A stretch of DNA of 43,341 bases from an uncultured Acidobacteriia bacterium (GTDB lineage: Bacteria; Acidobacteriota; Terriglobia; Bryobacterales; Bryobacteraceae). Below the pieces are notes generated by a model. The model did no database searches. It was not told the origin of the DNA and saw only the letters and a list, made by a program, of their open reading frames with translations. Position 1 is the first letter of the stretch. The number at the start of each line of letters is the position of its first letter. A program made the position numbers and the translations under genes. Positions 1 through 43,341 of this stretch are shown here, piece after piece. The stretch lies in assembly GCA_903907865.1 (NCBI GenBank), contig CAIVPR010000051.1, positions 1 through 43,341 of the forward strand, given 5' to 3'.

Positions 1-1
1 C

Positions 2-130
2 CTTCTCACAGCCACCCAAACCTGCCGCGTCCAGGGCCGCAATCCTCTCGACTACCTCAAACAGGCTGTCCGCTCACACCGCGCGGGCCTTCCCGCACCT
101 TCGCTCCTACCCGCCAAACCACGGGGCTGA
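2..130 (+). mobile_element. C-terminal end of an IS66-like transposase (partial)
   Basis: An open frame enters from the left edge and ends at a TGA at 128-130, giving about 42 residues. The tail reads CRVQGRNPLDYLKQAVRSH and then LPAPSLLP. An R-x-Q-G-x-N/D-x-L-x-(F/Y)-L segment followed by a proline-rich LPAPSLLP end is what I recognise from the C-terminus of IS66-family TnpC transposases. The catalytic part lies outside the window, and I could not identify the right terminal inverted repeat. Function and family are inferred from this tail alone. Confidence 0.55.
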
Positions 131-177
131 ACTGTTACGAATTCCTTAACAACTCGCTCTCCAGCCCCGTTACAAGA

Positions 178-183
178 TATACT
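178..183 (+). promoter_or_regulatory. Possible -10 box (TATACT) for the kinase operon
   Basis: TATACT matches five of six positions of the sigma-70 -10 consensus and sits 39 bases before the chosen kinase start, so a short leader would include the GGAGGG ribosome site at 212-217. No convincing -35 box is found at 16-18 bases upstream. The short gap (131-222) between the transposase remnant and the kinase gene leaves little other room for a promoter. Confidence 0.25.
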
Positions 184-222
184 CGTACCAACCCGCAGAT
201 GTTATCTTCGCGGAGGGCAACC

Positions 223-2328
223 ATGGATGAACTGCCGTTGAAGCCGGAACCGCTCGAAGGCTGGGGACCTTTCCGTCTGCTGGATCAGGTGGGAGAAGGT
301 GGATTCGGCGTGGTCTATCGCGCCTTGGACCCGAAACTGGACCGGGAGGTGGCCGTCAAACTGCTCAAGGTGACGACCGGGGGCGATTCGGGGTATGCCA
401 GCATCATCGCCGAAGCCCGTCGGATGGCCAAGGTGAAGCACTCCAACATCGTGCAAGTCCACGGTGTCGATATTTTCGATGGCCGTGTCGGATTCTGGAG
501 TGATTTCGTCAACGGGAAGACGCTCGACACCTTGTTAGCCATACAGGGCCCGTTCAGCGCCCAGGAAGCGGTCTTCATTGGCATCGAAGTCTGCCGCGCA
601 CTCGGTGCCGTCCATGGCGCGGGACTGCTTCACCGCGACGTCAAGGCCAGCAACGTGATGCGTGAGCAGGGCGGTCGGATCGTCCTGATGGATTTCGGGC
701 TGAGTTCGGAAGTCCACCAGACCGAGCTGCCTGGTGGAACTCCGGCCTGTATGGCACCGGAACTTTTCCACGGCCAGCCCGCATCCGTGGCTAGCGATAT
801 CTACGCTTTGGGTGTGCTCCTCTACTATCTCTGCAGCGCCAAGTATCCTCCGGGGAGCAAGGGCGTGGGCGTCCGGCGGACGCTGATGGATGAGCGGCCC
901 GATCTTCCCGAAGCGTTTGCAGCCGCACTGTCAACGGCAACCCACCAAAACCCGGCGGAACGCTTTCAAAGCGCGGGCGAAATGGCAACGGCGCTTGCCG
1001 CATCGCTGGGGACCACGGTGCCGGTCCTGTTGCCTAAAGCCACTCCTTCATCCCGCAGGATCCCGCTGCGTTGGTGGCACGGCGCTCTGGCCGCCGCCCT
1101 GCTGGTCGGCGGAGTCCTCTATTCTTCGGGTGTTCCAAACGGCCATTTGACCGGACACGCTTCCACGGCAAGTGACGACTACCTCAGACAGGCCGAGTCC
1201 TATCTGGAACGCGAAGACCGGCCCGAGGATATTGCGAAGGCCGTGGACCTGTTCCGAAAGGCGGTCGTTGCGGAGCCGACTTCCGCTCTGCCGCACTGCG
1301 GTTTGGCTCAAGCCTATCTAGCCTCGTATCGTGCCGGGAGGAACTCGGATTTGCTCCAGTCTGCCGTCGCCGAGGCCCGAAAGGCGATCAAACTGAACTC
1401 GGAACTTGCGGGGCCCCACATCACGATGGGACTCGTTTACACGACCACGAGCCAGTACGACAAGGCCAAGGAGGAACTGAACAAGGCAGTCGCCTTGGAC
1501 GCCACCGACGCCGAGGCATATGCGGCGCGCGGCAGGTTGTTTGCGGTTCAACACCGGGAAGGGGAGGCTATCGAGGCTTTCCAGCGAGCGGTTGCGCTCG
1601 GTGTGGGCGATTCGCGGTGGAACAACCAGTTCGGCCTGTATTATCTCTCCCTCGGCAAATACGAGGCGTCCGCCGACTGCTTTTCGGCGGTCCTTGCCAT
1701 TCAGCCCGACAATGTCTACGGCTTGGTCAACCTCGGGATTACCTTCTCGCGGCGTGATCGACTGACCGATGCGGAGTCTACTTTCCGCAAGGCATTGCGG
1801 CTGGACCCGGACTCCAGTCTCGCCCTGAGCAACCTGGCCTCCCTGCTTCTCCGGCTGGGGCGGAATGCCGAAGCGGTGGAAATGTATGAGAGGGCGGTGA
1901 GCCGGTCACCGGGAGACTACCGACTGCGGGCCAACTTGGCGTCGGCCTACCAGCGGACACCCGATGGCGGCGGCAAGGCCAACAAGGAGTATTTGAAGGC
2001 CATCGAACTGGCCTTGGAGTTGCGCAAGGCGCAGCCGAAGGATCCCGGAATCACGGTCAACCTCGGCAATTACTATGCTTCTGTCGGCGACAGAGCCAAG
2101 GCTTTGCCGCTGTTGGCGCAAGCCGGGGAACTCGCTCCCGGGGACCCGAACATCATGGCACACGTCGGATCCGGCCTCGAAAGGATCGGGCACCGCCCCG
2201 AAGCCATCCGGGCGATCTGCCAAGCGCTGAAGTTCGGATATTCGAAACAGTACTTGGCGAGCGACCCCGAATTGACAAGCTTGTTAAGGGATCCGCATTT
2301 CGTTGCAGCGTGTCCCGGGATGCGCTAA
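223..2328 (+). CDS. Membrane Ser/Thr protein kinase with C-terminal TPR domain
   Basis: Hanks-type kinase fused to a TPR array. Numbered from an upstream ATG at 199 (subtract 8 for the chosen start), the glycine loop GEGGFG is near 32-37, the ATP lysine in VAVK is K54, the catalytic loop HRDVKASN spans 145-152, DFG is 165-167 and APE is 186-188, so the kinase looks active. One membrane helix lies near 293-311, and the rest (about 330-700) is TPR-like helices, predicted to be on the far side of the membrane. I prefer the ATG at 223 because GGAGGG at 212-217 sits five bases upstream; the ATG at 199 has no such site. The gene is followed after 30 bases by the acidic repeat gene and then a protease, suggesting one operon. 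Kinase-TPR fusions are common in acidobacteria; the partner set is unusual. Confidence 0.9.
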   Translation: MDELPLKPEPLEGWGPFRLLDQVGEGGFGVVYRALDPKLDREVAVKLLKVTTGGDSGYASIIAEARRMAKVKHSNIVQVHGVDIFDGRVGFWSDFVNGKTLDTLLAIQGPFSAQEAVFIGIEVCRALGAVHGAGLLHRDVKASNVMREQGGRIVLMDFGLSSEVHQTELPGGTPACMAPELFHGQPASVASDIYALGVLLYYLCSAKYPPGSKGVGVRRTLMDERPDLPEAFAAALSTATHQNPAERFQSAGEMATALAASLGTTVPVLLPKATPSSRRIPLRWWHGALAAALLVGGVLYSSGVPNGHLTGHASTASDDYLRQAESYLEREDRPEDIAKAVDLFRKAVVAEPTSALPHCGLAQAYLASYRAGRNSDLLQSAVAEARKAIKLNSELAGPHITMGLVYTTTSQYDKAKEELNKAVALDATDAEAYAARGRLFAVQHREGEAIEAFQRAVALGVGDSRWNNQFGLYYLSLGKYEASADCFSAVLAIQPDNVYGLVNLGITFSRRDRLTDAESTFRKALRLDPDSSLALSNLASLLLRLGRNAEAVEMYERAVSRSPGDYRLRANLASAYQRTPDGGGKANKEYLKAIELALELRKAQPKDPGITVNLGNYYASVGDRAKALPLLAQAGELAPGDPNIMAHVGSGLERIGHRPEAIRAICQALKFGYSKQYLASDPELTSLLRDPHFVAACPGMR

Positions 2329-2358
2329 ACTAACATCGACATTGGGGAAAGGAATAGC

Positions 2359-3078
2359 ATGGCCAAGCATAAGAAGGAAATATCTGCCGAGGACAGAACC
2401 AGCGACTCAACTCGTGAGGATCGGCCCGGCGGGAGTCTTTCGCTTCCCGTAGACGTGCCCGGTGGAGAGCGCGCGGAACACGACGGGGATGGAGATGACG
2501 ATGACGCTTCTCTGCCCGACGATGTGACCGGCGGGAGTCTTTCCCTTCCGGTGGAATTGCCGGGTGGCGGCCACACCGAGCGCGACCATGACGATGACGA
2601 CGACGACGCCTCGCTCCCCGACGATGTGACCGGCGGGAGTCTTTCGCTTCCGGTGGAATTGCCGGGCGGCGGCCACACCGAGCGCGACCATGACGATGAT
2701 GACGATGACGCTTCTCTGCCCGACGATGTGACCGGCGGGAGCCTTTCGCTTCCGGTGGAATTGCCGGGCGGCGGCTACACCGAGCGCGACCATGACGATG
2801 ATGACGACGATGCTTCGCTGCCCGACGACGTGCCCGGCGGGAGTCTTTCGCTCCCCGTAGACCTGCCCGGCGGAGAGCACTCGGAACACGACGGGGATGG
2901 AGATGACGACGACGCCTCGCTGCCCGACGATGTGACCGGCGGGAGTCTTTCGCTTCCGGTGGAATTGCCGGGCGGCGGCTACACCGAGCGCGACCATGAC
3001 GATGACGACGACGCTTCTCTGCCCGACGACCTGCCCGGCGGGAGCAAAACACCGCCAGCAGAAGAACTGGATGTGTAG
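2359..3078 (+). CDS. Acidic tandem-repeat protein, unknown function
   Basis: A 239-residue protein made almost wholly of six 34-residue repeats flanked by a short charged N-terminus and the tail GGSKTPPAEELDV. Each unit has GGSLSLPVELPGG, then a polar stretch, then a run of four to six aspartates and ASLPDDV. No signal peptide or membrane helix is seen, so it is probably cytoplasmic and disordered. Every unit offers acidic-type phosphoacceptor contexts (S-L-P-D, T-E-R-D), which would suit the upstream kinase, and identical acidic peptides that would suit the downstream protease; both ideas are inference. The start at 2359 has GGGGAAAGG a few bases upstream. The stop at 3076-3078 directly abuts the ATG of the protease gene, pointing to translational coupling. 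I do not recognise a named family. Confidence 0.8.
   Translation: MAKHKKEISAEDRTSDSTREDRPGGSLSLPVDVPGGERAEHDGDGDDDDASLPDDVTGGSLSLPVELPGGGHTERDHDDDDDDASLPDDVTGGSLSLPVELPGGGHTERDHDDDDDDASLPDDVTGGSLSLPVELPGGGYTERDHDDDDDDASLPDDVPGGSLSLPVDLPGGEHSEHDGDGDDDDASLPDDVTGGSLSLPVELPGGGYTERDHDDDDDASLPDDLPGGSKTPPAEELDV
2428..3036 (+). repeat. Six tandem 102-bp coding repeats
   Basis: Units begin at 2428, 2530, 2632, 2734, 2836 and 2938. Five are 102 bp and the last is 99 bp because one Asp codon is missing. Two subtypes alternate in the order A-B-B-B-A-B: type A (units 1 and 5) carries EHDGDGDDDD, and type B (units 2, 3, 4, 6) carries TERDHDDDDD. Near-identity at the DNA level implies recent expansion or gene conversion. 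It is coding sequence, not a CRISPR array. Confidence 0.95.
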
Positions 3079-4515
3079 ATGCATCTACATTTCAACGGCA
3101 TAGACGGACACACGGGAAAGTACGCTTTTCCAAAGCTGTCCCCCGAAGAATTGGCCGACATAGCTCGCTTCAATTTGGACAGGCGCGCAACGGGCGATCC
3201 GCTCCATTTCCAAGACTTGGCAGACCGAGCCCAAAGGTACCACCCGGGAGTCTTCGAACTTTCGGACGGTCGGGATCCCAAGAACTTGGCTCAAGCCGGG
3301 TGGGCCGCCATCCTACCCCACGACGCCGACCCTGCCATACTAGCCGCCTTGCAGCCGCTGTTGGAACTCCGCCGGGAGCAGGCCTCCAAGCTGGATCCAA
3401 GGCGGTTCCAAGTCTTTTCGGGGCGCTCGGGTTTCCAGCCCGAACAGTCCAAGTCCAACTTTCTCGCGATCCACCACGCTGGCCGGGACTACGCCGATTT
3501 CCCCTATTACCTTCTGATCGTCGGCGGCCCGGACCAGATTCCGTTCTCATTCCAATACCAGTTGGATGTCGACTATGCCGTCGGTAGAATCCATTTCGAC
3601 TGTGTCGAGGACTACGCTCAATACGCTGCAAGCGTTGTCGCCGTCGAAGGGGACGGGTTCAGGCGACCGCGCAACGCTGTTTTCTTCGGAGTTCGAAACG
3701 GTATCGACGACTCGACTACCCGCACGTCAACCAACTTGGTAGCCCCGCTGAAGACCTCCCTAGAGAAGGATCAGCCGACATGGCAAGTGGATACCATCGA
3801 GCCCACAGAGGCAACCAAGGCGCGGCTGGCCCAATTGATGGGCGGCGACCAAACTCCGGCTTTCTTGTTCGCCGCCTGCCATGGCAGCGTGTTTCAACGC
3901 GGGGATCCCCGGCAATTGGCAGGGATGGGCTCACTTGTCTGTGCCGACTGGCAGGCGCCAGAACCCCCGCGACCCAAACCTGGCGATTGGTTCGGCGGTG
4001 ACGACATCTTGCGGGACGCCAACCTCAAGGGCCTCGTCGCGTTCCTCTTCGCGTGCTTCGGGGCGGGAACACCCCACAAGAATGACTTTGTCTACATGGG
4101 CGAAAATGAGCCGGCGGTCCTGGCGGACAAGCCCTTTGTGTCCTATCTCGCCAAACGTCTCTTGGCTCATCCAAAAGGTGGAGCACTGGCCGTGGTTGGC
4201 CATGTAGACCGCGCTTGGACCTATTCGTTCGAATCGCCCCATGGCGCGCCTCAACTGGACGCCTTCCAGAGTTGCCTGACACGGTTGATGGAGGGCCATC
4301 CCGTCGGCTCCGCGATGGAATCCTTCAACCATCGGTACGCGAATCTCTCGGTCGAGTTGCTGGACATGCTAACGAAGGCCAGCGTCTCGCCTGTCAACGA
4401 AACGAAATTAGCCGTCGAGTGGGCCTGCCACAACGACGCGCGCGACTACGTGATCATCGGCGATCCCGCAGTGCGCCTGTCCGTCGAAGAACTCAGCGGT
4501 AACCCATCGATTTGA
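3079..4515 (+). CDS. Caspase/gingipain-fold cysteine protease (C25-like, clan CD)
   Basis: A 478-residue protein with the hallmarks of clan CD peptidases, closest by eye to the C25 (gingipain) family. YYLLIVGGPDQIPF at about 143-156 matches the C25 core strand. A His-Gly pair follows a strand in FLFAACHG (H268), and the nucleophile candidate is C326 in AFLFACFGAG. GGALAVVGHVDRAW (367-380) and YVIIGDPAVRL (457-467) match the conserved C25 end segments. There is no signal peptide, unlike secreted gingipains, so it likely acts in the cytoplasm. It starts immediately after the stop of the acidic repeat gene (tag then ATG), a coupling typical of partners. The repeat protein could be substrate, inhibitor or activator; nothing in the sequence decides this. 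A CHAT-family assignment is the main alternative. Its 3' end overlaps the convergent GDPD gene by 23 bp. Confidence 0.75.
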   Translation: MHLHFNGIDGHTGKYAFPKLSPEELADIARFNLDRRATGDPLHFQDLADRAQRYHPGVFELSDGRDPKNLAQAGWAAILPHDADPAILAALQPLLELRREQASKLDPRRFQVFSGRSGFQPEQSKSNFLAIHHAGRDYADFPYYLLIVGGPDQIPFSFQYQLDVDYAVGRIHFDCVEDYAQYAASVVAVEGDGFRRPRNAVFFGVRNGIDDSTTRTSTNLVAPLKTSLEKDQPTWQVDTIEPTEATKARLAQLMGGDQTPAFLFAACHGSVFQRGDPRQLAGMGSLVCADWQAPEPPRPKPGDWFGGDDILRDANLKGLVAFLFACFGAGTPHKNDFVYMGENEPAVLADKPFVSYLAKRLLAHPKGGALAVVGHVDRAWTYSFESPHGAPQLDAFQSCLTRLMEGHPVGSAMESFNHRYANLSVELLDMLTKASVSPVNETKLAVEWACHNDARDYVIIGDPAVRLSVEELSGNPSI

Positions 4516-5278
4516 GGTATTGCACGAGTTCAGCCGGATGGTCGGTCTGGATGCCGGTCGCACCCCGGTCGATGGCGTCCTGCCATTTTTCCGGGTTGTC
4601 GGCGTTCCCCAGCCGGTCCACGTAGATGTCGACATGGGCGGCGCGCGCGACGGCGATTGTTTCGTCGTTGAAGTCGTTTGCGTCGAACGCGACAACCTTG
4701 AGCGGCAGAGCCTCCAGCAGTGATTTCAGCGTGGCCGGGTTGTTGGCCTCGGGCATCGCCTTCAGTTTTGGCTGCAGTGCGATAACCTCCCTCAGATAAC
4801 GGGCACCGCCATAGACCACCACCTTGTCGACCATGTCGTTACGGGTAAGTGCGTCTACGGCGTCTTGGGCGGAAATCCTTTTGCTGTCGACATACACGCC
4901 AATCTTGCCGTGGGCCAACTGCAACGCTTCGTCGAAGGTCGGCACGCGCGTGCCCGCCCATTCGGGCCCCATTTTGAGCCCGACTTCGAGCTTGCGGACA
5001 TCATCGAATGTCATGGCGGCGACATCGCCCTTGTAGTTGGTCATGCGGTCGATATTGGAGTCGTGCATCAGGACCAGCTTCCCGTCCGAAGTGGTGCGGA
5101 CGTCGAGTTCGAAGAAGTCGGCACCGGAGTCAATCGCGGCTTGGAAGGCGGCGAGCGTGTTTTCGGGATGGCGGAGGTGCTCGCCGCGATGGGCGATCAC
5201 CACGATGTGCTTCGACTGGGCGACGGAAGTGGTCGCAAAGCCGAGCGCGAGCAGTAGGGCGAAGAATACTTTGGCCAC
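4493..5278 (-). CDS. Secreted glycerophosphodiester phosphodiesterase
   Basis: Hydrolyses glycerophosphodiesters to glycerol-3-phosphate and an alcohol. An N-terminal signal peptide (hydrophobic core FALLLALGFATTS, likely cut near residue 21) is followed directly by the GDPD active-site signature: HRG at H30-R31, PENT at 38-41, E57 and D59 in FELDV, and H72-D73 in LMHD. At 261 residues it is the normal single-domain length. The start is a GTG at 5278 without a clear ribosome site. The 3' end overlaps the protease gene on the other strand by 23 bp, which limits independent change of both C-termini. The secreted acid phosphatase gene just upstream on the same strand suggests a shared role in scavenging phosphate outside the cytoplasm. 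Confidence 0.88.
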   Translation of the reverse strand: MAKVFFALLLALGFATTSVAQSKHIVVIAHRGEHLRHPENTLAAFQAAIDSGADFFELDVRTTSDGKLVLMHDSNIDRMTNYKGDVAAMTFDDVRKLEVGLKMGPEWAGTRVPTFDEALQLAHGKIGVYVDSKRISAQDAVDALTRNDMVDKVVVYGGARYLREVIALQPKLKAMPEANNPATLKSLLEALPLKVVAFDANDFNDETIAVARAAHVDIYVDRLGNADNPEKWQDAIDRGATGIQTDHPAELVQYLKSMGYR

Positions 5279-5285
5279 GGGGCAA

Positions 5286-5335
5286 GGATAGCAGGGACGG
5301 ATAGCAGGAATGGATAGCAGGAACGGATAGCAGCG
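5286..5335. repeat. 13-bp tandem repeat (about 3.8 copies)
   Basis: Four copies of GGATAGCAGGRAY sit head to tail, starting at 5286, 5299, 5312 and 5325, with the last cut short at the stop codon of the acid phosphatase gene. The copies differ by one or two bases. This fills most of the spacer between the phosphatase and GDPD genes. It looks like slippage of a simple sequence; no function is apparent. Confidence 0.85.
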
Positions 5336-6052
5336 CTATCGGAGCCCCAACGCCTTGCGGATCTCCGCCTTCGCCGCTGCCAACTCCTGCACGTAGTGCG
5401 GGTTCTTCAACAAGGCACCGATGAGCGTGTAGGCGATGGTCCGGCTGGCCACTTGATCGCTAGGGTAATGGGCACCGCAGACCAAACGGCTATGGGCGTA
5501 GTCGTCGGCCCGAGCGAAGATGTCGTCGCGCCTTTCGGGGACCGCCAGCGCCAGTGTCAAGCCCATCAAGTATCCGGTGGTCCCGTGGCCGCTGGGATAG
5601 GAGTAGTCCTGGGTGCTCATCGTGGTCTTGCAAACGGGCTTCAGGGTCGGGTCGAACTGGTACGGGCGGGGGCGGTGGAAGGCCTGTTTGAGCGGGCCGA
5701 GATTGGCACCCAGGTCGTTCCGGAGGTGATCGGAAAGCAGCTTGGTGGCCGGGAGCTTGTCGGCGGCAAAACCGGGTCCGAGGACGGTCGCATACAGGAA
5801 GATGTCATCGGCGGCCTCGTCCGCTTTGGCATGGGCAATCTGAGCCTCGGTGCGGGACTCCTGGATCTTGTGGAGTTCCGCCAAGTCCATGCGGATTTGT
5901 CCACTGTCCTGCGGCGGAGGAGGTGGCAGCAGCACGGTCCCGTTCAATTCGTCGGGACTGACGAAGATCGGTTTGCGGACAGGCTGGGTCTGCGCGGTTA
6001 GTAGGGTCGAAGCTCCGAGGATGACTGCGATGCGCGAAAGTCTTGATTTCAT
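5336..6052 (-). CDS. Periplasmic class A acid phosphatase (PAP2 superfamily)
   Basis: A 238-residue secreted phosphatase. The three-part PAP2 signature is intact: K-x6-RP at K122 to P130 (KQAFHRPRP), PSGH at 153-156 and SR-x3-GxH-x3-D at S188 to D199 (SRLVCGAHYPSD). A signal peptide covers about residues 1-20. Arrangement and length fit the PhoN/class A non-specific acid phosphatases rather than membrane PAP2 enzymes, since no multi-helix membrane region is present. The start ATG at 6052 has GAGGA close upstream. It is divergent from the vsr gene, and the GDPD gene follows on the same strand after a tandem-repeat spacer. Confidence 0.88.
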   Translation of the reverse strand: MKSRLSRIAVILGASTLLTAQTQPVRKPIFVSPDELNGTVLLPPPPPQDSGQIRMDLAELHKIQESRTEAQIAHAKADEAADDIFLYATVLGPGFAADKLPATKLLSDHLRNDLGANLGPLKQAFHRPRPYQFDPTLKPVCKTTMSTQDYSYPSGHGTTGYLMGLTLALAVPERRDDIFARADDYAHSRLVCGAHYPSDQVASRTIAYTLIGALLKNPHYVQELAAAKAEIRKALGLR

Positions 6053-6206
6053 GGGTCCTCGATTGAGGCGGTCGTCCTCAAGACAGCCTACTACTTGCGC
6101 TTGGGAGCCACCAAATTAGGATACCGCTGACGAGCGAGAGACTCGATGTCAGGCCGACCGCCGTTCCATGGCCACGCACGCGGTGTATGGTGGTGCTTGG
6201 ATAGCC

Positions 6207-6626
6207 GTGGTTGATTCGCTGACGCCAGAACGACGCTCCGAGGTAATGTCCCGGATCCGCTCCACCGACACCAAGCCGGAAATGCGGGTGCGGCGGCTGG
6301 CCTACGCTCTGGGTTTCCGCTACCGGTTGCATCGTAAGGACCTGCCGGGGAAGCCGGATCTGGTGTTCATCGGACGCCGCAAGGTGATCTTCGTGCACGG
6401 CTGCTTCTGGCACCTGCACGCGGGCTGTCCGGCTGGGAGGATTCCGAAGTCGCGGACGGAGTTCTGGGAAGAGAAGCTGAAGCGCAACCAGCAGCGGGAC
6501 GAGACGACGATGCGGGAACTGGTCGCGAAGGGGTGGCGGGTGCTGGTGCTGTGGGAGTGCCAGTTAAAGGATGAGAAGGCGCTGGCGGGGGAGATTTTTC
6601 GGTTTTTGGATACGCCTTCGCGATAG
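6207..6626 (+). CDS. vsr: Very short patch repair endonuclease (Vsr)
   Basis: Nicks DNA 5' of the T in T:G mismatches made by deamination of 5-methylcytosine. Recognition rests on RSEVMSRIRSTDTKPE near the N-terminus, the catalytic Asp in GKPDLVF (D51), the zinc and active-site segment VFIGRRKVIFVHGCFWHLH with C74 downstream, TEFWEEKL, and WRVLVLWECQ. I chose the GTG at 6207 because it puts VVDSLTPERRSEVM at the family's usual N-terminus; an ATG at 6168 would add 13 residues unlike the family. No cytosine-5 methyltransferase, its normal partner, is present in the window, so this is an orphan here. Confidence 0.9.
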   Translation: MVDSLTPERRSEVMSRIRSTDTKPEMRVRRLAYALGFRYRLHRKDLPGKPDLVFIGRRKVIFVHGCFWHLHAGCPAGRIPKSRTEFWEEKLKRNQQRDETTMRELVAKGWRVLVLWECQLKDEKALAGEIFRFLDTPSR

Positions 6627-6632
6627 CGATGC

Positions 6633-7034
6633 CTACGCGGCGACCTGAAACGCCTTCGCAATCACCCGCGGCGTATCCGGGGTGATCAGCAGTCCCGCGA
6701 TTTCCCCCTCCGTAAACCATTGCGCCCGGCTGGCGTCGTCACCGGCCAGCATGGTGCCGCTGGTAGGTCGGCAGAGGTAGTCCATCAGTACAAAGTGGTA
6801 TTCCACGCGACCCTCGGCGTCTGGCGTGATCCGCTCGAAGACTTCCACCAGCGTGACGATTTCGATTTCGAGCCCCGTCTCTTCCCGGATTTCGCGCCGA
6901 AGGGCGGTTTCCAGCGCCTCGCCCACCTCGACCAAGCCTCCGGGCAATGACCAATAGCCCTTCATGGGCTCCTTGCCCCTTTCGATGAGGAGGATGCGGT
7001 CGTTTTGGATGATCAGGCCCGCGACGCCCACCAT
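6633..7034 (-). CDS. Nudix hydrolase
   Basis: A 133-residue single-domain Nudix protein that would hydrolyse a nucleoside diphosphate linked to another moiety. The full Nudix box G-x5-E-x7-REUxEExGU is present at residues 33-55 (from GLVEVGE to REIREETGL). The preceding KGYWSLPGG and following EIEIVTLVEVFERI are typical of ADP-ribose or MutT-like members, but the substrate cannot be read from sequence. It lies 28 bases downstream of the SMP-30 gene on the same strand and ends 6 bases from the convergent vsr gene. Confidence 0.88.
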   Translation of the reverse strand: MVGVAGLIIQNDRILLIERGKEPMKGYWSLPGGLVEVGEALETALRREIREETGLEIEIVTLVEVFERITPDAEGRVEYHFVLMDYLCRPTSGTMLAGDDASRAQWFTEGEIAGLLITPDTPRVIAKAFQVAA

Positions 7035-7062
7035 GGGCAGGGCCGGGTAGCGCCTTGAGGTG

Positions 7063-7962
7063 CTAATACTGCACCGAGCCCTTCACGCCGAGCCGCACCC
7101 GGTAGACCGCCTTACGGCCAGCCACGAAAAGCGTCTGAAAATCGGGTTCTCCCCAGGCGCAGTTGGTGGTGATTTCGCCGGGGAGGAGGGTATGGATCAG
7201 TTTGCCGTCCGGCGCGTACACTCCTAGCCCCCATGCCGCGACGTAGAGCTTGCCGGCCGCGTCCACCCGAAGTCCGCCGGGGACCCCGTGGATGTTCCGA
7301 ATCACGTCCCGTTGATTGGTTACGGCACCCTTGCCGTCCACGTCGAAGGCCACCACCGCGTGACGGTCGGAATCGGTGACGAACAGCGTCTTCCCGTCGT
7401 TCGAGATCGCGATGCCGTTGGGGCGGGTCTGCCATTTCGCCACAAGGTCCAACTCGCCTTTGGGCCCGATATGGAAGATGCCGTTGAAGTCGAGTTCGCG
7501 GTGGTCGATGGCTCCTGCGAAGGCGGGATCGGTGAAGTAGGCGTGACCATCCCGGCGGACGACGATGTCGTTGGGAGAGTTGAATTTCTTGCCTTGGTAG
7601 GTCTCGGCCAACGTCTCCATCTTGCCCTTGCGGTCGAGGCGGGCAACCCGACGGGTGTCGTTCTCGCAGATGTAGAGCCGGGACTGGACGTCGTAGGCGA
7701 GTCCCTGCGCACCGTTGTGGTCTTCGTCGGTCGGGTCGGGGGCTTTGCCGGGGTCGAGGCGATAGATCTTCTTCTTGAGCGGGTCGGCGAAAACGAGGAA
7801 ACCGTCACGCGACCAGACGATGCCGTCAACGTGCGAGAGGCCCGAAGCGACGCGCTCGGACTGAATTTCGTCGTAGTTTTGCGCTGGAAGGGGCAGCACG
7901 GTCACGGCGGCTTGGAAGACCGCCGCAGCTAGGAATGTCTGCCCTGCACGGGAACGTCGCAC
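7063..7962 (-). CDS. Exported SMP-30/gluconolactonase-like beta-propeller protein
   Basis: A 299-residue protein with repeated blades: LSHVDGIVWSRDGFLVFADP, GLAYDVQSRLYICEND, KFNSPNDIVVRRDGHAYFTDP, RPNGIAISNDGKTLFVTDS and VPGGLRVDAAGKLYVA. These match the SMP-30/LRE-like fold; S/PND and GxxxxxDGxxYxTD segments hold the usual metal ligands. It may act as a lactonase or another metal-dependent hydrolase. The start is GTG at 7962. The N-terminal export signal contains GQTFLAAAVFQAAV, which is encoded by a palindromic repeat also found inside an unrelated glycosyltransferase gene (see 7900-7947). Five bases separate it from the BON gene upstream, so it probably rides on the era transcript. Confidence 0.82.
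   Translation of the reverse strand: MRRSRAGQTFLAAAVFQAAVTVLPLPAQNYDEIQSERVASGLSHVDGIVWSRDGFLVFADPLKKKIYRLDPGKAPDPTDEDHNGAQGLAYDVQSRLYICENDTRRVARLDRKGKMETLAETYQGKKFNSPNDIVVRRDGHAYFTDPAFAGAIDHRELDFNGIFHIGPKGELDLVAKWQTRPNGIAISNDGKTLFVTDSDRHAVVAFDVDGKGAVTNQRDVIRNIHGVPGGLRVDAAGKLYVAAWGLGVYAPDGKLIHTLLPGEITTNCAWGEPDFQTLFVAGRKAVYRVRLGVKGSVQY
7900..7947 (-). repeat. REP-like palindromic element inside a coding sequence, copy 1
   Basis: 48 bp matching 15744-15791 at about 38 of 48 positions, read on the minus strand in both places. It consists of two adjacent hairpin-forming halves and is translated as GQTFLAAAVFQAAV, forming much of the export signal of the SMP-30 protein. This copy is the more degraded: its first hairpin arm no longer pairs fully. 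Confidence 0.7.
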
Positions 7963-7967
7963 AGTCG

Positions 7968-8261
7968 TTACGGTTTTGCGATCTTCAGATCATTGACGAC
8001 GCTCTTGACGCCGCCCACTTTCTTGGCGATGCGCTCCGCCTTATCCTTCTGTTTTTGCTCGTGGACCGCGCCCTTGAGGGTCACAACCCCGTCCTTCACT
8101 TGGACGTCGATGTCGCCACCCTTCACGATGGCATCGGCAGCGAGATGCTGGCGAACAGTGTCGTTGATGAAATCGTCGCTGACAGGCTTGGCCCCAATCG
8201 CAGGCAGAAGCAGGAGAAAAAACAAAGCCAGTGAGCTGAGACTCCGTTGGAATTTTTTCAT
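7968..8261 (-). CDS. Exported BON-domain protein
   Basis: A 97-residue protein with a signal peptide (SLSSLALFFLLLLPAIGA) and one BON domain: DDFINDTVRQHLAAD, then DIDVQVKDGVVTLKGAVH, then AERIAKKVGGVKSVVNDL. BON domains bind membranes or outer-membrane partners, as in OsmY, and are linked to envelope stress. The ATG overlaps the era stop codon in an ATGA tetrad, so translation is coupled to era. The SMP-30 gene follows after five bases. Confidence 0.9.
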   Translation of the reverse strand: MKKFQRSLSSLALFFLLLLPAIGAKPVSDDFINDTVRQHLAADAIVKGGDIDVQVKDGVVTLKGAVHEQKQKDKAERIAKKVGGVKSVVNDLKIAKP

Positions 8262-9172
8262 TTGTTGTCGCCTTCCTCTCTCGTGGTCATTGTACGCCAG
8301 TCAATCGTGTTGAGGTACGCAGCCTTCTCGCGCCACGAAGCCTCAACCTTGATGTGGAGGTCCAAATAGATGCGGCAGTCGAAGAGCGACTCCATCTCTT
8401 CGCGTGCAAGAGTGCCGATTTGGCGCAGCATCGAGCCCTTCTGGCCGATGATGATGCCCTTCTGGCCATCGCGCTCCACCAGGATCGTGGCGTAGATTCG
8501 GACCAGCTTCGGCGTTTCCTCCCACTTGTCGACAATCACGTGAGTCGCGTGAGGTACTTCCTGCCGGGTCGCGAGCAGGATCTTTTCGCGGATCAGCTCA
8601 GCGGCGAGGAAACGGGCCGGCTGGTCGGTGATATGGTCCGGCGGGAAGTACTCAGGGCCTTCCGGCATCCGCGACACGATGTGGCGCTTCAGGTCGTCCA
8701 TTCCGATTCCCTTGAGCGCCGAGATCGGCAGGAACTCCTCGAATGCAAACAGCTTCCCGAAGTGGTCCAGAAACGGAAAAATCTCGCTCTTGTGCTTGAG
8801 CGTGTCGACCTTGTTGAACACGGCGAGCACGGGCGGGCCCTCCTTGCGGAGGACGCTGACTGCGTGCGAGTCCTCATCGGAGATCCCCTTGGTGGTGTCC
8901 ACCACGTAGATCAGCAGGTCGCGCTCTTCCAGCGAGCTGCGGACAGCGTCCATCATCCGCTTGTTGATGGCGGATTCGGCTTTGTGGATGCCGGGGGTGT
9001 CGAGGATCACGACCTGCGCGTCGTCCTCGGTCAAGACGCCTTGGATGGCGGTGCGGGTGGTTTGCGGCTTGTCGGCGACGATCGCAACCTTCTGGCCCAC
9101 GAGGGCGTTGAGGAGCGTCGATTTGCCGGCGTTGGGGCGGCCCAAGATGGATACGAATCCGGAACGGTGCAT
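8258..9172 (-). CDS. era: GTPase Era
   Basis: Ribosome-assembly GTPase that binds 16S rRNA. G1 is GRPNAGKST at 11-19; the switch region has KPQTTRTAIQG; G3 is DTPG in VVILDTPGIHK; G4 is NKVD. The C-terminal KH domain shows IIIGQKGSMLRQIG (GxxG) and ends in LDLHIKV-x-WREK as in Era. At 304 residues it is normal length. It starts directly after the CorC stop codon and overlaps the BON gene by four bases. The phoH-ybeY-corC-era order is a known conserved cluster for RNA and ribosome quality control. Confidence 0.97.
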   Translation of the reverse strand: MHRSGFVSILGRPNAGKSTLLNALVGQKVAIVADKPQTTRTAIQGVLTEDDAQVVILDTPGIHKAESAINKRMMDAVRSSLEERDLLIYVVDTTKGISDEDSHAVSVLRKEGPPVLAVFNKVDTLKHKSEIFPFLDHFGKLFAFEEFLPISALKGIGMDDLKRHIVSRMPEGPEYFPPDHITDQPARFLAAELIREKILLATRQEVPHATHVIVDKWEETPKLVRIYATILVERDGQKGIIIGQKGSMLRQIGTLAREEMESLFDCRIYLDLHIKVEASWREKAAYLNTIDWRTMTTREEGDNK

Positions 9173-10486
9173 TTAGGTTTTTGTCTCGATTGCAGTTTCT
9201 TCCAACTGCGGGGCTTCTTCGTTGTGCGGCTCTGGCGGCGCGAGCTTGGAGATGCGCACCTTTTCGACGCGCATGTTGTCGCTGGCCATGATGTCGATGC
9301 GGATGCCGTCCCGATCGACGGATTCGCCGGGCTTCGGCACTCTGCCGAGCCATTCCATGACCAGCCCGCCGACTGTGGTCGATTCGATCTCGTCCTCCGG
9401 CTCAAAGCCGACGAGCTCGTACAGCCGGTCGAGGTCGAAGTTTCCAGAGACTTCGTGGCCGCCGTTGCCGTCGGAGGTCACGTCGGATTGGGGCTCGTGC
9501 TCGTCGCGGATTTCGCCGAGGATGACCTCGACCAGGTCTTCCATACTGGCAAGGCCGGCGGTATTGCCGTACTCGTCGACCGCGACGACGACGTGGGCAC
9601 CCTCTTGCTGCATTTCGCGCATCAGGTCGCCTACCGGCTTGGTTTCGGGCACGAGGCGGATGGGGCGCATCAACTCGCGCACGGAACGGATGGCGCGGCT
9701 GCTTTCAGCAACCTCGAACATGTCACGGACATGGACAAAGCCGATGATGTCGTCCACCGAAGTTTCGAAGACGGGAATCCGGGAATACTGTTCATTCACA
9801 ACGAGCGAGTGGAGGGCCCCGAGCGTGCTGTCGGCGCGGATGGCCACGATGTTGGGGCGCGGGGTCATCACTTCGCGCACTGTCTTGTCGCCGAACTCCA
9901 TCACGGATTGGATGAGCTTGCGGTCGTCCTCCTCGAAAAGGCCTTCCTCGGCACCGGCCGCAATCAGGGCGTCGACGTTTTCTGCGGCAGTGGCGGGCTC
10001 GGACTCCACAGCGTCCTTCTTGACGACGTCCAAGAGTGAGACGGTGAAGTTTAGGATGCCAAGGAGCGGCTTCATCGCCACCGCACTTGCCTCGAAAAAT
10101 GGCACAAAGGGCGCTAGCCAACGGCCCCCGGATCGGCGGAAAAGCAACTGGGGGATCAGGTACGAGAAGACGATGACGCCGCCAAATGCTCCGCCGAAGC
10201 CTTCGAGGACGGCCAACGGCTGTAACTGGCCCGGTCCAACGGCTGCGGCAAGTGCAACCACCCCGAATGCGGCGAGGAGCGTGTGTTTCCACAGGGAAAA
10301 GACGAGGGCGCCTTCTTCGATTTTGAGGTCGAGGCGCGGTTCCAACTCGGACTTGAAGAACTGGACGGCGGGGAGTTCACGCGCGCGGAGGCGCATTCCC
10401 TCCAAATAGAGGTTCTGGATGCTGGTGAAAAGCACCACCATCGGGCCGAGCACTGCGACGGCGGCAATGGTAATCGCCGGGTTCAC
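9173..10486 (-). CDS. corC: HlyC/CorC-family CBS-domain membrane protein
   Basis: A 437-residue protein with an N-terminal membrane part (hydrophobic segments near 1-20, 70-90, 95-120 and 140-160), a CBS pair (from VREVMTPRPNIVAI to MEDLVEVILGEI, with VAVDEYGNTAGL) and a C-terminal CorC/HlyC transporter-associated domain (GNFDLDRLYELVGF). Family members act in magnesium or cobalt homeostasis. The ybeY stop and this start overlap by four bases, and era begins straight after its stop, so it sits in the middle of a coupled operon. Confidence 0.9.
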   Translation of the reverse strand: MNPAITIAAVAVLGPMVVLFTSIQNLYLEGMRLRARELPAVQFFKSELEPRLDLKIEEGALVFSLWKHTLLAAFGVVALAAAVGPGQLQPLAVLEGFGGAFGGVIVFSYLIPQLLFRRSGGRWLAPFVPFFEASAVAMKPLLGILNFTVSLLDVVKKDAVESEPATAAENVDALIAAGAEEGLFEEDDRKLIQSVMEFGDKTVREVMTPRPNIVAIRADSTLGALHSLVVNEQYSRIPVFETSVDDIIGFVHVRDMFEVAESSRAIRSVRELMRPIRLVPETKPVGDLMREMQQEGAHVVVAVDEYGNTAGLASMEDLVEVILGEIRDEHEPQSDVTSDGNGGHEVSGNFDLDRLYELVGFEPEDEIESTTVGGLVMEWLGRVPKPGESVDRDGIRIDIMASDNMRVEKVRISKLAPPEPHNEEAPQLEETAIETKT

Positions 10487-10926
10487 GACTCAACCCGTTC
10501 GATCAAGCTGGCGGGTAGCCCCAGTGCCCCGCGCCACTGCTTTTCTGCTGCGGCCATTTCGCCGTGGTCGGTTTCGTGGTCCATGCCGTTGAGGTGCAGC
10601 ACGCCGTGCAGCAGCAGGACGCGGATTTCCGTGTCCAACGAGTGGCCGTACTGTTTGGCTTGAGTGCGGGCGCGCTGCAGGGAGATGGCGATGTCACCTA
10701 AATACCCGGCAGCCTCGCCGGACGGGAACGACAGAACGTCCGTGGGCACGTCCTTCTGTCGGAATTCCCGGTTGAGGTCGCGGAGGTGGTCGTCGTTCGA
10801 GACGAGGCAGCAAAACTCGCGGCCCGCGGCGAGCCGTTCTTTCAGTGTTTCCGCGAATGCCTCCAAGGCGGCGCGGTCGAGGTCCGGCGGTTTGCGCCGG
10901 AAGGTTATGAGTGGGTCTGACTTCAT
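10483..10926 (-). CDS. ybeY: Endoribonuclease YbeY
   Basis: Zinc-dependent rRNA maturation and quality-control nuclease. The signature H-x3-H-x5-H is complete in LLLHGVLHLNGMDH (H107, H111, H117), preceded by the conserved PTDVLSFPS at 61-69 and LGDIAIS. Length of 147 residues is typical. It lies two bases after phoH and overlaps corC by four bases, the classic ybeZ-ybeY-ybeX order of many bacteria. Confidence 0.96.
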   Translation of the reverse strand: MKSDPLITFRRKPPDLDRAALEAFAETLKERLAAGREFCCLVSNDDHLRDLNREFRQKDVPTDVLSFPSGEAAGYLGDIAISLQRARTQAKQYGHSLDTEIRVLLLHGVLHLNGMDHETDHGEMAAAEKQWRGALGLPASLIERVES

Positions 10927-10928
10927 GT

Positions 10929-11966
10929 TTATGCCGGGACCGCGTCGGGGGCGGACTCCGGTTGTTGCTCTAGGGACGGCTGCTCGGGACCAGTCAATTT
11001 CAACGACAACTGGCGACCCGATAAACCTTCATTGTACTTCTCATAGGCCCGGACAATTCGCTGTACCAAGGCGTGTCGGACGACATCGCTGTCGTCGAAT
11101 TGGACAAAAGTGACACCCTCGACGCCTTTCAGCACTTCGGTGGCCTCGAAGAGTCCGCTGCGGCGACCGTTGGGCAGGTCGATTTGCGTCAGGTCGCCGG
11201 TAACGACCATCTTGGAGTTGAAGCCTTGGCGGGTCAGCACCATCTTCATCTGCTCGGTAGTGGTGTTCTGCGCCTCGTCGACAATGATGAAGCTGTCGTT
11301 GAGTGTGCGGCCGCGCATGAATGCGAGGGGGGCGATCTCGATCGAAAGCCGCTCCAGCATCTTTTCGACCTTTTCGGCCTCGATCATGTCGTGCAGGGCG
11401 TCGTAGAGGGGACGGAGGTAGGGGTCCACCTTTTCCTGCAGGGTGCCTGGGAGGAAGCCGAGACGCTCGCCCGCTTCGACGGCCGGGCGGGTGAGGACGA
11501 TTCGGTTCACGCGCCTGCTGAGCAGCGCTTGGACCGCCATCGCGACGGCGAGGTATGTCTTGCCTGTGCCGGCTGGTCCGATGCCGAATACCAAGTCGTT
11601 GCGTTCGATGGCTTCGAGGTATCGGCGCTGGGTGACGGTCTTGGGCGCAAGCAGCTTCTTGCCGAAACTGCGCTGCTTGCCGCTGTTGAAGAGGGCGCGC
11701 AGGGTCACGTCACGGTCGGAGGTGACGACGCGCAGCAGGCTGTTGAGATCGCCGTCCTTGAGGCTGTTGCCTTCGCGGACGAGGGCGAAGTAGTCTTCGA
11801 GGATACCCTCGCAACGCGCGACCGCGCTGGATTCGCCGTCGACTTCCAAGGAATCACCCAACAGGCGGATGCGGATGCCGAGGGTTGTTTCAAGTAGCCG
11901 GATGTTTTCGTCCCGGGTGCCGAAGAGACCTTCGACGCCACGGCCAAGCTGTACGCTAGCGATCAT
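10929..11966 (-). CDS. phoH: PhoH-family ATPase (YbeZ-like)
   Basis: A P-loop ATPase partner of YbeY in RNA metabolism. Seen: an N-terminal KH-like region (DENIRLLETTLGIRIRLLG), Walker A GPAGTGKT, the PhoH signature VNRIVLTRPAVEAGERLGFLPG, Walker B FIIVDEAQN and VVTGDLTQIDLP. The start is uncertain. A GGAGGAGG at 11981-11988 lies 14 bases before the ATG at 11966, which is long, and five bases (from its first GGAGG) before a TTG at 11978. I list the ATG; TTG at 11978 would add four residues. It opens the minus-strand run phoH-ybeY-corC-era-BON-SMP30. Confidence 0.94.
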   Translation of the reverse strand: MIASVQLGRGVEGLFGTRDENIRLLETTLGIRIRLLGDSLEVDGESSAVARCEGILEDYFALVREGNSLKDGDLNSLLRVVTSDRDVTLRALFNSGKQRSFGKKLLAPKTVTQRRYLEAIERNDLVFGIGPAGTGKTYLAVAMAVQALLSRRVNRIVLTRPAVEAGERLGFLPGTLQEKVDPYLRPLYDALHDMIEAEKVEKMLERLSIEIAPLAFMRGRTLNDSFIIVDEAQNTTTEQMKMVLTRQGFNSKMVVTGDLTQIDLPNGRRSGLFEATEVLKGVEGVTFVQFDDSDVVRHALVQRIVRAYEKYNEGLSGRQLSLKLTGPEQPSLEQQPESAPDAVPA

Positions 11967-12189
11967 TCTGTTTGTCAAGTCCTCCTCCAATGGATTGGTG
12001 GAACTGGTTGGTGCTGGTGCAAGACATCAGGCGGGGGAAATCAAGCATGATGGGAGAGCACGGGGGAGCTATGGGGGGCGAAGCGTCTGGCGGGTTGCCG
12101 CTGGGTCGCGGGGAAGGATATTCCCATCCATTGCGATTGTAGCAGGAAATTGGGGTGAGGATGCTGCGGTTCGAAGGCAGGGGCCGGAG

Positions 12190-12567
12190 TCAGCGCCAAA
12201 TCACTTCCAAGCGCGGGTATTCGGGGAAGTGGCCGTCGCTGCTGATGATCGGCAAGCCTTCGGAGAGGGCTTGGGCGATCAGCAGGCGGTCAAATGGGTC
12301 GCGATGTTTGCTCAGCCAGGGTAAGCGGGACAACTCTTCAATGTGGACCAATCGAATGGGAAGGATCTGGGCCGCCATGCAGGCGATTCCACGCTCGACA
12401 TCCGCTGGCGTGAGGCCGAGTTTTGGCTTGAGGGCAATCTCCCACGGTGAAACAATGCTCACGAGGTATTCCGTGGTCGGATGAGCCAAAACCCTGTGGG
12501 CACTTTCAGGAAACTGAATTCCGGTGATTAGCCGGATCACCGCATTGGTGTCCAAGAGGACCTTCAA
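12190..12567 (-). CDS. vapC: VapC-like PIN-domain toxin (pair 1)
   Basis: A 125-residue PIN-domain ribonuclease. Metal-binding acids are at the expected places: D6 in LLDTNAV, E43 in SPWEIALK, D90 in HRDPFDRLL and D111 in ISSDGHF. The start is TTG at 12567, inside a TTGA overlap with the antitoxin stop, a typical coupled arrangement. Targets (tRNA or rRNA) cannot be predicted. About 220 bases on the phoH side (11967-12189) hold no gene I can support. Confidence 0.9.
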   Translation of the reverse strand: MKVLLDTNAVIRLITGIQFPESAHRVLAHPTTEYLVSIVSPWEIALKPKLGLTPADVERGIACMAAQILPIRLVHIEELSRLPWLSKHRDPFDRLLIAQALSEGLPIISSDGHFPEYPRLEVIWR

Positions 12568-12812
12568 TCGAAAATCCCTTCAAACATCTCCTCGACCTTC
12601 TTGTCCTCCTCCTCGGAGTCCCAACCGGGATACAAGTTGACCTTGTCCTTCAGACAACCGAAACCACGAATCCCCCTACCGTCCGACAGCGATGGTACCA
12701 GTTCGGCCACGCGCTGCCCGCCGTTGTTGGTCAGAAAAATCTGCTCGCCCTCCAGCATGCTTGTGACGAGCGCCGTTAGGTTCTTTTCGGCTTCGAGGAT
12801 CGCAACTTCCAT
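12564..12812 (-). CDS. Phd/YefM-type antitoxin (pair 1)
   Basis: An 82-residue antitoxin. MEVAILEAEKNLTALV followed by GEQIFLTNNGGQRVAELVP is the Phd/YefM fold: a helix pair followed by a strand carrying the G-x-x-VA-LVP segment. The C-terminal part, acidic and rich in EEEDKKVEEMF, should wrap the toxin. I chose the ATG at 12812, which gives the family's normal N-terminus; the frame stays open further upstream but that stretch overlaps the divergent TIGR03435 gene's leader. It overlaps the toxin gene by four bases. Confidence 0.87.
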   Translation of the reverse strand: MEVAILEAEKNLTALVTSMLEGEQIFLTNNGGQRVAELVPSLSDGRGIRGFGCLKDKVNLYPGWDSEEEDKKVEEMFEGIFD

Positions 12813-12891
12813 GCCTTCATTGTAGCTGCGGAGCGGGGTGCCAAAACGGAAGTCGCTAACCTCCTCGGGCTGTCGGCGTCCAACGTCCCAT

Positions 12892-13677
12892 ATGTCCATC
12901 TTGAAGTCTGGAGTCGTTTGTGCCGTGCTTCTCGGCACGGTCTGGGGGCAGCAGGCCGACTACGGCTACGAGGTCGCGACTGTGAAGAAGTCGGATTCCT
13001 CGGCGCGGGGCAGTCGTATCAATCCGGGACCCCAAGGTGGATTGCGCACCACCAATACCAACTTGATGTCGTTGATTACGTTTGCGTGGGATGTGCGCGA
13101 CTATCAAGTTCTGGATGCGCCCGGCTGGGTGAAATCCGATCCATTCGATGTGAGCTTCACGCCCGACAAGGCAGAGAAGATGCCACCACCCGGCTCCCCT
13201 CTCGTCGAGATCCAGACGATGATGGACAGGCAGCGCAGCCGCCTGCGCGCTGTGTTGCGGGACCGATTCGGGCTCGTCTTGCGGCAGGAGACCCGGCAAT
13301 TGCCGGTTTATGGCTTGGTGGCGGCCAAGGGCGGCCACAAACTGCGTCCACCGTCCGCAGGCAAGGGTCCCAGCATGAATGGCGGGAACGGGTCGCTCAC
13401 CGGGTATGGCGTGAACATCAAGATGCTAACTGACGTGCTGGGGCGGACATTGCAACGACCGGTGGTGGACGAGACAGGCGTGGCTGGCACGTTCGACATG
13501 AAGCTGGAATGGAAGCCCGATGTTGCGCCACCGGGTCCGAAGGACGACTCGGCGGAGTTGGACGGTAGTTCCATATTCACGGCGCTACAGGAGCAGTTGG
13601 GGTTGCGACTGGAAGCGAAGAAGGGCCCGGTCACAATCTACGTAGTCGAAAAGGTGGGCCATCCAACTGACAACTGA
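12892..13677 (+). CDS. TIGR03435-family secreted protein
   Basis: A 261-residue exported protein of a paralog family expanded in Solibacter and relatives; its function is unknown. Typical pieces are YEVATVKKSD after the signal peptide, LMSLITFAWDVRDYQV, RLRAVLRDRFGLVLRQETRQ with LPVYGLVAAKGGHKL, LQRPVVDETGVAGTFDMKLEW and SIFTALQEQLGLRLEAKKGP. The ATG at 12892 places a signal peptide (SILKSGVVCAVLLGTVWGQ) at the N-terminus; a GTG at 12838 would add 18 unlikely residues. It is divergent from the VapBC pair and ends four bases from the ABC permease stop. It is the best lineage marker in the window. Confidence 0.93.
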   Translation: MSILKSGVVCAVLLGTVWGQQADYGYEVATVKKSDSSARGSRINPGPQGGLRTTNTNLMSLITFAWDVRDYQVLDAPGWVKSDPFDVSFTPDKAEKMPPPGSPLVEIQTMMDRQRSRLRAVLRDRFGLVLRQETRQLPVYGLVAAKGGHKLRPPSAGKGPSMNGGNGSLTGYGVNIKMLTDVLGRTLQRPVVDETGVAGTFDMKLEWKPDVAPPGPKDDSAELDGSSIFTALQEQLGLRLEAKKGPVTIYVVEKVGHPTDN

Positions 13678-13681
13678 CGGG

Positions 13682-14905
13682 TCAGATCAAATCCGCGAAA
13701 GACTTTCGCAGCTTGTGGAACCAGGCGTGGCCGAGAACAAACAGAGCCATCGAGGCCAGCATGAGCCAGCCGAGGGCGTGGAAGTCCGGGGCACTTGACT
13801 CCAGCAGCACCGCCCGATAGGCATGGACCAGCACGTAGATCGGGTTGGCGTGGATCACGCCGGCCGCGAACTTGGGGAGTTGCTGCTCGGGGTAGAAGAT
13901 CGGCGTCAAAAACATCAGCACGGTCAGCATGTAGCCGATCATCTGCCCGAGATCCCTCGCGAAGGCTCCGAGGGCGGCCAGAAACCACGCGAGGCCCGTC
14001 GTCAGCAGGATCTGGGGGATCAGCACCAAGGGTAGATACAACGCGGTAACCGGTACCGAGCCGCGGATACAAAACAACGCCACAAGGAACAGGATCAACC
14101 CGAAGAACTCGGTTACCAGGCCGGACACCACCAAGTTCACGGGCAGGGTTTCCACCGGGAACACCAGCTTCTTGATGAAGTTCCGGTGTTCGAGCAGGAC
14201 GAACGGCGCGCGCCCGACGGCCTCGCTGAACGGCAGCCACGGCAGCATCCCGGCGAGGAAGTAGAGGGCGAAGCCGGTCCTGCTGGGGTCGTTCTTGAAC
14301 TTGGTCTCCATCACGATGCCGAAGACGAAGAAGTAGGTCAGCATCAGCAGCAGTGGGTTGAGCACCGCCCAAAACGCTCCGCCGAAGGAGCCTGTGTAGC
14401 GGCCCATCATGTCGCGGCGGACCATGGTCCGCACCAAGTTGCGGTTACGCCACACCGAGGTGAATGGCAGCGTGAAGGCGCGTCCGAAGGATCGGACAAG
14501 GTGCTTGATCCGGATCGACCGGATGGTCGCTGGACGCCAGCGCTTCAGGATGGCGACACCATCCTCGCCGACGATGAATTCGATGAGCAGGAAGGTCCAG
14601 CCGCGCTCGTAGAACCACGCCTCGTGCTCGCGCATGGCCGAAATGTAGACCGAGTATTCGCCGGGCTCGGGCGGGGTGGTGATGTGGAGGGCGAAGTCGG
14701 ACGACTCCCCGGGGCGCAAATTCAGAGCCAGTCGTTCACCGTCGACCACGAGCACGCCAGTGGGGTCGTCGAAGAGGTGGTAGCCGGCGGCCCAGCCGTC
14801 ACTGCCGGTCCAGGTGGCCGTCGAGCGGTTGACGAGACGGCAGGCGACTTCGAGCGTTGCCCCTTCCAGCCCGACCCGTGGTCCTTCGAACGCGAGGTTA
14901 GGCAT
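13682..14905 (-). CDS. ABC-2 polysaccharide export permease with extra N-terminal domain
   Basis: A 407-residue protein. Residues about 145-407 are a Wzm/TagG-like ABC-2 permease: RTMVRRDMMGRYTGSFGGAF, then about six membrane helices with PWLPFSEAVGRAPFVLLEHR and MFLTPIFYPEQQLP. Residues 1-130 form a beta-rich module (LEVACRLVNRSTATWTG, LNLRPGESSDFALHITTPPEPGEY, WTFLLIEFIV), an Ig-like or carbohydrate-binding pattern reminiscent of the C-terminal domain of Wzt ATPases. Such a domain is normally on the ATPase, not on the permease. No ATPase gene lies in the window. The start overlaps the end of the glycosyltransferase-methyltransferase gene by eight bases. It should export the glycan made by the upstream genes. 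Confidence 0.88.
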   Translation of the reverse strand: MPNLAFEGPRVGLEGATLEVACRLVNRSTATWTGSDGWAAGYHLFDDPTGVLVVDGERLALNLRPGESSDFALHITTPPEPGEYSVYISAMREHEAWFYERGWTFLLIEFIVGEDGVAILKRWRPATIRSIRIKHLVRSFGRAFTLPFTSVWRNRNLVRTMVRRDMMGRYTGSFGGAFWAVLNPLLLMLTYFFVFGIVMETKFKNDPSRTGFALYFLAGMLPWLPFSEAVGRAPFVLLEHRNFIKKLVFPVETLPVNLVVSGLVTEFFGLILFLVALFCIRGSVPVTALYLPLVLIPQILLTTGLAWFLAALGAFARDLGQMIGYMLTVLMFLTPIFYPEQQLPKFAAGVIHANPIYVLVHAYRAVLLESSAPDFHALGWLMLASMALFVLGHAWFHKLRKSFADLI

Positions 14906-17003
14906 ACAGCCATTCCGGCCAGCGGTTCTTCAGCGGACCCGTTTTGCGCCCGACGGCGTAGATGCCGTCACCGCGCAGGTTGTGCGAAAGCTTGTAGCGT
15001 TCGAGGAGATGGGTGACCCAGTGGAGCTCGGGGTGAGGCTCTTCGAGGAACTCGCCCGTTTCGAGGGTGACCAGGTCGAAGCCGGAGTCGGTCAGGAGGT
15101 GCTGGATCTCCATCGGGACGTATTCGCGGTTGTGCCGCGCCTCGGCTTCTTCGTCGGCCTTGCGGGGACGGATGTAGGCCGGGAAGAACGCGGGGTGGTA
15201 GCCCAGCAGGATGGCCGAGATGGACCGGCGCGAGCCGATATTGGGCGTCGTCAGGACGAGGTGGCCGCCGGGTTTCAGGATGCGGTTGATTTCGCCCATC
15301 ATGAACATGGGGTCCTCGACGAGGTGTTCGAGGAGTTCGCAGCACATGACGGTGTCGAAGGAACCGTCGGGATAGGGGAAGATGTCCTTCTCGGCGTTGA
15401 AGTGGTCGACTTCGCACTCGAATTCGACGCCGGTGTCGGAGGTGATGTGCTTGTGGTCGACGCGGCCCAGTTCGCCGTAGTAGCAGCCGCGGACGGTGCC
15501 ATAGCCCAGGGTGTGCTGCAGGGCGGGCGTCATTTGCATGTACGCACCCATTTCGAGGATGGACTTCGAGGGGTCGCCGGGGGGCGTGATCTGGAGCGTG
15601 TGGATAAAACGGGAGACGTGTTTCGCGCCGTATTCGCGGCCTTCGGGGGAGAGCCAAGTTTCGAAGACGATAGGGTCGATTTCAGGGGGGGCGGATTCTG
15701 TGGTGGGGACCGGGGATTGTGGGGCTGGCGCCTCGGGTTGTTCGGTTATGGCGGCCTGAAAGGCCTCCGCAGCCAAGAATGGCTGCCCTACAACGGGTTC
15801 TTCCGGAGTTTGAGGTGCTTCCTCTGCCTCGGCCGGGTTTGTTTTATTCTCCACGATCAAACGGGGGGCGGGGACGTCGTGGCCGGCGACTTGGCGCAGG
15901 AAGTCCACGTAGCGGTCGGCCACGGCGGACCAGTCGCATTCCTTCTCCACCCAGGCCTTTGCCCTCGCGCCCATCGCGCGCGCCAAGTCCGGTCTAGATA
16001 CGAGCGTATTCAGGTACTCGAAGATCAGGTCTTCTTCGCCTGCGCCCACCGGCACTTTCAACGCCACTTCGTCCGGCAACTCCGCGAACGATCCGACATT
16101 GCTCACTATCACAGCCTTGCCCAGCCCCATCGCGCGGGTCAGGCTGCCGGAGGTCTCGCCGACGGTCGGGTACCGCAGGTTCAGGACAATGTCACAGGCC
16201 CCGATGTAGTCGACGAATTTTTCGATGGGGACGAAGCCCAAAATGCGGACATGGTCGCGCAGGCCAAGCGTGCGGATCAGCTGGTCCACCGGGAAATCCG
16301 GGTGCGGCTCCCCGACCAGGATCATCTTCACCCTCGGATCCAGTCGCACCAGCCGCCGGAATGCGCGCAACGACTCCGCGATCCGTTTGTACGGCTTCAA
16401 ATACCCGAATGCGCCCACCAGCGGGGTCGATTCGTCCAGCCCGAGCATGAAGCGCGTCGCGAGGCCGTCCGTTTGCGGAATCCAAGCCCCGTGCGGAATC
16501 ACCGCCGACGGGCCGGCGAAACCCTGGGTCCGCGCCTCGGTTTCCACGAAACGGCTATGCGCCACCATACCCTGCGACCCTTCGAGGAGCCGCCTCAGCA
16601 TGGGAACACCGTCGTAGTCGGGGCCAATCTCCAGGCGGCGTACACGTCGGGCGAACTCCAGTGCCTCGGGGCCGCCATTGTGTTCACATTCGGCCACATA
16701 GGCGTCCCAGTTGCCGCGCTTGATGGTTAAGTTGGCAATGAGGTGGTGGAGGTTGGCCTCGTGGAGCACCACCGTACCCGGGTGCTTCAACGCTGTTTCA
16801 TAGACGAAGTCGTGGAACGGGTTGTTGCCGATCTGGTAGAGGGCCGAATCGAACTTCGAGGGGTCGAAGCGCTTGGCGGCGGTATCGAAGACCTCGACAT
16901 CGACGCGCTTGGCCATCTCCTCGACCAAGGCGGCGGAATAATCGGCGATGCCGCTCTTGGAGGGCGGCATGGGGGAAAAGAAAGCGACGCGGAAACGACT
17001 CAG
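14898..17003 (-). CDS. GT4 glycosyltransferase fused to SAM methyltransferase (CTG start)
   Basis: A 701-residue fusion. Residues 1-375 are a GT-B glycosyltransferase: RVAFFSPMPPSKSGIADYS at the N-terminus, TPLVGAFGYLKPYKR, KMILVGEPHPDFPV and GETSGSLTRAMGLGKAVIVS. Residues about 440-690 are a class I methyltransferase: SILEMGAYMQMTPAL, IFPYPDGSFDTVMCCELLEH, ILKPGGHLVLTTPN. Between them is a proline-rich linker with a palindromic-repeat insertion. The first ATG (16970) would cut off the first beta strand. The CTG at 17003 restores MSRFRVAFFSP, overlaps the upstream stop as CTGA and has GGAG eight bases before it, so I take CTG as the start. It may add and methylate a sugar, for example a capping residue before export; that is inference. 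Confidence 0.85.
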   Translation of the reverse strand: MSRFRVAFFSPMPPSKSGIADYSAALVEEMAKRVDVEVFDTAAKRFDPSKFDSALYQIGNNPFHDFVYETALKHPGTVVLHEANLHHLIANLTIKRGNWDAYVAECEHNGGPEALEFARRVRRLEIGPDYDGVPMLRRLLEGSQGMVAHSRFVETEARTQGFAGPSAVIPHGAWIPQTDGLATRFMLGLDESTPLVGAFGYLKPYKRIAESLRAFRRLVRLDPRVKMILVGEPHPDFPVDQLIRTLGLRDHVRILGFVPIEKFVDYIGACDIVLNLRYPTVGETSGSLTRAMGLGKAVIVSNVGSFAELPDEVALKVPVGAGEEDLIFEYLNTLVSRPDLARAMGARAKAWVEKECDWSAVADRYVDFLRQVAGHDVPAPRLIVENKTNPAEAEEAPQTPEEPVVGQPFLAAEAFQAAITEQPEAPAPQSPVPTTESAPPEIDPIVFETWLSPEGREYGAKHVSRFIHTLQITPPGDPSKSILEMGAYMQMTPALQHTLGYGTVRGCYYGELGRVDHKHITSDTGVEFECEVDHFNAEKDIFPYPDGSFDTVMCCELLEHLVEDPMFMMGEINRILKPGGHLVLTTPNIGSRRSISAILLGYHPAFFPAYIRPRKADEEAEARHNREYVPMEIQHLLTDSGFDLVTLETGEFLEEPHPELHWVTHLLERYKLSHNLRGDGIYAVGRKTGPLKNRWPEWLYA
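15744..15791 (-). repeat. REP-like palindromic element inside a coding sequence, copy 2
   Basis: 48 bp related to 7900-7947. On the minus strand the first half folds as GCAGCCA-TTCT-TGGCTGC (seven perfect pairs), and the second as GGCCT-TTC-AGGCC with extra G-C pairs outside. It is translated in frame as VGQPFLAAEAFQAAI in the linker between the glycosyltransferase and methyltransferase domains. A possible third fragment (shared GCGGCCTGAA) is at 17751-17760, at the end of a GT4 gene. Confidence 0.75.
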
Positions 17004-17722
17004 CGGACCAGCTCCATGGTGAACTTGGTGATTTGGGATGCCCCTTGCAACAACGGTACGCGGAACAGAAGCGGTGTCCGGGCGGCGTCGCGGGCAAAGA
17101 GGATTTCGAATTGGCGGCTCGAAGCTGGCCCCTTTACGTTCACCACGACGCGGTCGGTTACCGTTGCTTTCCCGCCGAACTGGATGGTTTCGGGTCCCGT
17201 GTAGGTGATCTGGGTGAAGTACAGGCTGCCGAAGAGCATCTGCTGCGATGGAGCGACACGTCCCTGGCCCAGTTCGCGTCGGGCATAGAAGAGTAGGCCG
17301 AGCGCGTCGCGGGCGCAGTCGGGAACGGGGAATTCGCTCTTGCCGCCGCCGTTCAGTACGGTCTTGCGCGATGCCGTCGCGCTGGCCCGGTCCACTGTAT
17401 CGTTTTCGATCCCCTTGCGGCTGCCGTGCGTGACGTTCTTGGAGAACTCGGAGGAGCAGAAATCGGCGTTCGAGACGCCCTTGTACACATCGTTGACTGC
17501 GTAGCCGGGGATGCCGCCGTCGATCGCCAATTCGAAATTCCAGTCACGCCCGGAGCGGCTTGCGCGCAGGTGGCCGTTGCCGATTTGCTGGCCGGTGGGC
17601 AGGTTGATCCGGTATGTGAGGTCCTCGTTGGTGAACGGGAAGCCGGTCAACTGGGGCTCGATGGCGAAACACGGCGAGCCGGCAAGGATTGCCACCGCTG
17701 CATAGAGGACATTCTTCTTCAT
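17000..17722 (-). CDS. DUF3108 family exported protein
   Basis: A 240-residue protein with a signal peptide (VLYAAVAILAGSPCFA) and the pattern of DUF3108: EDLTYRINLPTGQQIGNGHL at the start, YKGVSNADFCSSEFSK, FPVPDCARDALGLLFYARRE, VTDRVVVNVKGP and FEILFARDAARTPLLFRVPL. The family is periplasmic, of unknown function, and often sits beside glycan genes. It lies nine bases after a GT4 gene, and its stop overlaps the CTG start of the fusion enzyme. A role in handling the exported glycan is inferred from position only. Confidence 0.8.
   Translation of the reverse strand: MKKNVLYAAVAILAGSPCFAIEPQLTGFPFTNEDLTYRINLPTGQQIGNGHLRASRSGRDWNFELAIDGGIPGYAVNDVYKGVSNADFCSSEFSKNVTHGSRKGIENDTVDRASATASRKTVLNGGGKSEFPVPDCARDALGLLFYARRELGQGRVAPSQQMLFGSLYFTQITYTGPETIQFGGKATVTDRVVVNVKGPASSRQFEILFARDAARTPLLFRVPLLQGASQITKFTMELVR
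17012..17015 (-). promoter_or_regulatory. Ribosome site GGAG deciding a CTG start
   Basis: GGAG lies eight bases upstream of the CTG at 17003. No ATG, GTG or TTG in the right frame is near. It supports CTG initiation of the glycosyltransferase-methyltransferase gene by coupling to the preceding stop. Confidence 0.6.
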
Positions 17723-17731
17723 TTGATCCTC

Positions 17732-18898
17732 CTAGGGGTTCCTTGTGATTGCGGCCTGAACGGGCACGGATGTCACACGTCCGGATTCCTCGACCACTTG
17801 CTTGTAGACGTCCAAAGTCGCCTTGGCGCTACGTTGCCAACTGAACAACGATGCCCTTTGGACCGCCAAACGCTCCATGCGACCGCGCAACTCGGAGTCG
17901 CGAAGGATGTCGGCCATGGCCCGGAGCATGGCATCCTCGCTGCGCGGGTCGAAGAGGAGTCCGGCACCGTCAGCGACTTCCGGCATGGCAGAGGTGTCGG
18001 AACAGGCCACCGCTCGTCCGCAGGCCATAGCCTCGATGATCGGGAGCCCGAAGCCTTCGTAGAGCGACGGGAAGATGAAGCAGTCGCAAGCGTTGTAGAG
18101 GCTGACGAGGTCTGCATCGCTGACGAAACCTGCGAAATGGATGCGGTCGGCAACGCCGGAATTCTGGGCGGCCTCGCGGACCTTCGGGGCAAACCAAGTG
18201 TCCTTGCCCACCAGCACCAGCTTGTGGGGAAGTTGGGGGTGTGCTGCGACCAGGTTGGCGAACGCGCCGATCAAGGCGACGTGATTCTTGCGGGGCTGGA
18301 GGTCGCCGACGGTCAGTACGAAAGGTTGCTGGAAGCCGAGGATCTTGCGGGCCGCGGCGACGGCCTTCTCGCGACCGACGACCCGGAAGTCCGAACTGGA
18401 GGCGTTCGGCACCACGTGGATCTTTTCCGACGGGATGTTGTACTCGCGGAGGATCGATTCCTTGGAGAACTCGCTGACCGTGAGAACGGCCGCTGCCTTG
18501 CGGATCGTGTAGGCCACGGTGCATCGGAGCTGGGTCCGGCGACCGAAGGTAAAGTATTCCGGGTGCTGGAGATAGCTCACGTCGTGCACGGTCACTACGA
18601 CGGGCACGTTGCAGAGGACCGGGGCGGTGTACTGGACGTGGAGCAGGTCCACCTTGTCGGTGCGCAGCCGTCCGGGAATGTCCCAGCCGAGCCGCGCATA
18701 GGGACTGGAGGCGACGCGGCGGACATCGAAACGTTCGGGTACGAGGGCTTCGGCGGAGGGCTCGGAGATATAGGCCAGGAAGTCGGAATCGCGGTCGATT
18801 TCGGAAAAAGCCCGCAGGAGATTACGCACGTAGGTTTCGTTCCCCGTGAGGTGTCGACCAAGAGCGTGTGCGTCAACTGCGAAGCGCATCGGACTCAT
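17732..18898 (-). CDS. GT4 family glycosyltransferase (third gene of operon)
   Basis: A 388-residue retaining glycosyltransferase of GT-B fold. MRFAVDAHALGRHLTGNETY is the usual N-terminal loop for this group. The C-terminal nucleotide-sugar site has FVLTVGDLQPRKNHVALIGAF, ADLVSLYNACDCFIFPSLYE and EGFGLPIIEAMACGRAV (the E-x7-E motif). The start ATG at 18898 overlaps the previous stop as ATGA; a second ATG three codons later gives the more usual MRFAVD start. The donor and acceptor sugars cannot be read. Its final codons (VQAAIT) may derive from the palindromic repeat. Confidence 0.9.
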   Translation of the reverse strand: MSPMRFAVDAHALGRHLTGNETYVRNLLRAFSEIDRDSDFLAYISEPSAEALVPERFDVRRVASSPYARLGWDIPGRLRTDKVDLLHVQYTAPVLCNVPVVVTVHDVSYLQHPEYFTFGRRTQLRCTVAYTIRKAAAVLTVSEFSKESILREYNIPSEKIHVVPNASSSDFRVVGREKAVAAARKILGFQQPFVLTVGDLQPRKNHVALIGAFANLVAAHPQLPHKLVLVGKDTWFAPKVREAAQNSGVADRIHFAGFVSDADLVSLYNACDCFIFPSLYEGFGLPIIEAMACGRAVACSDTSAMPEVADGAGLLFDPRSEDAMLRAMADILRDSELRGRMERLAVQRASLFSWQRSAKATLDVYKQVVEESGRVTSVPVQAAITRNP

Positions 18899-20130
18899 AC
18901 AGTATATCGGCTAACTTGTTCGGATCGCGAAACTTGCGGAATCGCATCGAGAGTCCGCCACGCGGCCTCCCACGTGTAATGGGCCTCAAACGTCCGTCGG
19001 CCGGAGCTTCCGAGACGCGACCTTTCCTCAGGTTGCGAGGCAAGCCGGGCGATGTGTTCGGCGAATTGGGCGGGTGCGGACGCGAACAGAATATTGGTTC
19101 CTTCCTGAAGAATCAACCCTTCGGCGGCCAATGGAGTTGCAACTACGGGTCGGGAGGCCGCCCACGCCTCTAAAATCTTGACGCGCGTGCCGCTGCCTGC
19201 GCGCAGAGGTGCCACAACAATATCGGCGGCGGCGATTTCCGCCATGGCGTCTGCCACGTAGCCGCTGGTTTCGATCCCGGATCCTTGGGGCACCATGTGG
19301 CGGATGAACGAATCCCCCCTCCCCACGAGCCGCAACCTCGCGCCCGGCACGCGGCGCTGGACTTCAGGCCAGATTTCAGACGCCAGAAAGCGCACGGCGT
19401 CAATGTTTGGATGGTACTCGAAATTGCCCGAGAATACAATCAAGGGCGTTCCGGCTGGGGACGGACGTGCTGGGACCGGGTTCGTCCATGGTACGGCGTT
19501 CGGGTAGGCCACCACGTTTGCGTCGGGCGCGATTTGGATTGACGCCCGGCGGTCGTTGTCCGAGACTGCCAGCACCAAGGAGTACCGGGGCATCAGCTCC
19601 GCCTCCAGTTTCCGGTAGGCACCGGCGAAGCGGCGGTGGCCCAGCCGGACGAGCCCATTCGAGATGTCACCGCATCGCGCATGCAGAATCGACTCGATGT
19701 TATGCACGTCAAGGACCGTTGTGCTGCAGGCGGCCCGAAGCTGTTCCAGATATGGCGCGCACCAGAAATGTTCGACCACGCCGATGTCGTAGCGCCGGTC
19801 GCCGATGATCCGCCGAATGTCGGGGCCCAGTCCCGCCAAGCGGTCTATGAGCGGAGGAACGCCGAGAAGGGCGCGGCGGGCGTTCCGGAAATAGCGGGCG
19901 GCTACGTCCTTTCGGTGGATCGGCAACCCCACTACCTCTTGGGACCGGACGAGGCTGCGGCCATCCGGGCCGGGGGGGAGGAGGGCTGGCGTCCCGCGGT
20001 CGGAGATCTGGATTAGGTCGACGTCGGCGAAGCTTGCGAAATAGTGGAGAAGTGACGCTGTGCGCATCGCCCCGCCTCCGTGGAGGGGGTAGGGGGGCTC
20101 AGGGGTGAGGAAAAGGACGGAGGGTTTCAG
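18895..20130 (-). CDS. GT4 family glycosyltransferase with CTG start (second gene of operon)
   Basis: A 411-residue glycosyltransferase. The N-terminus KPSVLFLTPEPPYPLHGGG and VFSGNFEYHPNIDAVRFLAS in the second half resemble the sugar transferases associated with PEP-CTERM/exosortase glycan loci (TIGR03087-like, by eye). The acceptor domain has VEHFWCAPYLEQLR and the donor site RLRLVGRGDSFI with EAWAASRPVVATPL. The only start that keeps the first strand is CTG at 20130: it overlaps the preceding stop as CTGA and has GGGAG six bases upstream. The next in-frame ATG comes about 20 residues later and would delete the glycine-rich loop. Its stop overlaps the next gene as ATGA. Confidence 0.87.
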   Translation of the reverse strand: MKPSVLFLTPEPPYPLHGGGAMRTASLLHYFASFADVDLIQISDRGTPALLPPGPDGRSLVRSQEVVGLPIHRKDVAARYFRNARRALLGVPPLIDRLAGLGPDIRRIIGDRRYDIGVVEHFWCAPYLEQLRAACSTTVLDVHNIESILHARCGDISNGLVRLGHRRFAGAYRKLEAELMPRYSLVLAVSDNDRRASIQIAPDANVVAYPNAVPWTNPVPARPSPAGTPLIVFSGNFEYHPNIDAVRFLASEIWPEVQRRVPGARLRLVGRGDSFIRHMVPQGSGIETSGYVADAMAEIAAADIVVAPLRAGSGTRVKILEAWAASRPVVATPLAAEGLILQEGTNILFASAPAQFAEHIARLASQPEERSRLGSSGRRTFEAHYTWEAAWRTLDAIPQVSRSEQVSRYTV

Positions 20131-21188
20131 GCGCGGCTCCCTTTGACAGTGAGCTCGGCGTAGAGGGCTCGGGTTTCGCGGGCGGTCCGCTGCCACGAGA
20201 ATTGGGCGGCGCGTTTCAGGCCCGCAGCGCGGAAGTGTTCGCGCAATTCGGGCTTGGCGGCCAGCGCGATGAGGGCTTCCGCCAGAGCGTGGCCGGCCTG
20301 AGCATGGATGGCCGCGCCACCGGAGACTTCGGTCACAGCGGGGTCGGTTGAGGTGATCACCGGGCAGCCGCATCCCATCGCCTCCAGGACGGGTAGCCCG
20401 AAACCTTCGTAGTGCGTGGGATAGACGAACGCCAAGGCATTGGAATAAAGACCGGGAAGGTCCGCGTCGGGAACTTCCCCAACCAGTCTTAGACCTGCGC
20501 GGGGCGGGATGGGAACAAGATCCGGGCGTCGGCGGCCCACGAGGAGCAGATCGGCACCGGTTTCCGCGCGCGTGGCCGCCCACGCCTCCATAAGAGCCCC
20601 GATGTTCTTGCGCGGCTCCAGTGTCCCCACGTATAAGAAATATGGTGCGGGAGGCGGCTGCATTACGGGCACCGGGCGAAAAAGGGTCGCGGCGGCCAAG
20701 GGGACGGCTCGGACTAGGCTGGGGGCGACGCCAAAGTGGTTGATGACCTCGCGACGGACGGCCTCGCTGACGGTGAGGATGCGCTCGGCGCGGCGGAGAC
20801 GGATGAGCCAGGGTGTGCGGCTGCGGACGCGGTTGGGGCCTGGATGCCACGCGGGGTCCTTCCATGGGGAGAGGTCGTGGATGGTGAGGATGGAGGGAAC
20901 GGGGGGAAGCCAGGGGACTTCGAAGTTGGTGCCGTGGAAGAGCTGGGCTCGCTCGGCTTGGAGGGCTCGGCGGAGGCCAGTGAGCCACCAGCGCTTTCCA
21001 TGTGCCGGCGTGTTCGGGCTGGTCAGGTTGGTTGGATGGCTATCGGGGAGCTCGAAAGGCTGGTCGGAGAGCAGGGAATAGTGATCTTCGGGGAATTCGC
21101 GGGCCAAGGCCAGTGACAATTCGGCGACGTAGCGTTGCAATCCGCCCGAGGTAAGGACCAGCGGCGTGGCGTCTAGGGCGATTCTCAC
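20127..21188 (-). CDS. GT4 family glycosyltransferase (first gene of operon)
   Basis: A 353-residue GT-B enzyme. The start is GTG at 21188, giving MRIALDATPLVLTSGGLQRY, the normal N-terminus for this group. LFHGTNFEVPWLP and ILTIHDLSPWKDPAW mark the acceptor half; YFLYVGTLEPRKNIGALMEA and EGFGLPVLEAMGCGCPV the donor half. The frame is open upstream to 21287, but those codons look non-coding. As the first gene of a run where every junction overlaps or nearly so, it should be closest to the promoter in 21189-21341. Confidence 0.9.
   Translation of the reverse strand: MRIALDATPLVLTSGGLQRYVAELSLALAREFPEDHYSLLSDQPFELPDSHPTNLTSPNTPAHGKRWWLTGLRRALQAERAQLFHGTNFEVPWLPPVPSILTIHDLSPWKDPAWHPGPNRVRSRTPWLIRLRRAERILTVSEAVRREVINHFGVAPSLVRAVPLAAATLFRPVPVMQPPPAPYFLYVGTLEPRKNIGALMEAWAATRAETGADLLLVGRRRPDLVPIPPRAGLRLVGEVPDADLPGLYSNALAFVYPTHYEGFGLPVLEAMGCGCPVITSTDPAVTEVSGGAAIHAQAGHALAEALIALAAKPELREHFRAAGLKRAAQFSWQRTARETRALYAELTVKGSRA
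20137..20141 (-). promoter_or_regulatory. Ribosome site GGGAG deciding a CTG start
   Basis: GGGAG sits six bases before the CTG at 20130, inside the last codons of the preceding glycosyltransferase gene. It supports initiation at CTG with coupling through the CTGA overlap. Confidence 0.6.
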
Positions 21189-21341
21189 CTGCAAAGAATT
21201 AGGATACCGGCTGGCATTGGGCCCCGGCATGACGGAAGGTTCGATGGGGAGGCGGTTCGCGCAAAGGACGCTAAGCAGGGCAGGCAAAGGCCGCCAAGAG
21301 AAAACAAGGCACTTTGGCCGCTAGGCCGATAAGATGGAAGG

Positions 21342-22436
21342 GTGCCAAGGCTGACTGCGGGATCCGTGTTGTTGTTCGCGGCGTCGCTGTCTGTTTGGGC
21401 GCAGTCCAGGCCCGCATTGCCTCCGCCCACTGCCGCAGGGTTTTGGAATGCGGCCGGGGAGTTCGCCGGGGCGTCCAAGTGCGCCGCCTGCCATCCGCAA
21501 CAGGCCGCCAAGTTCGTCGGGAACAGCATGTCGCGGGCCTTGGAGCCGGTTTCGAATTGCAAGATCCTCGCGGGGAACGTCCATTTCACATTCCGCGACG
21601 CGCCTTATTCGTACGAGATCCGGCGGGTCGGGGACAATGTGCTGTACCGGGTGACCGGCGCGGGAGAAACCATGGAGGCTCCGCTGCTCTACGCCTTCGG
21701 CCAGGGCAAGGCGGGTCAGACATACGTGTTCCAGGTGGACGGACAGTTCTACGAATCGCGCGTCAGCTACTACGCCAAGCTGGGCGGGCTGGACCTGACG
21801 GTGGGTGCGATGAACGCCAGTCCGTCGAGTCTCCTGGTGGCTGCCGGGCGGGTGATGTCCGGCAACGAGCCGCGCAACTGCTTTGGCTGCCATACGACGG
21901 GCGCGCGGGTAGGCGGGACGCTCCAGTTGGCGCATTTCGAGACGGGTGTGCAGTGCGAGTCGTGTCACGGTCCGGGCGCGGCCCACGTGGCCGCCGCAAC
22001 TTCCGGAAAGGCCCTCGCGGGGACGATCCGACCGCTGAAAGCCATGGCGCCGCAGGAGAGCGGGGAGTTCTGCGGGGCCTGCCATCGCACATGGGAGACC
22101 GTTATGCTGATGGGGATCAAAGGCATCAACAATGCCCGGTTTCCGGCCTACCGGCTGGCCAACAGCGCTTGTTTCTCGCTCGACGACGCCCGGATTTCCT
22201 GCACGGTCTGCCACGATCCGCATGGTGCGCTGGTCGAGGACGACCGCTACTACGATTCCAAATGCGCCGCTTGCCACAACAAGGGTAACGCCGCTCTGAA
22301 GAAGCAGCTGTGCCCGGTGGGCAAGGAGCGCTGCACGTCGTGCCATATGCAACGAGTGGAACCGGCGGAGGCGCACCATGCGTTTCCCGACCATTGGATC
22401 CGGGTGGTGCGGTCCAAATCCGACTATCCCAATTGA
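21342..22436 (+). CDS. Exported seven-heme c-type cytochrome
   Basis: A 364-residue protein with a signal peptide (VLLFAASLSVWAQ) and seven CxxCH heme sites: histidines at 51, 184, 209, 248, 291, 312 and 335 (CAACH, CFGCH, CESCH, CGACH, CTVCH, CAACH, CTSCH). The C-terminus HHAFPDHWIRV is seen in a common class of multiheme cytochromes related to cytochrome c554 and nitrite reductase-type redox proteins. Between heme 1 and heme 2 is a 130-residue beta-rich segment. The start is GTG at 21342. It probably carries periplasmic electrons; partner unknown. It is divergent from the glycan operon and alone on its strand apart from the cupin gene that follows. Confidence 0.9.
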   Translation: MPRLTAGSVLLFAASLSVWAQSRPALPPPTAAGFWNAAGEFAGASKCAACHPQQAAKFVGNSMSRALEPVSNCKILAGNVHFTFRDAPYSYEIRRVGDNVLYRVTGAGETMEAPLLYAFGQGKAGQTYVFQVDGQFYESRVSYYAKLGGLDLTVGAMNASPSSLLVAAGRVMSGNEPRNCFGCHTTGARVGGTLQLAHFETGVQCESCHGPGAAHVAAATSGKALAGTIRPLKAMAPQESGEFCGACHRTWETVMLMGIKGINNARFPAYRLANSACFSLDDARISCTVCHDPHGALVEDDRYYDSKCAACHNKGNAALKKQLCPVGKERCTSCHMQRVEPAEAHHAFPDHWIRVVRSKSDYPN

Positions 22437-22482
22437 GCTGGCCCCGCCCGACCGGGATCGCTGCGATACGATACGGGCTGGT

Positions 22483-22830
22483 ATGGACCACTACACTTGG
22501 AGCCAAATTCCGCACGAACAGATGAATGACCTGCTGAGTCGGCAGGTGATCCACACGGAGACGATGACGATCTGCCGTCTGCGCCTGCGCAAGGGCGCGG
22601 TGGTGCCGATGCACCAGCATCCGAACGAGCAGGTGACGACGATGGAGTCGGGGTCGCTGCGGTTTGTGGTGGCCGGGGAAGAGGTGGTGGTGCGCGCCGG
22701 GGAGTCGTTGCGGATTCCGCCCAACGCGCCGCACATGGTGGAGACGCTGGAGGATTCTGTGGCGCTGGATTTGTTCGCGCCGCCTCGGCAGGACTGGATC
22801 AGCGGGGACGACGCTTATTTGCGGAAGTAG
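22483..22830 (+). CDS. Small cupin protein
   Basis: A 115-residue single-domain cupin. Motif 1 is GAVVPMHQHPNEQVTTMESG (metal ligands H44, H46 and probably E49) and motif 2 is GESLRIPPNAPHMVE (H84). The ATG at 22483 fits the normal domain start. No substrate can be assigned. The last 15 codons and stop are duplicated 750 bp downstream (23526-23584), beyond a vapBC cassette. Confidence 0.87.
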   Translation: MDHYTWSQIPHEQMNDLLSRQVIHTETMTICRLRLRKGAVVPMHQHPNEQVTTMESGSLRFVVAGEEVVVRAGESLRIPPNAPHMVETLEDSVALDLFAPPRQDWISGDDAYLRK

Positions 22831-22834
22831 TGGC
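22776..22834. repeat. 59-bp direct repeat, copy 1 (cupin 3' end)
   Basis: Matches 23526-23584 at 58 of 59 positions, with 49 identical in a row (22786-22834); the one mismatch is at 22785. It covers the cupin C-terminus and stop, and ends within the stop codon of vapC on the other strand. Confidence 0.95.
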
Positions 22835-23214
22835 TACCAGATCGCTTGCGGATAGTTCAAGCGGATGTCCCGGTCGCGGCTGATCAAGACGGAATTCCGC
22901 ACCTTGGCCTGCGCCACGATGATTCGGTCGAACGGATCCCGAGTCCAATCCAAGCTCAACGCCTCGTGGGCCACGTCAGAAAACGGCAACGAGCATAAGG
23001 ATACCCCGAGCGTCGCGTTCAACGCGGTGTAGATCTCGGCGGCACGGTAGCGGATCTTCCCTGATTCGTGCAGGTACTCGAACTCCATCAGGACCATGGG
23101 GGAAATCAGCAGTTCGCTGCCTTCGATGCGCCGTTTCCCCTCGTCCCCCAGCAGTTCCGCCGCGCCCGCATGGAGGTAAACCGCCGTGTGCGTATCCAGG
23201 TAGATCGTGTTCAC
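22834..23214 (-). CDS. vapC: VapC-like PIN-domain toxin (pair 2)
   Basis: A 126-residue PIN-domain ribonuclease with acids D7 (YLDTHTAV), E44 (LMEFEYL), D93 (TRDPFDRII) and D114 (ISRDRDIR). The start is GTG at 23214, overlapping the antitoxin stop as GTGA. The TA pair fills almost exactly the space between two copies of a 59-bp direct repeat, with the vapC stop codon touching copy 1, which suggests the pair arrived as a cassette. Confidence 0.9.
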   Translation of the reverse strand: MNTIYLDTHTAVYLHAGAAELLGDEGKRRIEGSELLISPMVLMEFEYLHESGKIRYRAAEIYTALNATLGVSLCSLPFSDVAHEALSLDWTRDPFDRIIVAQAKVRNSVLISRDRDIRLNYPQAIW

Positions 23215-23453
23215 AGCGTCTCAGCTGCCCACTTCTGTTCCAGTTCCCGCATCAGTGCCCGGTCGGACTGCGCGAGTTGATCGGGATGGACAATTATCGT
23301 GTTGCGCCGCACCAAGCGCGAAAGTTTCGCCCCTGTCGTCGGCTTCATCACGATGGTTTCACCTTTGTAGGCAACTTCGACGGTTTCGCCTTGCAGCGTT
23401 CGGTCGAGCGTTTGGAATAGATCCTTGCGAAGTTGGGTTGCCGTTGTCGCCAC
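23211..23453 (-). CDS. Phd/YefM-like antitoxin (pair 2)
   Basis: An 80-residue protein: TTATQLRKDLFQTLDRTLQG then GETVEVAYKGETIVMKPTTG, the Phd/YefM-type antitoxin layout, with a C-terminal toxin-binding part (RNTIIVHPDQLAQSDR). The GTG at 23453 gives the expected N-terminus, although no strong ribosome site precedes it; an upstream start at 23489 would add 12 residues across the putative promoter. It overlaps vapC by four bases. Confidence 0.8.
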   Translation of the reverse strand: MATTATQLRKDLFQTLDRTLQGETVEVAYKGETIVMKPTTGAKLSRLVRRNTIIVHPDQLAQSDRALMRELEQKWAAETL

Positions 23454-23460
23454 GAATTTA

Positions 23461-23489
23461 GCGTACCTTGTGCGATGTACGCATGTCAA
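23461..23489 (-). promoter_or_regulatory. Promoter and operator-like inverted repeat of vapBC pair 2
   Basis: On the minus strand a perfect -35 box TTGACA (23489-23484) is followed by a weak -10 near 23465-23460. Within the spacer and -10 lies an inverted repeat GCGTAC-N10-GTACGC (23461-23466 and 23477-23482), well placed for autorepression by the antitoxin-toxin complex. Operator function is inference. Confidence 0.5.
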
Positions 23490-23525
23490 GATAGAGTGTA
23501 CGTTCTCATTTCTTCGTCGGCGGCG

Positions 23526-23584
23526 CGCGCCGCCGCGGCAGGACTGGATCAGCGGGGACGACGCTTATTTGCGGAAGTAGTGGC
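23526..23584. repeat. 59-bp direct repeat, copy 2
   Basis: Second copy of the cupin 3' end, 750 bp from copy 1. It lies between the vapBC promoter and the ParD-like gene and encodes nothing complete here. Recombination between the copies would remove exactly 750 bp including vapBC and rejoin the cupin gene to the ParD-like/zeta pair. Confidence 0.95.
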
Positions 23585-23585
23585 G

Positions 23586-23602
23586 GGTAGCTTTTTGCTA
23601 CC
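23586..23602. promoter_or_regulatory. Small hairpin before the ParD-like gene
   Basis: GGTAGC-TTTTT-GCTACC forms six pairs with a five-T loop, eight bases upstream of the GTG start at 23611. It could be an operator for the ParD-like antitoxin or an RNA hairpin. It begins two bases after the direct repeat copy ends. Confidence 0.4.
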
Positions 23603-23610
23603 ATGTTCGT

Positions 23611-23988
23611 GTGAGCCAACCGGTCAAACTTTCGGATGCGTTGGTCTTGGACGCGCGGGTCGCGGGGGATGCTATGCAGCGTTCCATTGCGGGGCAGGTT
23701 GAATTCTGGGCGCGGATGGGTCGGGTGGTTGAGCAGTTGCTCGACGGACGGCATGCCATGGCCTTGGCCCGTGATGGCGGCGCGGTTCCACTGTCGGAAT
23801 GTTTGGATGCGGTGGACACCCCGGAGGGACGGGCCCGCACAATCCGCTTTTTGGACAGTCAACCCTTTCCCCACTACGAGGCGCATCCGGTGAAGCCCGG
23901 CGTCCTGATTCAGATTGAGGCGGACGGGACACGGTCCGAGGGTCGATTTGTGAACCGGCGTTTCTGTGCCGACGCTGCCGTCCGATGA
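23611..23988 (+). CDS. ParD-like antitoxin
   Basis: A 125-residue protein whose first 55 residues (VKLSDALVLDARVAGDAMQR then QVEFWARMGRVVEQLLDG) match the ParD-like antitoxin family, a ribbon-helix-helix-type DNA-binding start. The C-terminal half (GVLIQIEADGTRSEGRFVNR) is the extension common in this family. The start is GTG at 23611, preceded by a small hairpin. Its stop overlaps the start of the zeta toxin gene as ATGA, as expected for an antitoxin-toxin pair. Confidence 0.8.
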   Translation: MSQPVKLSDALVLDARVAGDAMQRSIAGQVEFWARMGRVVEQLLDGRHAMALARDGGAVPLSECLDAVDTPEGRARTIRFLDSQPFPHYEAHPVKPGVLIQIEADGTRSEGRFVNRRFCADAAVR

Positions 23989-24596
23989 GCGCCCTGCTGG
24001 AAACGCGGCCGGTGGTGGTAGCCGTGGCTGGACCCAACGGAGCGGGAAAAAGTACGTTCTACAAGGCGCACCTTCTTCCTGCGGGTCTGCGATTCGTCAA
24101 TGCCGACGTATTGGCAAAATCTTTGGAATTGGATCCGTACGTGGCTGCGCGTATGGCAGACGACCTGCGGCGGGAATTGGTCCGCCAGCGGGAGAGCTTC
24201 GTCTTTGAGACCGTGTTTTCGGATCCGGTTGGCGAGAAGGTCGCGTTCTTGAAGGACTGCGCCGGCCGTGGCCATAGCGTTGTGCTTTGTTTTATTGGAC
24301 TGGCGTCATCCGACGTGTCCGACGAGCGTGTTGCCATGCGCGTGCTTCAAGGGGGCCACGACGTGCCTATCGAAAAGCTGGTCGCGAGGTTTCCCCGAAC
24401 TTTGGACAATCTAGCACTGGCCATTCGAGAACTGCCGCACGTTCGGGTATACGACAATTCCGACTTGCGGCATCCGTTCCGGCACGTGTTGTCTGTCGAT
24501 TCGGGGCGGATTGCGGCAGTGCACCCACCTGTACCGGAATGGTTGGCGCGCTCGCTGCCTGACCGACCTGCTAAATTGAAGACGCCATGCGCGTGA
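23985..24596 (+). CDS. Zeta-toxin-like P-loop kinase
   Basis: A 203-residue kinase. Walker A GPNGAGKST at 16-24 follows a hydrophobic strand, with FVNADVLAK (the conserved Asp of the zeta/PezT substrate site) and an FVFETVFSDP segment typical of the family. Zeta toxins phosphorylate UDP-N-acetylglucosamine and block peptidoglycan synthesis; this smaller type is usually found beside ParD-like rather than epsilon antitoxins. It overlaps the antitoxin gene by four bases and rsmD by ten. Confidence 0.85.
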   Translation: MSALLETRPVVVAVAGPNGAGKSTFYKAHLLPAGLRFVNADVLAKSLELDPYVAARMADDLRRELVRQRESFVFETVFSDPVGEKVAFLKDCAGRGHSVVLCFIGLASSDVSDERVAMRVLQGGHDVPIEKLVARFPRTLDNLALAIRELPHVRVYDNSDLRHPFRHVLSVDSGRIAAVHPPVPEWLARSLPDRPAKLKTPCA

Positions 24597-25117
24597 TCGC
24601 GGGAGAGTTTCGCTCCCGAAAAATTTTGTCCGTTCCGGGGCTCGAAACCCGCCCCACGTCGGACCGCCTACGGGAAACGTTGTTCAACATCCTGAATCCG
24701 TTGCTGCCGGGGTGCGTCTTCGTGGATGCCTACGCCGGGACCGGGGCTGTGGGGATAGAGGCGCTGAGCAGAGGGGCGCGGCACGTCGCGTTCATTGAAA
24801 AGGACAAGACGGCGCTGGCGGTAATCCAGCAGAATCTGGCATCGTTGAAGGTGGAGGCGCGGTCCCGGGTGATTCGAGGGCTTGCCCCGATGCACATGGC
24901 TGCGATTCCGGCGGACATCGTGTTTTTGGACCCGCCGTATGAGAACGAGCGGGACTATGTCGCCTCGATGGAATCCTTGGAGGCGAAACCTCCGGCGTTG
25001 GTGGTGGTGCAACACTCCTCACGCTACGCCTTGCAAGAGCAGTTCGGTCCTCTGAAGAGGACCCGTCTGCTCAAGCAGGGCGACAACGCGTTGAGTTTCT
25101 ACAAGCCTGCGGATTAG
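24587..25117 (+). CDS. rsmD: 16S rRNA (guanine966-N2)-methyltransferase RsmD
   Basis: Methylates G966 of 16S rRNA. MRVIAGEFRSRKI at the start, TRPTSDRLRETLFNIL at 21-36, the SAM site VDAYAGTGAVGIEALSRGA and the catalytic DPPY at 115-118 are diagnostic. Length of 176 residues is normal. The start overlaps the zeta toxin gene by ten bases; its last bases overlap the convergent MoeZ-like gene by four. Confidence 0.95.
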   Translation: MRVIAGEFRSRKILSVPGLETRPTSDRLRETLFNILNPLLPGCVFVDAYAGTGAVGIEALSRGARHVAFIEKDKTALAVIQQNLASLKVEARSRVIRGLAPMHMAAIPADIVFLDPPYENERDYVASMESLEAKPPALVVVQHSSRYALQEQFGPLKRTRLLKQGDNALSFYKPAD

Positions 25118-26274
25118 TACTTCGGCACGGTGGGGTCGACTGTGTCGCTCCACTTGGTGATGCCGCCCGTCATGTTGCGGACCTTGGCGAAGCCGTTGGC
25201 GCGGAGGATGTCGCACGCTTTCGCGCTGCGGCCACCCATCTTGCAGTGGATCACGATGTCGTCGGCGGGGTTCAATTCGCCCAAGCGCTTGGCGACATCG
25301 CCCAGCGGGATCAGAACGGAGCCCGGAATACGGGCGATCTGGTATTCGTGCGGCTCGCGGACGTCGACGAGAACGAACTTGTCGCCGCTGTCCTGCTTGG
25401 CCTTTACTTCCTTCGGCTCGATGTCTGTGGTCACTTTCGGTTCCTCAACGGGGGGCGGTTGCGACGGGACGCCGCAGAACTGGTGGTAGTCGATGAGCTC
25501 GGTGATGGTGCGGTTGTCGCCGCAGATCGGGCATTCGGGGTTGCGCCGGAGCTTCAGTTCCCGGAACTTCATCCCAAGGGCGTCGTACAGCATGAGCCGT
25601 CCGATGAGCGGGTCTCCGATCCCGAGGATCAGCTTCACGGTTTCCGTGGCCTGGATCAGTCCGACCACACCAGGCAGGATACCGAGGACGCCGCCTTCGG
25701 CGCAACTCGGAACCAGTCCGGGAGGTGGCGGCTCGGGGTACAGGCAGCGATAGCAGGGGCCGCCTTCGGTCGCAAAGATAGTCGCCTGGCCTTCGAAACG
25801 GAAGATCGAGCCGTAGACGTTCGGCTTGCCGAGCAGCACGCAAGCGTCGTTGACGAGGTAGCGGGTCGGGAAGTTGTCTGTGCCGTCGACTACGATGTCG
25901 TAATCCTTGATGATGTCGAGGGCGTTTTCGCTGGTCAGCGCGACCTCGTGGCGGTCGAGCTGCACGAACGGATTGATATCGCGCATCGATTCCATCGCGG
26001 AGTCGATCTTGGGCTTGCCGACGTCTTTGGTGCCGTGGATGACCTGGCGTTGGAGGTTGGTGAAATCGACGACGTCGAAATCCACCAAGCCGATGCGCCC
26101 AACACCGGTCGCGGCCAAATAGAGGGCGAGCGGCGCGCCGAGACCGCCGGTGCCGACCAGCAGGACACTCGCGCCCTTGAGCTTGAGTTGGCCCTCCATG
26201 CCGACTTCGGGCAGGATCAGGTGGCGGCTATAGCGGAGGATTTCGTCGTTGGAAAGTGATACCTCAGCCGACAT
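25114..26274 (-). CDS. moeZ: MoeZ/MoeB-like E1 adenylyltransferase with rhodanese domain
   Basis: A 386-residue E1-like enzyme that adenylates and then sulfurates a ubiquitin-fold carrier. Seen: LSNDEILRYSRHLILPEVG, the ATP site VGTGGLGAPLALYLA at 40-54, VDGTDNFPTRYL, zinc cysteines in CYRC and CPICG, and SCAEGGVLGILPG. The C-terminal rhodanese domain carries the persulfide Cys in IVIHCKMGGRSAK (C344). I chose the ATG at 26274. It overlaps the carrier gene upstream by 11 bases, so enzyme and carrier are translated together. In mycobacteria MoeZ charges CysO for cysteine synthesis, and the same is likely here given cysM and a JAMM protease in the operon. Confidence 0.92.
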   Translation of the reverse strand: MSAEVSLSNDEILRYSRHLILPEVGMEGQLKLKGASVLLVGTGGLGAPLALYLAATGVGRIGLVDFDVVDFTNLQRQVIHGTKDVGKPKIDSAMESMRDINPFVQLDRHEVALTSENALDIIKDYDIVVDGTDNFPTRYLVNDACVLLGKPNVYGSIFRFEGQATIFATEGGPCYRCLYPEPPPPGLVPSCAEGGVLGILPGVVGLIQATETVKLILGIGDPLIGRLMLYDALGMKFRELKLRRNPECPICGDNRTITELIDYHQFCGVPSQPPPVEEPKVTTDIEPKEVKAKQDSGDKFVLVDVREPHEYQIARIPGSVLIPLGDVAKRLGELNPADDIVIHCKMGGRSAKACDILRANGFAKVRNMTGGITKWSDTVDPTVPKY

Positions 26275-26548
26275 GCGCGCCGCCCGCAATGCTCGGAACG
26301 ATGGAAAGGACGTCGGCATCGACGACCGAAGAGGCTTCCTTCTTGATGTATCGGATGTCCTCGTCGTTCAGGTAGACGTTGACGAAACTGCGCAGCTTGC
26401 CTTCGTCGGAGTAGAGATTCTTCTTGAGGTCGGGGAAGCGGGTCACGAGGGCGGCGAGCACCTCGCCGACCGTCGCGCCGGGAGCCTCGACGGTGCTGTT
26501 CTTCTCGGTGAATTGGCGCAGGGGGGTGGGGATTAGGATTCGGGCCAT
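26264..26548 (-). CDS. CysO-like ubiquitin-fold sulfur carrier with C-terminal tail
   Basis: A 94-residue MoaD/ThiS-fold protein. ARILIPTPLRQFTEKNSTVE, LRSFVNVYLNDEDIRYIK and VLSIVPSIAGG closely follow the layout of mycobacterial CysO. The di-glycine is at 89-90, but four residues (AHVG) follow, so it must be trimmed before its C-terminus can be adenylated and turned into a thiocarboxylate. The JAMM protease encoded immediately upstream is the obvious candidate. The tail is encoded in the overlap with the moeZ start. A MoaD role in molybdopterin synthesis is the alternative, but no moa genes are here. Confidence 0.88.
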   Translation of the reverse strand: MARILIPTPLRQFTEKNSTVEAPGATVGEVLAALVTRFPDLKKNLYSDEGKLRSFVNVYLNDEDIRYIKKEASSVVDADVLSIVPSIAGGAHVG

Positions 26549-26958
26549 GTAAGTTCCTCTTGTTCAGCGTGTGTTTGTTCCGCGTTGGGCAGCCAACTGT
26601 TGGCGTGGTCGAAGGCGCCGCTCTTGATGGAGAGAACGACGAACGAGTACCAAGGGCAGGAATTCTTGAGATCGGTTTCTGAAAAATAGGCTCCGCAGTC
26701 GGGGTGCGAGTGGTAGATGCCGATGAGGTCGAGGCCTCTGGCGGCGGCTTCGCGGTCGGCGCGAAGCAGGTCCTCTTGCCGGAGTTCGTAGCGGGCGCGC
26801 TGGGAGCCTGCGGAGGCGTTGTCGAGCGCCAAGGCCACGGTAATGGTCTTGGTTTCGCCGTCGGAACTGCCCAGCATGGCACCGCAGCATTCGTTGGGGT
26901 AGACGGCCTGCGCGTGGTTGACCATTTCGCGCCACGGGCCGCGTTCGATGTGGATCAT
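26533..26958 (-). CDS. JAMM/MPN+ metalloprotease (Mec-like)
   Basis: A 141-residue single-domain JAMM protein. The zinc motif is complete: E23 in YPNECCGAMLG and HSHPDCGAYFSETD (H83, H85, S93, D96). In mycobacteria the homologous Mec protein releases cysteine from the CysO-cysteine adduct; in other bacteria such enzymes trim residues after the GG of the carrier. Both jobs fit here because the neighbouring carrier has a four-residue tail. The gene overlaps the carrier gene by 16 bases and lies 13 bases after cysM. Confidence 0.9.
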   Translation of the reverse strand: MIHIERGPWREMVNHAQAVYPNECCGAMLGSSDGETKTITVALALDNASAGSQRARYELRQEDLLRADREAAARGLDLIGIYHSHPDCGAYFSETDLKNSCPWYSFVVLSIKSGAFDHANSWLPNAEQTHAEQEELTWPES

Positions 26959-26971
26959 TCGGTTGTTTCCA

Positions 26972-27895
26972 TTAGTCGGCGTCGTCCCAGAAGTGTTCGC
27001 TGAGGTACTTGTCGGCCCCGTCGCAGAGGACGGTGACTATGACCCCGGAACTGCCGGATTCGTGCAGTTCTTTCGCAAGCGCCAAGGCCGCGCAGACATT
27101 GCCGCCAGCGGAGATGCCGACCAGCAGGCCTTCCTCGCGGGCGAGCTGCTTGACCATGCGGTGCGCGTCCTCGGTCTCGATCCAGAGGTTTCGGTCGGCG
27201 ACCGCCTCGTCGTAGATGGCGGGGACTATGGCCGTCGGCATGTGCTTGGTGCCTTCGAGGCCATGGAACCCTGTCGAGGGCTGGGCGGAGACACACTGGA
27301 CGCCGGGGACGTCCTGTTTGAGGCGACGGGAGGTGCCGATGAAGGTGCCGCTGGTGCCGAGCAGCGCTACGAAGTGGGTGATGCGGCCGCCGGTCTGTTC
27401 GATCAGCTCAGGACCGGTGGTCTTGAAGTGGGCTTGCCAGTTGGCGGGGTTGCTGTATTGGTCGGGGTAGAAGTATTGGTCGGGGTCCGCGGCGTAGATT
27501 TCACGGACGCGGCGGATGGCCCCGTCGGAGCCCTCGCCGCCGGGGGTGAGGACGAGTTCCGCGCCGTAGGCCTTCAGGATGCGCTTGCGTTCCGGCGAGG
27601 CGTTCTGGGGAAGGCAAAGTTTCACCTTGTAGCCGCGCGCCGCGCAGATCATGGCGTAGGCGATGCCCGTGTTGCCGCTCGTGGAGTCGATCAGGGTCAC
27701 GCCGGGCCGGAGTTGGCCGGAGCGTTCGCCTTCGAGGATCATGTTGAGCGCAGGGCGATCCTTCACGGAGCCGCCGGGATTGAAGTACTCGGCCTTGGCG
27801 TAGACTTCGACGCCGGGGTAGGCCGCAGCCGCCCTCGTCAAGCGGATGAGGGGGGTGTTTCCGATGTGGTCCGTGAGGATGTGGGACGTGGGCAT
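26972..27895 (-). CDS. cysM: Cysteine synthase CysM (PLP-dependent)
   Basis: A 307-residue fold-type II PLP enzyme. HIGNTPLIRL at the start, the PLP lysine K45 in NPGGSVKDRPAL, the substrate loop STSGNTGIAYAM and ALLGTSGTFIGTSRRLK are typical of O-acetyl- or O-phosphoserine sulfhydrylases. In company with a CysO-like carrier, a JAMM protease and a MoeZ-like E1 it most likely uses protein thiocarboxylate as the sulfur donor, like mycobacterial CysM. It is the first gene of the operon, starts at 27895 with no clear ribosome site, and is divergent from the GT9 gene across 68 bases. Confidence 0.93.
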   Translation of the reverse strand: MPTSHILTDHIGNTPLIRLTRAAAAYPGVEVYAKAEYFNPGGSVKDRPALNMILEGERSGQLRPGVTLIDSTSGNTGIAYAMICAARGYKVKLCLPQNASPERKRILKAYGAELVLTPGGEGSDGAIRRVREIYAADPDQYFYPDQYSNPANWQAHFKTTGPELIEQTGGRITHFVALLGTSGTFIGTSRRLKQDVPGVQCVSAQPSTGFHGLEGTKHMPTAIVPAIYDEAVADRNLWIETEDAHRMVKQLAREEGLLVGISAGGNVCAALALAKELHESGSSGVIVTVLCDGADKYLSEHFWDDAD

Positions 27896-27963
27896 GCGGC
27901 GCCGGTTAAAGTGAACTATCTCTATCTTATACTGGGATTCCGTTCGGGGGATTCGGGATTCAC

Positions 27964-28707
27964 ATGCGGACGTTGTTGGTACGACCGGGGGCGATCGGGG
28001 ACTTCATTGTGAGCCTACCGGCCATGGAATCGCTGCGTGGCGACTACACCGAGGTCTGGTGCGCGGGGCAGAACGTCGCGCTGGCCCGGTTTGCGGATTG
28101 TGCGCGGTCCATCGTTGGTGTCGGCCTGGACCGGCTGGGGTTTCTGCCGGCCGACGATGTCGTGGAGCGGTTGCGGGCCTTCGACCGGATCGTGTCGTGG
28201 TACGGGAGCAATCGTCCAGAGTTCAAGGTGTTGACCGCGCGGCTCGGCCTGCGTGTGGAGTTTCTGTCCGTACTGCCGGATGGCAAGCGGCATGCCGGTG
28301 ACTTTTACAACGACCAGGCCCGTGGTCTCGGCGGATTTCCGCGAGCATTTCCAGTGATTGCATGCCCCGCAGTGGAACGAAAGTTCGCAGTAATCCATCC
28401 ATTTGCCAGTGCAATTGCCAAGCGGGCACCCATCGGCGTGTTCGAGGCGGCAGCGATACGCCTTGTCGGTAGGATGCCGGTGCATTGGACCTGCGGGCCC
28501 GAGGAGTCGCTGCCCGGCGCCTTGCGGTTCGGGGATCTATACGAACTTGCTTGTTGGTTGCGGGGTGCGAAGGTGTTCGTAGGCAACGACTCCGGCGTTT
28601 CGCACTTGGCAGCGGCCGTCGGCACTCCAGTCGTCGCCTTTTTCCGAGCCTCGGACCCGAGGGTCTGGGCTCCAAGGGGACCGGCAGTCCAATTGGTTGT
28701 GGCGTAG
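27964..28707 (+). CDS. GT9 (heptosyltransferase-like) glycosyltransferase
   Basis: A 247-residue GT9 protein. LLVRPGAIGDFIVSLPAM at the N-terminus and KVFVGNDSGVSHLAAAVGTP near the C-terminus are the two hallmark segments of the lipopolysaccharide heptosyltransferase family. It is shorter than typical WaaC/WaaF (about 320-350), with much of the inter-domain region trimmed, so its activity is less certain. It stands alone, divergent from cysM. Confidence 0.82.
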   Translation: MRTLLVRPGAIGDFIVSLPAMESLRGDYTEVWCAGQNVALARFADCARSIVGVGLDRLGFLPADDVVERLRAFDRIVSWYGSNRPEFKVLTARLGLRVEFLSVLPDGKRHAGDFYNDQARGLGGFPRAFPVIACPAVERKFAVIHPFASAIAKRAPIGVFEAAAIRLVGRMPVHWTCGPEESLPGALRFGDLYELACWLRGAKVFVGNDSGVSHLAAAVGTPVVAFFRASDPRVWAPRGPAVQLVVA

Positions 28708-28727
28708 GAGTCAAAAATCCTTGTCAA

Positions 28728-28753
28728 GTTTCAGTGGTAAATGCCACTGAAAC
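28728..28753. terminator. Perfect hairpin after the GT9 gene
   Basis: GTTTCAGTGG and CCACTGAAAC form ten perfect pairs around a six-base loop, 21 bases after the GT9 stop codon. There is no T-run after it on the plus strand, so it is either a weak terminator or a protein-binding palindrome. It lies in a 348-base gene-free stretch (28708-29055), which also holds an AT-rich segment and a promoter candidate and nothing else I recognise. Confidence 0.5.
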
Positions 28754-28816
28754 CGCCGCGCGCTCCACCTCTGGAAGTTCTTAATTCACGACAAAAAACG
28801 TCACGTAAAATATTCC

Positions 28817-28846
28817 TTGACCAGGGTAATGCCGACCTGATATTGT
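28817..28846 (+). promoter_or_regulatory. Sigma-70-like promoter candidate
   Basis: TTGACC (28817-28822) and TATTGT (28841-28846) are separated by 18 bases in an AT-rich part of the spacer before the zinc-ribbon gene at 29056. The box region also contains arms CCTTGAC and GTCAAGG that could pair. The leader would be about 200 bases long. Confidence 0.4.
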
Positions 28847-29055
28847 CAAGGCTTTAGAAGTACTGGATCTCAGGCCCGGCAGCTATCGCGCTGGAACAAA
28901 GGGGGAGTACTGCACGTACCGGGAATCAACGACAGACTGCGGATTTTTCTCTTTCACAGCACCACGCGGAATCGATAGCCCCTCACGGCCACCAGCAGTT
29001 TTGGACCTGCACAACAAGACCTGCACAACAACAAAGAACAGGAGACTCAGGGAAC

Positions 29056-29712
29056 ATGAGCCAAAGCACACAACAGAATCACAAGTTGGAGTGGTACAGC
29101 ACGGACCACGTCGACAACGCCGCGAACGGTACGGATCCTTCGTCAAGGCTAGGCGCGGTCCGAAACATTGCAACAGCCCAAGGCGACCACGGCAAGACCG
29201 CCCACCGCAGTTGCCCGAACTGCGGTCTCAGCTTTCGTCTGCGCACGCAGCCACTGGGCACGCTGGACCATTTCGCCGGTACCCAGAGATCCCAGTGTGA
29301 TCGCTGCTTCCTGACCCGGTTCCGACTGCGATGGAGCTGGACCATGGTGCCACGGCTGCTGTTGGTGTCTCTTTTGCTGGCTGCGGGATGTCTGCTGGCG
29401 TTCGGGCACCTGCCCAGCAGGCTGGCGCAGCGCCGCGAGGTCGATTCTCTGGTCGAGGCCCGTGCCGTGGCGGGCGGGCAGCTCACGGCATTCGAACAGT
29501 TGATGACGAAGCGGCCCAAGACCACCATGGACAACTCGGCCATTATCAAGATGTGGCAAGCCCAGGTGGATCCGTACGTGATTGTGCAACTGGTGCGCAC
29601 GTCGATTCCCGACTACGACCTGAGTTCCGATGCCATCGTGGCGCTGCGCGAGGCCCACGTGGATCGGGAAGTGATCTTGGCCATGATATCCACCAGCTAC
29701 TCGCCCAAGTAG
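29056..29712 (+). CDS. Zinc-ribbon membrane protein, unknown function
   Basis: A 218-residue protein of unknown function. A four-cysteine zinc ribbon (C53-x2-C56 and C81-x2-C84) precedes one membrane helix at about 97-117. The remaining 100 residues are soluble: a coiled stretch, then two similar helical units, MWQAQVDPYVIVQLVRTSIP with YDLSSDAIVALREAHVDREV. This 'variable position, strand or helix, isoleucine' repeat is one I associate with acidobacterial hypothetical proteins. AGGAGA at 29040-29045 precedes the ATG at 29056. The gene is followed after 127 bases by a TPR lipoprotein in the same direction. Confidence 0.75.
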   Translation: MSQSTQQNHKLEWYSTDHVDNAANGTDPSSRLGAVRNIATAQGDHGKTAHRSCPNCGLSFRLRTQPLGTLDHFAGTQRSQCDRCFLTRFRLRWSWTMVPRLLLVSLLLAAGCLLAFGHLPSRLAQRREVDSLVEARAVAGGQLTAFEQLMTKRPKTTMDNSAIIKMWQAQVDPYVIVQLVRTSIPDYDLSSDAIVALREAHVDREVILAMISTSYSPK

Positions 29713-29839
29713 GCACTTCCTAAGACCGCTTTTCATCGCACGAGCCGCGCGGTGTGCGGCTTACTGCGGCTTACAAGGACCAACATCAGCCCTACGGCGC
29801 GGCTGGACGTGCGCTGTTTCTGGAGAGGTGACGTGCAGG

Positions 29840-32101
29840 ATGGGATTTCGTATCAAACTTTCTGCGCTAGTACTCTTGGCGGTGTGGGCGACAGCCTGCG
29901 TGCCGAACACGCCCGAAGGCCGCGCGGCCCAGCGAATTGCCAAGGGCCGAAGTCTGCGGGATCAGAAGGACTATCGCAAGGCAGCGGTCGAGTTCCGTGT
30001 GGCTGCGCAGAACATGCCGAGGGACGCGGAACCCGTGTTCGAACTCGGGATGACCTACCTGCAATCCGGGCAGGGCCAACAGGCGGCGCAAGCCTTGCAG
30101 AAGGCCGTGTCGCTCAATCCCCGGCATGCGGAAGCGCAGTACCAGCTTGCCCTGTTGAAGCTTCGGAGCGCGGAGCCGGAACTCCTCCGACAGGCGAGGC
30201 TGGTGCTGGCAGACAGGGTGGCGGACAAACCATCCGACACGGTTTCGTTGGGTCTGCTGGCGCTCACGGAGGTCAGACTCGGAGAAACAACATCCGCGCT
30301 GGTACATTTGGCCAATTACGCGCAGACAAAACACGGCGAACTGCCAGCCGTGGACCAAGGCATCGCGTTGCTGCTGGCCCACGACGACATCAAGACTGCG
30401 GTGGAGGTGGCCAGCGCCGTGGCGTCGGTCGCGCCGAACTCAGTCGACGCCGCGGTACTCCACGCGGGCGTCCTGCTGACCTCGCGGGACCGCAGGGGTG
30501 CCGACGCCGAACTGGCACGGGCACTCGCCATGTCGCCGGGCTTCGCTCCCGCGTTGCGGCTGCGTCTCCGGCTGCAAGCCTCCGATGGCGATACCGCTGG
30601 CGCGGAGAAGACCGCGATGGCGATCTCGAAGCTTCGGGATGAACAATCCTGGACGGCCTACGCGCAGATTCTGGTTGCACACGGCAAGATCGTCGAAGGT
30701 ACCGCAGAATTCCAACGCTTGCTCAACGAACACGGGGACAGGGCGGGACTGCGCGACGTCTATGCCGGCACGCTGTTGTTGGCGGGCCGCGGGCAGGAGG
30801 CCGATGCGGTGGTCGCGGACACCTTGAAGAAGTATCCGGCAGACAAGGCGGCGCTGCTCAAGCGTTTGGACCGGGCATTGGACCGGGGGGATCTGCAGTC
30901 TGCCCAACGGGACGTTCAGGCGCTCCGGGACCTCAAATTCAACTCGGCGCTCTTTCGGTTCCAGGAATCGCGCTTGGCGGGAGCGCGGAAGTTGACGTTT
31001 CGGCAAGGCGACCTGCTGGCGGAGGCCCTCAGGATGGAGCCCGGTTTTCTGTTGGCCCGTCTGCGGTTGGCACAGATCCTGATCGAGTCCGGCAGAGCTA
31101 AGAACGCCCTGCTGCTGCTGGATGCAGCCACACCCGCCGACAAGGCAACCGCTGTGTTCTTGTTTCACCGGAACAGCGCACTCCTGGCCGACAAACAGTG
31201 GGAGGATGCGCGCAGGGGGGTCGACGCGGGCTTGTCCATGGAACGTTCGCCCGGGCTTTTTTACCAGGACGCCGCGATCCGTGACCACAAAGGGGACCTG
31301 TCCGGTGCTCGGAAGTCCATTGAGGCCGGGCTCGCCCTGGTTCCGCTCGACCCATTCGGCTGGTCCCTGCTCGGTGATACGATGCGGAGCCAGGGGCAAT
31401 CGACTGCCTATCTCGCGCTGCTGCGCCAGGCTGTGGCAAGGGAGCCGCGGGCCGTCCCGTTGCAGAAACTGCTCGGTTCGAGCCTCCTCGTAATCGGAGA
31501 TCTTTCTGGTGCGCGCGCGGCCTACGAGGCCGCGAAGACGGTGGATGGCGATCCCGAGGCAGAACGCGAGATCGCAAACGTTGAGTTCCGGTCGGGAGAC
31601 CCGGAAGCGGCCGGGAAACGCTTGGCTGCTCTCGTGGAAAAGCACGATGGTGTGGATGCCCGCATTCTGATGGCGGACATCGAACTCGCCAAGGGCTCGC
31701 GGGATGGCGCGCTGGCCGACTACAAGCAGGCCCTCAACCTCGAACCCTCCAATCCCACGGTCATGAACAAGCTGGCCGAAATGATGGCGGCGAAAGGCTT
31801 TTACGACGACGCGCTTTTCTGGGGACGGAAGGCGCTTGCGGTTGCACCCGACAGTCCGGCGATCCTCGACACGATCGGGTGGACCTACTATCGCCAAGGT
31901 AAGCTCGCCGACGCCGTTGAATTCCTCGACAGGTCGCTCCGGCGGTTGGACCGTCCGGTGGCCCGCTACCACCTCGCCGCCGTGCTGATCAAGGCTGGCG
32001 ACCCGCATCGGGCGCGACTGGAGTATGCAACTGGCGTGCGGCAGGACCCACGAGCCCAAGCCCGAGCTGACGTCATCCAGCTGTTCGAAGGGAAGCGATA
32101 G
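29840..32101 (+). CDS. TPR-repeat lipoprotein (PrsT-like)
   Basis: A 753-residue outer-envelope lipoprotein. The signal ends in LLAVWATAC with C20 as the lipidation cysteine. The rest is about 20 TPR-like units, for example PVFELGMTYLQSGQGQQAAQ, ILVAHGKIVEGTAEFQRLLN and TIGWTYYRQGKLADAVEFLD. Size and layout resemble PrsT, the TPR lipoprotein of PEP-CTERM/exosortase systems; the PEP-CTERM protein at 35802-37160 fits that link, though no exosortase is in the window. I take ATG 29840 because GGAGAGG at 29822-29828 is upstream; a GTG at 29828 overlaps that site. It is convergent with cheW across a hairpin. Confidence 0.82.
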   Translation: MGFRIKLSALVLLAVWATACVPNTPEGRAAQRIAKGRSLRDQKDYRKAAVEFRVAAQNMPRDAEPVFELGMTYLQSGQGQQAAQALQKAVSLNPRHAEAQYQLALLKLRSAEPELLRQARLVLADRVADKPSDTVSLGLLALTEVRLGETTSALVHLANYAQTKHGELPAVDQGIALLLAHDDIKTAVEVASAVASVAPNSVDAAVLHAGVLLTSRDRRGADAELARALAMSPGFAPALRLRLRLQASDGDTAGAEKTAMAISKLRDEQSWTAYAQILVAHGKIVEGTAEFQRLLNEHGDRAGLRDVYAGTLLLAGRGQEADAVVADTLKKYPADKAALLKRLDRALDRGDLQSAQRDVQALRDLKFNSALFRFQESRLAGARKLTFRQGDLLAEALRMEPGFLLARLRLAQILIESGRAKNALLLLDAATPADKATAVFLFHRNSALLADKQWEDARRGVDAGLSMERSPGLFYQDAAIRDHKGDLSGARKSIEAGLALVPLDPFGWSLLGDTMRSQGQSTAYLALLRQAVAREPRAVPLQKLLGSSLLVIGDLSGARAAYEAAKTVDGDPEAEREIANVEFRSGDPEAAGKRLAALVEKHDGVDARILMADIELAKGSRDGALADYKQALNLEPSNPTVMNKLAEMMAAKGFYDDALFWGRKALAVAPDSPAILDTIGWTYYRQGKLADAVEFLDRSLRRLDRPVARYHLAAVLIKAGDPHRARLEYATGVRQDPRAQARADVIQLFEGKR

Positions 32102-32165
32102 ACGGCGCGACTGGATGGTCCGAGCTTTCCAGCCGAGCGATCGCCGTTGACTTGTTGTCAAAAGA

Positions 32166-32208
32166 CGTCCGGCGGGACGATTGGGGATACCGTTTGACCC
32201 GCCGGACG
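32166..32208. terminator. Bidirectional hairpin between convergent genes
   Basis: CGTCCGGCGGG (32166-32176) pairs perfectly with CCCGCCGGACG (32198-32208) across a 21-base loop, in the 115-base gap between the convergent TPR lipoprotein and cheW genes. Position and symmetry suggest termination in both directions; there is no T-run. Confidence 0.55.
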
Positions 32209-32216
32209 GGCCTGCA

Positions 32217-32738
32217 TTAGTGCACCAGGCTCGACAGACCGCGAAGCTCCTGCAAGGTCAGTACATCTTCGATCTTGAGGAGGATCTTCACGGAACCCTT
32301 GTATTTCGCAATTCCCAGCACGAAAGGCGTCTCGACGCCTTCGCCAAAATCCGGCGGATCTTCGATGTCGGCGGCCGAGAGGGTTAGCACCTCTGACACG
32401 CCGTCGACAATCAGGCCGATCATGGCCGATTCGCCTTCCTGGTTGACTTGCACCACGATGATGCAGGTATGCTCCGTAAACGGGGCATCGGGAAAGGCAA
32501 ACTTCAGGCGCAGGTCCACCACCGGGATGATTTTCCCTCGAAGGTTGAGCACTCCCTTCAGGTGCGAGGGGGTGCCCGGGACCGTGGTGATGTCCTGGAC
32601 TCCCATGATCTCCTTCACCTTGAGAACCGGGATGCCGAATTCTTCCTTGCCCAGTTTGAACGTCAGGTATTTTCCAGCCCTGGGGTCGGTCATGGGCGGC
32701 GCCGAGACCAGAGGCCTTTCGATTGTTTGAGCCGTCAT
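32217..32738 (-). CDS. cheW: CheW-like chemotaxis adaptor
   Basis: A 173-residue CheW-domain protein. YLTFKLGKEEFGIPVLKVKE, GTPSHLKGVLNLRGKIIPVV, IIVVQVNQEGESAMIGLIVD and GVSEVLTL match the two-barrel fold that links chemoreceptors to the CheA kinase. About 20 disordered residues precede the domain. No cheA, receptor or other chemotaxis gene is in the window, so its partner is encoded elsewhere. Confidence 0.92.
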   Translation of the reverse strand: MTAQTIERPLVSAPPMTDPRAGKYLTFKLGKEEFGIPVLKVKEIMGVQDITTVPGTPSHLKGVLNLRGKIIPVVDLRLKFAFPDAPFTEHTCIIVVQVNQEGESAMIGLIVDGVSEVLTLSAADIEDPPDFGEGVETPFVLGIAKYKGSVKILLKIEDVLTLQELRGLSSLVH

Positions 32739-32772
32739 CTGGTAGTACTATCGGCGGAATGGCCGAAGGACT

Positions 32773-33363
32773 TTAGGGTGTGGCGAGAATCTTGTTGACG
32801 AGAGCGGGATTTTTGTAGCCCGGAGCGGGCGCGTCGAAGCGGGGCAGGGCGGCGATCACGCTGGCGGGCACGCCGGGCCATGTCAGTGGCGAGTCGGATG
32901 TGGCCACCAACGCGTCGGCACGGTCCAGAAATCGCTGGCTGGAAGCCTTGAAATCCTGGACCGAGCCGTCAACTACCATGCAGCAGAAATCGGGCTTGAG
33001 GAACTGCAGTAGGCTGTTGGATTCCACGATGACATTTGGGGCTAGTCCGAGGATCTGGCGGAGTCGGGGCAGGGCGGCACCGAGATGGCCGCCGGGTGTG
33101 CGCACCCAAAATGCCCGGCGGGCTCCGGCGGCGAGAAATCGGCCGGAGTCGGTGTCGGGGGCCTCGCCGGTTTCCTGGGAAACGGCGACGGGATGCCTGG
33201 GGTCGGCGCATTCACAGGGCTCGCCGCCCTTGGAGCACACATGGTGGCCGTATTGGGTGATCTTTATGGCCGTCCAGTCGAGTTCAGGGGTGGCGCGGAT
33301 GATGCCGCAGACGACGGAGGTCTTGCCGATATTCCGGGAATGTCCTCCGACCACGACCAGCAC
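32773..33363 (-). CDS. P-loop NTPase-like protein with a Cys/His cluster, unknown function
   Basis: A 196-residue protein. LVVVGGHSRNIGKTSVV at 2-18 is a P-loop variant with longer spacing than the classic motif, of the kind seen in MobB, dethiobiotin synthase and related SIMIBI enzymes. Next comes WTAIKITQYGHHVCSKGGEPCEC with H40, H41, C43, C50 and C52, a possible metal site. NVIVESNSLLQFLKPD then CCMVVDGSVQDFKAS completes the fold. I chose the GTG at 33363, which has GGAG seven bases upstream and lies two bases after the lpxD stop, so it is coupled to lpxD. A nucleotide-dependent role is likely; substrate unknown. Confidence 0.7.
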   Translation of the reverse strand: MLVVVGGHSRNIGKTSVVCGIIRATPELDWTAIKITQYGHHVCSKGGEPCECADPRHPVAVSQETGEAPDTDSGRFLAAGARRAFWVRTPGGHLGAALPRLRQILGLAPNVIVESNSLLQFLKPDFCCMVVDGSVQDFKASSQRFLDRADALVATSDSPLTWPGVPASVIAALPRFDAPAPGYKNPALVNKILATP

Positions 33364-33365
33364 CG

Positions 33366-34361
33366 CTATGCTCCGCCCTTGCGCTTGGACAGACGCGAGA
33401 GGGTCGCGAGTTGGCTCAAGTACTGGCGCAAAGGGCGAGCGGGGGTGCCCCAAACGGGCTCGCCCGCGCGGACAATCTTGGACGTCAAGATGCCGGCACC
33501 GGAGCCGATGACGGCGCGGGATTCGATTCGCGCCTTGTCGCCCACGCCGACCTGGCCTCCGACAATCGCGTAGTCGCCGATGGTTACACCGCCCGCCAGG
33601 CCGGTCTGCGCCGCGATCACCACATGTTTCCCGATGCGGCAATTGTGCGCAATGTGGACCATGTTGTCGAGCTTGGTGCCGTCCCCGATCACCGTGGTGC
33701 CCAAGGCCGCGCGGTCGATGCAGCTGTTGGCCCCGATTTCCACATCGTCGCCGATGTCCACAGTGCCGACTTGAGGGACTTTCTGGAAACGCCCGCCGGA
33801 AAACTCAAAGCCAAAACCGTCTGCACCGATGACGCAGCCCGAGTGCAGGACGCAGCTGGAGCCGATCGAGACCCGGTCGTAGACGGTGGCGCGCGGGTGG
33901 ACTAGGCAGTCGTCCCCCACGACCGCCGAGCCGCCGATGGAGGCAGCGTGCAGGATGCGGGTGCGGGCTCCGATTCGGGTTTCGGGGCCGATGAACACGC
34001 AGGGGCCGATTTCGGCGGTGGGGTCGATCTGAGCGGAGGGGTCTATGGTCGCGGTTGGATGGATGCCCGGGATCAGCGTGGGCTGGGGGAAGATCAGCGC
34101 CAGAGCACGGGCGAAATGAGCGCGGGGCTGGGGAGATTGAAGGACGGTCTGGCCGTCGGGCGCTGTGTATTCTGGCGGTGCGACCACCGTTCCCGCTAGG
34201 GATGCGACGCCTGCCGCGAAGTACTTGGGGGAGCCGACGAAGGCGAGGTGGTCCGTGGCGGCGTCTTCCAGGGAAGCCGCCCCACCGATGACGCGACTTG
34301 GGTCACCGGAATAAATCAAACCCAGTTTGGCTGCGAGTTCTCCTGCTGTGGTGGCTGTCAA
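33366..34361 (-). CDS. lpxD: UDP-3-O-acylglucosamine N-acyltransferase LpxD
   Basis: Third step of lipid A synthesis: transfers a hydroxyacyl chain from ACP to UDP-3-O-acyl-glucosamine. The N-terminal domain ([35 protein letters not shown]) is followed by a left-handed beta-helix of hexapeptide repeats with the catalytic His segment [19 protein letters not shown] and [14 protein letters not shown]. About 331 residues from a TTG at 34361, which I prefer because it gives the family's usual N-terminus; no good ribosome site is visible, and upstream codons overlap the divergent gene. It shows the organism has a lipopolysaccharide outer membrane. Confidence 0.93.
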
Positions 34362-34366
34362 ACTTA

Positions 34367-34393
34367 TATGATACGTTCGTAGGTGTAAGGAGG
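34367..34393 (+). promoter_or_regulatory. -10 candidate and strong ribosome site of the aldo/keto reductase gene
   Basis: TATGAT (34367-34372) is a good -10 box without a clear -35. AAGGAGG (34387-34393) lies six bases before the ATG at 34400 and fixes that start over the longer open frame beginning at 34298. Confidence 0.5.
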
Positions 34394-34399
34394 TTTTCG

Positions 34400-35281
34400 A
34401 TGTCAATAAACTCGAGACGCGAATTTCTGGCCACGGCGGCAATTGCCGCGACCGCCACCGCTGTCGCCGCGCCTGCGAAGCGCTCGGCCACGGATTTGGT
34501 GACTCTGGGCAAATCGGGCGTGAAGGTCACGCGGTTGGCACTCGGGACCGGCACGCATGGAGGCCGGGCGCAGCGGGAATTGGGACAGGAGGGCTTCACC
34601 AAACTTGTCCGGCACGCCTACGACCGCGGAATCCGCTTCTTCGAAACCTCTGAAACGTATCCGGGCATGCCGGAAATGCTGGGTATCGCGTTGAAAGGGC
34701 TGCCGCGCGGATCGTACACGCTGATGACGAAGTACGGCACGCCGCCCAAGGGTGACCCGGCCCCGGCCAAGATCGACCTCTTCCGGAAGCAACTGCAGAC
34801 GGACTACCTCGACATCCTGTTGATCCACTGCATCCGGCCAGCGTCATGGGAAGCGGACTATGCCTCGTTGAAGGACCATTTTTCCCAGGCGAAGGGAAAG
34901 AAGGCGATCCTTTCGCACGGGGCGTCGATCCACGGGTTGCCCGCGCTGCGGACGATTCCGGGCAACCAGTGGCTGGATATCGCGATGATCCGTATGAACC
35001 ACAACGGCACGCGGATGGATGTCAACAGTACGCAGGATCAGAATATTCCTGGCGATGTCGACGAAGTGGTGGCGCACACAAGGAAGGTCCACTCGCAGGG
35101 CATGGGCGTGATTTCCATGAAGCTGTGCGGCGAGGGCCAGTTCACCAGCTTCGAGGATCGCGACAAGGCGATGCGATTCGCGATGAATCTGGGGTGTGTG
35201 GACGCGGTGACGATCGGGTTTACTGCCACCGCCCAGGTGGACGAGGCCATTGACCGGATGGCGCGGGTGATGAACGCCTAG
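34400..35281 (+). CDS. Tat-exported aldo/keto reductase
   Basis: A 293-residue protein with a twin-arginine signal ([20 protein letters not shown]) and an aldo/keto reductase barrel: [53 protein letters not shown] and [12 protein letters not shown]. In the standard family the tetrad is D-Y-K-H; here Y of TYPG, K of LMTKYGT and H of LLIHC are visible. Export by Tat implies folding with cofactor in the cytoplasm. The ATG at 34400 has an ideal ribosome site. It ends in a four-base overlap with the convergent acetyltransferase gene. Confidence 0.88.
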
Positions 35282-35796
35282 TCGGGGCGTTGCCGGGTGA
35301 ACAGGATCGAGGGCTGCGACTTGTACTCGGTCCGCAGCGTCTTGCGGTAGCCGCACTTTTCGGCGACGCGGATGGACGGGGTGTTGTCGGGGTGGATGAT
35401 GCAGCAGGTCTGCGGCCAACCGCGAGTGGTGTCAGCCCACGCGAGCGCGGCTCGGACCGCCTCGGTCGCGTAACCTTTTCCGTGCGACTGGGAAGCCAGG
35501 ACCCAGCCGATCTCCGGGCAGTCGAGGGGCGGGTGGATGTCGCGGTGGTAGTCGGCGAAGCCGATGTCCCCTATAAACAGGTTGGTTGATTTCTCCTCCA
35601 CCGCCCAGTAGCCGTAATTGAGCAGGGCCCAGTGTCCGGTGTAGCGGAGGAGGCGCGTCCAAACGTCTTCTTGGGAGAAGGGTTTGCCACCGAAGTGGCG
35701 GACGACGATGGGGTCGGCCCAGATTGCGGCCAGGGCGGGGAAGTCATCGAGCCGGTGGGGTCGGAGTCGGAGGCGCGGGGTTTCCAGTATTTCCAT
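35278..35796 (-). CDS. GNAT acetyltransferase (RimJ/RimL-like)
   Basis: A 172-residue N-acetyltransferase. LETPRLRLRPHRLDDFPALA at the N-terminus, IGWVLASQSHGKGYATEAVR with the acetyl-CoA loop Q-x-x-G-x-G/A, and NTPSIRVAEKCGYRK are typical of the RimJ/RimL group that modifies ribosomal protein or small-molecule amines. Target unknown. It follows the PEP-CTERM gene's 3' end by five bases on the same strand but is transcribed upstream of nothing else. Confidence 0.9.
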   Translation of the reverse strand: MEILETPRLRLRPHRLDDFPALAAIWADPIVVRHFGGKPFSQEDVWTRLLRYTGHWALLNYGYWAVEEKSTNLFIGDIGFADYHRDIHPPLDCPEIGWVLASQSHGKGYATEAVRAALAWADTTRGWPQTCCIIHPDNTPSIRVAEKCGYRKTLRTEYKSQPSILFTRQRPD

Positions 35797-35801
35797 CGTG
35801 A

Positions 35802-37160
35802 TCAGCGAAGTCTACGCCTGCCGAGGTAACGCGCACCGACCGCCATCGCCAGCCCGACAAGTAGTCCAGACGAAGGTTCCGGCGTGGCGGCCGCTTGGAG
35901 TTCGTACACGGTTCCGGTGAAGTCCGAAAAATACAGGGCGTTGTCGGTCGAGGTGAGGCCGAGGATGTTGTGGATCGCTGGATTCGACGCCTGAATGAAC
36001 TGGGTATACGAGTGGGTGGCGAAGCTGTAGTAGGCCATACCCGCCTCATCGTTGGGGTCTTCGCCGCCGACGAAGCCGACAAAGATTCCGTTGTTGAAGG
36101 GTGCCGGGAAGTTGGACGGGGCAAAGGCCAGGTCTGTCGGCCCCTCGAGCTCGTGCTGAACGCCGTTGCTGTCTGTGACGGGCTGAAACGCGATCACTGG
36201 TTGGATGCATCCGGTGCCGACGTTCACGCCCGGGATGCTGCCATAGGCGTATTGCACATAGCAGTTGGGGAAACCAAAATCGACCGGGGCTCCCACACCG
36301 AGCTGGCTGGCCGGAATCATGTTGAGTTCGTCCGCTTGCGGCGGCTCGTCGCCGGTTGGCACTGGTTGGGTACTGCCCGGCGGCAACTCCTCCATGCCAT
36401 TGTCCGTGAAATACATGTCGCCAGCCGCATTGAAGGCGATTCCGTAGACGTTCCGGATTCCGGTGGCAACCTGCTGAACGGCGGTTACCGCGGGCTGGGA
36501 CCCGTTGGTGTTGATCCGGATCAGGTAGAGCGAATCCCCGCTCAGATTTGCAGAGGGCGTCGAACTGAAGCCTACTCCGGTGAGGGTGACCGTGTCCGTG
36601 GAGGGTGTGGGAACGTTGTCATACTCGGAGCCTACGTTGATGACTAGATCGTAGGAGCCGGACACGCCCGGGGTGGGACGAGCGCCCATGCCGACGGTGG
36701 AGTGGTACCAGTTGGTGGTCGGGTAGTTCATGCGCAGGCTTGCGACAGCGGTCATTGCCGAAGAGGGCGTGGCTCCGGGCTGCAGGATGGTGATTGTATC
36801 TTTTCCCTGGTAGATGCCGTAGGTTCCGACCGCAATCTGATTGCCCAGTTGAACGGACCCGGTGAACATTCCCGTAATGCTCGAACCGTCGTAGGTCGAA
36901 CCGTAAACGGACGAGCCAAGGGTCCCCGATGGGCTCATGTATAGGAGCTGCGGTTGCGTGGAGCCGTAGTGCGGGCTGTTGGAAATCAACGCGGAGCCGT
37001 CGGGGGCCAGGGTGATGTCAGTGAAAAGGCCCGCGCCCGTGGCCAGTGTGGTCAGGTTGAAGAGTGTCGGATCGACCGCGGATGAGTTGATGATGCCGGC
37101 ATTCGCCGCGACCGTCGCCGACAGGACGGCCAGGAGACAGGACATCGGCGAGCTTTTCAT
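35802..37160 (-). CDS. PEP-CTERM surface protein, beta-propeller-like
   Basis: A 452-residue exported protein. A signal peptide (MSCLLAVLSATVAANA) is followed by a glucose/sorbosone-dehydrogenase-like propeller: LFTDITLAPDGSALIS, NVYGIAFNAAGDMYFTDNGM, DELNMIPASQLG and GPTDLAFAP. The C-terminus is a PEP-CTERM sorting signal: TPEPSSG (PEP at about 427-429), a hydrophobic helix and an RRRLR tail. Exosortase should cut this tail and hand the protein to the cell surface or exopolysaccharide. No exosortase gene lies in the window. Confidence 0.88.
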   Translation of the reverse strand: MKSSPMSCLLAVLSATVAANAGIINSSAVDPTLFNLTTLATGAGLFTDITLAPDGSALISNSPHYGSTQPQLLYMSPSGTLGSSVYGSTYDGSSITGMFTGSVQLGNQIAVGTYGIYQGKDTITILQPGATPSSAMTAVASLRMNYPTTNWYHSTVGMGARPTPGVSGSYDLVINVGSEYDNVPTPSTDTVTLTGVGFSSTPSANLSGDSLYLIRINTNGSQPAVTAVQQVATGIRNVYGIAFNAAGDMYFTDNGMEELPPGSTQPVPTGDEPPQADELNMIPASQLGVGAPVDFGFPNCYVQYAYGSIPGVNVGTGCIQPVIAFQPVTDSNGVQHELEGPTDLAFAPSNFPAPFNNGIFVGFVGGEDPNDEAGMAYYSFATHSYTQFIQASNPAIHNILGLTSTDNALYFSDFTGTVYELQAAATPEPSSGLLVGLAMAVGARYLGRRRLR

Positions 37161-37175
37161 GAATAGGATTGTATG

Positions 37176-37589
37176 CTATGCGGGGGGCTGGTGCAATTGG
37201 GGTTGGTCGTCGGGGAGGCCGTTGGCGATGCGGGTGATCCCGTCTTTCATCGAGACGACGTTGAAGTTGATCAGGAGGCCCAAACGCTTGTCGGTAAGCT
37301 TCAAGTATGTTAAGAGCTGTTTCTTGTGGACTGGAGCGATGGATTCCACCGATTTGACTTCGACGATTATGCGGTTTTCGACAATCAGGTCCGCACGGAA
37401 TCCGGTTTCCACAGTAATCTCTTCATAGGTGACAGGGATCAGGGGTTGGCGGATGATTGTCAGCCCCCGCTTGGTCAACTCGTGGACCAGAATCGTCTCG
37501 TAGGCTGATTCGAGTAGGCCCGGGCCGAGGCGGGTATGGATGTGGTACGCCGCGTCCATGATCGCACCTGTGATGGCGTTGTCTGTCAT
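37176..37589 (-). CDS. GxxExxY protein (PDDEXK-like)
   Basis: A 137-residue protein of the GxxExxY family. The naming motif is GLLESAY at residues 24-30, followed by GFRADLIVENRIIVEVKS, which has the D-x(n)-E-x-K pattern of PDDEXK nuclease folds, and HKKQLLTYLKLTDKRLGLLINF. Function is not established. I chose the ATG at 37589. The gene is preceded by a cluster of short direct and inverted repeats (37617-37720), an arrangement I have the impression is common for this family. Confidence 0.88.
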   Translation of the reverse strand: MTDNAITGAIMDAAYHIHTRLGPGLLESAYETILVHELTKRGLTIIRQPLIPVTYEEITVETGFRADLIVENRIIVEVKSVESIAPVHKKQLLTYLKLTDKRLGLLINFNVVSMKDGITRIANGLPDDQPQLHQPPA

Positions 37590-37616
37590 GGAAGGGTTGT
37601 CAATGAGGTTCCCGCA

Positions 37617-37720
37617 GGGTACGCAGAGTAAGGGCACGCAGAGTACGCAGTAAGAACTAAAACCCTTGGGAGGTCAGGTTCGTACTGTGAACTCTGCGTG
37701 AACTCCGTGTACTCTGTGAG
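37617..37720. repeat. Direct and inverted CGCAGAGTA-type repeats
   Basis: Two copies of CGCAGAGTA (about 37622 and 37637) are followed, after a 38-base spacer, by their inverted counterparts (ACTCTGCGTG, GTACTCTGTG near 37689-37720). The whole can fold as a long imperfect hairpin between the GxxExxY gene and the GMC subunit gene. Confidence 0.65.
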
Positions 37721-37732
37721 AACCCTTGTTCC

Positions 37733-38338
37733 TTATCCCTCGTTGGCGAACGGACTCCGCTTCATCACGTAATCCACCGCCTCTTTCGGCACGCTGAACT
37801 CGCTCATGGCTCCGTTGCCCATGAAGCCGACGTCCTTCACCCCGACCGGGCTGGTGTAGTAGGCGTCCACCACCATGTTGCGGGTCCAAGTCCAGAACTG
37901 GACTCCGCCCGCCACTTCCACGGACCGATTCGCCCGGTAGGACAATTTGTCCAGCAGTTCCGTCTGCTGAGCCGGTTTCGCGGCCAGGAAATCAGCCCCG
38001 TACTTCTTCGTCATATAGAGGTCCAGCCAGATGAAGCCGCCGCTGAAGATCGCGGCAAGTTCCGTGTTGTGGCTGGAGAGGAAGTCGATGTACTCGGCGG
38101 CCCCGGATTCAGTCGCTCCGGGGACAATCAACTCCGCCAAGTGCCGCAACGTGGCGAACTGGTGTTTGGTGAACGCCTTGGGCACGAAGTTCGGGCCACC
38201 GGAGAGCGACTTCGCGTCGGCCAGCGCGATATGAACGTGCTGCGCCAAGGCCGGTTCCAGCACTCCCACACCGGCAGTCGTGAGCACCATCGACTGTCCG
38301 ACGATGCGGAATAGTTCTCGACGGGATACGTCGTGCAT
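37733..38338 (-). CDS. Gluconate 2-dehydrogenase subunit 3-like protein
   Basis: A 201-residue small subunit of a periplasmic GMC dehydrogenase. It has a Tat-type signal (SRRELFRIVGQSM) and the conserved blocks FTKHQFATLRHLAELIVPGA, AAEYIDFL and VEVAGGVQFWTWTRNMVVDA. These proteins help export the FAD subunit, which lacks its own signal, through the Tat pathway. The start lies four bases after the GMC gene stop, so the two are one transcript. Confidence 0.88.
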   Translation of the reverse strand: MHDVSRRELFRIVGQSMVLTTAGVGVLEPALAQHVHIALADAKSLSGGPNFVPKAFTKHQFATLRHLAELIVPGATESGAAEYIDFLSSHNTELAAIFSGGFIWLDLYMTKKYGADFLAAKPAQQTELLDKLSYRANRSVEVAGGVQFWTWTRNMVVDAYYTSPVGVKDVGFMGNGAMSEFSVPKEAVDYVMKRSPFANEG

Positions 38339-38342
38339 TTGC

Positions 38343-40058
38343 TTAAACCTCCCCCTTCTTCATTTCGTCCGCCAGATGTTCGGCCGAGCGCCACGCATTG
38401 GCCACGATGGTCAGCGTCACGTTCTTATCCGGGTTGCCGTTGAACGGAGCCGCATCGACCACCGTCAGGTTGCGCACTTCGTGCGCCTGGCTGAATTTGT
38501 TGAGCACGCTGGTCTTGGGGTCGGCACCCATCTTGACCGTACCCGCCTCGTGGATGATTTCGCCGCCCACCGATACCGCGCTGGCGTTCTGCGGGAACGG
38601 CTTGGCGTTCGGGGTTCCGCCCATCGCCTGGATGAGGTCTGTGAACGTCCGATGCATGTGCTGCACCATCTTGACTTCGTACTCGCTCCAGCGGAAGTGG
38701 AACTTGAGCACAGGGATGCCCCACTGGTCGACCACGTTGGGGTCGATCTCGCAGAAGGAATGCTCGTTGGGGATCATCTCGCCGCGTCCCGCGAAGCTGA
38801 CCTGCGCGCCGTAGGACTGGCGGATCGCATCCTTCAAACGCGACCCGTAGCCTTCCGCCTTCGCTGCCACGCCCCGGAACGACCCGATCTGCGGCATGCC
38901 GAAACCGCCGCCGATCTCAATATGATAGCCGCGGGGGAAGTCCTTGTTCTTCTTGTCCAGTTCCCACCACGGCACGTAGACGTGCATGCCACCGATGCCG
39001 TCGCTGTTGTGGCGCATCATCCCTTCGAGCGCTGGTACGTTGCCGCCCAGCGAGTAGCCGACGGTGTCGGTGAGGTTCTTGCCGACCTGCCCCGAACTGT
39101 TGGCGATGCCATTCGGGAACTTGGTCGATTTCGAGTTCAGCAGCAGCCGGGCCGATTCGCAGGCGCTCGCCGCGACGACGACGGCGCGGCAGCGGATCTG
39201 CTTCTCGGTCTTGGTCGCCTTATCGATGTACGAGACTGCCTTGACGCGACCGCTGTCGTCCACCAGTAGTTCCCGCGCCATGGCATTGTTGACTATCGTC
39301 AGGTTGCCGGTCTTCATCGCCGGGAAAATCATGGCCTGGCTGGAGGTGAAGGCCGAGGCTGTCCGGCAACCGCGTCCGCACTGGCCGCAATAGTGGCAGG
39401 CGGCGCGGCCGTGGATGGATTTCGTCAGCATTGCCATGCGCGACGGGATGACCGGGATATTCAGTTTCTTGCCGGCGCGCATGACGAGTTGCTCGTGGAC
39501 GCGGGGCGGGACGGGGGGCAGGAATTTGCCGTCGGGCGCGGAGCGGATGCCCTCGCGGGTGCCGGTGATGCCGATGAAGTCCTCGGCCTTGTCGTAGTAG
39601 GGGGCCATTTCATCGTAGGTGATGGGCCAGTCGGTGCCGAGGCCGTCGAAGGAGTAGGGCTTGAAATCGTAGTCGGCGAAGCGGAGGGAGATGCGCCCGT
39701 AGTGGTTGGTGCGTCCGCCGGTGATGCGGGAGCGGAACCACTTGAACTCGGAGCCTTGGGCGACGGTGAAGGGTTCGCCGGGGATATCCCAGTAGCCGTT
39801 GGGGGCGAGGAAGTAGCCGAAGGGGTATATGTCCTTGCCGAAGTAGTTCTCGGCGTTGGGGCCGACGCCGCGGTGGTCGACCTCCCAGGGCCACATGTGC
39901 TCCTTGAAATCCTTATTGGGATTGAGCATGGGGCCGGCCTCGATGAGCGTGACTTTGACGCCCATTTCGGTGAGGACTTTGACGGTTGTGCCGCCGCCGG
40001 CTCCGGAACCGATCACGACGGCGTCGTGCACTTCGGGGGAACGCTGAACCTGGAACAT
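38343..40058 (-). CDS. GMC family FAD oxidoreductase (gluconate dehydrogenase-like)
   Basis: A 571-residue flavoprotein. The FAD site VVIGSGAGGGTTVKVLTEMG is at 14-33; GGRTNHYGRISLRF at about 114-127 is the second FAD contact; a cysteine cluster CHYCGQCGRGC (C221, C224, C227, C231) could bind an iron-sulfur centre. The C-terminal part has HEAGTVKMG and VVDAAPFNGNPDKNVTLTIVA, with the active-site His-Asn region. It lacks a signal and should travel with the Tat-tagged small subunit encoded downstream. It probably oxidises a sugar or polyol in the periplasm; substrate unknown. Confidence 0.9.
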   Translation of the reverse strand: MFQVQRSPEVHDAVVIGSGAGGGTTVKVLTEMGVKVTLIEAGPMLNPNKDFKEHMWPWEVDHRGVGPNAENYFGKDIYPFGYFLAPNGYWDIPGEPFTVAQGSEFKWFRSRITGGRTNHYGRISLRFADYDFKPYSFDGLGTDWPITYDEMAPYYDKAEDFIGITGTREGIRSAPDGKFLPPVPPRVHEQLVMRAGKKLNIPVIPSRMAMLTKSIHGRAACHYCGQCGRGCRTASAFTSSQAMIFPAMKTGNLTIVNNAMARELLVDDSGRVKAVSYIDKATKTEKQIRCRAVVVAASACESARLLLNSKSTKFPNGIANSSGQVGKNLTDTVGYSLGGNVPALEGMMRHNSDGIGGMHVYVPWWELDKKNKDFPRGYHIEIGGGFGMPQIGSFRGVAAKAEGYGSRLKDAIRQSYGAQVSFAGRGEMIPNEHSFCEIDPNVVDQWGIPVLKFHFRWSEYEVKMVQHMHRTFTDLIQAMGGTPNAKPFPQNASAVSVGGEIIHEAGTVKMGADPKTSVLNKFSQAHEVRNLTVVDAAPFNGNPDKNVTLTIVANAWRSAEHLADEMKKGEV

Positions 40059-40091
40059 GTTTGGAGTTTATCACCGGGGAGCGGGTTGGGT

Positions 40092-40364
40092 TTAGTCGAA
40101 CAACTCGCTATGGCTTCCGGTCCGAACCAAGGTCAACGATGTATTCGTGAACCTGTAGAGAAGCAACCAATCGGGCCCGACGTGACAGTCCCAATGACCT
40201 GCCCAGTTGCCCCGGAGAGGGTGTGGGCGGCAACGGGATGGCAGCGCCTGCTGCGCCTGAAGCAGATCCACGATGACCTCCAGCTTGTCCAAGTCCTTGC
40301 CCTGCTTCTCAATCCTCCGTAGATCGCGTTCGAACGCGGTCGTCGTGAGAAGTGCGAGGGGCAT
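40092..40364 (-). CDS. yafQ: YafQ-like mRNA interferase toxin
   Basis: A 90-residue RelE-superfamily toxin. FERDLRRIEKQGKDLDKLEV, PHPLRGNWAGHWDCHVGPDW and LLLYRFTN then RTGSHSELF follow YafQ closely, including the catalytic histidine near the C-terminus. It should cleave mRNA on the ribosome. The ATG at 40364 overlaps the antitoxin stop as TGATG; a GTG one codon earlier is also possible. Confidence 0.92.
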   Translation of the reverse strand: MPLALLTTTAFERDLRRIEKQGKDLDKLEVIVDLLQAQQALPSRCRPHPLRGNWAGHWDCHVGPDWLLLYRFTNTSLTLVRTGSHSELFD

Positions 40365-40630
40365 CACATTTTTCCGCGGAGCTCCCGGAACGACGCGTAC
40401 CGGTTGAGCCGGGCTGAATCATTGGCTTCCAACATCGCTGCGACCGTCTCGGCGTTCGGGACAGTCACGGGAAAGGGCAGGCCTTGATGCAACTCGACCT
40501 GCTTCAGGAACAGCCGAATTGCTTCCGTGGTCGAGATGCCGATCTTTCCGAAGACCTGTTCGGCCGCTTCCTTAAGGTCGGGGTCGATGCGGGCATGAAT
40601 CATGTGGGTCTTGGGACTTTGGGTTAGCAT
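40364..40630 (-). CDS. dinJ: DinJ/RelB-like antitoxin
   Basis: An 88-residue ribbon-helix-helix antitoxin. MIHARIDPDLKEAAEQVFGK, STTEAIRLFLKQVELHQGLP and a C-terminal toxin-binding tail (AMLEANDSARLNRYASFREL) match DinJ. The start could be the codon at 40630 or the internal ATG of MIHARIDP. It is coupled to the toxin gene. Confidence 0.92.
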   Translation of the reverse strand: MLTQSPKTHMIHARIDPDLKEAAEQVFGKIGISTTEAIRLFLKQVELHQGLPFPVTVPNAETVAAMLEANDSARLNRYASFRELRGKM

Positions 40631-40818
40631 CGATCTCTACCATCATCGTATCGCAAACGAGAGACGCGGGGTGGGTGAAGGAGCGGCACGAATGCTTGTT
40701 CATTGACCAATTTCGCCTGAGGCTCCTTTGCCGCAGCCTCATCCCGTTCCAGCCTCGACGGCGTGCCGGGAGGAATGTGATGAAGCGGTATCAACTCAGA
40801 GGGCGCGTCGGGTCTTCG

Positions 40819-40985
40819 CTCGTTCGGGCCTTGCCGGACAAAGGATCGGACGTCAACGTCAGAGCTTGGAATGGCGGGATTGCCTGCTGTGGGCGTCCGG
40901 CAAGAAATTCTTGGAAGTAGTTCGCGCGCTTCTCGCCACCGGAGCCGACGACAATCTGGTCGCGAATGAGGGGTGTGGAAGCCGC
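40819..40985 (+). pseudogene. Ankyrin-repeat remnant with a frameshift
   Basis: LVRALPDKGSDVNVRAWNGG in one frame continues as LLWASGKKFLEVVRALLATG and ADDNLVANEG in the next frame, from about 40884. Together they read as two ankyrin repeats with GADxN and LL-x-ASG landmarks. Adding one base near 40884 would join the frames as GGIALLWASG. There is no start or full domain, so it is a decayed fragment in the 40631-41008 gap, which otherwise holds nothing I can support. Confidence 0.65.
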
Positions 40986-41008
40986 CACCCGGTCCGGGTC
41001 CCCTAGGA

Positions 41009-41284
41009 TTATGCCCCGGCCAACACGCGCTCGACCGCTGCGGGCGCACCCCGGAGCAACCCGGCTGTGCTGAGATCCTCGTCAATCTCAGGCCAGTGAA
41101 TTCCATATCCGGCTGCACTTACCCGCCACGACCGACGCTGGGAAGGAGTGGCGTCCATCAACCTCGGGTACCAAGCCAAGGGCACGACAATCGTGCGGCC
41201 ATCCAAAAGGTCGACCGCGAGTGTGTCCTCGTCAATGTGCACGTCCTTGACGCGTTCCCCAGGTCTAATCGTTGAACCTTGCAT
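41009..41284 (-). CDS. DUF2442 protein
   Basis: A 91-residue protein of the DUF2442 family: RVKDVHIDEDTLAVDLLDGR, TIVVPLAWYPRLMDATPSQR, and GYGIHWPEIDEDLSTAGLLR. Function unknown; it is commonly paired with DUF4160, and a damaged DUF4160 gene lies directly upstream (41265-41440). The ATG at 41284 overlaps the old end of that gene by about 20 bases. The pair may be an antitoxin-toxin-like unit, which is unproven. Confidence 0.87.
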   Translation of the reverse strand: MQGSTIRPGERVKDVHIDEDTLAVDLLDGRTIVVPLAWYPRLMDATPSQRRSWRVSAAGYGIHWPEIDEDLSTAGLLRGAPAAVERVLAGA

Positions 41285-41440
41285 TCCATTTCTCCATCAC
41301 AGATTCAGTGCCAATGTGACCGGGTCCAACCAGAATTTGGCCGATTGGTCGTCGCGGTCTACGTGGACATGGGGCGGCTCGTTCGGCTCGTGGCTAAAGA
41401 AATAGACCCGGTACGGGCCAGACCGCAGCACGGTAGGCAC
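41265..41440 (-). pseudogene. DUF4160 gene with internal deletion and frameshift
   Basis: From a GTG at 41440 the frame gives MPTVLRSGPYRVYFFSHEPN, EPPHVHVDRDDQSAKFWLDP and VTLALNL, then stops at 41297-41299. This is the N-terminal two thirds of DUF4160. The missing C-terminal helix appears in another frame right after the break: VMEKWNARFND ending at 41265. About 20-25 residues between LNL and MEKW are lost, with a frame change, so the gene is probably dead. Confidence 0.75.
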
Positions 41441-41567
41441 AGCTTCATTGTGCCACTCTTCGGCAGACAGGATCAATCAACCTCCAGGAGACTCCGAACA
41501 TCTGCAGTTGCTCCATGGTGAATGTCCTGCGGGGAGATCCGGGCAAGCGGCGGCTACGGGCCTGCGG

Positions 41568-43226
41568 TCACCGCGCGGGCTGCCTTCGCTCCAATTGGTC
41601 AAGGATGCGGCGGACATTGGGGTCGGGTTCCAATCGCAACGCTTCACGGAGGTGGGGGATGGCTTGCGCAGCCAGTTCGGGGTTTCTTAACTGCAGGATG
41701 GCCAAGTTGCGGTGGGCTGCGGCATTGTCGGATTTGGCCCTTATCGACGCCTCCATATGCGAGATGGCGTCGACCTGGCGCAACGGGTTGGTCGAGAGGA
41801 TGGTTCCGACGCAGAATTCCACTTGCCATTGGCCGGATTGCAGGGAAGCTCCTTTTTCGAGATGTGGAAGTGCATCCTCCAGGTGACCCTGCCGGAACAG
41901 AACGACACCAAGGAGACCTTCGGCCAAGCCGTCCGCTGGATCACTGCGGATGGCGGCTTCAAGGTTGGGGATGGCTTCGTTCACCGAACCTGCGTCGATC
42001 AGAAGTTGTGCCAGGAGGTCGTGGGCGGTGGCATTGTTGGGGTCGAGAGCCAAGGCGCGATCCACGTGCGAACGGGCCTCCTGCGGACGTCCGTCATCGC
42101 GCAGCGCACTGGCCGCGATCACCAATGGTTCTACTTCCGCCGGGGCGAGACGGATGGCGGCCTCGGCCTCGCTGAGGGCTTCGCCGGAATGGCCGAGTTG
42201 GCGCGCCAGCATGGCTACGTTGGTGTGGAGTTGGTGGAGATCGGGCCGGAGGCGGGATGCTTCTCGGGCGGCGGCAAGGGCCTCCTCGGCTCTGCCAGGC
42301 TGGGCGGCGAGGTAGTGGGCGAGGTAGTACCAAGCCTGGTGGTTGTTGGGTATCGTTTCGATGGCGTGTCGGTAGAGAGGCTCGGCAGATCTCCAGTAGC
42401 GGAGCTGAACGCTGGCGGAGGCCGCGAGGGCACCGCATGCAAGCAGTCCGCCGAGGGTCACGAGCCAGCGTGTTTGCGGGACCCGGCTTGCCAAATCCGC
42501 TGCAGCCCACGCCACCATGATCGCGATGCCGACCAGGGGAACGTACATGTACTGGTCCCAGCGGGCACCGATGCTGATCTGGATAAGACCGATGACCGGA
42601 AAGATGGTGACCAGGAACCAAGCCCAGCCGACGATCAGCCAAGGCATCCTGCGCCGGTAGACAAGGCAGGAGCCCGTCATTGCGGCGAGGATCGCGAATG
42701 CGACGAGGGTGCTCGAGTACGAAATGTTTGCCGGGATCGGGTATGCAATGGAGAGCTTGTCCGGCCAGAACGAGCTGCGCAGGTGTTCGACGAGCGAGAC
42801 CAGGGAGTTTTGAAAGCGAAAAGACAGCGGGTACTCGGTGAGTGCGATCATGGCTCCGCTGTGGGTGGTGAGGATGCCGGCGGAACCGAGTACCGCGAGG
42901 ACAACCGGTCCAAGCTTCTCGAGAAGGACGGGTCGGGAGAAGGGACGTCGAAGGGGCCAGATGTCAAGCAGGAGCAGGAGGACCGGGACGGTGACGATCA
43001 TGGGCTTCGACATCAGGCCGAAGGCGAAGGCCAGCAGCGAGATCCCATAGCGCACAGGACCAGGCTTTTCGGTATAGCGGACCCAGAGAAGAAGCCCGAG
43101 AAACCAAAAAGAGGCGCAAAGCACGTCCTTGCGTTCGGTTATCCACGCGACAGATGTAAGGTGGAGCGGATGGAAGGCGAAGATTGCGGCGACAAAGGCA
43201 CTGCCCTCTGTGTCAAGCTTGATGAG
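41568..43226 (-). pseudogene. TMTC-like membrane TPR protein, 5'-truncated
   Basis: The frame starts after a TGA at 43227-43229 and has no ATG, GTG or TTG until a GTG at 43124, yet family-like sequence already begins at SAFVAAIFAFHPLHLTSVAW and ITERKDV (about 43128-43205). The part seen has six or so membrane helices (LLAFAFGLMSKPMIVTVPVL, LLLLDIWPLRRPF, ARWDQYMYVPLVGIAIMVAW) and about eight TPR units at the C-terminus. This is the layout of TMTC/PMT-like GT-C proteins common in acidobacteria and planctomycetes. The first 100 or so residues are missing, replaced by unrelated sequence, so it is probably inactive. A short form from GTG 43124 (518 residues) cannot be excluded. Confidence 0.75.
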
Positions 43227-43341
43227 TCAGCCTGTGTGACAAGGATTAGAGTGCAGGGCGGGAAAGGCAAACCTCATCATGACGACAAACGGTTTTACAA
43301 GCCCGATCCCGGCTCGGACAGGTTATACGGGGATCATCGAC
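43211..43341 (+). mobile_element. Putative end of a mobile element, with start of a gene
   Basis: Homology of the TMTC-like gene stops near 43205-43215. The sequence beyond begins TGTCAAGCTTGATGAG and shows a partial echo (TGTGACAAGGAT) 20 bases on, as at some insertion-sequence ends. A reading frame starts at ATG 43279 after GGGAAAGG and runs to the window end (MTTNGFTSPIPARTGYTGII). I do not recognise this N-terminus; a transposase is a guess from context. Confidence 0.35.
43279..43341 (+). CDS. Partial open frame running out of the window
   Basis: Twenty-one codons from ATG 43279 to the window end, reading MTTNGFTSPIPARTGYTGII. GGGAAAGG lies about 11 bases upstream. Too short to assign; its position at the break in the TMTC-like gene suggests it belongs to inserted DNA. 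Confidence 0.3.
   Translation, partial: MTTNGFTSPIPARTGYTGIID

Follow-up and report, generated by a model that had tools for sequence, protein, structure and literature searches.

The first genes of a 43,341-nucleotide stretch of acidobacterial DNA (the window, an entire contig) encode a membrane kinase, a repeat protein and a gingipain-like protease. Some relatives of this protease lie by gasdermin genes, and a role in self-killing or defence is thereby suggested. We tentatively read the set as the controlling part of a switch that would bring about cell death or defence by proteolysis, with the C25 protease as executioner, the repeat protein as decoy and the kinase as control, a reading that we hold to be possible rather than probable. 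The ORF coordinates bear out the three same-direction genes, with gaps of 30 and 0 bases, that a sequence-only reading had described:

1 to 222, no strand: contig edge 5′ of the kinase; the frame at 2-127 is without a Pfam match at E<=0.001
223 to 2328, + strand: Ser/Thr protein kinase, one membrane helix predicted, TPR region at the C-terminus (Pfam, NCBIfam, reading)
2359 to 3078, + strand: acidic protein of 239 aa built from six repeats, each of 34 aa except the last (33) (ORF, TRF, codon counts)
2428 to 3036, + strand: array of six tandem repeat units, each of 102 bases except the last (99) (TRF)
3079 to 4515, + strand: C25 (gingipain-fold) cysteine protease of 478 aa without apparent signal peptide (Pfam, alignments, fold)
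3880 to 3882, + strand: codon of the predicted catalytic His268, conserved in alignments
4054 to 4056, + strand: codon of the predicted catalytic Cys326, conserved in alignments

The kinase gene starts at ATG 223, with GGAGGG immediately 5′ and an alternative in-frame ATG at 199. The product had been called an apparently active Ser/Thr kinase with a membrane helix and a TPR region, and domain matches and motifs agree: we found the Pkinase domain (PF00069, E 3.7e-38) with readable VAVK, HRDVKASN, DFG and APE motifs, a hydrophobic stretch at about residues 284-304 (by reading), and TPR sequence C-terminal to this stretch, including a match to the TPR end-of-group domain NF047558 (54.3 bits, cut-off 32). 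With a cytoplasmic kinase domain, the TPR region would be outside the cytoplasm. A PASTA kinase (PknB) identity was rejected, as NF033483 scored 160.5 bits against an equivalog cut-off of 450; there were no PASTA repeats among the matches listed (25 of 30 families), and TPR families follow the kinase domain. At E<=1e-120 the kinase has 17 matches in 14 of 151 genomes, its own included.

Next, the protease matches Peptidase_C25 (PF01364, E 2.7e-9, 37.2 bits, cut-off 23) in residues 353-467 only, and its catalytic part has a predicted gingipain fold. H268, G269 and C326 are invariant in 17 of 17 sequences, and H268 and C326 in 54 of 54. A clan CD fold with a conserved His/Cys dyad in a predicted enzyme is thus supported by alignment and fold prediction, as is the earlier call of a His-Gly/Cys protease lacking a signal peptide; that call had been staked on the two residues being kept, and neither was lost. 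The protein aligns to C25 and not to CHAT: only PF01364 was reported for it up to E 1, and an identity as a CHAT protease or Craspase (TPR-CHAT) was accordingly discarded. No window gene is evidently a Cas7-11. Sequence searches of solved structures with the protease or with its alignment gave 0 matches each.

Classical gingipains carry a secretion signal and a C-terminal Ig-like domain. By contrast, the window protease has no hydrophobic N-terminus (by reading), its aligned part stops at residue 472 of 478 with no additional C-terminal domain, and it is 11-14% identical to the gingipains RgpB and Kgp. Because it lacks both signal and extra domain, we assign it to the C25 family in its broader sense and rule out a classical secreted gingipain. 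Its setting differs as well, since it adjoins a kinase and a repeat gene and its relatives lie beside gasdermin and CHAT.

An alignment scan of genome contigs gave 260 matches, of which we used the best 80; a scan of genome contigs with the single protease gave no confirmed relative. Among 125 distinct C25 loci, the families found within five genes were CHAT (56), nSTAND1 (51), hydrolase (30), kinase-TPR (25, of which 15 directly upstream) and gasdermin (8), counts that rest on profiles built from few genes out of the same loci and on a simple gene caller that leaves starts and some small ORFs uncertain. Some of the C25-gasdermin loci also have STAND or NACHT proteins. The gasdermin of locus L024 is well identified (NCBIfam NF051890, 182.5 bits, cut-off 100; PADLOC E 5e-58), and plasmids gave no match to it. 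Collectively, the gasdermin, CHAT and nSTAND1 neighbours support a conflict or death-like setting for the C25 family. The regulated death or stress switch proposed from sequence is thus supported in part, namely in this setting. The trio recurs in the 15 loci with the kinase directly upstream and is not general, at 15 of 125, so that the refuting condition named in advance, a trio missing from relatives, applies in part.

The C25 protein could instead be a housekeeping protein-processing enzyme in a coincidental setting, as the 29 of 125 loci with no partner family within five genes and the housekeeping-like look of many other window genes would allow. We consider this very unlikely, given the patchy presence of C25 (17 of 151, 31 of 237 and 13 of 396 genomes), its association with gasdermin, CHAT and nSTAND1, and the plasmid copies that lie near CHAT genes.

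The second gene encodes, as had been noted, six near-identical acidic repeats (TRF period 102, 5.4 copies, score 808), whose units start at residues 24, 58, 92, 126, 160 and 194. Pairwise DNA differences among the first five units number 28, 28 and 118 at codon positions 1, 2 and 3; the amino-acid sequence of the repeats is therefore kept, the array is not merely a recent DNA duplication, and a DNA-repeat artefact is ruled out. LSLPV and ASLPD are present in each unit.

Wherever the kinase directly precedes C25, in 15 of 15 loci, we found a small ORF between the two. The pattern is an odd one, as these slot proteins are hardly alike: they have no sequence conservation, seven of the 15 are something other than acidic tandem repeats, and they are not always acidic, three being Lys-rich and three of another kind. 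The idea of a dedicated neighbour protein thus survives in the constant presence of the gene and fails for its sequence and acidity. The S/T-x-x-D sites that had been proposed for phosphorylation are not common to all slot proteins, the Lys-rich protein of L194 having 2 Ser/Thr in 116 aa. Codon-position counts indicate selection on several repeat proteins; the slot ORFs of 43-56 aa (L020, L031 and L034) are gene calls outside these counts.

Since chance ORFs are common in such DNA, a control count was made: a net-acidic ORF starts <=120 nt downstream in 11 of 19 kinase rows of this type (8 of 16 after removing three duplicate loci) compared with 9 of 486 other gene rows. Alternatively, the repeat protein may serve the kinase alone, for instance as a scaffold or signal that is phosphorylated, and its position before the protease would be a matter of operon layout. 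Kinases of the same clade are followed by small ORFs even at sites with no C25 nearby, and some of these are alike between genomes (26 of 35 residues for L232 and L234, the contig of the L234 kinase also bearing a C25; 20 of 41 for L241 and L244); furthermore, the own genome of the window has a second kinase of the same type, 43% identical, that is also followed by a small ORF. Against this, loci with the kinase-slot-C25 order are spread across the C25 tree (7 changes, of which at least 4 are forced, on 123 rows, two of the 125 proteins being left out), and slot proteins have a short motif in common with the C25-linked families, so that we judge a kinase-only partner quite unlikely. A profile of the SFPI-type slot proteins matched, in 237 genomes, only its own five source genes; no SFPI copy away from C25 is therefore known, and no independent case is added.

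The motif, [VILAPMS]SF[ADGSP], occurs in 41 copies in the 29 proteins of a C25-linked family (shuffled mean 3.5, maximum 9), in 56 copies in 34 alpha/beta hydrolases (shuffled 10.0, maximum 20) and in 23 copies in 16 slot proteins (shuffled 1.3, maximum 4); the background, from 546 other proteins, is 0.48 per 1000 aa. These counts are partly circular because the motif was spotted by eye in the same proteins. Only a motif-free ranking of tripeptides avoids the circularity: its top-enriched entries were VSF in the C25-linked family and SFG in the hydrolase, and about half of the latter signal is the GHSFG nucleophile elbow (HSF 21 of SFG 39). The hydrolase control comprised seven near rows, one of them (L256) in the wrong frame, and eight far rows, three of which come from genomes with C25 elsewhere (G007, G010 and G012). 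For the C25-linked family, an AlphaFold model of the L132 member places two SF copies and a VSY variant within three internal low-confidence stretches, and its fold has no PDB match at E<=0.001.

Gasdermins as a whole are not enriched in the strict motif (3 copies, 1.8 in shuffles). A looser form fitted to the observations, [SAT]F[ADGS], lies 22-37 residues from the end in 10 of 10 gasdermins of C25-bearing genomes and is missing there from two control gasdermins, that of L247, whose 15.5 kb of read sequence contain no C25, and that of PDB 7n51. For comparison, published gasdermins are cleaved about 20 residues from the C-terminus according to the accessible text of PMC9612521, and the Runella gasdermin is cut after Leu247, in a loop (PMC9079055). 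In genome G013, a kinase, a (TKPSFSDGA)n gene and a gasdermin gene are neighbours. From this distribution we infer that the motif may be a recognition or cleavage site of C25. The link of the window repeats to it is weaker: the strict motif has no match in them, SL-P standing in its place, and LSLPV/ASLPD, at two or more per unit (shuffle P 9.5e-5), is a pattern picked after viewing the relatives.

Under our preferred hypothesis, the C25 protease would be an apparently intracellular executioner that recognises a short mark of about [V/L/A]-S-F-[D/G/S/A/P], with Leu for Phe in the window. Marked targets may include the site near the gasdermin C-terminus, internal sites of the alpha/beta hydrolase and loops of the C25-linked family. 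The slot protein would present many copies of the motif on an acidic, probably disordered chain and, because these are of the same kind, may act on the protease as a pseudosubstrate or multivalent decoy that keeps it occupied. The TPR part of the kinase may sense something outside the cytoplasm, and the kinase, which we infer to act on the repeat protein, would phosphorylate or bind it and so set the amount of free protease. Calpastatin with calpain and securin with separase are the comparison pairs for such decoy control. In its full form, the proposal has a membrane kinase set a fast-evolving decoy whose S-[F/L] motifs mimic effector cleavage sites and gate the intracellular executioner, the motif being a substrate code of C25 loci across Acidobacteria, Chloroflexi, cyanobacteria and others; in that extent we regard it as doubtful. 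Speaking against this reading are the same 29 partnerless C25 loci, the slot proteins that are not acidic tandem repeats, with no motif in the three Lys-rich ones, the small ORFs that follow kinases away from C25, and the own genome (G000). In that genome we found no gasdermin (0 matches, the same search being positive in 8 of 29 C25-bearing genomes); the hydrolase, at E<=1e-15, and the C25-linked family (a search without positive control) gave no match either.

The repeat protein might instead be read as a substrate that is consumed, being cut once per unit to free peptides or a partner, with copy number as threshold and no inhibition. The sharing of the motif between repeat proteins and likely targets fits this, as does the small, cleavable-looking residue after Phe (KPSFSDG in L230 and L245, DDKPSFS in L024 and L030). 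Gingipains prefer Arg or Lys, which would suit the single Arg in 5 of 6 window units and the roughly one Lys or Arg in each unit of L024, L030, L128 and L230; we rejected the presence of a single basic residue in each repeat as the chief clue and retain it for this reading only. However, Pro follows Leu or Phe in the window and in the SFPI type, and Pro after the cleavage residue usually blocks cleavage; moreover, the three Lys-rich slot proteins have no motif. A consumed substrate is unlikely in our estimation, and the repeat protein would rather be a decoy.

Many like motifs per chain would also suit a multivalent activator, on which proteases dock and become active by proximity while the kinase controls docking. 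Among caspase-fold enzymes, induced proximity is a frequent mode of activation. Gingipains, however, are thought to work as monomers, there is no sign that this C25 clade needs dimers, and several short slot proteins have one motif or none, all of which makes an activator highly improbable.

The set resembles bacterial gasdermin systems with caspase-like proteases in that some relatives of the window protease adjoin gasdermin genes, and is unlike them in that its own genome has no gasdermin match. The proteases named for such systems are C14, CHAT and U49 peptidases, with C25 absent from the accessible text of PMC9612521, and a trypsin-like protease, not C25, in PMC9079055. The Canu caspase-nuclease systems (PMC12799240) similarly combine, as far as their main text describes them, a caspase-fold protease with a dedicated co-encoded target in variable loci; they have a MALT1-like caspase, an Ig-like fold and a nuclease, and that main text contains neither ‘kinase’ nor ‘C25’. 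Kaur et al. 2020 and 2021 (PMC7159879, PMC8195603) likewise place STAND NTPases, caspases, alpha/beta hydrolases and S/T kinases in death or immunity loci; their main texts contain neither ‘gingipain’ nor ‘C25’, that of 2021 no gasdermin, and a set of kinase, small variable protein and C25 does not appear in the passages covered. We found no literature joining ‘C25 family’ with gasdermin in a search outside which most subscription papers and preprints lie, and among the matches listed no title on C25 that also names a kinase and a repeat protein.

If our reading is true, the gingipain fold joins the proteases that run bacterial gasdermin-type death, a readable substrate motif would predict targets in many unannotated loci, and bacteria would offer an example of a clan CD protease controlled through a decoy that a kinase gates. 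In the slot gene we would then see a regulator on which selection may act through the number of motif copies, not through sequence.

The locus itself is cut by the contig end, 222 bases 5′ of the kinase start, in a genome whose completeness is given as 98.27%. Rfam gave nothing at gathering score over positions 1-6000, a promoter scan found 0, and a terminator scan found 4 (4.8 in shuffles). By reading, many of the remaining window genes are housekeeping-like.

The window, which is the entire contig C51 of its genome (G000; 7.5 Mb in 186 contigs), carries the same-direction trio claimed by the sequence-only reading, with intergenic gaps of 30 bases between the kinase and repeat genes and 0 bases between the repeat and protease genes:

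223-2328, + strand, kinase gene (sequence reading and profile matches)
2359-3078, + strand, gene of the 239-residue repeat protein (ORF and tandem array)
3079-4515, + strand, gene of the 478-residue C25 protease (ORF and profile match)

Catalytic motifs can be read in the kinase, which also has a TPR region and a single hydrophobic stretch. The repeat gene consists of tandem 102-base units; comparing units 1-5 in pairs gives 28 differences at first, 28 at second and 118 at third codon positions, indicating that the amino-acid sequence of the repeats is being kept. This genome encodes another kinase of that type (G000:C98:126290-128377, 43% identity), followed by a short acidic ORF, with no C25 gene within the 17 kb read.

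We found that a small ORF, termed here the slot gene, fills the gap in all 15 loci having a kinase directly upstream of C25. The slot protein is made of acidic tandem repeats in eight of these (the window, L022, L024, L030, L114, L117, L119 and L128), is an acidic low-complexity chain in L034, is Lys-rich in L020, L031 and L194, and is a short protein, beta-rich by eye, in L076, L127 and L202. For the arrays counted, differences by codon position (first, second, third) are 0, 0, 18 in L030, 13, 18, 68 in L024, 3, 3, 21 in L128, 0, 0, 185 in L194 and 12, 16, 107 in the repeats of L230, which shows selection on these repeat proteins. The L194 slot gene (4984-5334) encodes at least 13 Lys-rich KKAPA units whose DNA differs at third codon positions alone (185/185 pairwise); its protein occupies the same slot as the window repeat protein with the opposite charge. 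In L022 (2442-6078) the set is decayed, with a broken kinase, an in-frame stop in the C25 start and an open slot gene.

A net-acidic ORF starts at most 120 nt downstream in 11/19 kinase rows of this type versus 9/486 other gene rows (8/16 kinase rows after removal of duplicate loci). A profile built from five slot proteins of the SFPI type gave five matches in 237 genomes, namely the same five source genes; there is no SFPI-type copy away from C25 in these genomes, yet no fresh case was added. On a tree of 123 C25 proteins the kinase-slot-C25 layout requires 7 changes (shuffled mean 14.4), at least 4 of them forced by well supported branches, and it has thus been gained or lost several times.

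C25 matches occur in 17/151 genomes of the relatives set, own genome counted, in 31/237 at the family level and in 13/396 at the phylum level. A scan of the contig collection gave 260 places, and the titles of the best 80 of 260 include cyanobacteria, Chloroflexi, Acidobacteria, Planctomycetota, a myxobacterium, Burkholderiales and others. Among 72,556 plasmid records 8 match, and in three the annotation reads C25 family peptidase; the two of these three that were opened, a Nostoc sp. MS1 plasmid (L249) and a conjugative Sinorhizobium terangae plasmid (L248), both have CHAT genes near C25.

The neighbour census started from 133 C25 proteins with a length of 350 aa or more; removal of 8 near-duplicates left 125 loci. 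Within five genes of C25 we found CHAT in 56 loci, nSTAND1 in 51, an alpha/beta hydrolase in 30, a kinase-TPR in 25 (in 15 of them directly upstream, at most 2 genes away on the same strand), a bacterial gasdermin in 8 and none of these in 29, all being lower bounds as a contig edge ends many loci. In L195 and L196 a single open frame, of 1390 and 960 aa respectively, joins hydrolase and C25, a fusion that supports a functional connection between the two. The L024 gasdermin was identified by PADLOC (E 5e-58) and NCBIfam NF051890 (182.5 bits, cut-off 100). At the phylum level gasdermin is present in 3/396 genomes, adjoining C25 in two (G503, G309), with no C25 within the 15.5 kb read in the third (G469, locus L247).

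SF-type slot repeats read PVSFPIxDP, KPSFSDG, DDKPSFS and similar, and such words were also found in three C25-linked proteins, the gasdermin, the hydrolase and a family of ~250 aa. In gasdermins from C25-bearing genomes, [SAT]F[ADGS], a regex fitted to the observed sequences, lies 22-37 residues before the C-terminus in 10/10; the two control gasdermins (L247 and PDB 7n51) lack it there, and over whole gasdermins the strict motif [VILAPMS]SF[ADGSP] is not enriched (3 copies versus 1.8 shuffled). Slot protein and gasdermin read SFSD and TSFSDAD in L030, and SFSDG and VSFSEY in G013, where a kinase, an 88-aa (TKPSFSDGA)n gene and a gasdermin gene follow one another and C25 is on a different contig. 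The C25-adjoining ~250-aa family, mainly from Chloroflexi, has 41 strict copies in 29 proteins versus 3.5 shuffled, and the hydrolase 56 in 34 versus 10.0.

At least one looser [SAT]F copy outside the N-terminal LIAFD is found in 27/29 full-length hydrolases among those listed, the exceptions being L108, with none, and L033, with one at its end. Strict-motif density per 1000 aa is 2.26 in seven C25-near hydrolase rows, one a wrong frame (7 in 3094 aa), versus 0.54 in eight distant homologues away from C25 (2 in 3702 aa) and a background of 0.48 (546 other proteins); that of nSTAND1 is raised too (0.97), probably through the WD40 word FSPDG. Ranking all tripeptides puts VSF top in the ~250-aa family and SFG top in the hydrolase, where about half the signal is the GHSFG elbow. 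Structure modelling covered one member of the ~250-aa family (L132), whose AlphaFold model has low confidence at 29-33 (VSFAA), 91-100 (VSFDAASFG) and 121-130 (a VSY variant); the fourth such word, ATF (3-5), sits where a strand begins. The window unit lacks SF and has LSLPV and ASLPD, a Leu version of the SFPI pattern (P 9.5e-5 for at least two such words in the shuffled unit, the pattern being derived from relatives).

In known bacterial gasdermins a neighbouring protease cuts ~20 residues from the C-terminus (PMC9612521), and the Runella gasdermin is cut after Leu247, in a loop (PMC9079055). The location of the motif, close to the C-terminal end of gasdermin and within loops in the L132 model, is consistent with a site that C25 recognises or cleaves. 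On this reading the slot protein would present several such sites in a row: with Pro after the motif (window, SFPI type) it would act as a multivalent pseudosubstrate or decoy, and without it (KPSFSD type) perhaps as a substrate that is consumed. The upstream membrane kinase would set the state of the slot protein. Several observations count against this: the motif was first noticed by eye, the window repeats hold zero strict copies, 7/15 slot proteins are other than acidic tandem repeats, and kinases of this clade are also accompanied by putative small ORFs without nearby C25. We regard the mechanism as a whole as possible, with the balance leaning somewhat against it; decoy, substrate and scaffold roles look alike at the level of sequence.

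Searches of G000 for an effector of the window protease gave no gasdermin (by a search positive in 8/29 C25-bearing genomes), no hydrolase and no ~250-aa family match (a search run without a positive control), and the contig end hides upstream neighbours. In the portions of the literature consulted, C25 proteases were not reported in gasdermin-type loci, and neither was a set made up of a kinase, a hypervariable repeat gene and C25; we file this set under a known kind, the conflict or death systems centred on a caspase-fold protease.

The ~250-aa family (L132:9949-10752 and relatives) is a candidate effector. It ends in two long helices, one hydrophobic-rich; profile searches gave nothing above cut-off (two members against Pfam, one against NCBIfam), and comparison with PDB folds gave nothing at E<=0.001. 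A ~110-aa protein comes after it in several C25 loci of Chloroflexi (L102:3177-3509, L065:10795-11130 and others); the L102 copy of this protein has no Pfam match.

Elsewhere the window carries a Vsr DNA mismatch endonuclease gene (6246-6626, PF03852), PIN-domain genes (12190-12567 and 22834-23214), a ParD-like antitoxin gene followed by a zeta-toxin-like gene (23611-24596; PF11903, PF06414) and a RelB-like gene (40364-40630).
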